Below, one piece after another: positions 1-64,000 of a DNA stretch of 64,000 bases. The stretch's first letter is position 1, and each line of letters starts with the position of its first letter. The notes under the pieces are model-generated. The model made no database searches, had not been told where the DNA came from, and saw nothing but the letters and a program-made list of their open reading frames with translations. Position numbers and translations under genes: made by a program. Where the stretch lies: assembly GCA_020354665.1 (NCBI GenBank), contig CP070653.1:2485880-2549879 (forward strand), given 5' to 3'. Source of the DNA: Burkholderiales bacterium (GTDB lineage: Bacteria > Pseudomonadota > Gammaproteobacteria > Burkholderiales > Burkholderiaceae_C).

Positions 1-280
1 GGTGCGTCGGCACGAACGGGTCGCTCGACCACTGGTCGAGCGGTCCGGCCGGCACGACGTCGGTGTGGCCGGCAAACGCGAGCACCGGGCCGTCGCCGTG
101 GCCGGCGCGGTGCGCCCACAGGTTGGTGACCCGAAAGTCCGCCGGGCCGCATTCGAACGTCTCGCAGTGGAAGCCCACCGCGCGCAGGCGCTCGGCGATC
201 AGCGGCTGGCAGCCGGCGTCTTCAGGCGTCAGGGAGCGGCACGCGATCAGCGCCTCGACGAGGTGGAGCGTGCGCGACAT
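1..280 (-). CDS. dapE: Succinyl-diaminopimelate desuccinylase DapE, N-terminal part (cut by window edge)
   Basis: Hydrolyses N-succinyl-LL-diaminopimelate to LL-diaminopimelate and succinate in the cytoplasmic lysine/peptidoglycan pathway. Only the first 93 codons are inside the window. The visible N-terminus starts [20 protein letters not shown] and carries the M20-family segment [15 protein letters not shown], whose His-x-Asp is the first metal-binding pair of DapE. The ATG at 280 lies 9 bases after the pilU stop codon, so it is read as the last visible gene of the minus-strand dapC-dapD-pilU-dapE operon. The gene runs off the left end; nothing suggests a real truncation. Confidence 0.9.
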
Positions 281-289
281 CCGTCCCCG

Positions 290-1480
290 TCACCCCAGCG
301 CGGCGAATCCGGTGCGCCGCGACTCCTCGAAGCGAACGTCGAGCGAGATTTCGCTGAACGTCGGCTCGTCGTCGGCCTCTTCCTGCACGGTCGGCACGGT
401 CTTGCTCTGCGGCGTCATGTCGTTCTGCAGGCGCCACATCAGGTTGGTCGGAGAGTCCGCGAACGCGATGCCTTCGTCACGCGTGATCGTGCCGTCGTTG
501 ATCAGGCGCGCGAGATCCTCCTCGAACGTCTGCGAGCCCTCGGCCAGCGACTTCTCCATCGCCTCCTTGATCGAACTGAAGTCGCTGCGCTCGATCAGCT
601 CGGCGATGTGCTTGGAGTTGAGCAGCACCTCCACCGCGGGAATGCGCCCGCCGGTCGATGCACGCAGCAGGCGCTGCGAGACGATCGCCTTCAGCCCCGC
701 GGCGAGGTCGGACAGCAGCGCGGGACGAGACTCGGGCGAATAGAACGACAGCACGCGACCGAGCGCGTGGTAGCTGTTGTTGGCGTGCAGCGTCGCCAGC
801 ACGAGATGGCCCGACAGCGAGTAGGAAATCGCCGACGTCATCGTTTCGCGGTCGCGAATCTCGCCGATCAGGATCACGTCGGGCGCCTGACGCAGTGCGT
901 TGCGCAGCGCGACCTGCAGGCTGTGCGTGTCGCGGCCGACCTCACGCTGGTTGACGACCGACTTCTTGTTCGAGAACAGAAACTCGATCGGGTCCTCGAT
1001 CGTCAGGATGTGACCGGTCAGCTGCTGGTTGCGATGCTCGATCATCGAAGCCAGCGTGGTGCTCTTGCCGGTACCGGTGGTCCCCACCATCAGCACCAGT
1101 CCGCGCTTCTCGAGGACGAGCGTCTGGAGAACCGGCGGCAGGTGCAGGCTGTCGAGCGATGGCACGTTGACCGGGATGCAGCGGAACACCGCCGCGATCG
1201 AGCCGCGCTGCTTGAAGGCCGAGAGGCGGAAGCTGCCGACGCCGGTCAAGCCGATGCCGAGGTTGAGCTCGCCGGTGTCGTCGAGCTCCTCGAGCTGCGA
1301 GGGCGTCAGCATCTCGGCCAGCAGCTGGCGCGGCTGGGTGTGCGTGAGCGGCTTGTCCGACAGCTGCAGGATCTGTCCGTTGACCTTGATCAGGATCGGG
1401 GTGTTGGCCGACAGGTAGACATCGGACGCGGTCTTCTCCGCCATCAGGCGCAGCACGCGCTCCATGTTGCCGGTGCTCAT
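290..1480 (-). CDS. pilU: Type IV pilus retraction ATPase, PilT/PilU family (PilU-like)
   Basis: 396 aa hexameric secretion-superfamily ATPase that powers retraction of type IV pili at the inner membrane. Walker A GTTGTGKS at residues 133-140, Asp box TIEDPIEF near 160-167, Walker B LIGEIRD at 204-210 and the His box HLVLATLHANN at 224-234 are all present. The C-terminal SPTNLMWRLQND segment is of the PilU rather than PilT type. The ATG at 1480 is preceded by a GGAG. No other pilus gene is near: it sits between dapD and dapE, 36 bases after dapD, so it is probably co-transcribed with lysine genes. PilU normally works with PilT, which must be encoded elsewhere. Confidence 0.9.
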   Translation of the reverse strand: MSTGNMERVLRLMAEKTASDVYLSANTPILIKVNGQILQLSDKPLTHTQPRQLLAEMLTPSQLEELDDTGELNLGIGLTGVGSFRLSAFKQRGSIAAVFRCIPVNVPSLDSLHLPPVLQTLVLEKRGLVLMVGTTGTGKSTTLASMIEHRNQQLTGHILTIEDPIEFLFSNKKSVVNQREVGRDTHSLQVALRNALRQAPDVILIGEIRDRETMTSAISYSLSGHLVLATLHANNSYHALGRVLSFYSPESRPALLSDLAAGLKAIVSQRLLRASTGGRIPAVEVLLNSKHIAELIERSDFSSIKEAMEKSLAEGSQTFEEDLARLINDGTITRDEGIAFADSPTNLMWRLQNDMTPQSKTVPTVQEEADDEPTFSEISLDVRFEESRRTGFAALG

Positions 1481-1516
1481 CAGCTGGGACTCCAGGGCTG
1501 GCCGGTCGAGCCCGAA

Positions 1517-2338
1517 TCAGCTGCGCAGCAATTCGTTGATGCTGGTCTTGGCGCGGGTCTGGGCATCGACCTTCTTCACGATCACCGCGCAATACAGACT
1601 GTACTTGCCGTCGGCGCTCGGGAGGTTGCCCGATACCACGACCGAACCGGCCGGAATGCGGCCATAAGTCACTTCTCCGGTGGCTCGATCGTAGATCTTG
1701 GTGCTCTGGCCGATATAGACGCCCATCGAGATGACCGAGTTCTCCTCGACGATGACGCCCTCGACGACCTCGCTGCGTGCGCCGATGAAGCAGTTGTCCT
1801 CGATGATCGTCGGGCCGGCCTGGACCGGCTCGAGCACGCCGCCGATGCCCACGCCGCCGGACAGGTGCACGTTCTTGCCAATCTGCGCGCACGAGCCAAC
1901 CGTCGCCCAGGTGTCGACCATCGTGCCTTCGTCGACGTAGGCGCCGATGTTCACGTAGCTCGGCATCAGCACGACGTTCTTCGCGATGAAGCTGCCGCGC
2001 CGTGCGACTGCCGGCGGCACGACGCGCACGCCCGTCGCGCGCATCGCCGCCTCGTCCAGGTGGGAGAACTTGGTGGACACCTTGTCGTAGAAGCCGAGGT
2101 CGCCGGCGCGCATGACCCGGTTCTCGGTGAGACGAAAGCTCAGCAGCACCGCCTTCTTGACCCACTGATTGACCTTCCACTGGCCGACGCCCTGGCGTTC
2201 GGCCACGCGCAGCCGCCCCGCGTTGAGGTCGCCGATCACCTGTTCGACCGCTTCGCGCACCTCAGGGCTGTTGGTGGAGGTCAGCTGCGCGCGGGTCTCC
2301 CACGCCATGTCGATGGTGTTCTGCAGATCTTGGCTCAT
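1517..2338 (-). CDS. dapD: 2,3,4,5-tetrahydropyridine-2,6-dicarboxylate N-succinyltransferase DapD
   Basis: 273 aa, the usual DapD length. Transfers succinate from succinyl-CoA to tetrahydrodipicolinate in the succinylase branch of lysine synthesis; active as a trimer. The N-terminal helical part ([14 protein letters not shown]...) is followed by left-handed beta-helix hexapeptide repeats with DapD-typical stretches such as [20 protein letters not shown] and the loop [19 protein letters not shown]. The start at 2338 is chosen because it matches the family N-terminus and overlaps the dapC stop by 4 bases (ATGA), showing translational coupling. A longer in-frame extension into dapC is a shadow. 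Confidence 0.96.
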
Positions 2339-3528
2339 TTGTAGGTCCTGGTGTAGGCGACGATGCGCTGCGCGGCCTCGAGGCATTCCTCGACAGTGGC
2401 CACCAGCGCCATGCGGATCCGTCCGGTGCCGGGATTGACGCCGTGTGCCTGCCGCGCCAGCAGGCTGCCGGGCAGGACCGCGACATTGTATTGAGCGAGC
2501 AGTCCGCGGGCGTAGGCGACGTCGTCGCCTCCGGGAACGCCGGCCCAGAGGTAGAACGCGGCGTCGGGCAGCTTCACGTCGAGCACGCCGGTGAGCAGCG
2601 GGGTGACCTGCGCGAACTTGGTTCGATAGAGCTCGCGGTTGGCCACCACGTGCGCCTCGTCGTTCCAGGCGGCGATGCTCGCGGCCTGGACGGGCAGGCT
2701 CATCGCGCTGCCGTGATACGTGCGGTAGAGCAGGAAGCGCTCGATCACGCTGGCGTCGCCGGCGACGAACCCCGAGCGCATGCCGGGCACGTTGCTGCGC
2801 TTGGACAGGCTCGTCAGCACGATCAGGTTGCGAAAGTCGTCGCGGCCGAGCGCGCGCGCGGCCTGTAGCGCGCCGAGCGGTGGTTCGTCGCGGAAGTAGA
2901 TCTCCGAATAGCACTCGTCGCTCGCGATCACGAAGCCGTGGCGGTCGCTGAGCTCGAACAGCTGCCGCCATTCGGCCAGCGGCATCACCGCGCCGGTCGG
3001 ATTGCCCGGCGAGCAGGTGTAGAGCAACTGCGTGCGCGCCCAGGTGGCTGCGTCGATTGCCGACCAGTCGGCCGCGAAGTTGCGCGCCGGATCGCTGTTG
3101 GCAAACGCCGTCTGCGCGCCCGCGAGCAGCGCCGCGCCTTCGTAGATCTGATAGAACGGATTCGGGCACACCACCGTCGCGTCGGGTTGCGTCGCGTCGA
3201 CCACCGTCTGCGCCAACGCGAACAGCGCCTCGCGCGAGCCGAGCACCGGCAGTACCTGGGTGGCCGGGTCGATGCGGGCTCCGTAGCGCCGGGCGACCCA
3301 GCCGGCGATCGCCTCGCGCAGCGCCGGCGTGCCGGCGGTCGCGGGGTAGCTCGACAGGCCCGACAGCGCGCCGGTCAGTGCCTGCTCGATCAGCGCCGGG
3401 GTCGCGTGGCGCGGTTCGCCCAGACCCAGGCTGATCGGTCGATGCGCGGGTGAGGGTGTGATGTCGCGCGTCAGCGCACGCAGCCGCTCGAACGGGTAGG
3501 GGTGAAGCTTGCCGAGCAGCGGGTTCAT
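2335..3528 (-). CDS. dapC: Succinyldiaminopimelate transaminase DapC
   Basis: 397 aa class I/II PLP aminotransferase that makes N-succinyl-LL-diaminopimelate from the keto precursor with glutamate. Visible motifs: SPGNPTGAV (residues 173-181), DECYSEIYF near 204-212 and the PLP lysine in [12 protein letters not shown] (Lys243). First gene of dapC-dapD-pilU-dapE; its stop overlaps the dapD start. The ATG at 3528 has no Shine-Dalgarno; instead a GATAAT hexamer lies 8 bases upstream, so the mRNA may be leaderless. Called DapC rather than a generic AspC because of the dap context. Confidence 0.93.
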
Positions 3529-3536
3529 CGGCGCGC

Positions 3537-3542
3537 ATTATC
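3537..3542 (-). promoter_or_regulatory. Probable -10 box of the dap operon
   Basis: On the minus strand GATAAT (5 of 6 to TATAAT) is followed by GCGCGCCG and then the dapC ATG. No convincing -35 is seen. If used, transcription would begin at or within about 2 bases of the start codon. Confidence 0.35.
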
Positions 3543-3555
3543 CGCAGTGACGGTT

Positions 3556-3579
3556 GCCGCGCCTTTCTTGCGGCACGGC
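3556..3579 (-). terminator. Hairpin after the usp-hemerythrin gene (weak terminator candidate)
   Basis: Arms GCCGCGCC (3556-3563) and GGCACGGC (3572-3579) pair over 8 bp with one G-T, loop 8 nt, directly beyond the minus-strand stop codon at 3580. There is no T-run after it, so it may terminate poorly or only stabilise the mRNA end. Confidence 0.35.
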
Positions 3580-4659
3580 TCAGTCGCGGGCGGGCCCCGG
3601 GTGCGCGATCGGCAGCTTCAGGCTACCGGCGATCGAAGCGAACTCGAGATCGAACGCGTCGTCGGGCGAGGCGGCGTGGCCGGGAGCGTAGCTCTTCTCG
3701 AACGCGCAGGCCACCTCCGCCCATTCGGCTTCGGTGAGCACCTCGAGCGCGAGCGGGATCAGCGTGTACTCCTCGAGCCGCATGTGATCCCACTCGTGCG
3801 CGGCAAGCGCGTCGAGTGCGGTCGCGAGGTCCGACCCGGAATCGACCCGCACGCCGGCTGGTGTTGCCGCAACGGCCCTTCGCAGCGATCCGACCAGGCC
3901 GTGCTCGTCGACGTGATGGGCCTCGAGTGCCTGGATCAGCTCGCGGTCCTGGTCGCCGCGCTCGCGCAGCAGTCGGTACAGGGTCCGCTCCTCGCTCGGG
4001 TAATGGTGCTTCTCGGGGAACTCGACGGCGTAGTGCAGCAGGCGCTCGAACGTGCTGCGATCGAAGCCGGCGCTCTCAGCGCCGCGGGCGTCTGCCACCA
4101 AATGCAGCATGCCCTGGATCACCGCCGAGAGCGAGCGGTGCTCGTCCTGGATCAGTGCGACGGCGCGGCTCGCCGCGGCGTGTCGATCGGTGGCCTGCAC
4201 GCGGGTGACCAGCACCGGGAGCTTGGTCTCGCGCACCACGTTCAGCGTCTGTGACGGCCGGGTGAGCATGCGCAGGCCGCTCACGCCGTGCGACGCCATC
4301 ACGATCAGGTCGCAACCGCATTGCTGCGCGGCGCGAACGATCGCTTCGGACGGGTGATCGTCGACAACGCACAGCGTGTCGTACGGGGCGCCGTGTGCCG
4401 CTGCCGCCGCGCAAGCCTTGGCGATCAACGCGCGGCTGGCGGCCTGGGTGCGCGCCTGGAAATCCGCAAGGCTGGGACGCGCAGTACCGGTCTTGCCACT
4501 CCCAGGTCGGCGCAATGCGGCCGGATGGGCCGTCACATCGGGCATCGCGTGGAAGAAGGTGATCCGCGCGCCAATCGCCCCGGCGAATTGCACCGCCGCC
4601 GAAACGTTGCTCATCGAGAGCTCGGTTCCGTCCAGGGGAACCAGAAGATGGCGGTACAT
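3580..4659 (-). CDS. UspA domain - hemerythrin domain fusion protein
   Basis: 359 aa. Residues 1-155 are a UspA fold: [15 protein letters not shown] start, [32 protein letters not shown]. In the nucleotide loop G-x2-G-x9-G(S/T) the last Gly is Pro (TRPSQT), so ATP binding is uncertain. Residues about 165-300 are a hemerythrin-like four-helix domain with the expected ligand set in order: DEH174, HHYPSEE (His218/219, Glu223), HHVDEH (248-253) and [10 protein letters not shown] (288-297). Hemerythrin folds bind a di-iron centre and sense or store O2/NO or repair iron. A fused stress/oxygen sensor is inferred; no partner gene is visible. It stands alone between the EamA permease and dapC, with a near-palindrome just upstream of its start. 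Confidence 0.85.
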
Positions 4660-4680
4660 GCGTCAGTCCCATTCGGCATC

Positions 4681-4708
4681 GTCGGCGCTGCTCGAGCGGC
4701 TCGCCGAC
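4681..4708. repeat. 28-bp near-palindrome upstream of the usp-hemerythrin gene
   Basis: GTCGGCG (4681-4687) and CGCCGAC (4702-4708) are perfect inverted arms around a second palindrome GCTCGAGC (4690-4697). It ends 22 bases upstream of the ATG at 4659. Either an operator for a dimeric regulator or an mRNA hairpin of the 5' UTR; the sequence alone cannot decide. Confidence 0.45.
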
Positions 4709-4751
4709 CTCGAACACACCAATATGCCTCAGCCCGATTTTCGATCAGGAC

Positions 4752-4773
4752 CAGGCGGACTGCGGGCCGCCTG
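4752..4773 (-). terminator. Hairpin immediately after the EamA permease stop codon
   Basis: CAGGCGG (4752-4758) and CCGCCTG (4767-4773) form a perfect 7-bp stem with an 8-nt loop, abutting the minus-strand stop at 4774. No T-tract follows, so it is a weak intrinsic terminator candidate for the ada-ogt-eamA operon. Confidence 0.4.
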
Positions 4774-5667
4774 TCAGGCCTGCACGGGCGCCTGGCGCGA
4801 CAGCAGTCCGGTGGCCAGCGCGGTGCCGAGCAGGATGACGGCACAGGCCACGACCATCTTGGCGGTGACCTGTTCGCCGAGGAAGAACGCGCCCCATGCG
4901 ACCGCGAAGACCGGGATCAGGTACGCCACCGTCATCGCGCGCGACGGACCGACGCTGCGGATCAGCCGGAAATAGAGCACGTAGGCCATGCCGGTACAGG
5001 GCAGCGCCAGCGCGGCAGCGGCGGCCCATGCGATCGGGGGCACCGCAACGGCCGGAAAGGCGGCGGCTGCCGGTGCGGCGAGTGCGATCGTCGACGCGAC
5101 CTGGCTGCCGGCCGCGATCGCGAGCGGATGCACGCCGCCAAGATGGCGCTTGGTGAAATTCGCGGCGAGCCCGTAGCAGAACGTCGCCGCGAGGCACGCC
5201 AGCACCGCCCAGCCGGTGGCCATTCCGCCGGCATCCGGCCGAAAGCTGGCCTGGTCCCAGGCGAGCCAGACGACGCCGCCAAACCCGGTCGCCAGCCCGG
5301 CGATGCGCCAGGCGTCGGGCCGGTCGCGCAGCCAGACCCAGGCGATCAAGGCGCCCCACAGCGGCGTCGTGGCGTTGAAGATCGACGCGAGACCCGCCGT
5401 GATGGACAGCGCGGCATAGCTGTACAGCGCAAACGGCAGTGCCGAATTGATGCAGCCGACGATGAACACCGGCCGCCAGGCGAGCGCGAGGGCACTGCCC
5501 CCGCCGCGCAGCAGCAGCAACGGCGCGAGCAGCAACGCGGCGCCGCCGACCCGCACGGCCGCCAGCGGCAGCGCGCCGAACGCCGGCGCGGCGATGCGCA
5601 TGAACAGGAACGAGGCGCCCCAGATCGCTGCCAGCAACAGCAGCTCGGCGCTGTCGCGCGGTCTCAC
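4774..5667 (-). CDS. EamA/DMT-family inner-membrane permease
   Basis: 297 aa, highly hydrophobic, with about ten predicted membrane helices in two EamA halves (first from LLLLAAIWGASFLFMRIAAP, second from GWAVLACLAATFCYGLAANFTKRH). Members of the drug/metabolite transporter superfamily export or import small metabolites; the substrate here cannot be told. GTG start chosen at 5667: it overlaps the ogt stop by 4 bases (GTGA) and gives the family's usual first helix. It is therefore the third gene of an adaA-alkA / ogt / eamA operon, an unexpected partner for alkylation repair. Confidence 0.88.
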   Translation of the reverse strand: MRPRDSAELLLLAAIWGASFLFMRIAAPAFGALPLAAVRVGGAALLLAPLLLLRGGGSALALAWRPVFIVGCINSALPFALYSYAALSITAGLASIFNATTPLWGALIAWVWLRDRPDAWRIAGLATGFGGVVWLAWDQASFRPDAGGMATGWAVLACLAATFCYGLAANFTKRHLGGVHPLAIAAGSQVASTIALAAPAAAAFPAVAVPPIAWAAAAALALPCTGMAYVLYFRLIRSVGPSRAMTVAYLIPVFAVAWGAFFLGEQVTAKMVVACAVILLGTALATGLLSRQAPVQA

Positions 5668-6176
5668 GCGAGCAATACCCCTTCGTGCAGCAGCAGCGCG
5701 CGCTTGCGCTCGATGCCGCCGGCGTAGCCGGTCAGCGAGCCGTTGCTGCCGATCACGCGGTGGCACGGCACGATCACGCCGACCGGATTGCGTCCGATCG
5801 CGTGGCCCGTGGCGCGGGGCACCGCGCCGCCGCCGACCTGCTCGGCGACGTAGCCGTAGGTCACCGTACGGCCCAGCGGGATGCGCAGCAGCTCGCGCCA
5901 GACCCAGCGCTGAAACAGGGTGCCCTGCAGGTCGAGCGCAACGTCGATGCCGGCCGTGTCGCGGCCTGCCCAGTACGCGTCGAGCCACGCGCGCGCCGCG
6001 GCAATGTGCGGGTGATCGGGTTGCACCGGCACGTCGTCGTACTGCATCGCCGCCGGCTCGCTGTCGAACCAAAGGCCGGCAAGACCGCGTGCGCTGGCCC
6101 AAGCGATCATCGGGCCGAGCGGGGTGGCGATCTCGGCCCGCGCCTGCACGGGCGGGACGTCAGGGTTCTTCTTCAT
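5664..6176 (-). CDS. ogt: Methylated-DNA--[protein]-cysteine S-methyltransferase (Ogt/MGMT)
   Basis: 170 aa suicide repair enzyme that moves the methyl group of O6-methylguanine (and O4-methylthymine) to its own cysteine. The active-site motif PCHRVIG is at 137-143 (Cys138), preceded by the DNA-binding helix region RTVTYGYVAEQVGGG...ATGHAIGRNP and followed by LTGYAGGIERKRALLLHEG. Start chosen at 6176 (MKKNPDVPP) because it overlaps the upstream gene's stop as ATGA. It supplies the O6-methyltransferase activity that the upstream AdaA-AlkA protein lacks, so the pair covers phosphotriester sensing, base excision and direct reversal. Confidence 0.93.
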   Translation of the reverse strand: MKKNPDVPPVQARAEIATPLGPMIAWASARGLAGLWFDSEPAAMQYDDVPVQPDHPHIAAARAWLDAYWAGRDTAGIDVALDLQGTLFQRWVWRELLRIPLGRTVTYGYVAEQVGGGAVPRATGHAIGRNPVGVIVPCHRVIGSNGSLTGYAGGIERKRALLLHEGVLLA

Positions 6177-7702
6177 CGCGGTTTCTCCAGGCTTTGCCAC
6201 AGTCGGGCCATCGCGTAAGCCCGCCACGGGCGCCACGCTTCAGCAAGCGCCTCGATCGCCGCGAGATCACGCGAGCCGAGCGCGCGCTGCACGCCGATGT
6301 CGGCCGCGCTGAACGCGTCGGGCCAGGCGAGCGCGCGCATCGCGATCAATTGCACGCTCCCTTCGTCCAGGCCCGGCAGCTCGCGCAGCGCCGCCATCGT
6401 CGGCGCCAACGGAGCACCGCGGTGCAGCGCGATCGAGCCGTCCGCCACTGCCCCGGCGAGCGCCTGCAGCGCGCGTGCGCGCTGGCGCACGATGCCCAAC
6501 CGGCCGATGCGATCGGGGTCGGCGGCAGCGATCGCCTGCGCCGACGGAAACAGGCGGCGCAGTTCGGCATACGGCGTGGCGACCGGTTCGCCGAACGCGT
6601 CGACGAGACGCCGGGTCAGCGTGCGCCCCGCGGCCACGCTGGCCTGCTGGCCGAGCACGACGCGTGCGGCGGTCTCGAAGCCATCGACGCCGCCCGGCAC
6701 GCGTACACCGGGGCGCAGCGGCACCGGCAACGCCCGCAGCGCCGGGTCGATGAGCGCCGGATCGGCGTCGAGGTCGAGCGCCTGGCGCATGCGCTGCACG
6801 ATCGAACCGAGCAGCGGCGCAAGTGCCGGCGCGATGCGCACCTCGACCTCGTTGTGGTCGGCCACGAAGCGCGCCGCAAGCCAGCCCGCGATCGGTCGCC
6901 CCTGAAGCACGCAGGCCAGCGTGCGCCGCAGCTCGACGCCATGCACCGACTCGATGCCCTGCACCTGCCGATCACGAAGGAAGCGCAGCACGCCCTGCAC
7001 GTCGTAGGGCGGCCGGTACGGCAGCCGCACGACGACCGCCTCCTGCACTTCGCGCGGCGGCTCATCCGGGCTGCGTTCAGCGCGCAGCCGGCTCGGGCTG
7101 AGCCGGTAGCGCTCGGCGAACGCGGCGTTGAAGCGGCGCAGGCTCGCGAAGCCCGCGGCATGCGCGACTTGTGTGACCGGCAGCGGCGTGTCGCTGAGCA
7201 GCTGCTTGGCCAGCTGCAGGCGGCGCGTGGTGAGGTAGCCGTGCGGCGAGACGCCGTGCGCCTGCTGGAACACGCGGCGCAGGTGACGGTCGGTGACACC
7301 CAGACGCGCCGCGACCTCGGGCAACAGCACGATGCGGCCCGCACCGACCGCCTCGTCGATCAGACGCGCCGCGTGCTGCGCGAGCGCCTGCGGTGAATCG
7401 ACCAGCGACAAGCCCGGCGCCAGCTCCGGGCGGCAGCGCAGGCAAGGGCGAAAGCCTGCCGCCTCGGCCAGTGGCGCGCTGGCAAAGAAGCGGCAATTAC
7501 GGCGCAGCGGCGTGCGCACACGGCACACCGGCCGGCAGTAGATGCCGGTGGAAGTCACGCCGACAAACAACCGACCGTCGAACCGCGCATCGCGGGACAC
7601 CACCGCGCGATAGAGACGCTCCTGCGTCACCTCGTCGTCGGCTGCTGCGCCGCCACGCCGTGCGGCCCGGGGCTTCGTCGGATGGCGATCGGTGCGCAGC
7701 AT
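6173..7702 (-). CDS. AdaA-AlkA fusion: methylphosphotriester sensor, AraC-type regulator and 3-methyladenine DNA glycosylase
   Basis: 509 aa. N-terminal Ada metal-binding domain with the four zinc cysteines Cys56, Cys60 (YCRPVC) and Cys87, Cys90 (PCLRC); methylation of the first Cys would switch on the regulator. AraC helix-turn-helix about 110-207, AlkA N domain about 220-335, HhH-GPD glycosylase about 340-480. The catalytic Asp is most likely Asp468 in PDAFSAADIG. Odd: the helix-hairpin-helix, normally LPGIGPWTA, reads LPGLDEGSV (442-450), losing the second Gly and the Trp while the flanking helix QLIAMRAL is kept. Translationally coupled to ogt. A TATGAT box 6 bases before the ATG suggests a leaderless mRNA. 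Probably autoregulated by alkylation damage, as known for Ada. Confidence 0.9.
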   Translation of the reverse strand: MLRTDRHPTKPRAARRGGAAADDEVTQERLYRAVVSRDARFDGRLFVGVTSTGIYCRPVCRVRTPLRRNCRFFASAPLAEAAGFRPCLRCRPELAPGLSLVDSPQALAQHAARLIDEAVGAGRIVLLPEVAARLGVTDRHLRRVFQQAHGVSPHGYLTTRRLQLAKQLLSDTPLPVTQVAHAAGFASLRRFNAAFAERYRLSPSRLRAERSPDEPPREVQEAVVVRLPYRPPYDVQGVLRFLRDRQVQGIESVHGVELRRTLACVLQGRPIAGWLAARFVADHNEVEVRIAPALAPLLGSIVQRMRQALDLDADPALIDPALRALPVPLRPGVRVPGGVDGFETAARVVLGQQASVAAGRTLTRRLVDAFGEPVATPYAELRRLFPSAQAIAAADPDRIGRLGIVRQRARALQALAGAVADGSIALHRGAPLAPTMAALRELPGLDEGSVQLIAMRALAWPDAFSAADIGVQRALGSRDLAAIEALAEAWRPWRAYAMARLWQSLEKPR

Positions 7703-7708
7703 GCGTGG

Positions 7709-7714
7709 ATCATA
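7709..7714 (-). promoter_or_regulatory. -10 box of the adaA-alkA operon
   Basis: TATGAT on the minus strand, 6 bases before the ATG at 7702, no Shine-Dalgarno between. A transcription start near 7702 would make the mRNA leaderless. No clear -35, as expected for an activator-dependent promoter. Confidence 0.4.
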
Positions 7715-7781
7715 GGCAGCGGCGCGGCGGTCGACTCGCCGTTTCCGGACCTGTCGTTCACGCGCTCCGCCGAGCGCTGCC

Positions 7782-7787
7782 TACAAT
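7782..7787 (+). promoter_or_regulatory. -10 box of algC
   Basis: TACAAT, 20 bases before the algC ATG, followed by an AGGAG Shine-Dalgarno at 7797-7801. A TTCACG 19 bases upstream is a poor -35 candidate. Divergent from the adaA-alkA promoter. Confidence 0.4.
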
Positions 7788-7807
7788 CGATGTCTCAGGA
7801 GAACGAC

Positions 7808-9196
7808 ATGCAAGCCGCAGCATCGATTTTCAAAGCCTATGACATTCGCGGCATCGTCGGACAGACGATCGACGAGGCGTTTGCCGAGCACCTGGGCCGA
7901 GCCTTCGGCACCGAGGCGATCGCCCAAGGCGAGAAGGCGGTGGCGGTCGGACGCGACGGCCGCGTCTCAGGCGCGGGCCTGGTCGCGGCGCTCGGGCGAG
8001 GGCTCGCGTCCACAGGGCTCGACGTCGTCGACCTCGGGCCGGTGACCACGCCGATGCTCTATTACGTCGCGGCGACGCGCGGCCGGCAGGGTTGTCATTC
8101 GGGGATCCAGGTCACCGGCAGCCACAACCCGAAGGAGTACAACGGCTTCAAGATGGTGATGGGTGGCCGCGCGATCTTCGGCGACGACATCCAGCGCCTG
8201 CGCAAGCGCATCGAGGCCGAGGACTACGCGACCGGCAACGGCCGCAGCGGGCGCATGGACGTCCTGGCCGAGTACACGCACCGCATCGTCTCGGACTGCA
8301 AGCTCGCGCGGCCGATGAAGATCGTCGTCGATTCGGGCAACGGCATTTGCGGCGCGTCGGCGCCCGGCATCCTGCGCGCGCTCGGCTGCGACGTGATCGA
8401 CCTGTACAGCCGTGTCGACGGCGAGTTTCCGAACCACCACCCCGACCCGAGCAAGCCCGAGAACCTGGCCGACCTGATCAAGGTCGTGAACGCGACCGAG
8501 GCCGAGCTCGGGCTCGCGTTTGACGGCGACGGTGACCGGCTGGGCGTGATCACGCGCCACGGCCAGAACATCTATCCGGACCGGCAACTGATGCTGTTCG
8601 CGCGCGACGTGCTGTCGCGCCATCCGGGCGCACCGGTGATCTTCGACGTCAAGTGCAGCCAGCGGCTGCCGGTGGCGATCCGCGAAGCGGGCGGCCAGCC
8701 GCTGATGTGGAAGACCGGCCATTCGCTGATCAAGGCCAAGCTGAAGGAAACAAGAGCACCGATCGCTGGCGAGATGAGCGGCCACATCTTCTTCGGCGAG
8801 CGCTGGTACGGCTTCGACGACGCGATGTACACCGCCGGCCGGCTGCTCGAGATCCTGTCGCGCCACGCCGATCCGAGCGCGGTGCTCGAGAGTCTGCCGA
8901 CGAGCCACAGCACGCCCGAACTCAACGTCGCCTGTGCCGAAGGCGAATCGCACGCGCTGGTTGCGCAGTTGCAGGCGCAGGCGCAGTTCCCGGGTGCCGA
9001 GATCTCGACGATCGACGGCTTGCGCGCGGACTACCCCGACGGCTTCGGGTTGATCCGCGCGTCGAACACGACGCCGGTGCTCGTGCTGCGCTTCGAAGGC
9101 CAGACGCAGCAGGCGCTGCACCGCATCGAACGCGATTTCATGGCTGCGCTGCGGGCGGTCAAGCCCGATGCGAAGATCATGGCCTCGGCGCACTGA
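7808..9196 (+). CDS. algC: Phosphomannomutase/phosphoglucomutase
   Basis: 462 aa alpha-D-phosphohexomutase interconverting hexose 1- and 6-phosphates for LPS and exopolysaccharide precursors. Active-site phosphoserine motif TGSHNP with Ser105, metal loop DGDGDR at 239-244, sugar-binding GEMSGHIFF near 325, and phosphate-binding RASNTTPVLVLRFEG near the C-terminus. ATG at 7808 is chosen for its AGGAG at 6-nt spacing; an in-frame ATG at 7790 without Shine-Dalgarno is less likely. Followed after 10 bases by the heptosyltransferase and then waaA, giving an LPS-core operon. Confidence 0.93.
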   Translation: MQAAASIFKAYDIRGIVGQTIDEAFAEHLGRAFGTEAIAQGEKAVAVGRDGRVSGAGLVAALGRGLASTGLDVVDLGPVTTPMLYYVAATRGRQGCHSGIQVTGSHNPKEYNGFKMVMGGRAIFGDDIQRLRKRIEAEDYATGNGRSGRMDVLAEYTHRIVSDCKLARPMKIVVDSGNGICGASAPGILRALGCDVIDLYSRVDGEFPNHHPDPSKPENLADLIKVVNATEAELGLAFDGDGDRLGVITRHGQNIYPDRQLMLFARDVLSRHPGAPVIFDVKCSQRLPVAIREAGGQPLMWKTGHSLIKAKLKETRAPIAGEMSGHIFFGERWYGFDDAMYTAGRLLEILSRHADPSAVLESLPTSHSTPELNVACAEGESHALVAQLQAQAQFPGAEISTIDGLRADYPDGFGLIRASNTTPVLVLRFEGQTQQALHRIERDFMAALRAVKPDAKIMASAH

Positions 9197-9206
9197 GCAG
9201 GCAAAG

Positions 9207-10286
9207 ATGGGCGCCAGCGGTGACCGGCCGGCGGGACCCGAGCTGCGGGTGCTCATCTTCGCGATCGGATCGCTCGGCGAGATGGTCGATGAGATCGCGG
9301 TGCTCCACGATATCCGCTCGGCATTCCCGCAGGCCGTGGTCGATTGGGCGGTCGAGCCGGCGATGGCCACGCTGCTCAAGCGCGTCGACGGCTCGGGCGA
9401 CATCCTCGAGTGCCCCCTCTCGGCATGGCGGCTCTGGGGCGCCAGTCGCGCGCAACGCGACATGAAGGCGTTCGTCGCGCGGATGCAGAAGCGCCGCTAC
9501 GACGCCGTGATCGACTTGTACGGGGACGTGCGCTCGGCATGGTTCGCGTCGAAGGCGAAGGGCCGGCATTTCGGCCCTGTTGAGGGACCCGATGGCACAA
9601 GCCGGCCGCTGCTGGCGCGGTTGCTGGCCGACAAAACGATCGCGCTCGGTTCGGGAGGGCCGGCCGCCGACCGGCCGCGACAGCTGGTCGCACGCGCGCT
9701 GGGCTACGAAGTCGAAGGCCCTCCGCGGTACAGCTTGCGTCCGCGCGTTGTTCCGCTGGCCAAGCAGGCGGTCGCGTTTGTCCACGGCGCCGAGCACGAA
9801 ATCGATCTGTGGCCCGAGACACGCTGGGTCACGCTGGGACGCCGGTTGGTCGAGCAGGGTTGGGACGTGATGCTGCTGCAGATGGACGAGGCCGAGTTCG
9901 TGCGCGCCGAGCGTCTGGCCGCGGCGATCGATTCGCAGATCACCGCGTTCCGGCACGAAGTGCTCAAGGGCGGGCCGGTGGTTCAGGTGTGGCCCGCGAT
10001 GTCCACCGGCATGCTGGTCGACCGGATCGCCGCCTGCCACGCGGTGATCGGCATCGACAGCGGTCCGAGCCATCTTGCCGCTGCGCTCGACATTCCGCAC
10101 GTGCGCATCCACAACCGCCCGGTCGGCGCGGCGCTGGCCGCGAGCCTGGCGCAGCACCATGCTGTCATTGGCGGCGACTCGCCGCCATCGGTCGATGCAG
10201 TGTGGGCATGCTGGCGGCAGATCGAGCGTTTCGCCCGTGCACGCGCCCTCGCCGCGCAAGCACATACGCGCGCCCGGGGCGCGTGA
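9207..10286 (+). CDS. waaC: Glycosyltransferase family 9, heptosyltransferase (WaaC-like, divergent active site)
   Basis: 359 aa. GT9 enzymes add L,D-heptose from ADP-heptose to the LPS inner core on the cytoplasmic face. Support: N-terminal Rossmann start LRVLIFAIGSLGE, AEHEIDLWPETRWVTLGRRL in the middle, and the C-terminal nucleotide-binding AVIGIDSGPSHLAAALDIP. Position between algC and waaA fits WaaC. Odd: the family motif SLGDxxHTLP reads SLGEMVDEIA, so the usual catalytic Asp is Glu and the His is Asp; the final T-x-P-x-x-TG loop is also unrecognisable. It could be a heptosyltransferase with altered chemistry or a different GT9. Start ATG 9207 is 10 bases after algC. Confidence 0.75.
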   Translation: MGASGDRPAGPELRVLIFAIGSLGEMVDEIAVLHDIRSAFPQAVVDWAVEPAMATLLKRVDGSGDILECPLSAWRLWGASRAQRDMKAFVARMQKRRYDAVIDLYGDVRSAWFASKAKGRHFGPVEGPDGTSRPLLARLLADKTIALGSGGPAADRPRQLVARALGYEVEGPPRYSLRPRVVPLAKQAVAFVHGAEHEIDLWPETRWVTLGRRLVEQGWDVMLLQMDEAEFVRAERLAAAIDSQITAFRHEVLKGGPVVQVWPAMSTGMLVDRIAACHAVIGIDSGPSHLAAALDIPHVRIHNRPVGAALAASLAQHHAVIGGDSPPSVDAVWACWRQIERFARARALAAQAHTRARGA

Positions 10287-10287
10287 C

Positions 10288-11583
10288 GTGCGCGGCGCGC
10301 TGGCAGGCCTTACCGCGCGGGCGGCGTATTCGCTCGGCTTGCGACTGCTGTTGCCCGCTTACCTGCTGCGGCTTTGGCTGCGCGGCAGGCGAGAGCCACT
10401 GTACCGGCAGGCGATCGCCGAGCGCCTCGGCCGCTACGGCGACGCGCCGACGCCTGAGCCCGGGGCGGTGTGGGTCCACGCCGTGTCGCTTGGTGAGACC
10501 CGGGCGGCCGCGTCGCTGGTCGACGCGCTGCGCTCCCAACGGCCCCAGCTGCGGCTGCTCCTCACCCATGGCACGGCCACCGGACGCGAGGCGGGCGCCG
10601 CGCTGCTCAAGCCCGGCGACGCGCAGGTTTGGTTGCCGTTCGACACGCCGGGAGCGGTGAGGCGCTTCCTGGCGCGGTTCCGGCCGCGCGTGGGCGTGCT
10701 GATGGAAACCGAGGTCTGGCCCAACCTGCTGCACGCCGCTCACGCGAGCGGGGTGCCGATGGTGCTCGCCAACGCGCGGCTGAGCGAGAAGAGCCTGCGC
10801 CAGTCGCTGCGCTTCGATGCGTTGCTGCGGCCGGCGGCTCAGTGCGTCACGCTGGCGCTGGCACAGACGCAGGGCGATGCGGCTCGGCTGCGCGAAGCCG
10901 GTGCGCCGCGCGTCCAGGTCGTCGGCAACCTCAAGTTCGACGTGGCGCCCAGTTCGGCGCTGATCGAGCGCGGCCGCGCGTGGCACGCTGCACTCGGCCG
11001 CCCGGTCGTGCTCGCCGCGAGCACGCGCGAGGGCGAGGAGACGCCGCTGCTCGATGCCTGGCTCGAACAGCCCGTGCCCCGGCCGCTGCTGTTGCTGGTG
11101 CCGCGCCACCCGCAGCGATTCGACGAGGTCGCCGCGATGGTTGACGCAAAGGGGCTGACCCTGGCTCGACGCAGCAGCTTTGTCGGCGCGCCCGGGGGTG
11201 CGGCGGCGCTCGTCGACGTGTGGCTCGGCGACACCATCGGCGAGATGCCGCTGTATTACGGCCTGGCAGACGTGGCCCTGCTAGGCGGCAGCTTTGCGCC
11301 GTTGGGCGGGCAGAACCTGATCGAAGCAGCGGCCTGCGGTTGCCCCCTGGTGATGGGGCCACACACCTTCAACTTCGCCGAAGCGGCCGCACTGTCGATC
11401 GCTGCCGGCGCAGCGGCGCGCGTAACGTCGATCGCCGAGGGCGTGCGGCAAGGTGTTGCGCTGCTCGGCACGCCCGCACGCGATGCCATGGCACAGGCCG
11501 CGCTGACGTTCGCTGCGCAGCACCGAGGAGCCGCCGAGCGCATGGCCGATCGCCTCGTCGATCTCGCAATCGGGCACGCCTGA
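10288..11583 (+). CDS. waaA: 3-deoxy-D-manno-octulosonic acid (Kdo) transferase WaaA
   Basis: 431 aa. Transfers Kdo from CMP-Kdo to lipid IVA at the inner membrane. N-terminal membrane anchor YSLGLRLLLPAYLLRLWLRG, the conserved WVHAVSLGET, LMETEVWPNLL, VVGNLKFD and C-terminal LLGGSFAPLGGQNLIEAAACG motifs are all present. GTG start at 10288, one base after the heptosyltransferase stop codon, gives the family's usual length; no ATG is available there. The gene ends about 90 bases before the convergent hppA stop. Confidence 0.94.
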   Translation: MRGALAGLTARAAYSLGLRLLLPAYLLRLWLRGRREPLYRQAIAERLGRYGDAPTPEPGAVWVHAVSLGETRAAASLVDALRSQRPQLRLLLTHGTATGREAGAALLKPGDAQVWLPFDTPGAVRRFLARFRPRVGVLMETEVWPNLLHAAHASGVPMVLANARLSEKSLRQSLRFDALLRPAAQCVTLALAQTQGDAARLREAGAPRVQVVGNLKFDVAPSSALIERGRAWHAALGRPVVLAASTREGEETPLLDAWLEQPVPRPLLLLVPRHPQRFDEVAAMVDAKGLTLARRSSFVGAPGGAAALVDVWLGDTIGEMPLYYGLADVALLGGSFAPLGGQNLIEAAACGCPLVMGPHTFNFAEAAALSIAAGAAARVTSIAEGVRQGVALLGTPARDAMAQAALTFAAQHRGAAERMADRLVDLAIGHA

Positions 11584-11669
11584 GCGGCGACCGCCGTCGC
11601 AAACGCAATCAAGACGCGGGCCGGATCGCGGGGACGATCCGGCCTCTGATCGCGCGGTTCGACGTGAAG

Positions 11670-13868
11670 CTAGCGGACCGTGATGACGCTGCGCTGAGCG
11701 CCCGCATCGCCGCCCACCGTTGCAGCGACCGCCGCCTGCTTGCCGATGTTGGTGGCGGCCGGTGCGCTGACCGCCGTCGTGGCCGCATGCGAAGAGGCTG
11801 CGCTCGGTGCCATGCTGGCCGGCAGCAGGGGCACGATCAGCAGCGCGACGATGTTGATGATCTTGATCAGCGGGTTGACCGCGGGTCCGGCGGTGTCCTT
11901 GTACGGATCACCGACGGTGTCGCCCGTGACCGCTGCCTTGTGCGCTTCGCTGCCCTTGCCGCCGAGGTTGCCATCCTCGATGTACTTTTTGGCGTTGTCC
12001 CACGCGCCACCGCCGGTGCACATCGAGATCGCGACGAACAGGCCGGTGACGATCGTTCCCATCAGCAGGCCGCCAAGCGCCTCGGCGCCAAGCACGAGAC
12101 CGACGACGATCGGCACGACCACCGGCAGCAGCGACGGAATCATCATCTCCTTGATCGCTGCGGCGGTCAGCATATCCACCGCGCGGCCGTACTCGGGCTT
12201 GGCGGTGCCCTCCATGATGCCCTTGATCTCGCGGAACTGACGGCGGACTTCCTCGACCACCGAGCCGGCCGCACGGCCGACCGCCTCCATTGCCATCGAT
12301 CCGAACAAGTAGGGGATCAGGCCGCCGATGAACAGGCCGATGATGATGTTCGGATTGGACAGATCGAAGCTGGCGAGGATCCCGCGCGACTCGAGCGAAT
12401 GCGTGTAGTCGGCGAACAGCACCAGCGCCGCCAGGCCGGCCGAGCCAATCGCATACCCCTTGGTGACTGCCTTGGTCGTGTTGCCCACTGCATCGAGCGG
12501 GTCGGTGATGTCGCGCACGCTGTCCGGCAACTCCGCCATTTCGGCGATGCCGCCGGCGTTGTCGGTGATGGGACCGTAGGCATCGAGCGCGACGATGATG
12601 CCGGCCATGCTGAGCATCGACGTGGCTGCCACCGCGATGCCGAACAGCCCGGCGAGCCAGTACGAGACCAGGATCGCGATGCACACGAAGAGCACCGGCC
12701 AGGCAGTGGACTTCATGCTGACGCCGATGCCGGCGATGATGTTGGTCGCGTGGCCGGTGGTCGAGGCCTGCGCGATATGCCGCACCGGGCTGAATTGGGT
12801 GCCGGTGTAGTACTCGGTGATCCACACCATGCCGGCGGTCAGCACCAGCCCGACGACGCAGGCGCCCCAAAGGCGCACGTGCGTGTTGGGGCCGAGCGCG
12901 TCGCTCGGCATGATCCACACGGTGACGAGATAGAACCCGATCGCCGAAAGCACCCCGGCAACGATCAGGCCCCGGTAGAGGGCGGGCATCACGTTCTTCA
13001 TGCCGGGCGAGGCCTTCACCGCGCTGGCGCCGATGATCGACGCGAGGATCGAAAAGCCGCCGAGCGCGAGCGGATACAGCGCCGCGTTGAGCGGCGCGGC
13101 CGCGATCATCAGCGCGCCGAGCGTCATCGTCGCGATCAACGTGACGGCGTAGGTTTCGAACAGGTCGGCGGCCATGCCGGCACAGTCGCCGACGTTGTCG
13201 CCGACGTTGTCGGCGATCACCGCCGGGTTGCGCGGGTCGTCCTCGGGAATGCCGGCTTCGACCTTGCCCACCAGGTCGGCGCCGACATCGGCGCCTTTGG
13301 TGAAGATGCCGCCGCCCAGCCGCGCGAAGATCGAGATCAGCGACGAGCCGAATGCCAATCCCAGCAATGGCTTGAGCAGGTGTGCCAGGCTCTTGTCCGG
13401 CGTCATCTGGCCCAGTCCGGTGACGAACCAGAAGAACGCGGTCACGCCGAGCAGCCCGAGGCCGACCACCAGCATGCCGGTGATCGCGCCGCCCTTGAAG
13501 GCGACGTTGAGCGCCGGCACGATGCCCTGCGTCGCTGCCTGCGCGGTGCGCACGTTGGCGCGCACCGAGATGTTCATGCCGATGAAACCGCAGGCACCCG
13601 ACAGTACCGCACCAAGCACGAAGCCCACCGCGGTGGTGCCGTCGAGGAACACCGCGATCAGGATCGTCAGGACGACACCGACCATCGCGATCGTCTTGTA
13701 CTGGCGTGCCAGATAAGCTGCGGCGCCCTGCTGGATGGCGCCGGAGATCTCCTGCATGCGCGGGTTGCCGGCGTCCTGGCGCAGGATCCACGCCCGCTGC
13801 ATGAAGCCATAGATGACCGCGGCCAGGCCGCAGGCCAGCGCAAATGAAAGCGCCATCGTGGTGGACAT
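11670..13868 (-). CDS. hppA: Membrane-bound proton-translocating pyrophosphatase, K+-independent type
   Basis: 732 aa, about 16 membrane helices. Couples PPi hydrolysis to proton pumping. Acidic catalytic motifs: [39 protein letters not shown] and, near the C-terminus, [18 protein letters not shown]. The subtype residue is visible: [16 protein letters not shown] has Lys where K+-dependent enzymes have Ala, so this is the K+-independent H+-PPase by established family rules. Start ATG 13868 is preceded by AGGAAGGAG at 8-nt spacing. The C-terminal tail after [14 protein letters not shown] is low complexity. Divergent from the soluble pyrophosphatase gene across about 180 bases. Confidence 0.96.
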
Positions 13869-14009
13869 CGGACTCGCTCCTTCCTCGCTCGAAATCGTTT
13901 GGCTTTGTGGCACCGACCGGATGAACTCACCCCGGGCGCCAACGGTCGGCCGGGGCCGGGCGGACCGACGCGCATGCTACCAGCGTCAGGGCGGCGCAAG
14001 GCCGGTCAG

Positions 14010-14015
14010 TAGAAT
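14010..14015 (+). promoter_or_regulatory. Possible -10 box of ppa
   Basis: TAGAAT about 30 bases upstream of the proposed ppa start. No clear -35. The divergent hppA promoter must lie in the same interval. Confidence 0.3.
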
Positions 14016-14044
14016 CCCGTGCATCCTTCATTCGAGCGGCTGCC

Positions 14045-14590
14045 CTGAGCCTGCACAACGTGACGCCCGGGTCGCGGGCCCCCTACGAGTTCAACGTCAT
14101 CGTCGAAATTCCGATGAACTCGGACCCGATCAAATACGAGGTCGACGAGGAGTCCGGAGCACTGTTTGTCGATCGGTTCATGGCAACGTCGATGCACTAC
14201 CCGTGCAATTACGGCTACATCCCGCAGACGCTGGCCGCAGACGGCGACCCGGTGGACGTGCTGGTGATCACACCCGTGCCGCTGATCTCGGGCGTGGTCG
14301 TGACGTGTCGCCCGCTCGGGTTGCTCAAGATGGATGACGAGGCGGGCGGCGACAACAAGCTGCTCGCGGTACCGATCGATCGGATCCTTTCGATCTACAC
14401 GCAGTGGACGAAGCCCGAAGACCTCAACCCGATGCGTCTGAAGACGATCCAGCACTTCTTCGAACACTACAAGGACCTCGAAGAGGGCAAGTGGGTCCGG
14501 ATTGTCGGATGGGACGGTCCCGAGGCGGCGCGGGCCGAGGTGGCCGGGGGCATCTCCAACTGGCGCCGGTCGCACGGGTTGGCGAGTTGA
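14045..14590 (+). CDS. ppa: Soluble inorganic pyrophosphatase (family I)
   Basis: Cytoplasmic Mg-dependent hydrolase of PPi. Family signature: EIPMNSDPIKYEVDEESG, CNYGYIPQT, DGDPVDVLVI (metal-binding Asp cluster) and the closing KTIQHFFEHYKDLEEGKWV. Start: there is no ATG. Reading from CTG 14045 gives LSLHNVTPGS, which fits the N-terminus I recall for close relatives if the CTG is read as Met; the alternative is GTG 14060, five codons later (176 aa). No strong Shine-Dalgarno precedes either. Lies head-to-head with hppA, so two different PPi-removing enzymes share one control region. Confidence 0.9.
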   Translation: MSLHNVTPGSRAPYEFNVIVEIPMNSDPIKYEVDEESGALFVDRFMATSMHYPCNYGYIPQTLAADGDPVDVLVITPVPLISGVVVTCRPLGLLKMDDEAGGDNKLLAVPIDRILSIYTQWTKPEDLNPMRLKTIQHFFEHYKDLEEGKWVRIVGWDGPEAARAEVAGGISNWRRSHGLAS

Positions 14591-14696
14591 TTCGCCGCCG
14601 GCTGCGCCGAATCGGGCTGCGCGGAGGCCCGTCGCGCGGAACCCGCGCTGCCTTGCGCGCATCTATCCCAGTTCGCTACTTGTGAGATGTTCGCGT

Positions 14697-17468
14697 ATGT
14701 CTGTTGACCTTGCCCGCTTCGCCCGGCATCTGGTATTCGCGCTCGCAGCGACGCTGTTGCTGCCACTGGCTGCCGCGCGGTCCGGTGAGGCCAGTCCGGT
14801 GCCGTTGCCGGCGGGTGTGCAGGCCGTGCAGCAGGTCGAGGGCATCGCCGAGTACAGGTTGAAGAACGGCTTGCAGGTGTTGCTCGTGGCCGACGACGGC
14901 AAGCCGACGACGACGGTCAACCTGACGTACCGCGTCGGCTCGCGGCACGAGAACTACGGTGAGACGGGCATGGCGCACCTGCTCGAACACCTGATGTTCA
15001 AGGGGTCGAAGCGCTTTCCGAAGCCCTGGGCCGAATTCACCAAACGGGGGCTGGCCGCCAATGGCACGACGAGCTTCGATCGGACCAACTACTTCGCAAG
15101 CTTCTCGCGCAACGACGACAACCTGCGCTGGTACCTCGCGTGGCAGGCCGACGCGATGGTCAACAGCTACATCGCGAAGAAGGACCTCGACTCCGAAATG
15201 ACGGTCGTGCGCAACGAGATGGAAAGCGGCGAGAACGACCCGAGTCGCGTCCTGCTGCAGCGCTCGCTCGCGCTGATGTTCGACTGGCACAACTACGGCA
15301 AGCCAACGATCGGGGCGCGCAGCGACGTCGAGAACGTCGACATTGCGCGGCTTCAGGCGTTCTACCGCCGCTACTACCAGCCTGACAACGCAACCTTGAT
15401 CGTCTCCGGGCAATTCGACGCGGCGCTGACGTTGCAGTGGATCGCTCAATCGTTTGGCCCGATCCCCAAGCCGGTGCGGACGCTGCCGGCCCAATACACG
15501 CTGGAAACCGCACAGGACGGCGAGCGCAGCTTCACGCTGCAGCGCACCGGCGGCGCGCCGATGGTGCTCGCGGCCTATCACATGCCGCCTGCGGCCCACC
15601 CGCAGCATGCGGCCGCCGAGGCGCTCGCGTTGATCCTCGCCGACGAGCCATCGGGGCGGCTGCACCGTCGGCTCGTTCGGGAGCAGCTCGTCGCGGACGT
15701 CTGGGGATTCGCGTGGGATCTGGCCGAGCCCGGCGTGGCGATGTTCGGCGCGCAGCTCGCCCCTGGCCAGGACGGCGAGCGGGCGAGCCGCGAGCTGGTG
15801 GCCACGATCGAGTCGTTTGCTGCGGAACCGGTCACGGCCGAGGAACTCGCGCGCGCGAAGGCGAAGTGGCTGAAGGCGTGGAACCTGCAGTTCAGCGACG
15901 CGCAGCGCGTCGGCGTGGCGCTGTCCGACGCGGTCGCGCAGGGCGACTGGCGGCTTTTCTTCCTGCAGCGCGACCGTGTCAGGGCGCTGAGCGTCGACGA
16001 CGTGCAGCGAATGGCAGAGCAGCGGCTGCTGCCGAGCAACCGGACACTCGGACGCTACCTACCGACCGATCATCCGGTGCGTGCACCTGCGCCTGAGCGT
16101 GTGGACGTGGCGCAGCAGATGTCGACGTTCCAGCCGCGCAAAGCGATGGCTGCCACCGAGGCCTTCGTTGCGACGCCGTCCAACATCGACGCGCGGACGC
16201 AGCGTTTTCGGATCAGTGACGGTGCGGGCGGTGGCCTGAGGGCGGCGTTGCTGCCCAAGCCCACGCGCGGCGGCACGGTACATGCCCGGCTCGAGCTGCG
16301 ATTCGGTGACGAGAAGTCGCTTGCCGGTGAAGTGGCCACGGCCGACCTGATGGGTGCGTTGCTCGACAAGGGCAGTCGTCGCCTCAGTCGACAGCAGATC
16401 CAGGACCGCCTCGACGAGCTGCAGAGCGTGGTGTCGATCGGCGCCGGGACCGACCGCGTGTCGGTGGGCATCACGAGCGTTCGCGACTCGCTGCCGGCGG
16501 TCATCGAGCTGGTGGGCGAGCTGTTGCGCGAGCCGGCGTTCGCGGACGACGTGCTCGAGGAAGTGCGCCGGCAAGCGCTCGCCGGCGTCGAGTCGAACCG
16601 CCACGAGCCCGAGGCCGTCGCGGAGAATGCGCTGGCGAGGCAGGGCAATCCATACCCGCGCGGCGATCCGCGCCATGCGCGGCGCTTCGAGGAGATCGCC
16701 GCCGACCTGCAGGCGGTCACCGCCGAGCGCCTGCGCAATTTCCATCGCCGCTTCGTCGGCGCGTCGAATGCGCAGTTCGCGGCGGTGGGCGAAATGGACG
16801 AAGCCGCAGTGCGCGCAGCGCTTCAGAAGGCATTCGGGGGGTGGGCCAGCGGGTCTGCCTACACGCGGATTCCCGAGCCGCTGGTCCAGGTGAGCGGCGA
16901 GCGAATGATTCTGCAGACGCCCGACAAGGCCAACGCAGTGCTGGTGATGCGCCAGCCGGTCCCGCTCACCGACACGGATGCGGACTACCCGGCGTTCACG
17001 ATGGCCAACTGGTTGCTCGGCGGCTCGGGCGGTGATTCGCGCCTGTGGAAGAGGATCCGCGAGCAGGAGGGCCTGTCCTACAGCATCCAGAGCTGGGTGG
17101 GGTGGAACAGCTTCGAGGCAAATTCGCCATGGAACGTGTGGGGCATCTTCGCGCCGCAGAATCGAGCCCGAATCGAAGCGGCCCTGGCCGGCGAGATCGA
17201 ACGTGCGCTCAAGGAGGGGTTCACGCAGGACGAGCTCGCTGCCGGCATCAAGGGCCTGCTCGCCTTCCGTCGACTCTCGCGCGCCCAGGACGCACGCCTT
17301 GCCGCGGCGCTTGCGGCGAACCTCGAACTCGACCGCACGTTTGCGGTCGCGCAGCGGGTCGACGAGGCGATTGCGCGGCTCACGCTGGACGAAGTCAACG
17401 CCGCGCTGCGTCGCTACCTTCAGCCCGGCCGGTTCGTCAGCGTGCTTGCGGGCGACTTCCGCGACTGA
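14697..17468 (+). CDS. Exported M16 (pitrilysin-type) zinc peptidase, two-domain
   Basis: 923 aa with a signal peptide (LVFALAATLLLPLAAARSGEA), so periplasmic. First M16 domain carries the inverted zinc motif HLLEH at 94-98 with the distal Glu in VVRNEMESGEN; the second half (from about residue 500) is the inactive M16 repeat, as is normal, including GGSGGDSRLWKRIREQEGLSYS. Likely degrades peptides or processes exported proteins; the substrate is unknown. ATG 14697 is chosen for the signal peptide. Ends convergent with the GNAT-like gene. Confidence 0.88.
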   Translation: MSVDLARFARHLVFALAATLLLPLAAARSGEASPVPLPAGVQAVQQVEGIAEYRLKNGLQVLLVADDGKPTTTVNLTYRVGSRHENYGETGMAHLLEHLMFKGSKRFPKPWAEFTKRGLAANGTTSFDRTNYFASFSRNDDNLRWYLAWQADAMVNSYIAKKDLDSEMTVVRNEMESGENDPSRVLLQRSLALMFDWHNYGKPTIGARSDVENVDIARLQAFYRRYYQPDNATLIVSGQFDAALTLQWIAQSFGPIPKPVRTLPAQYTLETAQDGERSFTLQRTGGAPMVLAAYHMPPAAHPQHAAAEALALILADEPSGRLHRRLVREQLVADVWGFAWDLAEPGVAMFGAQLAPGQDGERASRELVATIESFAAEPVTAEELARAKAKWLKAWNLQFSDAQRVGVALSDAVAQGDWRLFFLQRDRVRALSVDDVQRMAEQRLLPSNRTLGRYLPTDHPVRAPAPERVDVAQQMSTFQPRKAMAATEAFVATPSNIDARTQRFRISDGAGGGLRAALLPKPTRGGTVHARLELRFGDEKSLAGEVATADLMGALLDKGSRRLSRQQIQDRLDELQSVVSIGAGTDRVSVGITSVRDSLPAVIELVGELLREPAFADDVLEEVRRQALAGVESNRHEPEAVAENALARQGNPYPRGDPRHARRFEEIAADLQAVTAERLRNFHRRFVGASNAQFAAVGEMDEAAVRAALQKAFGGWASGSAYTRIPEPLVQVSGERMILQTPDKANAVLVMRQPVPLTDTDADYPAFTMANWLLGGSGGDSRLWKRIREQEGLSYSIQSWVGWNSFEANSPWNVWGIFAPQNRARIEAALAGEIERALKEGFTQDELAAGIKGLLAFRRLSRAQDARLAAALAANLELDRTFAVAQRVDEAIARLTLDEVNAALRRYLQPGRFVSVLAGDFRD

Positions 17469-17473
17469 GGAGG

Positions 17474-17494
17474 CGGCCCCGCCCCGCGGCGGGC
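17474..17494. terminator. GC hairpin between convergent genes
   Basis: GGCCCCGCC (474-482) pairs with GGCGGGCC (487-494) with one bulged C, in the 29-base gap between the M16 peptidase and the minus-strand DUF482 gene. No T-run on the plus side; a bidirectional terminator is possible. Confidence 0.35.
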
Positions 17495-17497
17495 CCT

Positions 17498-18692
17498 TCA
17501 AGCCCCGCGACGCGGCGGCAGCGCGTCGCGAAAGGGGTTTCGCTCGCGCAACTCGTCGACGTAGGCGTCGACTCCCGCACCCTCGCGCTGCAGGAAATCG
17601 GCCACCGCGCGCGAGAACTCGGGGTGCGCAAGCCAGTGCGCAGAATGCGTTGCCACCGGCAGCAGGCCACGGGCCATCTTGTGTTCGCCCTGGGCGCCCC
17701 CCTCGAAGCGGCTGAATCGCTGCTCGATGCACCACGCGAGCGGTGCGTAGTAGCAGGCTTCGAAGTGCAGACAGTCCACCGGCTCGACGCTGCCCCAGTA
17801 GCGCCCGAACGCGTGACCACGCGCCGGATCGATCGCGATCAGCGAGACGGCAATCGGCTTTGTGCCGCGCTGCGCGACGAACATCAGCCAGTTCTCGGGT
17901 AGGGTTCTCGACATCTGCTCGAAGAACTCGCGCGTCAGGTACGGCGTGGAACGGTGCGCACGGTAGGTCAGCGTGTAGCAGTGATAGAAGAAGTCCCAGT
18001 CGCGAGTCGAGATCTCGCGCCCTCGCACTGCGCGCAGCGCGACACCGGCCTCGGCGACGCGTCGGCGCTCCTGCGCAATCTTCTTGCGCTTGTCACGCCG
18101 CAGGCTGGCGAGGAATTCGTCGAAGTCGGCGTAGGCAGCGGGTGCACGGTTGTTCCAGTGGAACTGCACGCCGGTGCGCAGCAGCCAGCCTGCATCGATC
18201 GCCGCCTGCCGATCCGCGCCCTCAATGAACAGCAGGTGCGCGGACGACAGGCGCGCCTCGCGGGCGATCCGCTGAATCGCGCCGAGCAGCACGCGCCGCG
18301 AGCGGTCGTCGGTGGCGAGCAGCCGCGGCCCCGGCACCGGCGTGAACGGCACGGCGCCGAGCAGCTTGGGGTAGTAAGCGAGGCCGTGGCGCTCGTAGGC
18401 GTCGGCCCACGCCCAGTCGAACACGTATTCGCCATAAGAGTGGTCTTTCAGGTACAGCGGACAGGCTGCCACCAGCGCGCCGTGCCGATGCAGCGTGACG
18501 AACTGGGGGTACCAGCCGGTGGCTGGCGTCGCGCTGCCCGACGCGTGCAAGGCATCGAGATACTCGTGGCGAAGGAATGGCGTCGCGCCCGGCGCGGCAT
18601 CGACCAGCGCGTTCCACGCGGCTGCGTCGACGCGCGCCGGATCCTCGCAAACCCCGATGACATAATCGTTGGCACCGCCGTTCTTGCTGCCC

Positions 18693-18694
<2 letters not shown>
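17498..18694 (-). CDS. GNAT-superfamily protein, DUF482/COG3146 type
   Basis: 398 aa. Recognised from segments typical of this uncharacterised family: TPFLRHEYLDALHASGSA, DHSYGEYVFDWAWADAYERHG, YYPKLLGAVPFTPVPGPRLL, DFDEFLASLRRDKRKKIAQERR and FEGGAQGEHKMARGLLPVATHSAHW. The fold resembles peptidoglycan aminoacyl transferases (FemX-like), so an acyl transfer role is inferred, not known. The start codon at 18694 overlaps the nadE ATG on the other strand: both are read from the same CATG. It is convergent with the M16 gene. Confidence 0.82.
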
Positions 18695-20769
<2,075 letters not shown>

Positions 20770-20808
20770 GCGGAGCCAGCAAGGCGGACCGTTCGCGCCG
20801 GGACGGCC

Positions 20809-21396
20809 TCAGATGCGTGCGAAGTCGTCGGCCGCCGGACCGGGCGAGGCTTGCAGGCGGTCAAGCAGCCGAACAACGTCGGCGTCGACGTAAAGGCGCG
20901 CGCGCTGCCTGGCGTCGAGGAACCCCTGCGCCACGCTTTCGTCGAGAAATCGCAGCAAGTTGCCGTAGTAGCCCGCCACGTCGAGCAAACCGATCGGCTG
21001 GTCGTGATAGCCGAGTTGGGCCCAGGTCCATGCCTCGAACAACTCCTCCAGCGTGCCGATGCCGCCCGGTAGCGCAACGAACGCGTTGGCGCGCTCGGCC
21101 ATCATCTGCTTGCGCCGGTGCATCGTATCCACGACGTGCAGTTCGGTGAGCCCTCGGTGACCGACTTCGCGCTGCTGCAGCGACTCGGGAATCACGCCGA
21201 CGACCGGCGCGCCCGCCTGCAGGGCCGCGTCCGCGACGACACCCATCAGTCCGACGCGGCCGCCGCCGTAGACCAGGCGCCAGCCGCGCTGGCCGATCGA
21301 GCGGCCCAGCGCGCGAGCGGCCGCCGCGTATTCCGGACGCGCACCGGTGCGCGAGCCGCAGTAGACACAGACGCTGAACGCGCCTTCAGCACTCAC
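20809..21396 (-). CDS. LOG-family protein (TIGR00730 type nucleotide 5'-monophosphate phosphoribohydrolase)
   Basis: 195 aa. Carries both lysine-decarboxylase-like signatures of the family: [16 protein letters not shown] and the phosphate-binding [16 protein letters not shown]. Plant LOG enzymes release cytokinin bases from their nucleotides, and bacterial homologues hydrolyse AMP-type nucleotides. GTG at 21396 is chosen: it gives the usual family start ([17 protein letters not shown]) and lies 4 bases after dgkA. Last gene of the minus-strand run that starts with the sigma factor. Confidence 0.87.
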
Positions 21397-21400
21397 CGGT

Positions 21401-21781
21401 TCATCCCGCCAGGCGCTGCCAAAGGGCCGCCGCCCAGATGCCGCCGCACAGCACGAGCGACAACAGCACGGCCGCGCTGCCAAAGTCCTTGGCCTTCTTC
21501 GACAGCTCGTGCAGTTCCAGCGAAATGCGGTCCACCGCGGCCTCCATCGCCGAATTGAGCAATTCGACGATCAACACCAGCACGACCGAGCCAGCCAGCA
21601 GCGCGACCTCGACCCACCCCCGCCCAACCCAGAACGCCGCGGGGACCATCACTGCCGCCAGCACCGCCTCCTGCCGGAAGGCGCTCTCGCCGCGCAGCGC
21701 AGCGCCGATGCCGTCGGCCGAGTAAGCGGCGGCACGAACGATACGGTCGAGGCCGGTGCGGCCCTTGTGCGGATTGGCCAT
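21401..21781 (-). CDS. dgkA: Diacylglycerol kinase (prokaryotic, membrane)
   Basis: 126 aa, three membrane helices. Phosphorylates diacylglycerol to phosphatidate for phospholipid recycling. Signature residues: [15 protein letters not shown] near the N-terminus and [21 protein letters not shown], the Glu-rich active-site helix of DgkA. Start [14 protein letters not shown] is usual for the family. Follows the RDD gene by 51 bases on the same strand and is probably in the same transcription unit. Confidence 0.94.
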
Positions 21782-21832
21782 TGCCCCGATTGTGCCGCGC
21801 GGCTTGCACCCGCCTGGCTGCCAGTCCGCCGG

Positions 21833-22357
21833 TCAGCGCGTCGAACCAGCGGTCGGGCGCCAGCTGATGAGCCGCGTTCCGCACACGGAGTCATGCCAGA
21901 ACTGGCGATCGGGGTGAAGCCAGGCCAGCATCGCGTAGCCGATCACGCCGGCGGCCATCGTTCCCAGGATCGACGCGAGGTCGTGCAGACCCGCCAGCCA
22001 GACCGCGCCCAGCGCCGGCAAGAACCACAGCCAAGCGAGCAGGTAGCGGACGAGGGCGCGCCACTGCGAGACCGGCTCACCCCGGCAATCGACGAGGCGG
22101 ATATGCCACGTCTTCATCGCCACGGTCTGACCGCCGCGAGACCAGAACGAAACGAAGTAGATCGCCAGCGCCACGAACAAGAAGCCTTGCAGGCCATGAC
22201 GGCCGGTCATCGCGTGCCGCTGCTGGGTCAGCGTCGAGTACAGCCAGCCGGCCACCATCACAACGCCGAACAGCAATACCCCCTCGTAGACGAAGCAGGC
22301 GAGGCGCCGCGCGATGCCCGGCGTCGGCGCACCGGCTGTCGCCGAAGCGCCGCTCAC
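21833..22357 (-). CDS. RDD-family membrane protein
   Basis: 174 aa with four predicted membrane helices: about residues 20-43, 58-75, 103-125 and 127-148. RDD-type features are the N-terminal RRLACFVYEG and TVAMKTWHIRLVD in the loop before the third helix. Function of such small RDD proteins is not settled; some transport ions or solutes. ATG 22357 overlaps the DUF3106 stop as ATGA, so it is coupled to the sigma-factor operon. Confidence 0.82.
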   Translation of the reverse strand: MSGASATAGAPTPGIARRLACFVYEGVLLFGVVMVAGWLYSTLTQQRHAMTGRHGLQGFLFVALAIYFVSFWSRGGQTVAMKTWHIRLVDCRGEPVSQWRALVRYLLAWLWFLPALGAVWLAGLHDLASILGTMAAGVIGYAMLAWLHPDRQFWHDSVCGTRLISWRPTAGSTR

Positions 22358-23127
22358 GGCTCGCGCTTCGGTGCGAGCGCAGCCGCTCCTTGTGGTCCGC
22401 GACGGGGCAACAGGGTGGCGTCGTCGACGAACCCCGGCGTCGCCGCGACTTTGGGCAACCCGGTCTGCTGGTGCGGCGGCGGCGATGGCGGCTGCGTTAT
22501 GAGGTTCGTCGAGGCACCCGGCTTGGCTTGGATCACCGTGGGCGCGATCCGCTTGGGTTCCGCGACGAAGCGGGGATTCGAAACGATGTTCGACTTGCTG
22601 CGTTCGAGCCTCTCGGCGCGCGGCGCCTCACCGGCTCCTTTCGCACCACGCTTCTGACCGTCGCTCTGCTTGAGGCTGCCTGCCTGCGCAGCCAACTCCC
22701 TGCGCCGCTCGTCAGGGAGGGACCGGTAGGCTTCCCAGCGTGATTGCCGCTCCTCGAGGGGGAGCTGTCGCGCCTGCTGGTAGTTCAGGCGGGCCTGGCC
22801 GCGCTGCTCGGGCGACATCCGAGCCCACTCTGCCATGCGACGCTGTACGCGGGCCTGTTCGTCGCCCGACATCTGCGGGAATCGAGCTGCCAGTTCCAGC
22901 CATTTCTGCTTGCGCGGGGCGTCGATCATCGCCCAGTCCTGCTGCAGAGGCGCCAGCGCTGCCTGCTGGCCCGCATTCAGCTGGGACCAGGCAGGCCCCT
23001 GGGGTGTGGACGGCGCATCGACGGGTGCCCGCTTCGCCGATTGGGCTTGCGCCGGATTCGGCAACGCAGCGCCCACGCCTCCCACGACCAAGAGTGCAAT
23101 CAGGACAGTGGCGGCACCCGTTCGCAT
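22354..23127 (-). CDS. Exported DUF3106 protein
   Basis: 257 aa. Signal peptide MRTGAATVLIALLVVGGVGA, with likely cleavage after PAQAQ. Residues about 40-145 contain repeated short helices with the pattern W-x2-L and L-x(4-5)-R-x-R-W (DWAMIDAPRKQKW, RFPQMSGDEQARVQRRM, WEAYRSLPDERRREL), the DUF3106 hallmark. The rest is Pro/Ala-rich and probably unstructured. It begins 3 bases after DUF3619 ends. Function unknown; as an exported, charged helical protein coded with a sigma factor it could be a periplasmic sensor or binding protein, which is inference. Confidence 0.8.
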   Translation of the reverse strand: MRTGAATVLIALLVVGGVGAALPNPAQAQSAKRAPVDAPSTPQGPAWSQLNAGQQAALAPLQQDWAMIDAPRKQKWLELAARFPQMSGDEQARVQRRMAEWARMSPEQRGQARLNYQQARQLPLEERQSRWEAYRSLPDERRRELAAQAGSLKQSDGQKRGAKGAGEAPRAERLERSKSNIVSNPRFVAEPKRIAPTVIQAKPGASTNLITQPPSPPPHQQTGLPKVAATPGFVDDATLLPRRGPQGAAALAPKREP

Positions 23128-23130
23128 CGG

Positions 23131-23595
23131 TCAGTCAGCTGTACCGATGGGCAACTTGAGGAATTCGCTGAATCCCGGATCGCTGTAAGCGGAAGGCGGC
23201 AGGTCATCGGCGAGCAGGGCTGCGTCGATTTCGGCGGCCGCTTCCACCTGTTCGCGCTGATACCGGTCCTGTATCAGTAGTAACCCTGCAAGTAGCAGGA
23301 GGATCGGTACCCACCCCGCGAATTTGAACCAAGCGCCTCCCTCGCCGGGGCCGCCGGCCAGTGCAAGCGAACCGCTTGCAACCACAACGACCGATGGCGC
23401 GGCTTCGCTTCGGGTGGCCTTGCGGGCCGAGCGAGTCCGCTCGATGGCCTGCTCGCGCGCGACGCGCAAGCGTTCCAAGACATCGTGCGGAAGGTTTTCG
23501 GTCTGCTCGGCCAGCCGCGCCGCGACGCGCAGGCCGTACCGCGCGACGCGGGCATCAAGCTCCGCGCCGCGATCAGGTCTGAAAGACGGACTCAT
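23131..23595 (-). CDS. DUF3619 single-pass membrane protein, possible anti-sigma factor
   Basis: 154 aa. The first 95 residues are hydrophilic and Arg-rich (DARVARYGLRVAARLAEQTENLPHDVLERLRVAR split over two helices), then one membrane helix WVPILLLLAGLLLI near 108-121, then about 30 acidic residues outside ending DPGFSEFLKLP. ATG 23595 overlaps the sigma factor stop as ATGA. A cytoplasmic helical domain plus one membrane span coupled to a sigma factor is the layout of anti-sigma factors, but the family is uncharacterised and no known anti-sigma motif is visible. RBS not needed because of the overlap. Confidence 0.8.
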   Translation of the reverse strand: MSPSFRPDRGAELDARVARYGLRVAARLAEQTENLPHDVLERLRVAREQAIERTRSARKATRSEAAPSVVVVASGSLALAGGPGEGGAWFKFAGWVPILLLLAGLLLIQDRYQREQVEAAAEIDAALLADDLPPSAYSDPGFSEFLKLPIGTAD

Positions 23596-24158
23596 GGCGA
23601 TATTCCTTTGGCGCGAAGGGCCTTCGCCAGCGCGTGAACTGCACGCGAACAGTGCGTCTTGACACTGCCCTCGGAACAACCCATCACCGCGGCGGTCTCG
23701 GCCACGTCCAATTCCTCCCAGTAACGGAGCAGGAAAGCCTCGCGTTGACGGGCCGGCAGCTGCGCGACCTCGGCGTCGATCAGCTGCAACATCTGTGCCC
23801 TCGAAACCGAGTCGGCGGCGCTCTCGGTCCCGCGCGCGTCATCGAGCAGTTCGAGCGTCTCCAGCACGTCGAAGTCCCCGTCACCGTCGGGCACCTCGAA
23901 ATCCGAGAAATTGTGCAGCACGGCATGGCGCACCTTCTGACGTCGGAACCAGTCCATCGTCGCGTTGGACAGGATGCGCTGGAACAGCAGTGGCAACTCC
24001 GCCGCCGGCCGGTCAATGTACTTTTCGGCGAGCCGAATCATCGCGTCCTGCACGATGTCCAGCGCGGCGTCGTCGTCGCGAACGGCGTAGGCCGTGCGCT
24101 TGAACGCGCGCTTTTCGACGGACTTCAGAAAGTCCGAGAGCTCTTTGTCGGAGGCCAA
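23592..24158 (-). CDS. ECF-like RNA polymerase sigma factor
   Basis: 188 aa. Region 2 about residues 10-85 (DIVQDAMIRLAEKYIDRP, FQRILSNATMDWFRRQKVRH, the -10 binding segment) and region 4 about 130-182 (LPARQREAFLLRYWEELDVAETAAVMGCSEGSVKTHCSRAVHAL, split by helix-turn-helix turn). An acidic linker of about 35 residues (DGDGDFDVLETLELLDD) separates them. First gene of a tightly packed minus-strand unit with DUF3619, DUF3106 and RDD. A CATAAT on the minus strand at about 24202-24207 could be its -10 box. The regulon is unknown. Confidence 0.9.
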   Translation of the reverse strand: MASDKELSDFLKSVEKRAFKRTAYAVRDDDAALDIVQDAMIRLAEKYIDRPAAELPLLFQRILSNATMDWFRRQKVRHAVLHNFSDFEVPDGDGDFDVLETLELLDDARGTESAADSVSRAQMLQLIDAEVAQLPARQREAFLLRYWEELDVAETAAVMGCSEGSVKTHCSRAVHALAKALRAKGISP

Positions 24159-24443
24159 GGGAGTCGGGAATGCGACGGAGAAGGCTCGACGCGGCGGACG
24201 ATTATGTCATCGCACCATCGCGGGCCAGCCCCAGACGCACACTGCAACGATGCATGGCAGACGGGTAGGGGCGCTCGTGCCCAGTGTAATAATGCGGCTG
24301 CGCACAAAGCGTGAATTGGGTCTCAGGCCGGCGACCGACCGCAGGGCGCCGGCGCCGACCGCGCAGGTACCGAAGCCGCCTCACGAGGGCGCGCCGCAGG
24401 TGCACCGATGGTTTTTCGTCAGAGAAATTCGCTGAGGTTCGAA
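24159..24443. other. Divergent intergenic region between the sigma factor and ilvB
   Basis: 285 bases without a convincing gene. Contains CATAAT on the minus strand (24202-24207) toward the sigma factor and AATAAT (24288-24293) on the plus strand toward ilvB, plus the palindrome GGCGCCGGCGCC at about 24348. I looked for a branched-chain-rich leader peptide before ilvB and found none. Confidence 0.5.
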
Positions 24444-26216
24444 ATGGACATGTCTGCCGCGGAAGTCAAGCGAGCCGCTTCGGCTGAGCCGCCATCCTCT
24501 CCCGCCGAGCTCAACGGCTCTGAAATCCTCGTCCGCTGCCTGCAGGCCGAAGGCGTCAAGTACCTCTGGGGCTATCCCGGCGGGGCGGTCCTGTACATCT
24601 ACGACGCGCTGTACAAGCAGGACACGATCGCGCACGTGCTCGTTCGTCATGAACAGGCTGCCGTGCACGCTGCCGATGGCTATTCGCGTGCCACCGGCGA
24701 GGTCGGCGTAGCGCTGGTGACCTCGGGCCCGGGCGTGACGAATGCGGTCACTGGCATTGCGACCGCGTACATGGATTCGATCCCGATGGTGATCATCACC
24801 GGCCAGGTACCGACCCCGGCGATCGGCCTGGACGCGTTCCAGGAGTGCGACACGGTGGGCATCACCCGACCGATCGTGAAGCACAACTTCCTCGTCAAGG
24901 ACGTTCGGGACCTGGCGCTGACGGTGAAGAAGGCGTTTCACATCGCCCGCACGGGCCGTCCGGGTCCGGTCGTCGTGGACGTGCCGAAGGACGTGTCGCT
25001 CAAGACCGCGCCGTTCTCGTATCCCGACAGCGTCGAGATGCGTTCGTACAACCCGGTACGCAAGGGCCACGGCGGCCAGATCCGCAAGGCGGTGCAATTG
25101 CTGCTCGCCGCGCAGCGGCCCTACATCTACTCGGGCGGCGGCGTCATCTTGGCAAACGCCTCGGCGGAACTGCGCGAGTTGTCCGACCTGCTGGGCTTTC
25201 CGTGCACCAACACGTTGATGGGCCTGGGTGCCATAGCGGCGTCGGATCCGAAATTCCTCGGCATGCTGGGCATGCACGGTACCTATGAGGCGAACATGAC
25301 GATGCAGCACTGCGATGTGCTGCTGGCCGTGGGCGCCCGCTTCGACGACCGCGTGATCGGCAACCCGAGGCATTTCGCGACCGTCGAACGCAAGATCATC
25401 CATGTCGACATCGACCCATCGTCGATCAGCAAGCGGGTCAAGGTGGACATCCCGATCGTCGGCGACGTCAAGGACGTCCTGCAGGAGCTGATTGCGCAAA
25501 TCCGCGAGACCGGTGTTCGTCCCGACGCGACATCGCTGGCCCAGTGGTGGGCGCAGATCAACGAGTGGCGCAAGCGCGACTGCCTGGCCTACAAGCGCAG
25601 CGACGAGGTCATCAAGCCGCAGCTGGTGATACAGAAGCTGCGCGAGCTGACGCGCGGCCGCGACACGTACATCACCTCCGACGTGGGCCAGCATCAGATG
25701 TGGGCCGCGCAGTTCTATGGCTTCGACGAGCCACGGCGCTGGATCAACTCGGGCGGCTTGGGGACGATGGGTGTTGGACTTCCCTATGCGATGGGCATCA
25801 AGCTGGCCCGGCCGGAGAGCGATGTGTTCTGCATCACCGGCGAAGGGTCGATCCAGATGTGCATCCAGGAGCTCTCGACGTGCGCGCAGTACCGCACTCC
25901 GGTGAAGATCATCAGCTTGAACAATCGCTACCTCGGCATGGTGCGCCAGTGGCAGCAGCTTGACTACGGCGGGCGCTATTCGCACAGCTACATGGACGCG
26001 CTGCCGGACTTCGTGAAGCTCGCCGAGTCGTACGGACACGTGGGCATGAAGATCGAGAAGCCCTCGGAAGTCGAGCCGGCGTTGAAGGAACTGATCCGCC
26101 TGAAGGACCGCACGGTGTTCCTCGACGTGCGGACCGATCCGACGGAAAACGTTTGGCCGATGGTCCAGGCAGGCAAAGGGATCACGGAAATGCTGCTGGG
26201 TTCGGAGGAACTGTGA
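24444..26216 (+). CDS. ilvB: Acetolactate synthase large (catalytic) subunit
   Basis: 590 aa ThDP-dependent enzyme, first common step of Val/Leu/Ile synthesis. ThDP-activating Glu in LVRHEQAAVHAADGYSR, FAD-contact region around GMHGTYEANMTMQHCDVLLAVGARFDDR (read in two halves), and the Mg/ThDP motif ITGEGSIQM ... LNNRYLGMVRQW. ATG 24444 is chosen for the GAGG 6 bases upstream; an in-frame ATG at 24450 is also possible. Followed by ilvH after a 160-base structured gap and then ilvC. Confidence 0.95.
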   Translation: MDMSAAEVKRAASAEPPSSPAELNGSEILVRCLQAEGVKYLWGYPGGAVLYIYDALYKQDTIAHVLVRHEQAAVHAADGYSRATGEVGVALVTSGPGVTNAVTGIATAYMDSIPMVIITGQVPTPAIGLDAFQECDTVGITRPIVKHNFLVKDVRDLALTVKKAFHIARTGRPGPVVVDVPKDVSLKTAPFSYPDSVEMRSYNPVRKGHGGQIRKAVQLLLAAQRPYIYSGGGVILANASAELRELSDLLGFPCTNTLMGLGAIAASDPKFLGMLGMHGTYEANMTMQHCDVLLAVGARFDDRVIGNPRHFATVERKIIHVDIDPSSISKRVKVDIPIVGDVKDVLQELIAQIRETGVRPDATSLAQWWAQINEWRKRDCLAYKRSDEVIKPQLVIQKLRELTRGRDTYITSDVGQHQMWAAQFYGFDEPRRWINSGGLGTMGVGLPYAMGIKLARPESDVFCITGEGSIQMCIQELSTCAQYRTPVKIISLNNRYLGMVRQWQQLDYGGRYSHSYMDALPDFVKLAESYGHVGMKIEKPSEVEPALKELIRLKDRTVFLDVRTDPTENVWPMVQAGKGITEMLLGSEEL

Positions 26217-26376
26217 TGCCCTGAGGGCGCGAGAGACAGCCGCGGCGTTACCGCGCTGCGCGAGACTCGAGCCGGATCGGCTGAACACCCCGAACGTTGG
26301 GTTCTGATTCGAAGAGCGTGGCCAAGGCGCGACGGCCCACAGGCTGTCCCGCTGAAGAGCGCGAAGGACGATTCCC
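26217..26376 (+). promoter_or_regulatory. Structured leader before ilvH (candidate cis-regulatory RNA)
   Basis: 160 bases between ilvB and ilvH, long for an operon this tight, with several hairpins: CGCGG/CCGCG (26241-26255), AGCCG/CGGCT (26270-26282), ACCC/GGGT (26287-26302) and GGCC...GGCC (about 26320-26337). I recall an Rfam ilvH motif in Betaproteobacteria placed before ilvH; I could not test the match. No open frame or promoter hexamer is convincing here. Confidence 0.45.
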
Positions 26377-27925
<1,549 letters not shown>

Positions 27926-28050
27926 TCGGCCTGTGGCGGCAGCGGCGTGCGGGCTCCGGGGGCAGCCGCGCTCGTTAGGCTATCCTCGTTCGCGATGAAT
28001 CCGACGATTCAAACCCGTGGCTCGGTGCACCGCGCAGAACAGCGGGAGCA

Positions 28051-28884
28051 ATGAACGACGCAACCGAAAGAGGCGCCGGCGGCCACTCTCTGCCGCTGGA
28101 GGCGCCGCGGCCGCGCCGCAAGGGCATCTACATCCTGCCCAACTTGTTCACGCTGGCGGCGCTGTTCGGTGGCTTCTATGCGATCGTAATGGCCATGAAC
28201 GGGCGATTCGACCAGGCCGCAGTCGGGGTGTTCGCCGCCATGGTTCTCGACAGCCTCGACGGTCGTGTCGCACGGCTCACCCGCACGCAAAGCGCATTCG
28301 GCGAGCAGATGGACAGCCTCGCCGACATGGTCAGCTTCGGCGCAGCGCCGGCGCTGATCGTCTACGAGTGGGCGCTCAAGGGGCTCGGCAAGCTGGGCTG
28401 GATCGCGGCATTCGTCTATTGCTCGTGTGCGGCGCTGAGGCTGGCGCGTTTCAATACGAACATCGGCGTGGTCGACAGGCGCTTCTTCCAGGGATTGCCC
28501 AGTCCCGCCGCGGCGGCCCTCGTCACTGGCTTCATCTGGGTGGTCGATGACGCTGGCGTGCAGGGCGCGGGCCGGTTCGAGGTGCTCGTCTGGGGCGCGT
28601 TCGCGATGACGTTGTACGCCGGCCTGACAATGGTCACCAACGTTCCTTTCTACAGCTTCAAGGACGTCAACTTCCGCCGCACGGTGCCGTTCATCGTCAC
28701 GGTGGCGATCGCGCTGGGAATCGCGCTGATCACCCTGCACCCGCCGATCGTGCTGTTCGGTCTGTTCTGCGCCTATGGTTTGTCGGGATACGTCGTCTAC
28801 GGGTACCGAAAATCGAAGGGCAAACCGGTCAGCGTGATTGCCACGTCGACCGACGAGCCCGACGAAGCGGGCCTGCACCACTAG
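28051..28884 (+). CDS. pssA: CDP-diacylglycerol--serine O-phosphatidyltransferase
   Basis: 277 aa membrane enzyme making phosphatidylserine. The CDP-alcohol phosphatidyltransferase motif D-G-x2-A-R-x8-G-x3-D-x3-D is complete in DSLDGRVARLTRTQSAFGEQ...MDSLAD (about residues 67-91). About eight helices follow. N-terminal about 25 residues are hydrophilic. A psd gene, sometimes found beside pssA, is not in this window. Separated by 125 bases from ilvC and 281 from the leuA leader peptide. Confidence 0.92.
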   Translation: MNDATERGAGGHSLPLEAPRPRRKGIYILPNLFTLAALFGGFYAIVMAMNGRFDQAAVGVFAAMVLDSLDGRVARLTRTQSAFGEQMDSLADMVSFGAAPALIVYEWALKGLGKLGWIAAFVYCSCAALRLARFNTNIGVVDRRFFQGLPSPAAAALVTGFIWVVDDAGVQGAGRFEVLVWGAFAMTLYAGLTMVTNVPFYSFKDVNFRRTVPFIVTVAIALGIALITLHPPIVLFGLFCAYGLSGYVVYGYRKSKGKPVSVIATSTDEPDEAGLHH

Positions 28885-28920
28885 CCCCCGTCGCTCATCC
28901 CGCGGCCGCGCCCCGAGGGG
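28885..28920 (+). repeat. REP-like intergenic element, copy 1 (degenerate)
   Basis: Starts one base after the pssA stop codon: CCCCC (28885-28889), CGCTCA (28892-28897), then the palindrome CCCCGAGGGG (28911-28920). The same order, CCCCC - GCTCA - CCCCGA(A/G)GGGG, occurs between etfB and etfA (44353-44390). Resembles GC-rich palindromic repeats scattered between genes in Burkholderiales. Could act as an mRNA-end hairpin. Confidence 0.4.
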
Positions 28921-29152
28921 CTCGGCACCGAGACGTTTCAGGCGCGCATCTCGCGGCACAGCCGACGGCGCGGCGGCCAAGCCGACGCGGGGACACGGCC
29001 CTGCGGCATCGTCGGGGCAGGCGGCAGTTCACCAGGATCTGGGCCAGTTGCCGCCTGGCACCTGCCTGCGTGTGCAAGCGCCAACCGTTCATTCGGAAAC
29101 CCCGGAGGAATCGGTTCCAGGCGCTGCCGCTGCGCGAATCGCATGGCCATGC
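28921..29152. other. Non-coding stretch between pssA and the leuA leader
   Basis: No gene seen. Holds a 9-bp perfect inverted repeat, CAGGCGGCA (29018-29026) and TGCCGCCTG (29049-29057), 22-nt spacer, extended by two G-T pairs. May be the end of the pssA transcript or a binding site upstream of the leuA promoter. Confidence 0.45.
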
Positions 29153-29158
29153 TACATT
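29153..29158 (+). promoter_or_regulatory. Extended -10 box before the leuA leader peptide
   Basis: TGCTACATT (29150-29158) has the TG-N extension plus TACATT. It ends 7 bases before the leader peptide ATG, so transcription would start about at that ATG. No convincing -35. Confidence 0.4.
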
Positions 29159-29165
29159 GCGCCCC

Positions 29166-29225
29166 ATGTCGTCGCGACCTGCCTGCCTGCTTTCCCTATT
29201 CCTAGGAGTGCCTCGGGCTCGCTGA
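29166..29225 (+). CDS. Putative leucine leader peptide (LeuL-type), attenuator control of leuA
   Basis: 19-codon frame MSSRPACLLSLFLGVPRAR ending TGA at 29223. Four of six consecutive codons 8-13 are Leu (CTG CTT TCC CTA TTC CTA), two being CTA, rare in this GC-rich DNA. It is followed by a strong terminator hairpin and then leuA. Its last codons (CGGGCT, 29214-29219) can pair with the 5' arm of that terminator (GGCCCG, 29260-29265). This is the arrangement of amino-acid attenuators: ribosome stalling at Leu codons would favour the antiterminator. No Shine-Dalgarno; probably leaderless. Not previously known to me for this organism; inferred from sequence only. Confidence 0.65.
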   Translation: MSSRPACLLSLFLGVPRAR

Positions 29226-29257
29226 TCGCACACGTCTGTTCAACCGAATCTGCATCA

Positions 29258-29295
29258 ACGGCCCGCGAGCAACCTGCCAGCGGGCCGTTTCGCTT
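29258..29295 (+). terminator. leuA attenuator (intrinsic terminator in the leader)
   Basis: Perfect 9-bp stem ACGGCCCGC (29258-29266) / GCGGGCCGT (29280-29288), 13-nt loop, then TTCGCTT. Ends 25 bases before the leuA ATG. The 5' arm can alternatively pair with the end of the leader-peptide frame. Confidence 0.65.
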
Positions 29296-29319
29296 ATGCG
29301 CTTCAACCGGAGCTGACCC

Positions 29320-30861
29320 ATGAACGACAAGCTCATCATCTTCGACACCACCTTGCGCGACGGTGAGCAGTCCCCCGGCGCGTCGATGACGAGGGACGAG
29401 AAACTTCGCATCGCGCGGCAGCTCGAGCGACTGCGAGTCGACGTGATCGAGGCAGGTTTCGCCGCGGCGAGCAACGGTGATTTCGAGGCAGTGCGTGCCA
29501 TTGCCGACCACGTGAAGGAGTCGACGGTGTGCTCGCTGGCACGGGCGAACGACCGCGATATCTCGCGCGCAGCAGAGGCGCTGAAGGGAGCAGCGCGCTC
29601 GCGAATCCACACGTTCATCGCGACCAGCCCCCTGCACATGGAGAAGAAGTTGCGCATGACGCCCGATCAGGTATTCGAGCAGGCGCGGCTTGCGGTGCGA
29701 TTCGCGCGCAATCTTTCCCCAGACGTCGAGTTCTCGCCCGAGGACGGCTACCGCTCGGAGGTGGATTTCCTGTGCCGTGTCCTCGAAGCGGTAATCGCCG
29801 AGGGTGCGACCACGATCAATATCCCCGACACCGTGGGCTACGCGGTCCCCGAGCTTTTCGGCAAGTTCATCCGCACGCTGCGCGAACGGATCCCCAACTC
29901 GGACAAGGCTGTGTGGTCAGTCCACTGTCACAACGACCTCGGCATGGCGGTGGCCAACTCGCTGGCCGGTGTCAAGATCGGCGGGGCGAGACAGGTGGAG
30001 TGCACGATCAACGGGCTGGGTGAGCGCGCCGGGAACTGCTCGCTCGAAGAGGTGGTGATGGCCGTCAAGACCCGGCGCGACTACTACGGGCTTGACGTCG
30101 GGATCGATACCACCCAGATCGTGCCGGCTTCGCGGATGGTGAGCCAGACCACGGGTTTCGTCGTCCAGCCAAACAAGGCCGTGGTGGGCGCGAACGCCTT
30201 CGCGCATGCCAGCGGTATCCATCAGGATGGTGTCCTCAAGGCGCGCGACACTTACGAGATCATGCGAGCCGAAGACGTGGGCTGGTCGGCTAACAAGATC
30301 GTTCTGGGCAAGCTCTCGGGCCGCAATGCGTTCAAACAGCGTCTGCAAGACTTGGGCATCGAGCTCGAGTCCGAAGCCGACGTCAACGCCGCGTTTGCGC
30401 GCTTCAAGGATCTTGCAGACCGCAAGAGCGAAATCTTCGACGAGGACATCATCGCGCTGATGACCGACGAGAGCGTGACCCACGAGAACGAGTATTACCG
30501 GTTGCTGTCGCTCGCACAGCATTCAGAAACCGGCGAGCGACCGCACGCGCGCGTGGCGCTGATGATCGGCGAGACCGAGCACGTCGCCGAGGCGGACGGC
30601 AACGGCCCGGTGGACGCTAGCCTGAAAGCCATCGAGAGTCGGATCCGATCCGGGGCGGAGATGCTGTTGTATTCCGTCAACGCCATTACCAGTGGAAGTA
30701 CCGAGTCGCAGGGCGAAGTGACGATTCGTTTGCAGCTCGGCGGGCGCGTCGTGAACGGCGTGGGTGCCGATCCGGACATCGTCGTCGCCTCGGCGAAGGC
30801 CTATCTTTCCGCTCTCAACAAGCTCCGCAGCCGAGCCGAGCGGGTCGCCGCCCAGGGCTAG
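29320..30861 (+). CDS. leuA: 2-isopropylmalate synthase
   Basis: 513 aa. Condenses 2-ketoisovalerate with acetyl-CoA, the committed step to leucine. HMGL-type barrel with [16 protein letters not shown] near the start and the metal motif [16 protein letters not shown]; flexible linker; C-terminal LeuA allosteric domain (about 390-505) that binds leucine. CGGAG 29308-29312 serves as RBS. Preceded by the leader peptide and attenuator, so it is controlled at two levels. Other leu genes are not in the window. Confidence 0.96.
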
Positions 30862-30936
30862 TTCCGACTGGTGACCTATTCCACGCCGCCCCTCTATTTG
30901 CGGGGGACTTGAGCTCTCCAGCGTAAGTTTTTGATA

Positions 30937-30965
30937 TTGCAAGCCTTTTCGTCGCCCCGTAAACT
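30937..30965 (+). promoter_or_regulatory. Sigma-70-type promoter of the D,D-endopeptidase gene
   Basis: -35 TTGCAA (30937-30942), 17-nt spacer, -10 TAAACT (30960-30965). Sits in the 118-base gap after leuA and predicts a start near 30972. Confidence 0.5.
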
Positions 30966-30991
30966 CCCGTCCAAAGTCGTTGGGAAGCGGT

Positions 30992-32065
30992 GTGCGCAGC
31001 GTGATTAAGGCTGTCGGTGGGAAAGTTTTTTGGTGGGTGCTCGCCTTAGTGTTGGCGGTCGGCTTGCCATTGGGAAGCCGCGCGTTGGCTGCGTCCGACG
31101 CAGCCGCGGCGAAGAAGCGGACGACCGCTGTTGCCAAGACGGGCGGAAGAAAAGTAACTGTCAGCTCATCGCGCAGAGTCGCGGCATCCAAGCGCGCAGC
31201 GCGGCGCAGCGCAGCGCGCGCCGAACGGCCGGAACCGGTGCGACCGTCCGTCGGGCAGGTGCTGGGACTGCATGGAACCGAAGACCCGCTCGACCTCAAG
31301 TCCAGCGTCGCTCTGGTGCTCGACCAAGATACTGACGAAGTGCTGTTCAGCAAGAACCCGAACGCAGTACTGCCGATTGCTTCGATCACCAAGCTGATGA
31401 CGGCGGTCGTCATCGTCGAAGCCGAGCTGCCGTTGGACGAGAAGCTCGCGATCGCGATCGAAGACATCGATACCGAGAAGGGCAGCCGCTCGCGCTTGGC
31501 CGTCGGTACTACTTTGTCGCGCGAGGAATTGCTGCACCTGGCTCTGATGGCGTCGGAGAACCGTGCTGCGCATGCCCTGGGTCGCACCTATCCCGGTGGC
31601 ATGTCGGCGTTCGTTACGGCGATGAATCAAAAGGCCCTCGAGCTGGGCATGCTTGACACGCACTACGAAGAGCCGACGGGCCTGTCCAGTCGCAACCAAT
31701 CGAGTGCGCACGACCTCGCCGTCCTCGTCAAGGCGGCCTACGGCATGCCACTGATCCGCGACATGTCGATATCCTCGGAGTACCAAGTGTCTGCCGGAAG
31801 ACGGCAGCTGCAGTTCCGCAACACCAACCGTCTCGTCAGCAACCCGTCGTGGGAGATCGGGCTGCAGAAGACCGGCTACATCGCTGAGGCCGGTCGCTGT
31901 CTGGTGATGCAGGCCCAGCTGGCCGGCCGCCAGCTGATCATGGTCTTCCTTGATTCGGCCGGCAAGTACTCGCGCTTGGCCGATGCTGAACGCGTCCGCC
32001 GGTGGCTGATCGAGGCGGCGCCTCACGTTCGCACGACGGCAGGACCCGTCGCGAGCGAGTCCTGA
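30992..32065 (+). CDS. pbpG: D-alanyl-D-alanine endopeptidase (PBP7/PbpG-like)
   Basis: About 357 aa S11-family serine peptidase that trims peptidoglycan cross-links in the periplasm. Signal peptide FWWVLALVLAVGLPLGSRALA, a basic Lys/Arg/Ala-rich stretch to about residue 85, then the catalytic domain with SITK (Ser131, Lys134), SEN (188-190) and KTG in GLQKTGYIAEAG. The C-terminal beta domain of PBP5 types is missing, so endopeptidase rather than carboxypeptidase. Start uncertain: TTG 30980, GTG 30992 or GTG 31001 are in frame; 30992 follows GGGAAG. Confidence 0.87.
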   Translation: MRSVIKAVGGKVFWWVLALVLAVGLPLGSRALAASDAAAAKKRTTAVAKTGGRKVTVSSSRRVAASKRAARRSAARAERPEPVRPSVGQVLGLHGTEDPLDLKSSVALVLDQDTDEVLFSKNPNAVLPIASITKLMTAVVIVEAELPLDEKLAIAIEDIDTEKGSRSRLAVGTTLSREELLHLALMASENRAAHALGRTYPGGMSAFVTAMNQKALELGMLDTHYEEPTGLSSRNQSSAHDLAVLVKAAYGMPLIRDMSISSEYQVSAGRRQLQFRNTNRLVSNPSWEIGLQKTGYIAEAGRCLVMQAQLAGRQLIMVFLDSAGKYSRLADAERVRRWLIEAAPHVRTTAGPVASES

Positions 32066-32104
32066 CCGGAGCGCGGCGTCGCGCGGCCTGCGCGGGCGCG
32101 GCGC

Positions 32105-32866
32105 TCAGCCCGCGTATCCGAGTGCTCTCGAGATTTGTGCGGCCGTGTTGCGAACGCGGTCGAGCCAGTCCTCTTCGAGGCGATCGGCCGGCGCTGAAAC
32201 CGACAGGCCCGCGACCAGTTTGCCCTGATCGTCGTAGATGCCTGCGGCCATGCACCGCACGCCGAGCTCAAGCTCCTCGTTGTCTCGCGCTACGCCGCTC
32301 TGTCTGACCGCCGATAGCTCGCGCTCGAGCGCCGGCAATGTCGTGATGCTGTTGCGCGTGTGCCCTGCAAGCCCTGTACGGGCAGCATAGGCCCTCACGC
32401 GCTGCGGATCGTCCTGCGCAAGGAACAGCTTGCCTACCGATGTGAGGTGCAGTGGTGCGCGGCCACCGATCGCGCGCACGACCTGCATTCCGGAGCGCTC
32501 GCTGTATGTGCGTTCGACGTAGACGATCTCATCACCCTGCCGGACCGACAGATTCACCGGCTGGTGGGTCATCTTGTGTAGCTCACGCATCGGGGCGAGC
32601 GCGGCTTCGCGAACGTCAAGCCGTCCCTTCACGAGGTTCCCGAGCTCGAGCAGGCGCATGCCAAGCCGGTAGCTGCCTGCTTCCGGGCGGTCGACGAAGC
32701 GCCCGATGGTGAGGTCGTTGAGGATGCGGTGGGCCGTGGATGGATGAAGGCCTGTGCGCTCGCTGAGGGCCTTGAGCGGGACGGGGTCTGGCTCCGAGGC
32801 CAACACGTCGAGCAGTGCGAAGGCTCTTTCGAGGACCTGAATGGTCGGACCGGAGGGATCCTTCAT
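32105..32866 (-). CDS. IclR-family transcriptional regulator
   Basis: 253 aa. N-terminal winged helix-turn-helix (about 8-70: IQVLERAFALLDVLASEP ... LHPSTAHRILNDLT) and C-terminal IclR effector domain (about 85-250) with VNLSVRQGDEIVYVER and LELGVRCMAAGIYDD. Target genes unknown. Convergent with pbpG and 96 bases downstream of hpnE on the same strand, so it could regulate or simply follow the squalene genes. Confidence 0.9.
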   Translation of the reverse strand: MKDPSGPTIQVLERAFALLDVLASEPDPVPLKALSERTGLHPSTAHRILNDLTIGRFVDRPEAGSYRLGMRLLELGNLVKGRLDVREAALAPMRELHKMTHQPVNLSVRQGDEIVYVERTYSERSGMQVVRAIGGRAPLHLTSVGKLFLAQDDPQRVRAYAARTGLAGHTRNSITTLPALERELSAVRQSGVARDNEELELGVRCMAAGIYDDQGKLVAGLSVSAPADRLEEDWLDRVRNTAAQISRALGYAG

Positions 32867-32962
32867 GTCGGCTGCTGATCTCTCGCTGTGCTGCAGGGCA
32901 GCGCCTATTCTGCATTACGAAAATGCGCAGCGCTGTGGGAACCCCTGTCTGCGCGGCGCCAT

Positions 32963-34297
32963 TCACCCGGCCAGCGCCGCAGCGTTGCCAGCCGCCACAC
33001 CCGAACGCACCGCACCCTCCAGCGTTGCGGGGTAGGGGCCCGAAATGAAGTCGCCGGCTGCCCAAAGGTGGGCAGCCACCTGTGCAGCTGGCCGGTGGAG
33101 GCCGGGTGTGCAGAGAAAGGTGGCTCTCTTCTCGACCAGCGTCCGCAGCGGGCGCAGCTCACAGCGCGCGGGCGCCCCCAATGCATGAGCCGCCTGCTCA
33201 ATGGCGGCTTCCTGCAAAGCAGGCACGCCGCGCGCAACCCACCGCGAGGCGCCGCTTGCCACCAGCGCGAGACGGCCATACGCCCCGTGCGTCTGCCCAT
33301 GATCGAACATGAACTGGGCAGGTGCATGGCCTTCGTCGGCATGCAGCAAGGTCATCGGGCCTTGCAGCCTCGCCCCCGTGGCCTCGACATAAACAGTGGC
33401 TATCGGCTCGAACCGCAGTGCGCGTGCCGCGTTCGCCCATGCCGGGTTGATCGACTCGACGAGCCGTGCCGCCTCGTTGGCGCTGCACGCGAGGACCACC
33501 GCGTCGTAGTCGTCAACCCCTGCCGCGATGATTCGCCAGCCACCGTCGATCGGCTCGATCGCCTGCACCCGCTGCCCAGACAGGACGTCTGCACCGTGCG
33601 CTTCCAGCCACTGCCGGGCCGGCTCCGGAACGAGGTCACTCAACGGCACGCGCGGCAACAGCAAGTCAGCCGACCCCGGCGCGCTGAACAGCGCGTCGCG
33701 GAGCACGCGCAGGAACACCGCGGCACTGGCCTGCGCCACCGGCGTGTTGAGCGCAGCCACGCACAAGGGCTCAATCAGCTGGGTGCGCACGTCATGTCCG
33801 AGATGACCGGCAAGCTCGGACACGGTCGCTGCTGCATCGCAGTGGAAGCTGCGCAGCGTCCACGAGCCGGCCGCTCGCAGCAGACGCAGCCGTTGAATCA
33901 GCGGCCAGTCCGGATGGCGCAGTACAGCGCGGGCGAACGCGAGCCAGGGCGGGTTGCCCTTCAGCGCAAGCCCTCGGCCTTGAGCGTCGACGAGTTGAAG
34001 CGGCAATCGCAGCAGCACGCGGTGGGGGTCGACCCCTACTCGCCGCATCAAGGCGAGCGTCTGGGCATAGGCACCGATAAGGATGTGTTGGCCGTTGTCC
34101 AGCAGCGCGGTGCCGGCTTGCACGGTGCGAGCCCGCCCGCCGAGCCGGTCGGCCATCTCGAACAGTGTGACGGCGCAGCGTCGGCCGACGCACTCGACCG
34201 CGGCGGCCAGTCCAGCCCAGCCACCACCGATCACTGCTACGCGCCGCGGGCCTGCTGCGCTCAAGCGAGCGTCCTTCGCGCGAGCGTCATCGGCCAC
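32963..34297 (-). CDS. hpnE: Hydroxysqualene dehydroxylase HpnE
   Basis: 444 aa FAD-dependent amine-oxidase-type enzyme. Removes the hydroxyl group of hydroxysqualene to give squalene for hopanoids. FAD dinucleotide motif VIGGGWAGLAAAVE (about 22-35) with RLGGRARTV, and C-terminal FAD contact LWAAGDFISGPYPATLEGAVRSG. GTG start at 34297 overlaps the hpnD stop by 11 bases. Third enzyme of hpnC-hpnD-hpnE. Confidence 0.9.
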   Translation of the reverse strand: MADDARAKDARLSAAGPRRVAVIGGGWAGLAAAVECVGRRCAVTLFEMADRLGGRARTVQAGTALLDNGQHILIGAYAQTLALMRRVGVDPHRVLLRLPLQLVDAQGRGLALKGNPPWLAFARAVLRHPDWPLIQRLRLLRAAGSWTLRSFHCDAAATVSELAGHLGHDVRTQLIEPLCVAALNTPVAQASAAVFLRVLRDALFSAPGSADLLLPRVPLSDLVPEPARQWLEAHGADVLSGQRVQAIEPIDGGWRIIAAGVDDYDAVVLACSANEAARLVESINPAWANAARALRFEPIATVYVEATGARLQGPMTLLHADEGHAPAQFMFDHGQTHGAYGRLALVASGASRWVARGVPALQEAAIEQAAHALGAPARCELRPLRTLVEKRATFLCTPGLHRPAAQVAAHLWAAGDFISGPYPATLEGAVRSGVAAGNAAALAG

Positions 34298-35135
34298 GCC
34301 AGCGCGTGCGCGTGGCGATCCAGAGTTTGGTCAGCGGGGTCAGGGATATGCGCTGGTGCAGGACCTGAAACCCGCCAGCCTCGATCTCCTGCAGCAAACG
34401 ACGGTAGATATTGGCCATCATCACACCGGGCAGCTGCGATGCGCGATCAGCTTCGGGCAGGAGCGCAAGCGCCTCGTCGTAGATCCGATGTGCGCGGTCG
34501 GCCTGGAATTTCATCAGCGCGGTGAAGCGGTCGCTATAGCCCCAGGGCGGGCTGCGTTGCAGGAGTTCCTGGCTATCGATGCCGAACTGCCGAAGCTCGG
34601 CCAGCGGCAGGTAGATACGACCGCGTCGCGAATCGTCGCCGACGTCGCGAATGATGTTCGTCAGCTGAAGGGCGAGGCCCAGGCGGTGCGCATAGGCCGT
34701 GGTTGCCTCCGAAGACCGTCCGAAGATCGATGCTGCGACTTCGCCGACGATACCCGCAACGAGGTGGCAATAGTGCTGCAGGGATGGCCAGTCGAGGAAA
34801 CGGCTCTGTCGCAGGTCAATCTCGCAGCCGTCGATCACGGAGTCGAGGTGCTCTGCGGTGATGCCGAACGCCTTCGCGTGCGGCATCAACGCCTGCATCA
34901 CCGGATGGTGCGGCGTGCCCGAGAAGCTCTCCACGACCTCGCCACGCCACCAAGCGAGCTTCGCTGCGGCGACGCCGGGGTCACGGGCCTCGTCAACGAC
35001 GTCGTCGACCTCGCGGCAGAAGGCGTAGAAGGCAGTGATTGCCGCTCGCCGCTCAGGCGACAGGAACAGGAAGGCGTAGTAGAAGGACGAGCCGCTGCCG
35101 GCGGCCTTGTCCTGCACGTACTGCTCAGGCGTCAT
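34287..35135 (-). CDS. hpnD: Presqualene diphosphate synthase HpnD
   Basis: 282 aa squalene/phytoene synthase fold. Condenses two farnesyl diphosphates to presqualene diphosphate. Both Asp-rich Mg sites are present: DDVVDEARD (about 44-52) and NIIRDVGDDSRRGRIYLP (about 160-177). Follows hpnC after 108 bases. Confidence 0.9.
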   Translation of the reverse strand: MTPEQYVQDKAAGSGSSFYYAFLFLSPERRAAITAFYAFCREVDDVVDEARDPGVAAAKLAWWRGEVVESFSGTPHHPVMQALMPHAKAFGITAEHLDSVIDGCEIDLRQSRFLDWPSLQHYCHLVAGIVGEVAASIFGRSSEATTAYAHRLGLALQLTNIIRDVGDDSRRGRIYLPLAELRQFGIDSQELLQRSPPWGYSDRFTALMKFQADRAHRIYDEALALLPEADRASQLPGVMMANIYRRLLQEIEAGGFQVLHQRISLTPLTKLWIATRTRWRGR

Positions 35136-35243
35136 CGTCGTATGCTCAGCGGGCCGTGCATTCTCGCAGGGAACTCAACACCGGACTTCGCGTCGGCGTG
35201 GCGCGCTGCTGACATAGCGATGGCGCGCGGTGCGCGTGGCTCG

Positions 35244-36074
35244 CTACATGAGCGCTGCGCGCCAGAGCAACGGCAGCGCGTCGCCGACTCGCAAGCGGGG
35301 GCGGTGCACCATCGTGGCGTGGTCGAGGCGCGAGATCTTTTCCAGAATTCGAAGTCCCCCCTGTATCACGACGCGCAATTCCCAGCCAAGGCGACCACGC
35401 AGCGTCCCCGAGAGCGGTGCGCCATGCATCATCGTTTCCCTCGCCCAGCAGCACGCATCGGCCACGAGCGCACGCGTGGCCGATGAGTCGCGGCGGGCCA
35501 ACAACGCGGCGGGATCGACGTCGAAGCGTCGGCAGTCAGCCAACGGCAGATAGATGCGTCCGCGTCGCAGGTCAACACTCAGGTCCTGCCAGAAATTGAT
35601 GAGTTGCAGGGCAGTGCAGATCGCGTCCGAGCGCTCGAGCGCGTGTTCGTCGGCGACGCCGTACAGGTGCAACAGCAACCGTCCCACGGGGTTGGCCGAA
35701 CGCGCGCAGTAGTCGAGCAGATCGCGGCGCGTTGCGTAGCGCGTGGTCGTGACGTCCTGTTCGAACGCACTGAGCAACGCCTCGAACAGCGATGTCGGCA
35801 GCGAGTGCCGATGCATTACGGCGGCCAACGGCCCGAAGACGCCGCGCCACCTCGATGAAGGCTGCTGACCACCCGCCACGGCAGATAGGTCGCGGCGATA
35901 GGCCCCGAGGTCGGTCAACCGCTGCGACGCCGATGCGTCGCCTTCGTCAGCCAGATCGTCGGCCGTTCGCGCGAAGCGATAGATCGCGATGACGGCCGGC
36001 CGCAGGCGCCTCGGGGTGAGGATCGACGCGACCGGGAAGTTCTCGTAGTGATTGACTCCGTGGACAGGGTTCAT
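35244..36074 (-). CDS. hpnC: Hydroxysqualene synthase HpnC
   Basis: 276 aa from the chosen start. Squalene/phytoene synthase fold; converts presqualene diphosphate to hydroxysqualene. First Asp site TADDLADEGDA near 38-48, second NFWQDLSVDLRRGRIYLP near 165-182. ATG 36074 is chosen because the conserved HpnC start (VNHYENFPVASIL) follows within seven residues; in-frame ATGs up to 36257 would add a non-conserved 61 residues. No squalene-hopene cyclase is in the window. Confidence 0.9.
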   Translation of the reverse strand: MNPVHGVNHYENFPVASILTPRRLRPAVIAIYRFARTADDLADEGDASASQRLTDLGAYRRDLSAVAGGQQPSSRWRGVFGPLAAVMHRHSLPTSLFEALLSAFEQDVTTTRYATRRDLLDYCARSANPVGRLLLHLYGVADEHALERSDAICTALQLINFWQDLSVDLRRGRIYLPLADCRRFDVDPAALLARRDSSATRALVADACCWARETMMHGAPLSGTLRGRLGWELRVVIQGGLRILEKISRLDHATMVHRPRLRVGDALPLLWRAALM

Positions 36075-36817
36075 CGGAAGACGATGGCTCGATGTGGAGG
36101 CGGCGCTCGGCAGGTGCCGACCGTCGATTGTCCGCAACCCGACGCTCGGGTTTCGGCGGCGTGGGGTGAGAGCGTTGGTTGACTCGACAGTACTGACTGA
36201 AGAATCGGTCATTATTCGACGCGGCGGTGCAGTGTCGCGGGCGCGGCCGTCTCGCACTCAGAACGCGGAGCGCCCTTGAGATGCGCCTCGACACCGTTGC
36301 GCTGTTTTCAGATCCGAAGTGTCCCGCTCCGGTTGGCGCGCAGATCGCAGTCGAGCTCGCGCAACAGGAGGGGCATCCGGCAAAACCGGAGTGCAACGAT
36401 CGATTTGCCGCGGCACAACTCTCTTCACCGGGGCTCGTGATTCATCAGGTCGAAGGCGCCGCATGCTGGTGGGCCAGATCGAGCACGATCGTATGCACTT
36501 GTGCTGGTCAGGCGAGCGGTTATCGAAGCGTCTGTGGCGTGCGACACTCCATCGCTGTGACGTCGAACGCCGCCCCACATCGCGATGCGTCGCGATGTGC
36601 ATGGCGTGTTCCCGGGTCCACTGACGGTCGGCATCACGGAAGCCTGATCGACGTTACCGCGTCCAGGTTGACAGCGCTGCGGGCGCTGGACGCAGCGTGG
36701 CTGCGCATGCGGTGCGCGATTGGGCGCCGCGGGCGCAGGATAAAATTGTTCATTCGTCAACCGGCGCCGGCATCGCGGACTGACTCGAATGCGCCGATTC
36801 CGGCATCGGTGCCGCCT
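36075..36817. other. 743-base gap without a recognisable gene, upstream of hpnC and tRNA-Leu
   Basis: Longest non-coding stretch in the window. Open frames of up to about 110-240 codons exist here, but none has a recognisable motif and the long plus-strand one runs into the tRNA. Contains a perfect 9-bp hairpin CACATCGCG/CGCGATGTG (36576-36599) and a TAAAAT box (36741-36746) toward the tRNA. May be the remnant of a lost gene. Confidence 0.5.
36741..36746 (+). promoter_or_regulatory. Possible -10 box for tRNA-Leu / tig
   Basis: TAAAAT with TTGGGC 15 bases upstream (36720-36725). The predicted start would leave about 65 bases before the tRNA. Confidence 0.35.
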
Positions 36818-36904
36818 GCGCGGGTGGCGAAATTGGTAGACGCACCAGGTTTAGGTCCTGACGCCAGCAATGGTGTGCGGGTTCGAGTCCCGCCCCGCGC
36901 ACCA
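36818..36904 (+). tRNA. tRNA-Leu (anticodon TAG)
   Basis: 87 nt with encoded CCA. Acceptor GCGCGGG (36818-36824) pairs with CCCGCGC (36894-36900), discriminator A. Anticodon loop TTTAGGT gives TAG at 36852-36854, reading CTA/CTN. Long variable arm as in class II tRNAs; T arm GGGTTCGAGTCCC. The outer anticodon-stem pair is C-A. The tig start codon follows 31 bases after the CCA. Confidence 0.97.
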
Positions 36905-36935
36905 GAAACCCTTCTCGAGGAGAGAGCAAATCATC

Positions 36936-38249
36936 ATGCCGGTTAATGTGGAGACCCTCGGCGCGCTCGAACGCCGCATCACACTGACCCTGCCGGCCGA
37001 GACGATCAACGCCGAGGTGCAGTCGAGACTGAAGCGACTGGCCCGTACGGTCCGGGCGGACGGATTTCGCCCCGGCAAGGTGCCGATGAGCGTCGTCGCG
37101 CAGCGCTACGGCTATTCGGTCCAGTACGAGGTGATGAACGACAAGGTCGGCGAGGCGTTCGGCTCTGCGGCCGCGGAGGCCAAGCTGCGCGTCGCCGGAG
37201 CGCCCCGCATCACGCAGAAGGAGGACGCACCGGAGGGCCAGGTCGCGTTCGACGCGACGTTCGAGGTGTACCCGGACGTGAAGATCGGCGACTTGTCGGC
37301 CGTGCAGGTCGATCGTGTGTCCGCCGATGTCGACGACGCGGCGATCGACCGGACGATCGGGATTCTCCGCAAGCAACGAAGGAGCTTCCAGCAGCGGCCA
37401 TCCTCGGAGGGTGCCGCCGAGGGCGACCGCGTCACGATCGACTTCGAGGGCAAGATCGACGGTGAACCGTTTGCCGGCGGCAAGGGCGAAGCGTTTCAGT
37501 TCGTGATCGGCGAAGGCCAGATGCTCGAGCAGTTCGATGGTGCCGTGCGCGGCATGAAATCGGGCGAGAGCAAGACGTTCGCGGTGGCATTTCCGGCCGA
37601 CTACCACGGCAAGGACGTCGCGGGGAAGGAGGCGGACTTCCTGGTGACGGTCACAAAGGTGGAAGCGCAGCACCTGCCTGAGGTCAACGAGGCGTTCGTC
37701 AAGTCGCTCGGCATTGCCGATGGCAGCGTCGACGCACTGCGTGCGGACGTGCGCAAGAACCTGGAGCGCGAGGTGAAGTTCCGCGTCCAGACGCGCAACA
37801 AGGCGGCCGTGATGGATGCGCTGCTCAAGGCGGCCGAGCTCGACTTGCCGAGGATCTTGATCGACGGCGAACTCGAACGTATGGTCGCTGCTGCGCGTGA
37901 CGACCTGAAGCGGCGCGGCGTCAAGGATGCGGACAAGGCGCCGATTCCGAAGGAGCTGTTTCAGGCCCAGGCCGAGCGTCGGGTTCGGCTCGGGTTGGTG
38001 GTGGCGGAACTGGTCCGCGCGAACAGCCTGCAGGCAAAGCCGGAGCAGTTGCAGAAGCACATTGCCGAGATGTCGCAGAGCTACGAGAAACCCGCCGAGG
38101 TGATGCGGTGGTACCTCAGCGACCGTCAACGCATGGCCGAGGTGGAGGCGGTGGTTATCGAGAACAATGTCACCGAGTTCGTTTTGGGACAGGCGAAGGT
38201 GACCGACAGGGCGCTCCCGTTCGACGAACTGATGGCTGCGGGTAGCTGA
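36936..38249 (+). CDS. tig: Trigger factor (ribosome-bound chaperone / peptidyl-prolyl isomerase)
   Basis: 437 aa. N-terminal ribosome-binding domain with the signature GFRPGKVPMSVV (G-F-R-x-G-x-x-P), central FKBP domain about 150-240 (GDRVTIDFEGKIDGEPF), C-terminal arms. Binds nascent chains at the exit tunnel. AGGAGAGAG precedes the ATG. Only 31 bases separate it from tRNA-Leu, so the two are probably one transcript. Followed by clpP, clpX and lon: a proteostasis block. Confidence 0.97.
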   Translation: MPVNVETLGALERRITLTLPAETINAEVQSRLKRLARTVRADGFRPGKVPMSVVAQRYGYSVQYEVMNDKVGEAFGSAAAEAKLRVAGAPRITQKEDAPEGQVAFDATFEVYPDVKIGDLSAVQVDRVSADVDDAAIDRTIGILRKQRRSFQQRPSSEGAAEGDRVTIDFEGKIDGEPFAGGKGEAFQFVIGEGQMLEQFDGAVRGMKSGESKTFAVAFPADYHGKDVAGKEADFLVTVTKVEAQHLPEVNEAFVKSLGIADGSVDALRADVRKNLEREVKFRVQTRNKAAVMDALLKAAELDLPRILIDGELERMVAAARDDLKRRGVKDADKAPIPKELFQAQAERRVRLGLVVAELVRANSLQAKPEQLQKHIAEMSQSYEKPAEVMRWYLSDRQRMAEVEAVVIENNVTEFVLGQAKVTDRALPFDELMAAGS

Positions 38250-38372
38250 TGGCAAGCGTCGAGAGGCGCGTGTCTGAAAGAGGACTCCGCCCGCGCCGTA
38301 TGGGACGCATGCAGGGGTCCAGACTTGCTCTCATAATCAGCCTCGTTCTTCCCTGATCAAGCTAGGTTTCTC

Positions 38373-38981
38373 ATGAGCGCCCACGACACCCAGAGCCTGG
38401 GAATGGTACCCATCGTCATCGAGCAGTCCGGCCGCGGCGAGCGTGCCTACGACATTTACAGCCGTCTGCTGCGCGAGCGGGTGGTCTTTCTCGTCGGGCC
38501 GGTCAACGACCAGACCGCGAACCTGGTGGTCGCCCAATTGCTGTTCCTCGAGAGCGAGAACCCGGACAAGGACGTTTCTCTGTATATCAACTCGCCAGGC
38601 GGCAGCGTGAGTGCGGGGCTGTCGATTTACGACACGATGCAGTTCATCAAGCCCGACGTGTCTACGCTATGCATGGGAATGGCCGCCAGCATGGCGGCCT
38701 TCCTGCTGGCTGCCGGTGCGAAGGGCAAGCGGTTTGCGCTGCCCAACTCGAAAATCATGATTCATCAGCCGATGGGTGGAGCACAGGGCCAGGCGACTGA
38801 CATCGAGATACACGCGCGCGAGATTCTCAAGACGCGGGAACAGCTGAACCGGATTCTTGCTGAGCGCAGTGGCCAGCCAATCGAAAAGGTGCAGGCCGAC
38901 ACCGAGCGCGACTACTTCATGTCCGCCGGAGAGGCTGCCGAGTACGGGCTGATCGACCAGGTCATCGCTCAGCGCGGATAA
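38373..38981 (+). CDS. clpP: ATP-dependent Clp protease proteolytic subunit
   Basis: 202 aa. Serine peptidase of the tetradecameric ClpP barrel. Catalytic Ser106 (GMAASMAAF), His131 (IHQPMGG) and Asp180 (DTERDYF) are visible. Partner of ClpX encoded next. The 123-base gap after tig holds a CATAAT (38332-38337). Confidence 0.97.
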
Positions 38982-39058
38982 GAGGGGCCCGCACACCGAA
39001 CAGGGCTGGCTACACCAGGCAATTTCTCCCGGTGCGAGGTTGTCCGATTCCACTATCA

Positions 39059-39088
39059 TTGGGTGGTTTAGGCGACCTCGATTAGTAT
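39059..39088 (+). promoter_or_regulatory. Possible clpX promoter
   Basis: TTGGGT (39059-39064), 18-nt spacer, TAGTAT (39083-39088), then 9 bases and the clpX ATG. No Shine-Dalgarno; the mRNA would have almost no leader. clpX may also be read through from clpP. Confidence 0.4.
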
Positions 39089-39097
39089 CTGTTCGGT

Positions 39098-40366
39098 ATG
39101 GCCGACAAGAAGGGTTCTGTCAGCGAAAAGGTCCTTTATTGCTCCTTTTGCGGCAAGAGCCAGCACGAGGTTAAGAAGCTCATTGCAGGACCGTCGGTCT
39201 TCATCTGCGATGAATGCATCGAGCTGTGCAACGACATCATCCGCGACGAACTTCCGGCCGAGGGCGCGGCGGCGCGCGCCGCGCGCTCCGACCTGCCGTC
39301 TCCCGCCGAAATCAAGGCCAGCCTGGACCAGTACGTGATTGGGCAAGAGACCGCCAAGCGCGTTCTGTCGGTGGCGGTCTACAACCACTACAAGCGGCTC
39401 AAGCACGCGGGGGCGGCCAAGGACGACGTAGAGTTGTCCAAGAGCAACATTCTGCTGATCGGACCCACCGGGTCGGGCAAGACCTTGCTGGCGCAGACGC
39501 TGGCCAAACTGCTCAACGTGCCGTTCGTGATCGCCGATGCAACCACGCTGACCGAAGCCGGTTATGTCGGCGAGGACGTCGAGAACATCATCCAGAAGCT
39601 GCTGCAGAACTGCAACTACGACGTCGAGCGGGCCCAGCGAGGGATCGTGTACATCGACGAGATCGACAAGATCTCGCGCAAGGCCGATAACCCGAGCATC
39701 ACGCGCGACGTCTCAGGGGAGGGTGTGCAGCAGGCGTTGCTGAAGCTTGTCGAGGGCACGATGGCCAGCGTTCCGCCCCAGGGAGGGCGCAAGCATCCGA
39801 ACCAGGATTTCCTTCAAATCGACACAACCAACATCCTGTTCATCTGTGGCGGTGCCTTCGACGGGTTGGAGAAAGTGATCCAGAACCGTACCGAGAAATC
39901 GGGTATTGGCTTCGGTGCGACGGTGCACAGCAAGAGCGAGAAGCGCATTTCGGAGGTATTTCGCGACGCGGAGCCCGAAGACCTTATCAAGTTCGGGCTC
40001 ATTCCCGAACTGGTTGGCCGACTGCCGGTCGTGGCCACCCTCGGGGAACTGACAGAGGAGGCGCTGGTTCAGATCCTGACCGAACCGAAGAACGCCTTGG
40101 TCAAGCAATACCAGAAACTCTTCGACATGGACGGGGTCCAACTGGAGATCCGTCCGTCCGCCTTGGCCGCGATTGCGCGGAAGGCCCTGGCGCGAAAGAC
40201 AGGCGCCCGGGGGCTGCGTTCGATCATGGAGCAGGCGTTGATCGACACCATGTTCGACCTGCCCAACCTCGATGGGGTTGCCAAGGTGGTGGTGGACGAG
40301 CACAACATCGAAGAAGGCAGCAAACCGCTGCTGGTGTATCGCGAGCAGGCGAAGGCCAGTGCCTGA
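39098..40366 (+). CDS. clpX: Clp protease ATP-binding unfoldase ClpX
   Basis: 422 aa AAA+ unfoldase. N-terminal zinc-binding domain with Cys15, Cys18 (CSFC) and Cys37, Cys40 (CDEC); Walker A GPTGSGKT, pore loop GYVG, Walker [12 protein letters not shown]-type loop GGRKHPNQ and the sensor regions. Feeds substrates to ClpP. No Shine-Dalgarno before the ATG. Confidence 0.97.
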
Positions 40367-40462
40367 GCCGTCCGGACCGGCTGTGCCGGCCGTGTCAGTA
40401 TCGCGAGCCTCTTGCAATGTCGACCTCGGGCCCCACATCGGCCTGAGAAAGTGAGGAATCCC

Positions 40463-42883
40463 ATGTCAGGCCATCCCGTTCTACCTTCTGAGCCGATCAC
40501 CCTGCCGCTGCTACCGCTGCGCGACGTGGTCGTGTTCCCGCACATGGTGATCCCGCTGTTCGTCGGGCGCCCGAAGTCGATCAAGGCCCTGGAGGCCGCG
40601 ATGGAGGGCGGGCGGCAGATCATGCTCGTCGCCCAGCGGGCGGCCGGCAAGGACGAACCCAAGCCCGACGATCTGTTCCAGATCGGCTGCGTGTCCAGCA
40701 TCCTGCAGATGCTGAAGCTGCCGGATGGGACCGTGAAAGTGCTGGTCGAAGGGCTTCAGCGTGCCCGCACCGGCGACATTGTGGATGGCGACGACTACTT
40801 CTCTGGGAAGGTCACGCCGGTCCCACCGACCTCCGACGAGAGGCCCGAAGTGGAAGCGCTGCGCCGGGCGGTTACTCAGCAGTTTGACCAGTACGTCAAG
40901 CTCAACAAGAAGATTCCGCCAGAAATCCTTACATCGATTGCCGGGATCGATGACGCGGGCCGGTTAGCCGACACGATCGCCGCGCACCTGCCGCTCAAAC
41001 TGGAAGCCAAGCAATCGGTGCTCGATCTGTTCGAGGTCGGCAAACGCCTGGAGAAGCTGCTCGAATTGCTTGAGCACGAAGTCGACATCCTGCAGGTCGA
41101 AAAGCGCATCCGCGGGCGCGTCAAGCGCCAGATGGAGAAGAGCCAGCGCGAGTACTATCTGAACGAGCAGGTCAAGGCGATCCAGAAAGAACTGGGCGAC
41201 GGCGAAGAAGGCGCCGACCTCGAGGAGCTGGAGAAGAAGATCAAGGCCGCTCGCATGCCCAAGGAGGCGCGCAAGAAGGCCGAGGGCGAGCTCAAGAAAC
41301 TCAAGCTGATGTCGCCGATGTCGGCCGAGGCAACCGTCGTACGCAATTACATCGACACGCTGGTCAACCTGCCCTGGAGCAAGAAGACCAAGATCAAGCA
41401 CGACCTGCCGCATGCGGAGGCGGTGCTCAACGAGGACCACGCGGGGCTGGAAAAGGTCAAGGAGCGCATCCTCGAGTATCTCGCTGTGCAGCAGCGAGTC
41501 GACAAGGTCAAGGCGCCGATCCTTTGCCTGGTCGGCCCACCCGGCGTGGGCAAGACCTCGCTGGGACAGAGCGTGGCTCGGGCCACCGGCCGCAAGTTCG
41601 TGCGGATGGCCTTGGGCGGTGTTCGCGACGAGGCTGAGATCCGCGGCCACCGGCGCACCTACATCGGCTCGATGCCGGGCAAGGTGCTGCAAAGCCTGAC
41701 CAAGGTGGGCGTTCGCAACCCGCTGTTCCTGCTCGACGAGATCGACAAGCTCGGCATGGACTTCCGCGGTGATCCGAGCTCGGCATTGCTCGAGGTGCTT
41801 GACCCTGAGCAGAACCACACGTTCAGCGACCACTACGTCGAGGTCGACTTCGACCTATCCGACGTGATGTTCGTCGCCACCGCCAACACACTCAACATTC
41901 CGCCGGCGCTGATGGACCGGATGGAGACCATCAAGCTCTCGGGCTACACCGAGGATGAGAAGGTCGACATTGCCAAGCGCTACTTGCTGCCCAAGCAGAT
42001 GAGGAACAACGGTGTGAAGGCCGACGAGCTCGAAGTGACCGAGAGCGCCATCCGCGGCATCATCCGCTACTACACGCGCGAAGCGGGGGTGCGATCTCTT
42101 GAGCGCGAGATCTCCAAGATCTGTCGCAAGACCGTCAAGGGGCTCCAGCTCGGGGCTTCGGAGAGCAAGGTCGTCGTTACCGAGGAGAGCCTCAACGACT
42201 TCCTCGGCGTGCGCAAGTTCGACTTCGGACGCGCTGAGAAGACCAACCAGGTGGGTCAGGTCGTGGGGCTGGCCTGGACGGAGGTCGGTGGCGACTTGCT
42301 GACGATCGAAGCCGCTGTGATGCCCGGCAAGGGCAACATCATCCGCACCGGACAGCTCGGCGACGTCATGAAGGAGTCGGTCGAGGCAGCTCGATCCGTG
42401 GTGCGCTCGCGTGCGCGTCGCCTGGGAATCAAGGACGAGCTCTTCGAAAAGCGCGATATCCACATCCACGTTCCGGATGCCGCGACGCCGAAGGACGGGC
42501 CGAGCGCAGGCATCGCGATGACCACGGCTTTCGTCTCGGCGCTGACGGGGATTCCGGTGCGGGCCGACGTGGCGATGACGGGCGAGATCACGTTGCGTGG
42601 GGAGGTCACGGCGATCGGCGGGCTCAAAGAGAAGCTGCTCGCGGCGCACCGAGGCGGGATCAAGACGGTGATCATTCCCGAGGAGAACGTGAAGGACCTT
42701 CAGGAGATCCCCGAGAACGTGAAGAACCGGCTTGAAATCGTGCCGGTGCGGTGGATCGATCGGGTGTTCGAGGTCGCGCTCCAGTCAGCACCGGTGCCGG
42801 TGCCCGAACCCGAAGAGGAAGTGGCCGCCAAGGAGGCCCCGGCCGGCGAGGCGCCCGTCACCGCAGAGGCGATCAAACACTGA
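40463..42883 (+). CDS. lon: ATP-dependent Lon protease
   Basis: 806 aa. N-terminal substrate domain ([20 protein letters not shown]), coiled coil about 190-270, AAA+ module with [11 protein letters not shown] and [10 protein letters not shown], and C-terminal protease domain with catalytic Ser681 in PKDGPSAG and the Lys about 43 residues later. GAGG RBS. The last about 25 residues are Ala/Pro/Glu-rich and not conserved. 96 bases after clpX. Confidence 0.97.
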
Positions 42884-42895
42884 TCGCGCGTGTCT

Positions 42896-42923
42896 CGGCC
42901 GCCGCCAGGCGTCACGGCGGCCG
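42896..42923 (+). terminator. Strong hairpin after lon
   Basis: CGGCCGCC (42896-42903) pairs perfectly with GGCGGCCG (42916-42923), 12-nt loop, 13 bases after the lon stop codon. No T-run. Overlaps the -35 zone of the tRNA-Gly promoter. Confidence 0.4.
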
Positions 42924-42936
42924 CTCGGACTTCACC

Positions 42937-42942
42937 TATAAT
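42937..42942 (+). promoter_or_regulatory. -10 box of tRNA-Gly
   Basis: Perfect TATAAT followed by TCGCGCGC, a GC-rich discriminator typical of stringently controlled stable-RNA promoters. Start predicted near 42949, 24 bases before the tRNA. -35 is poor. Confidence 0.5.
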
Positions 42943-42972
42943 TCGCGCGCAAAGCCAGTCGAGCGGCGCGAT

Positions 42973-43048
42973 GCGGGAATAGCTCAGTTGGTAGAGCGCA
43001 ACCTTGCCAAGGTTGAGGTCGCGAGTTCGAGACTCGTTTCCCGCTCCA
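42973..43048 (+). tRNA. tRNA-Gly (anticodon GCC)
   Basis: 76 nt with encoded CCA. Acceptor GCGGGAA / TTCCCGC, D arm AGCTCAGTTGGTAGAGC, anticodon stem CAACC/GGTTG with loop TTGCCAA (GCC at 43006-43008), T arm with GTTCGAG. Followed by its own intrinsic terminator. Confidence 0.97.
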
Positions 43049-43064
43049 ACACTGCACGCACGAT

Positions 43065-43096
43065 GGGGAACCTGCCAGGGTTCTCCATTTTTGTTT
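43065..43096 (+). terminator. Intrinsic terminator after tRNA-Gly
   Basis: GGGGAACC (43065-43072) pairs with GGTTCTCC (43079-43086), one G-T, loop TGCCAG, extended by AT/AT, then ATTTTTGTTT. Textbook form. Confidence 0.85.
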
Positions 43097-43126
43097 GGTG
43101 ACGTCTCGTTTACAGTTCCAATTAGC

Positions 43127-43200
43127 GGCGCGGTAGCAAAGCGGTTATGCACCGGATTGCAAATCCGAGTAGGTCGGTTCGACTCCGGCCCGCGCCTCCA
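43127..43200 (+). tRNA. tRNA-Cys (anticodon GCA)
   Basis: 74 nt with encoded CCA. Acceptor GGCGCGG / CCGCGCC, discriminator T, anticodon loop TTGCAAA giving GCA at 43159-43161, T arm GTTCGAC. TACAGT at 43111-43116 could be its -10 box. Followed by its own terminator. Confidence 0.96.
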
Positions 43201-43208
43201 GAAACCTG

Positions 43209-43236
43209 CAAGGCCGCACGAGCGGCCTTGTTTGCT
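43209..43236 (+). terminator. Intrinsic terminator after tRNA-Cys
   Basis: Perfect 9-bp stem CAAGGCCGC (43209-43217) / GCGGCCTTG (43222-43230), loop ACGA, then TTTGCTT. Confidence 0.85.
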
Positions 43237-43281
43237 TCCGGCCGGCCTCGTCTGTGCGCACGCTGATAATGCCGCTGAGCG

Positions 43282-43372
43282 GCCCGGGTGGCGAAACAGG
43301 CAGACGCAGCGGACTTAAAATCCGCCGCCCTTGAAAGGGGGCATACCGGTTCGATCCCGGTCCCGGGCACCA
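43282..43372 (+). tRNA. tRNA-Leu (anticodon TAA)
   Basis: 91 nt with encoded CCA. Acceptor GCCCGGG / CCCGGGC, discriminator A, anticodon stem GCGGA/TCCGC with loop CTTAAAA (TAA), long variable arm, T arm CCGGTTCGATCCCGG. GATAAT at 43265-43270 ends 11 bases before the gene and could be its own -10. Decodes TTA/TTG, rare in this GC-rich genome. Confidence 0.97.
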
Positions 43373-43380
43373 AGCCGGTG

Positions 43381-43410
43381 GTCGTTGCTTCGAGTGACGA
43401 CGTTTGTTCT
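43381..43410 (+). terminator. Probable intrinsic terminator after tRNA-Leu(TAA)
   Basis: GTCGTTGC (43381-43388) pairs with GTGACGAC (43394-43401) using two G-T pairs, loop TTCGA, then GTTTGTTCT. Confidence 0.6.
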
Positions 43411-43543
43411 GAGGGCGGCTCCAGTGCGTGGCCGGCGCCTCAGACGCAGCGGTATCGCTGCCGCACTGTCAGCAAGCGTGTTGGCCTCCTCGATCAACCG
43501 AGTGGGCCGGTCGTGCCAATGACCGGCTGCCGCAGGGCGGCCG

Positions 43544-43549
43544 TAGAAT
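43544..43549 (+). promoter_or_regulatory. Possible -10 box of etfBA
   Basis: TAGAAT 44 bases before the etfB ATG, with TGACCG 18 bases upstream as a weak -35. The heptamer AATTCGA occurs twice just after it (43551-43571). Confidence 0.35.
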
Positions 43550-43593
43550 GAATTCGAGCTGAAATTCGATTGCACCGGCAGGAGAGGTGTCGC

Positions 43594-44343
43594 ATGAAAG
43601 TCCTCGTCCCCGTTAAGCGCGTGGTCGACTACAACGTCAAGGTGCGGGTGAAGTCCGACGGCAGCGGCGTGGACGTCGCTGGCGTCAAGATGAGCATGAA
43701 CCCGTTCGATGAGATTGCCGTGGAAGAGGCGGTGCGGCTGAAGGAAAAGGGCGCAGCCACCGAAATCGTCGCCGTCTCGTGCGGCGTGACGCAATGCCAG
43801 GAGACGCTGCGCACCGCGATGGCGATCGGTGCCGACCGCGCGATCCTGGTGGAGACCGCCGAGGAACTGCAGCCGCTGGCGGTGGCCAAGATCCTGAAGG
43901 CGCTGGCCGACAAGGAGCAACCCGGCCTGGTGATCCTGGGCAAGCAGGCCATCGACGACGACTGCAACCAGACCGGGCAGATGCTCGCGGCGCTGGCCGG
44001 CTGGCCGCAAGGCACCTTCGCGAGCAAGCTCGAGGTCGCCGACGGCCACATTGCGGTCACGCGCGAAGTCGATGGCGGGCTGGAGACCGTCAAGCTCAAG
44101 CTGCCGGCGGTCATCACCACCGACCTGCGCCTGAACGAACCGCGCTACGTCACGCTGCCCAACATCATGAAGGCCAAGAAGAAACAGCTCGACGTCGTCA
44201 AGCCGGCCGATCTCGGCGTGGACGTCACGCCGCGGCTGAAGACGCTCAAGGTCAGTGAGCCGCCGAAGCGCGGCGCTGGTGTCAAGGTGCCCGACGTGGC
44301 CACGCTGGTCGACAAGCTCAAGAACGAAGCCAAGGTGATCTGA
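43594..44343 (+). CDS. etfB: Electron transfer flavoprotein beta subunit
   Basis: 249 aa. Binds AMP and passes electrons from acyl-CoA dehydrogenases toward ETF-ubiquinone oxidoreductase. N-terminal [20 protein letters not shown] and the ETF-beta signature [32 protein letters not shown] (in two parts) are clear. GGAGAGG RBS. Separated from etfA by 86 bases containing a REP-like palindrome. Confidence 0.96.
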
Positions 44344-44352
44344 AATGAATTA

Positions 44353-44390
44353 CCCCCACGCTCACTATCGTTCGCTGTCCCCCGAAGGGG
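44353..44390 (+). repeat. REP-like intergenic element between etfB and etfA, copy 2
   Basis: CCCCC (44353-44357), ACGCTCAC, then CGTTCGCTG and the palindrome CCCCGAAGGGG (44380-44390). I recall closely similar CCCCCACGCTC...CCCCGAGGGG elements repeated between genes in Burkholderiales. A degenerate copy is at 28885-28920. In an operon it could form a hairpin that changes the EtfB:EtfA ratio or mRNA decay. Confidence 0.5.
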
Positions 44391-44429
44391 CGCCAGTCTC
44401 CGTTGAGTCGGCTCAGCGGGAGGCTTGAG

Positions 44430-45362
44430 ATGTCCGTCCTCGTCGTTGCCGAACACGACCATGGCACCTTGAAGGGTGCGACCCTGAATACCGTCAGCGC
44501 GGCGGCCCAAAGCGGATCGGATGTGCACGTGCTGGTGGCTGGGCAGAACGCCGAGAGGGCAGCCCAGGCCGCCGCGCAGATTGGCGGCGTGACCAAGGTG
44601 CTGCACGCCGACGCAGAAAGCCTGAAGGAGCAGCTTGGCGAGAATGTCGCGGCGCAGGTGCTGCAGATCGCCAAGGGCTACAGCCACATCCTGTTTCCTG
44701 CTACCGCGCACGGCAAGAACGTTGCGCCGCGGGTGGCCGCGCTGCTCGATGTCGCGCAGGTCAGCGACGTCAGCAAGGTGATCGACCCCGACACATTCGA
44801 GCGCCCGATCTACGCCGGCAACGCCATTGCCACCGTGAAGAGCGCCGACGCGGTCAAGGTGATGACCGTGCGCACCACGGCTTTCGATGCCGCGGCGCAA
44901 AGTGGCGGCAGTGCCGGCATCGAAAACGTCAACGCCGTCGCGGACGGCGGCTTGAGTGCCTTCGTCGGCGCCGAGAACGTCAAACTCGACCGGCCCGAAC
45001 TCACCGCTGCCAAGGTCCTCGTCTCGGGTCGCCGGGCGATGGGCTCGGCCGAGAAGTTCAACGAGGTGTTGACCCCGCTGGCCGACAAGCTCGGCGCGGC
45101 GCTGGGCGCCAGCCGCGCGGCAGTCGACGCTGGCTACGCGCCCAACGCCTGGCAAGTCGGCCAGACCGGCAAGATCGTCGCCCCGCAGCTCTACATCGCC
45201 TGCGGGATCTCGGGAGCGATCCAGCACTTGGCGGGCATGAAGGACAGCAAGGTGATCGTGGCGATCAATAAGGACGCCGAGGCGCCGATCTTCAGCGTGG
45301 CTGATTACGGACTCGAGGCCGATTTGTTCAAGGCGGTGCCAGAGCTCGTCAGCATGCTTTGA
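44430..45362 (+). CDS. etfA: Electron transfer flavoprotein alpha subunit
   Basis: 310 aa FAD-binding partner of EtfB. Start [21 protein letters not shown]-terminal FAD domain with [64 protein letters not shown] (read in pieces) and [25 protein letters not shown] upstream of the ATG. Followed by a strong terminator. Confidence 0.96.
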
Positions 45363-45390
45363 CCGCGGCGCCAATGCTGCGAACAAGGCA

Positions 45391-45425
45391 GAGGGCGCCC
45401 AACTTGGTAGCGGCGCCCTCGTTTT
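45391..45425 (+). terminator. Intrinsic terminator between etfA and the acyl-CoA dehydrogenase gene
   Basis: Perfect 9-bp stem GAGGGCGCC (45391-45399) / GGCGCCCTC (45412-45420), 12-nt loop, then GTTTTC. Ends only 16 bases before the next ATG, leaving no room for a promoter after it. Confidence 0.8.
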
Positions 45426-45441
45426 CGATGGAGACACGACC

Positions 45442-47232
45442 ATGACCTACCGCGCCCCCGTCAAGGACCTGCTGTTCTGCATCGAGCATCTGGCAGGACT
45501 CGAAAGCATCGCAAAGCTGCCCGGCTTCGAGGAAGCGGGCCTGGAGACGGCGCAGGCCGTCATCGAGGAGTGCGCCAGGCTCAATGAAGAAGTCATCGCA
45601 CCCATGAACTGGGAGGGCGATTGCCATCCTTCGTCGTTGCACGATGGCGAAGTCACGACGACACCGGGCTTCAAGCAGGCATTCCGGCAGTTCGTCGAAG
45701 GGGGATGGCAGGGATTGCAGCATCCGGCCGAATTCGGTGGTCAAGGCCTGCCGAAGACCATCGGTGCGGCCTGCACCGAGATCCTCAACAGCGCGAATCT
45801 GAGCTTCGCGCTTTGTCCGCTGCTCACCGACGGCGCGATCGAGGCGCTGCTCACCGCGGGCTCGGCCGAGCAGCAGGCGACGTACTTGCCGAAGATGATC
45901 TCGGGGCAATGGACCGGAACGATGAATCTGACCGAGTCGCAGGCCGGCAGCGACCTCTCGCTGGTGCGCACCCGCGCCGAGCCGCAACCTGACGGCAGCT
46001 ACAGGATCTTCGGGACGAAGATCTTCATCACCTACGGCGAGCACGATATGGCCGAGAACATCGTGCATCTGGTGCTGGCGCGAGTAACGGGGGCGCCCGA
46101 AGGCGTCAAGGGGATCAGCCTGTTCCTCGTGCCCAAGTTCGCCGTCAACGGCGACGGCTCGCTCGGTGCGCGAAACGACGTCCGTTGCGTGAGCATCGAA
46201 CACAAGCTCGGCATCAAGGCCAGTCCAACCGCGGTGCTGCAGTACGGCGACCACGAGGGCGCCGTCGGCTACCTGGTTGGCCAGGAGAACCGCGGGCTCG
46301 AATACATGTTCGTGATGATGAACGCCGCGCGCTACGCGGTCGGCGTGCAAGGGATCTCGGTGGCTGAGCGCGCCTACCAGAAGGCAGCCCAGTACGCACG
46401 CGAGCGCATCCAGTCGCGCCCGGTCGACGGCTCGATGTCGTCGGCTGCGCCGATCATTCACCATCCGGACGTCAGGCGCATGCTGATGACGATGCGCGGA
46501 GTGACCGAAGGTTGTCGCGCGCTCGCGCTGGCGACGGCGGCCGCGTACGACACCGCGCACGCCCATCCCGATGCCCAGACGCGCCAGGAAGCGAAGGCCT
46601 TCTACGAATTCATGATCCCGCTGGTGAAGGGCTACACGACCGAGATGAGCCTCGAAGTGGCGAGTCTTGGCATCCAGGTGCACGGCGGCATGGGCTTCAT
46701 CGAGGAGACTGGCGCGGCGCAGTACTACCGGGACGCGCGCATCCTGACCATCTACGAGGGCACAACCGCGATCCAGGGGAACGACCTGGTCGGCCGCAAG
46801 GTCTCGCGAGACGGTGGCGCCGTCGCACGGTCGATCGCGGCGCAGGTTGCCGCAACCGAGGCGGACCTCGCGCGGCGCGGCAGCGAAGCCGCGCGCGCGA
46901 CCGTCAAGCGCCTGGAGGCGGCGCGCGAGGCGTTCGAGGAGGTCGTCTCATTCATCATCGAGCGCGGCGGGCGCGACCCGAACGCGGTGTTTGCCGGCGC
47001 GGTGCCGTATCTCATGCTGGCGGGCAACCTCATGGCGGGCTGGCAGATGGCCCGAGCGCTGGCCGTGGCCGAGGACCGACTGCGGGCGGGCGAGGACGTC
47101 GACTTCATGCGTGCCAAGATCGCGACGGCGCGTTTCTATGCCGAGCACATCCTCGCTCGCGCGCCGGCGCAGCGCGATGCCATCGTCAATGGGTATGCGA
47201 GTGTCATGGCGCTGGCCGCCGACGCGTTCTGA
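45442..47232 (+). CDS. Acyl-CoA dehydrogenase, long form (DmdC/AcdB-like)
   Basis: 596 aa, about 200 longer than classic acyl-CoA dehydrogenases. N-terminal extension (MTYRAPVKDLLFCIEHLAG), central FAD domain with GTMNLTESQAGSDLSLVRT and the catalytic Glu439 in LTIYEGTTAIQGNDL, then a C-terminal helical domain typical of this subgroup. It would donate electrons to the ETF encoded just upstream. Which acyl-CoA it uses is not evident; 3-methylmercaptopropionyl-CoA is one known substrate of the group. GGAG RBS. Confidence 0.9.
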   Translation: MTYRAPVKDLLFCIEHLAGLESIAKLPGFEEAGLETAQAVIEECARLNEEVIAPMNWEGDCHPSSLHDGEVTTTPGFKQAFRQFVEGGWQGLQHPAEFGGQGLPKTIGAACTEILNSANLSFALCPLLTDGAIEALLTAGSAEQQATYLPKMISGQWTGTMNLTESQAGSDLSLVRTRAEPQPDGSYRIFGTKIFITYGEHDMAENIVHLVLARVTGAPEGVKGISLFLVPKFAVNGDGSLGARNDVRCVSIEHKLGIKASPTAVLQYGDHEGAVGYLVGQENRGLEYMFVMMNAARYAVGVQGISVAERAYQKAAQYARERIQSRPVDGSMSSAAPIIHHPDVRRMLMTMRGVTEGCRALALATAAAYDTAHAHPDAQTRQEAKAFYEFMIPLVKGYTTEMSLEVASLGIQVHGGMGFIEETGAAQYYRDARILTIYEGTTAIQGNDLVGRKVSRDGGAVARSIAAQVAATEADLARRGSEAARATVKRLEAAREAFEEVVSFIIERGGRDPNAVFAGAVPYLMLAGNLMAGWQMARALAVAEDRLRAGEDVDFMRAKIATARFYAEHILARAPAQRDAIVNGYASVMALAADAF

Positions 47233-48188
47233 TGCCGCTGCCGCCGGTCCTGTCGCGTCTGGAGTTGCCGGTCATCGGCGCGCCGCTGTTCATCATCAGC
47301 AATCCCCGCCTGGTGATCGAGCAATGCAGGGCGGGCATCGTCGGCGCAATGCCTGCACTCAATGCGCGACCGGCCGCGCAGCTCGACGAGTGGCTGGCCG
47401 AGATCACCGAGACTTTGGCCGCGTGGGACCGTGACCACCCGGAGCAGCCTGCGGCGCCGTTTGCGGTCAACCAGATCGTTCACCGGACGAACGACCGGCT
47501 TGAGCATGACGTCGCGGTGTGCGCCAAGTACCGCGTGCCGATCGTGATCACGTCGCTCGGTGCACGCCCCGAAATCAATGCGGCGGTCCATGCATGGGGT
47601 GGCGTCGTGCTGCATGACGTCATCAACGTGGCGTTTGCGCGCAAGGCGATCGAGAAGGGCGCCGACGGGCTCGTTGCCGTGGCGGCCGGCGCCGGCGGGC
47701 ATGCCGGCACCACGAGTCCGTTTGCCCTCGTCGAGGAGATCCGGCAGTGGTTCGATGGACCGCTGGCGCTCGCCGGGGCGATTGCAACCGGTCGAGGGGT
47801 GCTCGCCGCGCAGGCGATGGGGGCGGACCTCGCCTACATCGGATCGGCGTTCATCGCGACCGACGAGGCGCGCGCAGCCGAAGCCTACAAGCGCGCCGTC
47901 GTGGAGGGCGCGGCGGACGACATCGTCTATTCGAACCTGTTCACTGGCGTGCACGGCAATTACCTGAAGTGCTCGATCCGCAACGCCGGACTCGACCCCG
48001 ACCGCCTGGCGCCGAGCGACCCGAGCAAGATGGACTTCGGCGGCGAGGGAGCCAAGAAGGCCTGGAAGGACATCTGGGGGTCCGGTCAGGGCATTGGAGC
48101 GGTCAAGGCTATCGTGCCGGCGGCGCAACTCGTCGCACGGCTGAAGCAGGAATACCGCGAAGCCCGCCAGAGGCTCGGCCCGTGCTGA
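47232..48188 (+). CDS. NAD(P)H-dependent flavin oxidoreductase, nitronate monooxygenase family
   Basis: 318 aa 2-nitropropane-dioxygenase-type TIM barrel with FMN. Signature: APLFIISNPRLVIEQCRAGIVGAMPALNAR, VAAGAGGHAGTTSPFALVEEIRQWF (phosphate-binding GGHAG) and GADLAYIGSAFIATDEA. Start ATG shares one base with the preceding stop (TGATG), so it is translationally coupled to the acyl-CoA dehydrogenase. Role with fatty-acid oxidation unknown; some relatives act as enoyl reductases. Confidence 0.87.
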   Translation: MPLPPVLSRLELPVIGAPLFIISNPRLVIEQCRAGIVGAMPALNARPAAQLDEWLAEITETLAAWDRDHPEQPAAPFAVNQIVHRTNDRLEHDVAVCAKYRVPIVITSLGARPEINAAVHAWGGVVLHDVINVAFARKAIEKGADGLVAVAAGAGGHAGTTSPFALVEEIRQWFDGPLALAGAIATGRGVLAAQAMGADLAYIGSAFIATDEARAAEAYKRAVVEGAADDIVYSNLFTGVHGNYLKCSIRNAGLDPDRLAPSDPSKMDFGGEGAKKAWKDIWGSGQGIGAVKAIVPAAQLVARLKQEYREARQRLGPC

Positions 48189-48356
48189 GGTGTGCGCTGT
48201 CTTGCGCGCGTTCCATGCCCTGATGCCGGCACGCGCGGGATCAGCGGGCGATCCTTGCAGCGGGGCGGGAAGGTGTGGCGGCGCGTCGCCGTTGTCAGGA
48301 AACCAACAGGCTCGATGGGCTCTAATGGCCTCCGACACGAACGCGGACGCCCGCGG

Positions 48357-48365
48357 TGATACAGT
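48357..48365 (+). promoter_or_regulatory. Possible extended -10 box of the odh operon
   Basis: TGATACAGT fits TG-N-TATAAT loosely (TACAGT). Predicts a start near 48372 and a 5' UTR of about 137 bases, the length of the structured leader. The stretch 48189-48356 upstream holds no gene I can see. Confidence 0.35.
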
Positions 48366-48384
48366 CGCGGCTCGGACGCCGTAG

Positions 48385-48508
48385 TCGCGTCCGTTGCTGG
48401 GCGAGCCAGGCAGCAGTCGGGTCGCAATCCGCCAACCGGTCGAGCCGGGCCGCGGAAGGTTGAAAACCCATCGGAGCTCCGGAAACCGGAGTGAAAGGTG
48501 AGCGCGAG
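48385..48508 (+). ncRNA. Structured sucA 5' UTR, likely the Burkholderiales sucA RNA motif
   Basis: Hairpins in order: TGCTG/CAGCA (48395-48415, with inner CTGG/CCAG), CCGG/CCGG (48436-48448), GGTT/AACC (48458-48468), CTCCGG/CCGGAG with loop AAA (48477-48491), ending 3 bases before the AAGGTGA Shine-Dalgarno (48495-48501). A conserved cis-regulatory RNA called the sucA motif has been described in Burkholderiales, always before sucA and overlapping its RBS; position and layout fit. The match to its covariance model was not tested. Ligand unknown. Confidence 0.6.
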
Positions 48509-51367
48509 ATGATGCAGCAGTACAGGTCGAACTCGTACCTGTTCGGGGGCAATGCTCCCTACGTCGAGGAACTCTACGAGGCCTACCTCGACAACCCCGG
48601 ATCGGTGCCGGAGAACTGGCGGGCCTACTTCGACGCACTGCAGAACGTGCCCGCCGTCGATGGCTCGGAGCGCCGTGACGTGGCTCACGCGCCGGTCGTC
48701 GAATCGTTCGCCCAGCGTGCCAAGGCCAACGCCTTCGCCGTCAGGACCACCGCCTCGGAGCTGGCGGTCGCGCGCAAACAGGTGCACGTGCAGTCCCTGA
48801 TCGCGGCATACCGGTTCCTGGGATCACGCTGGGCCGACCTCGATCCGCTGAAGCGCCAGGAGCGACCGCGGATCCCGGAACTCGAGCCGGCGTTCTACGA
48901 CCTGACCGAGTCCGACATGGACTTGACGTTCAGCGCGACGAACACCTATTTCACGACGGCCGAGGAGATGACCCTGCGGCAGATCCTGCAGGCGTTGCGC
49001 GACACCTACTGCGGCACCATCGGCGCGGAGTACATGCACATCACGGACCCGGCCGAGAAGCGCTGGTGGCAAGAACGCCTCGAGAGCGTGCGCAGCAAGC
49101 CGAGTTACTCGGTCGAAAAGAAGACTCACATCCTCGAGCGGATCACCGCGGCCGAGGGGCTCGAGCGCTATTTGCACACCAAGTACGTGGGCCAGAAGCG
49201 CTTCTCGCTGGAAGGCGGAGAAAGCTTCATCGCTGCGATGGACGAGTTGATCCAGCGCAGCGGCGAGAAAGGTGTGCAGGAGATCGTCATCGGCATGGCG
49301 CACCGCGGCCGGTTGAACGTGCTGGTCAACACGCTCGGCAAGATGCCCAAGGACCTGTTCGCCGAGTTCGACCATACCGCCCCCGAGCGGTTGCCATCGG
49401 GGGACGTGAAGTACCACCAGGGGTTCTCGAGCGACGTCCCGACGCCGTCGGGCCCTGTGCACCTGAGCCTGGCGTTCAACCCTTCGCACCTGGAGATCGT
49501 GAACCCGGTGGTCGAAGGGTCCGTCAAGGCCCGTCTCGACCGTCGTGGCGACAAGGCAGGCGACACGGTGCTGCCGGTGCTGGTACACGGTGACGCGGCA
49601 TTTGCCGGGCAGGGTGTCGTGATGGAGACGCTCGCGCTGGCGCAGACGCGCGGCTACTACACGGGGGGGACGGTCCACCTCGTCATCAACAATCAGATCG
49701 GATTCACGACCAGCGATCCCCGCGACAGCCGCTCGACGCTGTACTGCTCGGACGTGGTCAAGATGATCGAGGCGCCCGTGCTGCACGTGAATGGCGACGA
49801 CCCGGAGGCCGTCGCGTTCACCGCACAGCTGGCGCTCGACTACCGGCAGCAGTTCAAGAAGGACGTCGTGGTCGACATCATCTGCTTCCGCAAGCTGGGA
49901 CACAACGAACAGGACACGCCCAGCCTGACCCAGCCGCTGATGTACAAGAAGATCGCGCAGCACCCCGGCACCCGCAAGCTCTACGGCGACCGCCTCGTTG
50001 CGCAGGGGGTTCTGTCTGCCGAGGCACCCGATGAGATCGTCAAGGCGTTTCGCGCCGCGATGGACGCCGGCAGGCACTCGGTCGATCCGGTGCTGACGAA
50101 CTACAAGAGCAAGTACGCGGTCGACTGGGCGCCGTTTCTTGGCAAGAAGTGGACCGACGCCGCGGACACCGCGCTGCCGCTGGCCGAGATCAGGCGCCTA
50201 TCGGAGCGCATCACGACAATTCCGGGCAATTTCAAGCTGCACCCGCTGGTCGAGAAAGTCATCGCCGATCGCGCGGCGATGGGCCGTGGCGAGATCAACG
50301 TGGACTGGGGCATGGGCGAACACCTGGCGTTCGCATCGCTGGTGTCGAGCGGTTTCGGCGTGCGTCTGTCCGGAGAGGATTGCGGTCGCGGAACGTTCAC
50401 GCACCGTCATGCCGTGCTGCACGACCAGAACCGCGAGAAATGGGATACCGGCAGCTACATTCCGCTGCAGAACGTCGCCGAAAACCAGGCGCCATTCGTC
50501 GTCATCGACTCCATCCTGTCCGAAGAGGCGGTACTGGGATTCGAATACGGGTACGCCAGCGCCGAACCGAACACGCTGACGGTCTGGGAGGCGCAGTTCG
50601 GCGACTTCGCCAACTGCGCACAGGTCGTGATCGACCAGTTCCTCGCTTCCGGTGAAGTGAAATGGGGACGCGTCAACGGCCTGACGCTGATGCTTCCACA
50701 CGGGTACGAAGGCCAGGGTCCAGAACACAGCTCGGCGCGACTCGAGCGCTTCATGCAGCTGGCCGCGGACAACAACATGCAGATCGTGCAGCCGACCTCG
50801 GCCAGCCAGATCTTCCATCTGCTGCGCCGCCAGATGGTGCGTCAGTTCCGCAAGCCGCTGGTCATCATGACACCGAAGTCGCTGTTGCGCGCCAAGGATG
50901 CCTCGTCGCCGCTCTCGGAGTTCACGCGAGGCGAGTTACACACCGTGATCGGCCCGAGCCGCAAGGAGGTCGACAGCGACACGGTCAAGCGCGTCATCTG
51001 CTGCTCGGGCAAGGTCGCTTACGACCTCATCAGGCGGCGCGACGAGAAGAAGGCATGGGACGTAGCGATCCTGCGCGTCGAACAGCTCTATCCGTTCCCG
51101 CACAAGGCGTTCGCTGCCGAGATGAAGCGCTTTCCGAACGCCACCGAAGTGGTGTGGTGCCAGGACGAACCGCAGAATCAGGGGGCCTGGTTTTTCGTGC
51201 AGCACTACATCCACGAGAACATGCTCGACGAGCAGCGGCTCGGCTACGCGGGGCGCCCCGCTGCGGCGTCACCAGCGGTTGGCTATGCGCACCTGCACCT
51301 CGAGCAGCAGAAGGCGCTGCTCGACCAGGCGTTCGGCAAGATCAAGGGATTCGTGCTGACCAAGTGA
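48509..51367 (+). CDS. sucA: 2-oxoglutarate dehydrogenase E1 component
   Basis: 952 aa ThDP enzyme decarboxylating 2-oxoglutarate in the TCA cycle. Typical N-terminus SNSYLFGGNAPYVEELYEAYL, ThDP/Mg region HGDAAFAGQGVVMETL and VINNQIGFTTSDPRDSRST, and C-terminal transketolase half with LPHGYEGQGPEHSSARLERF. Start ATG 48509 (or 48512) lies 7 bases after AAGGTGA. First gene of sucA-sucB-pspC-lpdA-zapE. Confidence 0.97.
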   Translation: MMQQYRSNSYLFGGNAPYVEELYEAYLDNPGSVPENWRAYFDALQNVPAVDGSERRDVAHAPVVESFAQRAKANAFAVRTTASELAVARKQVHVQSLIAAYRFLGSRWADLDPLKRQERPRIPELEPAFYDLTESDMDLTFSATNTYFTTAEEMTLRQILQALRDTYCGTIGAEYMHITDPAEKRWWQERLESVRSKPSYSVEKKTHILERITAAEGLERYLHTKYVGQKRFSLEGGESFIAAMDELIQRSGEKGVQEIVIGMAHRGRLNVLVNTLGKMPKDLFAEFDHTAPERLPSGDVKYHQGFSSDVPTPSGPVHLSLAFNPSHLEIVNPVVEGSVKARLDRRGDKAGDTVLPVLVHGDAAFAGQGVVMETLALAQTRGYYTGGTVHLVINNQIGFTTSDPRDSRSTLYCSDVVKMIEAPVLHVNGDDPEAVAFTAQLALDYRQQFKKDVVVDIICFRKLGHNEQDTPSLTQPLMYKKIAQHPGTRKLYGDRLVAQGVLSAEAPDEIVKAFRAAMDAGRHSVDPVLTNYKSKYAVDWAPFLGKKWTDAADTALPLAEIRRLSERITTIPGNFKLHPLVEKVIADRAAMGRGEINVDWGMGEHLAFASLVSSGFGVRLSGEDCGRGTFTHRHAVLHDQNREKWDTGSYIPLQNVAENQAPFVVIDSILSEEAVLGFEYGYASAEPNTLTVWEAQFGDFANCAQVVIDQFLASGEVKWGRVNGLTLMLPHGYEGQGPEHSSARLERFMQLAADNNMQIVQPTSASQIFHLLRRQMVRQFRKPLVIMTPKSLLRAKDASSPLSEFTRGELHTVIGPSRKEVDSDTVKRVICCSGKVAYDLIRRRDEKKAWDVAILRVEQLYPFPHKAFAAEMKRFPNATEVVWCQDEPQNQGAWFFVQHYIHENMLDEQRLGYAGRPAAASPAVGYAHLHLEQQKALLDQAFGKIKGFVLTK

Positions 51368-51378
51368 GGCTGCCGCGG

Positions 51379-51406
51379 CGTTCGTCGGCGCTGCACGCCA
51401 CGAACG
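51379..51406 (+). repeat. Strong hairpin between sucA and sucB
   Basis: CGTTCGT (51379-51385) and ACGAACG (51400-51406), continued inside by GGCG/CGCC with one bulged C, loop CTGCA: 11 pairs. No T-run, so more likely an mRNA processing or stability element than a terminator. Confidence 0.5.
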
Positions 51407-51460
51407 CGGCACGGCCCGGTCGCCTGTGCGCGGCCGGTGCGACAAACAGAAAGACTGCAA

Positions 51461-52759
51461 ATGGCCATCGTTGAAGTCAAGGTTCCGCAACTCTCGGAAT
51501 CGGTCGCGGAAGCGACGTTACTGCAGTGGAAGAAGAAGCCCGGCGATGCCGTGGCCGTCGACGAGATCCTGGTCGAGATCGAGACCGACAAGGTGGTGCT
51601 CGAGGTTCCCGCGCCGAGCGCGGGGGTGTTCGCCGAGGCGGTCAAGGCCGACGGCAGCAGTGTGGTCGGTGACGAGGTGATTGCGCGCATCGACACAGCG
51701 GCATCGGCTAAGTCAGCAGCGCCAGCGACCGCAGAGCCGCCGAAGGCAGCGGCCGCTGAGGCGCCGGCACCGGCACAGGCACCTGTGCCTGCGCCTGTGC
51801 CCGGCGGTGGCGCGAAGGCTGGCCTGGCAATGCCCGCCGCAGCCAAGCTGCTCGCCGAGCAGGGCCTCAAGCCCGCTGACGTGGCGGGGACCGGTCGGGA
51901 CGGCCGCGTCACCAAGGGCGACGTCATCGCCGCGGTCGCCGCCGGCGCGAAACCAGTGCCCGCGCCTGCGCCAGCCGCCGCGCCGCCAGCGGTGAGCGCG
52001 CCGCTCGTGGCCACGCCATTGCCGCCGGTGCGCGCGCCCATCGCGGCCGATCTGGGCGACCGGCCCGAGCAGCGCGTGCCCATGTCGCGCCTGAGGGCAC
52101 GCGTGGCCGAGCGGCTGCTGCAGTCACAGGCGACCAATGCCATCCTGACCACGTTCAACGAGGTGAACATGGCGCCGGTGATGGAGATGCGCAAGAAGTT
52201 CCAGGAGAAGTTCGAAAAGGAGCACGGCGTCAAGCTGGGCTTCATGAGCTTCTTCGTGAAGGCCGCGGTGGCGGCGCTGAAGAGGTTCCAGGTGATCAAC
52301 GCCAGCGTTGACGGCAACGACATCGTCTACCACGGCTACTTCGACATCGGTATCGCGGTGGGCTCGCCGCGCGGGCTGGTGGTGCCGATCCTGCGCAATG
52401 CCGACCAGATGAGCTTCGCCGACATCGAGAAGAAGATCGCGGACTTCGGCGTCAAGGCCAGGGACGGCAAGTTGTCGATCGAAGAACTCACCGGCGGCAC
52501 GTTCTCGATCAGCAATGGCGGCGTGTTCGGCTCCATGCTGTCCACGCCAATCATCAATCCGCCGCAGAGCGCAATCCTGGGTGTCCACGCAACGAAGGAC
52601 CGCGCGGTGGTCGAGAACGGCCAGATCGTGATTCGACCGATGAATTACCTCGCGCTGAGCTATGACCACCGCATCATCGACGGGCGCGAGGCGGTGCTCG
52701 GGCTGGTGGCGATGAAGGAGGCGCTGGACGACCCGGCGCGCCTGCTGTTCGACATTTGA
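51461..52759 (+). CDS. sucB: 2-oxoglutarate dehydrogenase E2 (dihydrolipoyl succinyltransferase)
   Basis: 432 aa. One lipoyl domain with the lipoylated Lys44 in [11 protein letters not shown], an Ala/Pro linker, a peripheral subunit-binding domain (about 125-160, [19 protein letters not shown]), a second linker and the catalytic domain with [13 protein letters not shown] (His and Asp of the active site). Core of the complex with SucA and LpdA. Confidence 0.97.
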
Positions 52760-52775
52760 ACGACTGGAGGCCGCG

Positions 52776-53105
52776 ATGGCGCTGGCTGACGAACTGATCC
52801 GCCTGGAGCAACTGCATGCACGCGGTGCCCTCACGAGCGAAGAATTCGCGCGCGCCAAGGCACGCGTGCTGGAGAGCGGTCTTGCGGGTGGCGGCGGGGC
52901 CGGGCAGAGTCCGGCGGTGCAGGCCATCAACCGGTTGCGCCGCAGCCGAACCGACCGCTGGCTCGGCGGCGTGTGCGGCGGCATGGCGGCCGGCACCGGC
53001 ATCGATTCCTGGGCATGGCGGCTGATCATGGTGGTGCTGGCCCTGTTCGGCGGCGCCGGCGTGCTGCTCTACATACTGCTCTGGATCTTCGTGCCCAGCG
53101 AGTGA
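52776..53105 (+). CDS. Small PspC-domain membrane protein with SHOCT-like N-terminus
   Basis: 109 aa. N-terminal [22 protein letters not shown] resembles the SHOCT short helical motif; residues about 56-109 are a PspC domain ([20 protein letters not shown], then one or two helices [21 protein letters not shown]). PspC in enterobacteria takes part in membrane stress signalling. It is lodged between sucB (16 bases) and lpdA (22 bases), so it is made with the TCA complex; why is not known. Confidence 0.85.
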
Positions 53106-53127
53106 AAACCGAGACTCTCAGAACTCC

Positions 53128-54555
53128 ATGTCCAAGAACTTCGACGTCATCGTGATCGGCGGCGGGCCGGGCGGGTATATCGCCGCGATCCGCGCAGGGC
53201 AGCTCGGTTTCAGCACGGCGTGCATCGACGAGTGGAAGGACAGCAAGGGCGGTCCCGCGCCGGGTGGCACGTGCACCAACGTTGGCTGCATTCCAAGCAA
53301 AGCGCTGCTGCAGTCGAGCGAGCACTTCGATCACGCGCGGCACCAGTTCGCCGCGCACGGCATCCAGGCGCAGGGGCTCGGCATCGATGTCGCGAAGATG
53401 CTCGACCGCAAAGACAGGATCGTCAGACAAAACAACGAGGGCATTCTGTACCTGTTCAAGAAGAACAAAGTGACGTTCTTCCACGGCCGCGGCTCGTTCG
53501 CGAAGGCGATTGACGGGGGCTACGAGATCAGGGTGGCGGGCGCGAGCGAGCAGACGATCACCGGCACGAACGTCATCGTTGCTACCGGCTCCACTGCGCG
53601 CGCACTGCCGGGCGTCGACTTCGACGAAAAGCTCGTGTTGAGCAACGACGGTGCGTTGCGCATGCCTACCGTACCGGACAAGCTCGGGGTGATCGGTTCG
53701 GGGGTGATCGGGCTCGAGATGGGCTCGGTCTGGCGCCGACTGGGATCCGACGTGACGGTGCTCGAGGCGCTACCCGCTTTCCTCGGTGCGGCCGACGAGC
53801 AGATCGCCAAGGAAGCCCTCAAGGCGTTTACGAAGCAGGGCCTGAAGATCGAGTTCGGCATCACGGTCGGTGCGGTCCAGGCGAGCCCTGAGGGGGTGCA
53901 GGTCGACTACACCGATGCCAAGGGTGGCGCGCGGACGCTCGCATTCGACAGGCTCATCGTCTCGATCGGGCGCGTGCCCAACACGACCGGACTGAATGCC
54001 GAGGCGGTGGGTCTGAGGCTCGACGAGCGCGGGGCGATCGCGGTCGATGATGAGTGCCGCACCAATCTGCCCGGCGTGTGGGCTGTCGGTGATGTGGTGC
54101 GCGGGCCGATGCTGGCGCACAAGGCCGAGGAGGAGGGCGTCGCGGTGGCCGAGCGCATTGCCGGCCAGCATCCCCACGTGGATTTCAACACCGTGCCGTG
54201 GGTGATCTACACGTCACCCGAGATCGCCTGGGTGGGCCAGACGGAGCAGCAGTTGAAGGCGGCCGGCCGGTCCTACCGCAGTGGCACGTTCCCGTTCCTG
54301 GCCAACGGTCGCGCACGGGCGCTCGGCGATACGACCGGGCTGGCCAAGGTGATCGCGGATGCGCAGACCGACGAGATTCTCGGCGTGCACATCGTGGGAC
54401 CCTTTGCGAGCGAACTGATCGCCGAGGCGGTCGTCGCGATGGAGTTCAAGGCGTCGGCCGAGGACATCGCGCGCATCTGTCACGCGCATCCCTCGTTGTC
54501 CGAGGCCACCAAGGAAGCCGCGCTGGCGGTCGACAAGCGTTCGCTTAATTTCTGA
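53128..54555 (+). CDS. lpdA: Dihydrolipoyl dehydrogenase (E3)
   Basis: 475 aa FAD flavoprotein. FAD motif [17 protein letters not shown], redox disulfide Cys49/Cys54 in [16 protein letters not shown]-binding [17 protein letters not shown], and the C-terminal [14 protein letters not shown] with the catalytic His-Glu pair. Regenerates lipoyl groups for the 2-oxoglutarate complex encoded upstream. Confidence 0.97.
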
Positions 54556-54565
54556 GCAGACGCCG

Positions 54566-55663
54566 ATGGGCGTTCGTCGGCTTTACGAGGCGACGCTCGC
54601 CGAGCGCGGCTATTCGATCGATGATGCGCAGTTGCGCGCCATCGGCTCGCTCGAGCGCTGCGAGAACGAATGGGTGGACTACAAGTCGCGCCGGCGCAAT
54701 GCGGTGACCAAGCTGATCGTGCGACCGCCGATCCCGCGCGGGGTCTACATGCACGGCGGCGTCGGCCGGGGCAAGAGCTTCCTGATGGACTGTTTCTTCC
54801 AGTCCGTACCGCTGGTACGCAAGACGCGCCTGCACTTTCACGAGTTCATGCGCGAGGTTCACCGCGAACTGCAGGACCTCAAAGGAACGGTCGACCCGCT
54901 GCAGGAACTCGGCGCGCGGATTGCGCGGCGGCACCGGCTGATCTGTTTCGACGAGTTTCATGTCGCCGATGTCACTGACGCGATGATCCTGCACCGGCTG
55001 CTCGATGCGCTGTTCAACCGTCGCGTGAGCATCGTCACGACGTCGAACTTCCATCCCGACGCGCTCTACCCGAATGGCCTGCATCGCGAACGCATCCTGC
55101 CAGCGATCGACCTGCTGAAGGACCGGCTCGAGGTCATCAGCGCCGACGGTGGCGTCGACTACCGGCAGCGCACGATGAAACGACTGGCCCTTTATCACTG
55201 CCCGCTCGGACCGCAGGCCGATGCCTCGATGGCCGAGGCCTTCTGCCAGATCGCCGAGATGCGCGACGAGCCGCCGCTGCTGCAGATCGAGCATCGCGAG
55301 TTGCGGGCGCGTCGCAAGGCGGGCGGCGTCGTGTGGTTCGACTTCCGCGCGCTGTGCGGCGGACCGCGCTCGCATAACGACTACCTGGAACTGGCGGCTC
55401 GCTTTCACACGCTGCTGCTGTCAGACGTGCCGCGGATGACGCCGCGCACGGCCAGCGAAGCGCGCCGCTTCACTTGGCTCGTCGACGTGCTCTACGACCG
55501 CCGGGTCAAGCTGATCCTGTCAGCGGCGGTGCCCCCCGAGCAGCTGTACCTCGAAGGGCCGCTCGAGCACGAGTTTCCGCGCACGGCGTCGCGGCTGCAC
55601 GAGATGCAGACGGCTGACTATCTGGCACTCGAGCGGCGCGAGGTCGATACGGGCTTGACATGA
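54566..55663 (+). CDS. zapE: AFG1-like ATPase ZapE (cell division)
   Basis: 365 aa P-loop ATPase. Walker A GGVGRGKS (64-71), Walker B LICFDEFHVADV, TSNFHP and YPNGLHRERILPAI motifs of the AFG1/ZapE family. ZapE in E. coli destabilises the Z-ring at constriction under stress. Ten bases after lpdA, so co-transcribed with the odh genes. Confidence 0.93.
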   Translation: MGVRRLYEATLAERGYSIDDAQLRAIGSLERCENEWVDYKSRRRNAVTKLIVRPPIPRGVYMHGGVGRGKSFLMDCFFQSVPLVRKTRLHFHEFMREVHRELQDLKGTVDPLQELGARIARRHRLICFDEFHVADVTDAMILHRLLDALFNRRVSIVTTSNFHPDALYPNGLHRERILPAIDLLKDRLEVISADGGVDYRQRTMKRLALYHCPLGPQADASMAEAFCQIAEMRDEPPLLQIEHRELRARRKAGGVVWFDFRALCGGPRSHNDYLELAARFHTLLLSDVPRMTPRTASEARRFTWLVDVLYDRRVKLILSAAVPPEQLYLEGPLEHEFPRTASRLHEMQTADYLALERREVDTGLT

Positions 55664-55703
55664 TCGCGCCGCCGCACGCGCCGCGCACCGGGCTGGCTGG
55701 CGT

Positions 55704-56474
55704 TCAATGGCCGATCGGATCGACCCGTATCAGCGCGAGCGACAGGTTGTCGCCCCCGCCGCGCGCGCGCTGGCGCGCCTTGGTGACCAGCATCTCGCTG
55801 GCTTCGCGCGGCGCCAGCGCCTGCACGATCGCGCCGAGTTCCTTGTTGGAGAAGTAGTGCCACAGACCGTCACTGCAAGCCAGCACGCTGTCGCCGACCT
55901 CTAGCCGGTCGGTGTGGTGCAGCGTCAGTGGCGGATCCTGGTGAGTCCCGAGGCATCCTGTCAGCAGGTTCGACTGCGGGTGGCTGTGTGCCTCTTCCTC
56001 GGTGAGCTCGCCGTCTTCGACCAGGCGTTGAACGTACGAGTGATCGGTCGTGCGGCTCACCAGATCGCTGCCGCGGAAATGGTAGACGCGCGAGTCGCCC
56101 GCATGAATGATGTCGCACTCCCGGGTCGGGCTCAAGAGAAACGCGGCCACGGTGCTGTGGGGCTCTTCCTCGGCCGTGATCGCGGTCAGCTTGATCATGA
56201 GATGCGAATCGAGCACGAGCTGCTTGAGCAGCTGCGCGGGATCCTCGCGGTTCGGCACGAAGCGCTCGAAAAGTTGACGCGCGGTGAGAATCACCTGGTC
56301 GGCTGCCTTGCGGCCGCCGCTCTTGCCCCCCATGCCGTCGGCGACCACAGCCAGCGCACAGCCCGCGACACGCGGATGCGCGATGACTTCGACTTGATCC
56401 TGCTGGTATTGCCGATCACCCCGATGCTGGCCCGTCGCGGCCATGAGGCGATAGCTCTGCTGGGACGCGCTCAT
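55704..56474 (-). CDS. PP2C-family serine/threonine protein phosphatase
   Basis: 256 aa. Metal-binding motifs in order: QHRGDRQYQQDQ, VVADGMGGKSGGRKAA, IHAGDSRVYHFRG, LACSDGLWHYF and GGGDNLSLALIRV. Dephosphorylates Ser/Thr-phosphorylated proteins; no kinase gene is nearby. The ATG at 56474 has no Shine-Dalgarno; TATAGT is 8 bases before it, so translation may start on a leaderless mRNA. Convergent with zapE, divergent from the DUF465 gene. Confidence 0.92.
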   Translation of the reverse strand: MSASQQSYRLMAATGQHRGDRQYQQDQVEVIAHPRVAGCALAVVADGMGGKSGGRKAADQVILTARQLFERFVPNREDPAQLLKQLVLDSHLMIKLTAITAEEEPHSTVAAFLLSPTRECDIIHAGDSRVYHFRGSDLVSRTTDHSYVQRLVEDGELTEEEAHSHPQSNLLTGCLGTHQDPPLTLHHTDRLEVGDSVLACSDGLWHYFSNKELGAIVQALAPREASEMLVTKARQRARGGGDNLSLALIRVDPIGH

Positions 56475-56482
56475 GGGCGAAA

Positions 56483-56490
56483 ACTATAAT
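56483..56490. promoter_or_regulatory. Overlapping divergent -10 boxes
   Basis: Minus strand TATAGT (56488-56483) for the phosphatase and plus strand TATAAT (56485-56490) for DUF465-dinG share four bases. Polymerase can use only one at a time. Confidence 0.45.
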
Positions 56491-56547
56491 GTGAAATGTT
56501 GGCAGGTCATTGCCGCACCTGTGTCTTGCAGCACGAAAAGCGCCTCG

Positions 56548-56751
56548 ATGGATGAGAACCTTCACTCGCCGCAACGACGGTTGATCGAGTTGCGCATCGA
56601 GCATGCCGACTTGGACAGCCTGATCGACCGTGCGGTGCTCGAGCCGCAGACTGACGAGCTCGTGCTGCGCCGGCTCAAGAAGCGCCGACTGATGCTGCGT
56701 GACCAAATCGCAAGTCTGGAAGCGCAACTCGAACCCCCCGAGCCGGCGTGA
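56548..56751 (+). CDS. Small DUF465 (YdcH-like) protein
   Basis: 67 aa. Helical hairpin pattern of DUF465: HSPQRRLIELRIEHADLDSLID ... TDELVLRRLKKRRLMLRDQI. Function unknown; such proteins are small cytoplasmic coiled coils. ATG 56548 (MDENLHSPQ) chosen over an upstream in-frame ATG that overlaps the promoter. Its stop overlaps the dinG GTG start. Confidence 0.82.
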   Translation: MDENLHSPQRRLIELRIEHADLDSLIDRAVLEPQTDELVLRRLKKRRLMLRDQIASLEAQLEPPEPA

Positions 56752-58739
56752 CGCAGGCGCTCGCCAGCGCCGGGCAGCTGGAGTCGGCGGTCGCGCGAGC
56801 CTTTGCACCGGGGGGGGCGCTGGCGCGCGGCGACGCGCGCTACATGACACGCGAGGCGCAGCTCGCCATGGCCGTGGCGGTGGCGCGCAGCATCGCCGCG
56901 GCCGCGCCGCTGGTGGTCGAGGCCGGGACCGGGGTGGGCAAGACTTTCGCCTACCTGGTGCCCACACTGCTCTCCGGCCAGCGTGCGCTCGTCAGCACAG
57001 CGACGAAGAGCCTGCAGGACCAGTTGTTTCTCCGTGACCTGCCGCGCCTGCGCGATGCGCTCCAGGTGCCGGCTTCGATCGCCTTGCTCAAGGGACGCGC
57101 CAGCTACCTGTGCCTGCACCGACTCGAGCAGGCGAGGCAGTCCCCCGCACCGCACGACCGCTGGGCGCTGCGCGCGCTGGCGCGCCTCGAGCGCTGGGCG
57201 ACCGCGACGACGACCGGTGACCTGGCCGAGGTGGATGGCCTTGACGACCGCTCCCCGGTCATACCGCTCGTGACTTCGACGCGCGAGAACTGCCTCGGTA
57301 CCGAATGCGCCGAGCATCGCAACTGCCATGTCATGAAGGCACGCCGCGATGCGATGGCCGCCGACGTGGTCGTGATCAACCACCACCTGTTCTTCGCCGA
57401 CATGGCGTTGCGCGACACGGGCGTCGCCGAGCTGTTGCCGAGCGCGGCGATCGCGGTGTTCGATGAAGCGCAGCAGTTGACCGAAGCGGGAATGCAGTTT
57501 CTGGCGACGACGTTGTCGACCGGACAGTTGACCGAGCTGGCGCGCGACGTCCTGGCGCTGGGCCTGCAGCGCGCGCGCGGCCTAGCTGCCTGGGACGGGC
57601 TCGCCGCGGGCATCGAGCGCGCAGCGCGCGAGTTGCGTCTGCTGGTCGCGGGCACGGGCGACCGCCCGGGCGCGCCGCCGGGATCGCTGAAGCTGCGCTG
57701 GGACGAACGCGCAGGGCGTGCGTCATTCGCTGCCGGGCTCTCGGCTGTCGAAGCGGCCAGCGGTGCGGCCGCGCAGGCCCTCAAGAAGGTGCATGAGCTG
57801 GGGCCGGATTTCGACAAGCTCGCCGAACGCGCGCTGGCCACCGCGGCCCTCGCGGCATTGTTCGCCGATGACTCGCCGGCAGCCACGGTGCGCTGGATCG
57901 ACGTCGGCGCGCATCAAGTGCGACTCGTGCAATCGCCGCTGGACATTCGCGACGCGCTGTGCGAGCAGATGCACACGGCGCCCAAGGCCTGGATCTTCAC
58001 GTCGGCAACGCTCGGCGACGACGAGCGGCTCAGCTGGTTCACCGGGGCGACGGGGCTGGAAGACGCAACGATCGTGCGTGTCGGAAGCCCCTTCGATTAC
58101 CCGCGCCATGCACGACTGTACGTGCCGCGCGACTTTCCGAAGCCGGTGCAGCCAGAGCACTCGCGCGCGGTCGCCGAATTGGCGGCGCGTTGCGCCAGCC
58201 GGCTCGGCGGACGCACGTTCGTGCTGACGACCACGTTGCGCGCCCTGCCGCTGATCGGCGAAGTGCTGCGCGAGCGACTCGCGGCCGACGATATCGAGGT
58301 GCTGCTGCAGGGCCTGGCGCCCAAGCGCGCGCTGATGCAGCGATTTATCGCTGCGCCGCGCAAGGTGCTGGTCGGCTCGCAGAGCTTCTGGGAAGGCATC
58401 GACGTGGCGGGCGACGCCCTGCAGTGCGTGGTGATCGACAAGCTGCCGTTTCCGCCCCCGAACGATCCGCTGGTCGAGGCCCGCGTCAAGCTGCTGCAGT
58501 CACAGGGGCGCCTCCCCTTTGCCGATTACTTTGTTGCCGAGGCGGCGGTGGCGCTCAAGCAGGGCGCCGGCCGGCTGATTCGCAGCGAGAGCGATCGCGG
58601 CCTACTGGTCGTCTGCGATCCGCGCCTGCGCACGATGCCCTACGGTCGCCGGCTCCAGGCTGCGCTGCCGCCGATGACGCCGGTGGAGCGCGAGGAAGAG
58701 GCGTTGGACTGGTTGGCCGAACTGGCCGCCGATCACTGA
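56748..58739 (+). CDS. dinG: ATP-dependent DNA helicase, DinG/YoaA (XPD-like) family
   Basis: 663 aa superfamily 2 helicase. Walker A EAGTGVGKT (58-66), four Fe-S cluster cysteines Cys122, Cys182, Cys187 and Cys193, QGAGRLIRSESDRG as motif VI. The usual DEAH box reads DEAQ at 239-242 (GCG CAG), one base from CAC/CAT. Unwinds DNA at stalled forks and R-loops. GTG start overlaps the DUF465 stop. YoaA and DinG cannot be separated safely from sequence alone. Confidence 0.9.
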   Translation: MTQALASAGQLESAVARAFAPGGALARGDARYMTREAQLAMAVAVARSIAAAAPLVVEAGTGVGKTFAYLVPTLLSGQRALVSTATKSLQDQLFLRDLPRLRDALQVPASIALLKGRASYLCLHRLEQARQSPAPHDRWALRALARLERWATATTTGDLAEVDGLDDRSPVIPLVTSTRENCLGTECAEHRNCHVMKARRDAMAADVVVINHHLFFADMALRDTGVAELLPSAAIAVFDEAQQLTEAGMQFLATTLSTGQLTELARDVLALGLQRARGLAAWDGLAAGIERAARELRLLVAGTGDRPGAPPGSLKLRWDERAGRASFAAGLSAVEAASGAAAQALKKVHELGPDFDKLAERALATAALAALFADDSPAATVRWIDVGAHQVRLVQSPLDIRDALCEQMHTAPKAWIFTSATLGDDERLSWFTGATGLEDATIVRVGSPFDYPRHARLYVPRDFPKPVQPEHSRAVAELAARCASRLGGRTFVLTTTLRALPLIGEVLRERLAADDIEVLLQGLAPKRALMQRFIAAPRKVLVGSQSFWEGIDVAGDALQCVVIDKLPFPPPNDPLVEARVKLLQSQGRLPFADYFVAEAAVALKQGAGRLIRSESDRGLLVVCDPRLRTMPYGRRLQAALPPMTPVEREEEALDWLAELAADH

Positions 58740-58771
58740 CAGGCCCTTGAAAACGAGGATCGGCGTGCGCG

Positions 58772-59587
58772 CTACCAGACGCGCCACCAGGGACGACTGG
58801 CAGCGCGATAACCGTCGGTCAGGAAGGCGCTGTCGGGGTAGTTCTGGCGCAGTACGCGCTCGGCGTCGCCCCGCAGCGGCTCCAGTCCGAGGCGTTCGTA
58901 GCTGATCATCATGATGAACAGCGCCTCCTCGTTGGACGGTGTCTGCGGAAACTCGGCTACCGCCTGCTGGGCCCGGTTCGCCGCCGCCACGTAGGCGCCG
59001 CGCCGATAGTAATAGCGCGCAACGTGCACCTCGTGCGCGGCCAGCGAATTGACGATGTAGTCCATGCGCAGCCGCGCGTCCGCCGTGTACTTCGAGGCCG
59101 GAAACTGCTCGACCAGCTGACGAAACGCCTGGTAGGCGTCGCGCGAGGCCTGCTGATCGCGCTCGGACAGGTCCTGGCCCGCCAGGCTGCCGAATACACC
59201 GAGGTTGTCGTTGAAATTGATCACGCCGCGCAGGTACATCGCGTAGTCGAGCGCGGGGCTGGACGGATGCAATTTGATGAAGCGATCGATCGTGGCGAGC
59301 GCCTGGGCGCGCTCACCGGTCCTCCAGTAAAGGTACGCGAGGTCGAGCTGGGCCTGTTGGGCGAGCAGCGTTCCTGCGCCGCGCCCCTCGACACGCTCGA
59401 GCTGCTTGATCGCCCGCTCGTAGCCCCCCGAGCTCATGTCCTCTTTCGCGTCTGCATACAATTTCTCGACGGGCGTATTGGCGAACTCGTCCTTCGGGGT
59501 CGAACTGCACGCCGCCAAGGCCAGCAGAAGGGGCAGCACAGCGGCGGGCATGCGCGCGCAGCGGCGCCGGACGCGCTTGAGAACCAT
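58772..59587 (-). CDS. bamD: Outer membrane assembly lipoprotein BamD
   Basis: 271 aa. Lipoprotein signal with lipobox LALAAC, then TPR-type repeats: YADAKEDMSSGGYERAIKQLERVE, YRTGERAQALATIDRFIKLHPSSP (variant), YRRGAYVAAANRAQQAVAEFPQTP. Component of the BAM complex that inserts beta-barrel proteins. Start ATG 59587 chosen to give a normal signal peptide. Divergent from rluD, a common pairing. Confidence 0.94.
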   Translation of the reverse strand: MVLKRVRRRCARMPAAVLPLLLALAACSSTPKDEFANTPVEKLYADAKEDMSSGGYERAIKQLERVEGRGAGTLLAQQAQLDLAYLYWRTGERAQALATIDRFIKLHPSSPALDYAMYLRGVINFNDNLGVFGSLAGQDLSERDQQASRDAYQAFRQLVEQFPASKYTADARLRMDYIVNSLAAHEVHVARYYYRRGAYVAAANRAQQAVAEFPQTPSNEEALFIMMISYERLGLEPLRGDAERVLRQNYPDSAFLTDGYRAASRPWWRVW

Positions 59588-59619
59588 GGAATTAGGGCGC
59601 CGCGCAGGCGCGCAGCGTG

Positions 59620-60630
59620 ATGTCGCAGACACGATCGAATTATAGGGAGCCACCCCGTGTCGGCACAGCGCCCGTCGCCCCGCCCGATGCCGACGAGGCG
59701 AACGAAGCCGAAGGCGGCGAATCCGAAGGCGAGCTTCGCTGCGCCGTGGTGAGCGATGCGCAAGCCTCCTGGCGACTCGATCGCTTCCTCGTTTCGATCG
59801 CCAGCGAGTTCTCCCGCAGCCATCTGCAGGGACTGATCGAGCGGAGGCACGTCCGTGTCGATGGCCTGGTGCAGCAGCAGGCCGCGCGGCGCGTGCGTCC
59901 CGGTCAACGCATCGAGATCGAGCTCGTGCCCACCGCGCAGAGCGTGGCGTATCGCGCCGAGCCGATCGCGCTGGCCGTCGTCTACGAGGACGAGCATCTG
60001 CTCGTGCTCGACAAGCCCGCCGGGATGGTCGTGCATCCCGCGGCCGGCAATTGGTCCGGAACCTTGCTCAACGCGCTGCTTGCCCACCACGCGGGCGCAG
60101 CCATGCTGCCCCGCGCGGGCATCGTTCATCGCCTGGACAAGGACACGTCGGGACTGATCGTCGTGGCCAAGACGCCCGAGGCGGCGATGTCGCTTGCGCG
60201 CGCGATCGCCGCGCGCGAGGTCGGGCGCGAGTACCTTGCGCTGGCCCACGGCGTGCCTGCGCAGGCCTCGTTCGCGATCGATGCACCGATCGGGCGCGAT
60301 CCGGTCCGGCGCGTGCGCATGGCCGTCGTGGCGGGTGGACGTCCGGCGCGAACCGACGTTGAGCTCGTGGCGGCCTCCGACGGTTTCAGCGCGCTGCGAT
60401 GCCGGCTGCACACCGGTCGCACCCACCAGATCCGTGTGCATCTGGCATCGCGCGGGCTACCGCTGGTGGGCGATACGCTCTACGGGGGGGTGCCCGCGCT
60501 GGGGATGGTGCGGCAGGCATTGCACGCGGCGCGCCTGCTGCTGAGCCACCCAGTCAGCAACGAGGCGATGCATTTCGAGGCCCCGCTGCCCGCCGACATG
60601 GCTGCCGCATGGCGCGCGGTGTGTGGCTGA
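59620..60630 (+). CDS. rluD: 23S rRNA pseudouridine synthase RluD
   Basis: 336 aa from ATG 59620. N-terminal S4 domain (about 55-115: RLDRFLVSIASEFSRSHLQGLIERRHVRVDG in two helices) and catalytic domain with Asp in HRLDKDTSGLIVVAK. Makes pseudouridines in helix 69 of 23S rRNA. The first about 40 residues are acidic and not conserved; GTG 59746 is an alternative start that would remove them and clear the bamD promoter. Confidence 0.9.
   Translation: MSQTRSNYREPPRVGTAPVAPPDADEANEAEGGESEGELRCAVVSDAQASWRLDRFLVSIASEFSRSHLQGLIERRHVRVDGLVQQQAARRVRPGQRIEIELVPTAQSVAYRAEPIALAVVYEDEHLLVLDKPAGMVVHPAAGNWSGTLLNALLAHHAGAAMLPRAGIVHRLDKDTSGLIVVAKTPEAAMSLARAIAAREVGREYLALAHGVPAQASFAIDAPIGRDPVRRVRMAVVAGGRPARTDVELVAASDGFSALRCRLHTGRTHQIRVHLASRGLPLVGDTLYGGVPALGMVRQALHAARLLLSHPVSNEAMHFEAPLPADMAAAWRAVCG
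59639..59644 (-). promoter_or_regulatory. -10 box of bamD
   Basis: Perfect TATAAT on the minus strand, 51 bases before the bamD ATG. It lies inside the first codons of rluD if rluD starts at 59620. Confidence 0.5.
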
Positions 60631-60896
60631 GGCGCGCGGCATTGACGACGCGAGGGCGGTACAATACGGCCTGGTCGAACTGGCGCCGGCGCGCCGGGGC
60701 GACGTGACAGTGACCTCCGCGCTGCGGAGTGATTCAGGGCAGCCCGACTGGACGACTATTGCGGGCTGTGGATTCCGGACCCCGGCGTGCGATGCGAACC
60801 GCGTGGCGCTTCAGCGCTGCGCTGGAGATGGGGCCGACGAACCCGAACGTCCATGCACCGCCGACCGCAATCGGCGACGAATGTGAACCCGATCGG
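60631..60896. other. Gap between rluD and scpB
   Basis: 266 bases. No scpA or other gene is seen. TACAAT (60660-60665) could be a -10. A 7-bp inverted repeat CAGCCCG/CGGGCTG (60740-60768) may be a leader hairpin before scpB. Confidence 0.45.
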
Positions 60897-61694
60897 ATGA
60901 ATACCCAGGATGCCAAGCGCGTCCTCGAGACCGCGCTCATCTGCGCTGCGCAGCCGCTCTCGCTGCGCGAACTGAGAACCTTGTTCGAAGATCGCATCGG
61001 CGCGGACACGCTGCGTGCGTTACTCGACGAGCTGGCAGTCGACTGGCGGCATCGCGGCGTCGAACTCGTCGCGCTTGCTGGCGGATGGCGCTTTCAGAGC
61101 CGCCCCGAGATGCGCGAATACCTCGACCGCCTGAATCCCGAGAAGCCGCCGAAGTACTCGCGCGCGGTCCTCGAGACGCTGGCGATCATCGCCTACCGAC
61201 AACCGGTGACGCGTGGCGACATTGAGGACATTCGCGGCGTCGCGGTGGGCACCCCGATCATCAAGCAGCTCGAGGACCGTGGCTGGGTCGAGGTGGTCGG
61301 GTATCGCGAGGCGCCGGGGCGTCCCGCGCTGTACGCAACGACGCGTCACTTCCTCGATGATCTCGGCCTCGCGAGCCTGGAGGATTTGCCGCCGCTCGAC
61401 GGCATACCCGCTTCGCAGGCCTTGATGGATGTGCTGCCCGAGCAGGGCTCGTTGCTGGAGAGGGCGGCCACGCCAGCGAGCGGCGACCCGAGCGGCAGGT
61501 CGGTTGTCGAAGCTGATCTGGATGGCGCAGGGTCGCCAGAGGACGTACCGACTGATTTGGCGCAGCCGACGGCGGGTGACGATGTGCAGGCCAGTCAAGG
61601 GCGTTCCACGCTGTCGCCGCCCAGCGAGGTGTCTGACCGATCCGCCACCGGCACGGCCCTCATGGCCGCATCCATCCCAGATTCCCAGCCCTGA
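60897..61694 (+). CDS. scpB: SMC-ScpB segregation and condensation protein B
   Basis: 265 aa. Two winged-helix domains: [21 protein letters not shown], and [31 protein letters not shown], the ScpB hallmark, to about residue 185. The last about 80 residues are low-complexity and not conserved. Bridges SMC for chromosome compaction. ScpA is usually nearby but is not in the window. Followed by rluB 17 bases on. Confidence 0.92.
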
Positions 61695-61711
61695 GCGTCA
61701 GCGAGGCAAGC

Positions 61712-63454
61712 ATGAAACCCGAAGAGATTTCCGTCATGGCCCCTGCAGACGACGAGGCGGGCCCAAGCGAAAAGCCGCGCGCGCGCAGAGCACGGGCGAC
61801 CCAGCCAGTCGGTGATGTGCCCTCCGCAGGTGCAGACCCGGCCGACGCAGGGCGCGAGCAGGTGCACGAGGCCGGTGGCGCGGCGCCTCACGGTACGGGG
61901 GACCAGGCGCCGGCGCCTGATGGGAGTGGCTCCGCGGAGGCTGTGGCCGCATCGGATACCGGCGCTGACGCTTTGTCGGCGCCATCTGCAGAGGGCGGCG
62001 GGCGCCGCCGCAAGCGCCGGCGCCGCGGCAAGGACCGCGGACGCGATGGCGCATCGGCCCGACCGGACCAGGCTGGCGATGTCGGACGATCTCCGCCTCA
62101 GGGACGCGAACCCGTCTTGCAGGCCGATGCCCGGCGCACTGCCGAGGCCGAAGCTATGTTCGCCGAGGTGGCGAGTGGGGCGTTCGACGCTGGCGCGACC
62201 GAGGAGGGTGACGGTGAAGACGAAGCGTTGCCGGCCAAGCGCGTGCTGGCGCCGGAACCCGACGCGCCCAAGCTGCACAAGGTGCTGGCGCAGGCGGGCA
62301 TCGGCTCGCGGCGCGACATGGAGCAGCTCATTCTCGAAGGTCGCATCTCAGTCAACGGCGAGCCGGCGCACATTGGCCAGCGCATTTCGTGGGGTGACCA
62401 GGTCAAGGTCGCGGGCAAGCTGATCAAGGTCCGCATCGCGCCGCCGCCGGCGCGTGTGATCGCGTATCACAAGCCAGTGGGCGAAGTCGTGACACGCGAT
62501 GATCCGCAACAGCGCCCGACCGCATTTCGCCGCTTGCCGCGCCTGACGCAGGGCAAGTGGCAATCGGTGGGGCGTCTGGACATCAACACCGAGGGTCTGC
62601 TGCTGTTCACCAATTCCGGTGAGCTGGCGCACCAGTTGATGCACCCGCGCTTCGGCGTGGAGCGGGAGTACGCCGTGCGCGTGCTCGGCATCCTTGACGA
62701 TGAGGCGCGTGCGCGGCTGCTCGAAGGAGTCGACGTCGACGGCCAGCGCGCCGCGTTTCAAGCGATCACCGATGGCGGTGGCGAAGGAGCCAATCACTGG
62801 TACCGCGTCGTCATTAGCGAGGGACGCAATCGCGAAGTGCGCAGGCTGTTCGATGCAGTCGGTTTGACGGTGAGCCGGCTGATCCGTATCCGTTATGGCA
62901 ACGTCGTGTTGCCGCGCGGGCTGAGGCGAGGCGAATGGGTCGACTTGGGCGAGGACGACGTCCGTCTGATACGTCGGCTCGTTGGCGCAGGCGCAGGCGC
63001 AGGCGCGGGCGCGGCCGGTCGCGAGTCCGGCCGCGACGACAAGGCCGGCCGAGGCGGCCGCCGGGGCAAGCGAGGCCGGGGGAGCAGTCCGGCGGCGTCA
63101 CGCCCGGCGCCCACCGCCGAGCCCGGAACGGTCGCGCTGCGCGCGCCGGCTGATCACGCGACTGACGTGTTCGACAGTCACGAGGACGATCTCGAACACC
63201 ACGGCCCGATCCCCAATCCGTTGCAGCAGACATTCGATCGCCGCTTCGTACAGGGTGGCCGCACGCCAGGTTTTACCGGTTTCGGCCGACCCGGTGCGGG
63301 CAACGCTCAGCGCAAGAAGGCCCCCTCGGAGGGGCCTGGCCAACGACAGCCAGACCCGATGCAGACGTCGGTGGGCTACATCGGCGCCGATGCCGTGTAC
63401 CGCAAGGCAGGCGGCGGTCGCCGTGGTCGTGGAGGCGGTCGCGGCGGTCGTTGA
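61712..63454 (+). CDS. rluB: 23S rRNA pseudouridine synthase RluB with long disordered tails
   Basis: 580 aa, about twice the E. coli length. Residues 1-180 are Ala/Gly/Asp-rich with a basic patch [16 protein letters not shown]4 domain about 188-235 ([20 protein letters not shown]); catalytic domain about 240-430 with the Asp in [15 protein letters not shown]; residues 430-580 are Gly/Arg-rich ending [14 protein letters not shown], an RGG-like RNA-binding tail. A short GCAGGC tandem repeat (about 62985-63010) codes an Ala-Gly run. Modifies 23S rRNA near the peptidyl-transferase centre. Confidence 0.92.
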
Positions 63455-63498
63455 CGAGCGGCCGGCCGGCGAGGCGGATCGCGATCGGACCCCAACCC

Positions 63499-63504
63499 TA
63501 CAAT
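63499..63504 (+). promoter_or_regulatory. Possible -10 box of ndk
   Basis: TACAAT in the 90-base gap after rluB, 40 bases before the ndk ATG; CAGGAGAG RBS follows. Confidence 0.35.
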
Positions 63505-63544
63505 TCCACGCTTTTGGCAGAACCCCGATTCAGGAGAGACTTTC

Positions 63545-63970
63545 ATGGTGCTCGAACGCACGCTGTCGATCATCAAGCCCGATGCGGTAGCGAAGAACGT
63601 GATCGGACAGATCTACGCTCGCTTCGAGCGTGCCGGCCTGAAAGTCGTAGCGGCCAAGATGGTCCATCTGTCCCGTCTCGAAGCGCAGGCTTTCTACGCA
63701 GTGCACAAGGATCGCCCATTCTTCAACGACCTGGTCGAGTTCATGATCTCGGGTCCAGTGATGGTCCAGGTGCTCGAGGGCGAGGATGCGATCGCGAAGA
63801 ATCGCGAGTTGATGGGCGCGACCGATCCGAAGAAGGCCGCCAAGGGGACAATTCGGGCGGACTTCGCCGAAAGCATCGACGCCAACGCGGTGCACGGCTC
63901 GGATGCGGCCGACACCGCGGCGGCGGAGGTGGCCTTCTTCTTTGCGCGTATGAACATCTACAGCCGCTGA
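63545..63970 (+). CDS. ndk: Nucleoside diphosphate kinase
   Basis: 141 aa, full length. Transfers gamma-phosphate between NTPs and NDPs through phospho-His117 in NAVHGSDA. Start [14 protein letters not shown] is standard. In betaproteobacteria ndk often begins a run toward rlmN and ispG; the window ends 30 bases later with no further gene visible. Confidence 0.97.
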
Positions 63971-64000
63971 GGCCAGGGCTCGGCCGGCGCGGTTTCTCGT

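Follow-up and report, generated by a model that had tools for sequence, protein, structure and literature searches.

How is expression of leuA, the gene for 2-isopropylmalate synthase and the first in leucine biosynthesis, controlled in the Burkholderiales bacterium whose chromosomal region is analysed here? The window, a 64,000-nucleotide stretch of contig CP070653.1 (GenBank assembly GCA_020354665.1, positions 2,485,880 to 2,549,879 of the forward strand), carries the genes ilvB, the acetolactate synthase small subunit gene, ilvC and pssA upstream of leuA. A short Leu-rich reading frame follows closely behind pssA, which has the same orientation. An initial annotation made from the sequence had proposed that this frame and a hairpin behind it form a leucine attenuator. 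The elements of the locus are as follows.

29150-29158, + strand: extended -10 element, TGC-TACATT, with no conserved -35 (TGnTAnRnT match in relatives)
29166, + strand: predicted transcription start, at or adjacent to the A of the leader ATG (gap of 7 nt to the -10 element here; pyrimidine at -1; no Shine-Dalgarno)
29166-29225, + strand: leader peptide ORF, MSSRPACLLSLFLGVPRAR*, from ATG at 29166 to TGA at 29223-29225, 19 codons (Leu-rich leader kept in 85 distinct relatives)
29185-29189, + strand: candidate segment 1 (protector), pairing with 29214-29218 if ribosome-free (predicted fold)
29187-29204, + strand: regulatory Leu codons CTG CTT .. CTA .. CTA (CTA in 85/85 leaders)
29214-29230, + strand: segment 2, putative antiterminator 5' side, comprising the frame end and the positions just beyond the stop (fold of 29203-29275; permutation test)
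29251-29266, + strand: segment 3, putative antiterminator 3' side, overlapping the terminator 5' arm (fold; core-pair counts; permutation test)
29257-29289, + strand: terminator hairpin (segments 3 and 4), arms 29257-29266 and 29280-29289 (fold energy; relatives; compensatory pairs)
29288-29295, + strand: T-rich terminator tail, TTTCGCTT, weak here (tail T-rich in relatives)
29309-29312, + strand: Shine-Dalgarno of leuA, GGAG (read directly)
29320-30861, + strand: leuA, 2-isopropylmalate synthase, the controlled gene (NCBIfam NF002087, 904 bits)

Direct reading of 29166-29225 gave the frame as it had been described, with 19 codons and four Leu within six positions, two of them CTA: codons 8, 9, 11 and 13 are CTG (29187), CTT (29190), CTA (29196) and CTA (29202). 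For a random frame as long as the leader, the probability of four Leu within six codons is 0.007. The comparative evidence for the reality of the leader is far stronger than such within-window chance estimates. Our comparison covered leuA loci of 30 whole genomes plus 80 named contigs, among them Piscinibacter, Rubrivivax, Ideonella, Hydrogenophaga, Polaromonas and Acidovorax, and relied on a codon-blind search, that is, for a -10 element and then a short Leu-rich frame with the codons not specified. A leader was found at 88 of the 110 loci (85 distinct), and all of these leaders contained CTA. Across the 85 distinct leaders, CTA accounted for 198 of 393 Leu codons, compared with 9 of 3235 in leuA of the same loci; among the Leu codons of six genes neighbouring the window leader its count was 0 of 203. 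This points to strong selection for the rare CTA in leaders, while neighbouring genes avoid it. Pairing with the stop codon TAG does not by itself explain why CTA is kept: in leaders that end in TGA, too, CTA is the most frequent Leu codon (51/107). Frame and Leu codons are kept together with the hairpin in the 85 distinct relatives, and the dissociation that the initial annotation had envisaged, a hairpin conserved without them, was not found. As a separate observation, a tRNA-Leu with anticodon TAG, the expected reader of the leader's rare CTA, lies at window positions 36818-36904, ∼7.5 kb downstream of the leader, and a tRNA-Leu(TAA) at 43282-43372.

Between the leader frame and leuA, an intrinsic terminator spans 29257-29295 including its tail. 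Its stem pairs AACGGCCCGC (29257-29266) with GCGGGCCGTT (29280-29289), and the hairpin has a folding energy of -24.1 kcal/mol (z -4.3). Hairpin and T-rich tail were correctly recognized at the outset, whereas the stem, described there as a perfect 9-bp GC stem, is 10 bp long by direct reading. The terminator was present in 84-85 of the 85 relatives, the figure depending on the criterion, with compensatory pairs across the set (A-U 28 and C-G 27; G-C 48 and A-U 9). As the hairpin is located in the gap after pssA, it could in principle be a mere terminator of the upstream ilv-pssA genes, with the Leu frame present by chance. However, the frame, the CTA codons, the -10 element and the antiterminator are all conserved, and elsewhere the unit precedes leuA2, a second isopropylmalate synthase gene. 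The leader-terminator unit stands in front of leuA, or of a leuA2-leuA pair, in the 85 distinct relatives. Where leuA2 lies in front of leuA, as in part of the family (L031, L040, L051, L054, L062, L068, L085, L100 and others), the leader is found before leuA2, ∼1.8-2.1 kb upstream of leuA. Moreover, a separate leuA2 locus (L191:563-673), in a genome that also has a leuA locus, carries its own copy of the attenuator, MNRLALSLLLSAHGRRR. Conservation and the position before leuA2 therefore rule out a chance hairpin or an ilv-pssA terminator, a reading to which we assign a negligible probability.

Segment 2, with CGGGC close to the frame end, has the same sequence as segment 4 and can pair with segment 3. 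In the window, the predicted fold yields a 14-bp antiterminator (29214-29218 with 29261-29265, 29220-29221 with 29259-29260, 29223-29226 with 29254-29257, and 29228-29230 with 29251-29253); the pairing of 29214-29219 with 29260-29265 that had been proposed is thus possible, but the stem extends further. Segment 3 overlaps the terminator 5' arm, consistent with the earlier claim that the two stems are mutually exclusive. Across relatives, the antiterminator core is 85% paired yet nearly invariant, and core pairing alone therefore says little. Between the core halves there is a further stem, formed in the window by TGAT-GCA with TGCATCA and in relatives by other pairs, for example GATCG with CGATC. 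In a swap test, we compared the pairing energies of species-matched and swapped antiterminator halves over 5000 permutations. For 78 sequences, cognate halves reached -4.6 kcal/mol compared with -3.7 kcal/mol for swapped halves, and 0 of 5000 permutations were as good; for the window lineage, the values were -6.0 and -4.7 kcal/mol (again 0/5000). The larger lineage of leaders ending in HGRR was not decisive by itself (460/5000). Together, these comparisons indicate that the predicted antiterminator (2:3 stem) co-varies across relatives. Compensatory changes, which the initial annotation had suggested looking for in both stems, are seen in the terminator pairs, and covariation in the antiterminator swap test. 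The 1:2 protector pairing in the window is a predicted fold with a weak z of only -1.05, and the pairing between segment 2 and the region of the Leu codons co-varied to some, modest extent across relatives. Leaders of the HGRR type (for example L085:1090-1202) also carry TAGCGCACGCG, strongly conserved across the stop codon; it is able to form a small inner antiterminator hairpin, which accounts only partly for its strict conservation.

The start of the leader transcript was approached from the promoter. In 83 of the 85 relatives, TGnTAnRnT occurs upstream of the leader ATG, with 6-9 nt from its end to the ATG. We also assembled a promoter-blind set of 66 loci by searching for a CTA-containing Leu frame and a downstream terminator, with the promoter not required. 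Here, 66/66 leaders had the element, with its end 6-8 nt upstream of the ATG; among control ATGs the count was 0 of 1774. A pyrimidine lies directly 5' of the leader ATG in 76/85 relatives. A Shine-Dalgarno in the usual position is absent from all 85 leaders but present at 74/85 leuA genes. From the fixed -10 spacing, the absence of a Shine-Dalgarno and the pyrimidine at -1, we infer a transcription start that very probably coincides with or adjoins the leader ATG, giving a leaderless mRNA; both sequence features expected of such an mRNA, a -10 spacing that fits a start at the ATG and a missing Shine-Dalgarno, were found. The suggestion of a leaderless leader peptide, first drawn from the -10 box of the window, thereby gains comparative support. 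The same attenuator might instead lie on a leadered mRNA that starts farther upstream or arises by read-through from pssA, with the frame initiated otherwise. Such an arrangement would agree with the closeness of pssA upstream in the same direction, with the lack of a conserved -35 box among the relatives' leaders and with a simple consensus scan, which called neither a promoter nor a terminator at the window leader. The scan missed both elements because there is no -35 box and because the terminator loop exceeds the maximum of 8 set in the scan. Nonetheless, the extended -10 fixed in every promoter-blind leader, the frequent pyrimidine and the consistent absence of a Shine-Dalgarno make a leadered mRNA unlikely.

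The locus thus combines a leader frame with end-product codons, an intrinsic terminator and a predicted antiterminator that includes the frame end and excludes the terminator. Overall, conservation, rare-codon bias and covariation of both stems support the proposed ribosome-mediated leucine attenuation before leuA, and we are confident, on this sequence evidence, in a model in which a transcription attenuator with a leaderless leader peptide senses charged leucyl-tRNA: with a start at or next to the leader ATG, the first ribosome would load on a leaderless mRNA. When leucine is ample, it would reach the stop codon at 29223 and cover segment 2, leaving segments 3 and 4 to form the terminator before leuA. 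When leucine is short, the ribosome would stall on CTG CTT..CTA..CTA and leave segment 2 unoccupied; segment 2 would then pair with segment 3, no terminator would form and leuA would be transcribed by read-through. The CTA codons, being very rare, probably let the switch respond early, and their use fits the Salmonella leu leader, where sensitivity drops once CUA is replaced with CUG (Carter et al. 1986, as cited in PMC1183508). Stalling could also be caused by the nascent peptide, not by the supply of charged tRNA, as C-termini such as PRAR or HGRR were seen repeatedly among relatives. However, it is the antiterminator segment CGGGC that encodes these residues, and the leader peptides differ widely in length and sequence among relatives while the CTA bias remains constant, so that we consider an arrest peptide very improbable. 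Attenuation by charged-tRNA supply on a leaderless mRNA raises the question whether leaderless initiation sets the timing of attenuation.

To place the unit in the family, a covariance model of the attenuator was used, built from 57 sequences, one of which is that of the window, whose own match is therefore by construction. The model matched 189/201 family genomes and 136/141 genera; ∼20 matches were weak, with E around 1e-7 or higher, and the weakest, with E near 0.005, could have arisen by chance, so that 189/201 should be read as a maximum. Because the compared sequences are related, the counts are not independent. The best 30 matches were all directly upstream of leuA or leuA2. The attenuator is compact, about 110-140 nt, and dozens of natural variants exist. 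The result is a leucine attenuator nearly universal in one betaproteobacterial family and absent from Rfam and from the open papers searched.

At E<=5, an Rfam cmscan of window positions 28000-30500 matched neither the enterobacterial leucine operon leader nor any other relevant family, and a scan of 14 order-level loci likewise gave nothing relevant. No description of a betaproteobacterial leuA attenuator was found in the open literature, and the main text of an openly available survey of premature terminators makes no mention of leuA. The kind of switch is therefore known, whereas a leaderless leucine attenuator family of Betaproteobacteria was not found described in Rfam or the open literature. 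The comparison with E. coli leu attenuation drawn at the outset holds, as the enterobacterial leu attenuator operates identically in principle: leuL of E. coli and Salmonella has a short frame with several Leu codons in a row, CUA among them, an antiterminator and a terminator that compete, and control of leucine synthesis. In contrast to leuL, the window unit has no sequence match in Rfam, its leader has no Shine-Dalgarno and is seemingly leaderless, and in the window's family only leuA or leuA2-leuA lies downstream. A leaderless leader peptide had been called an unusual form, which it is, although precedents exist. In Sinorhizobium meliloti, the trpL transcript (rnTrpL) begins at the leader peptide ATG and likewise combines a leaderless leader with a terminator (PMC7298713); it differs in serving tryptophan and trpE(G) in alphaproteobacteria. 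In Streptomyces lividans, leaderless Leu-rich leader peptides (leuL) precede leuA and leuS (PMC8079986). These resemble the window unit in placing a leaderless Leu-rich leader before leuA, as does the actinobacterial LEU element at leuA, which has no intrinsic terminator and whose Leu codons were proposed to pair with the leuA Shine-Dalgarno (PMC1262725). Unlike this element, the window unit has a terminator, kept throughout nearly all relatives, and a predicted antiterminator.

Upstream of leuA, other Burkholderiales families carry a different, likewise seemingly leaderless leader that ends in LLLR(P/L)AR* and lies 4-9 nt (mostly 6-7) behind a -10 element. This second form was first noticed in loci not selected for it, and a pattern search of 300 genomes then found it in 30, nearly always immediately before leuA. 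Its Leu codons are mostly CTG, with CTA at 1 of 204. Just 7/27 cases showed a T-run terminator, the 35 nt past the stop are C-rich and G-poor (0.37 vs 0.14), and a small GC hairpin lies across the stop codon. Rho is a possible output of this form and is offered here as a lead. Similar ends and starts of the two leader forms suggest a possible common ancestry. We distinguish type A, the window's family, with an intrinsic terminator and CTA codons, from type B, with the LLLR(P/L)AR* end, CTG codons, mostly no T-run terminator and the C-rich, G-poor post-stop stretch. A tentative reading, which we consider less likely than its opposite, would derive both from one ancestral leaderless leuA leader across Burkholderiales, with two outputs (type A, and type B perhaps through Rho) and the ATG start built into the switch. 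If true, an mRNA start at the ATG would couple ribosome loading to promoter escape. The two types also raise the question of how an intrinsic-terminator and a terminator-less switch originated on a similar leader. The second form was observed at loci L112, L114, L115, L117, L118, L120-L123 and L125-L127, and at L132-L146, L148-L153 and L155-L160.
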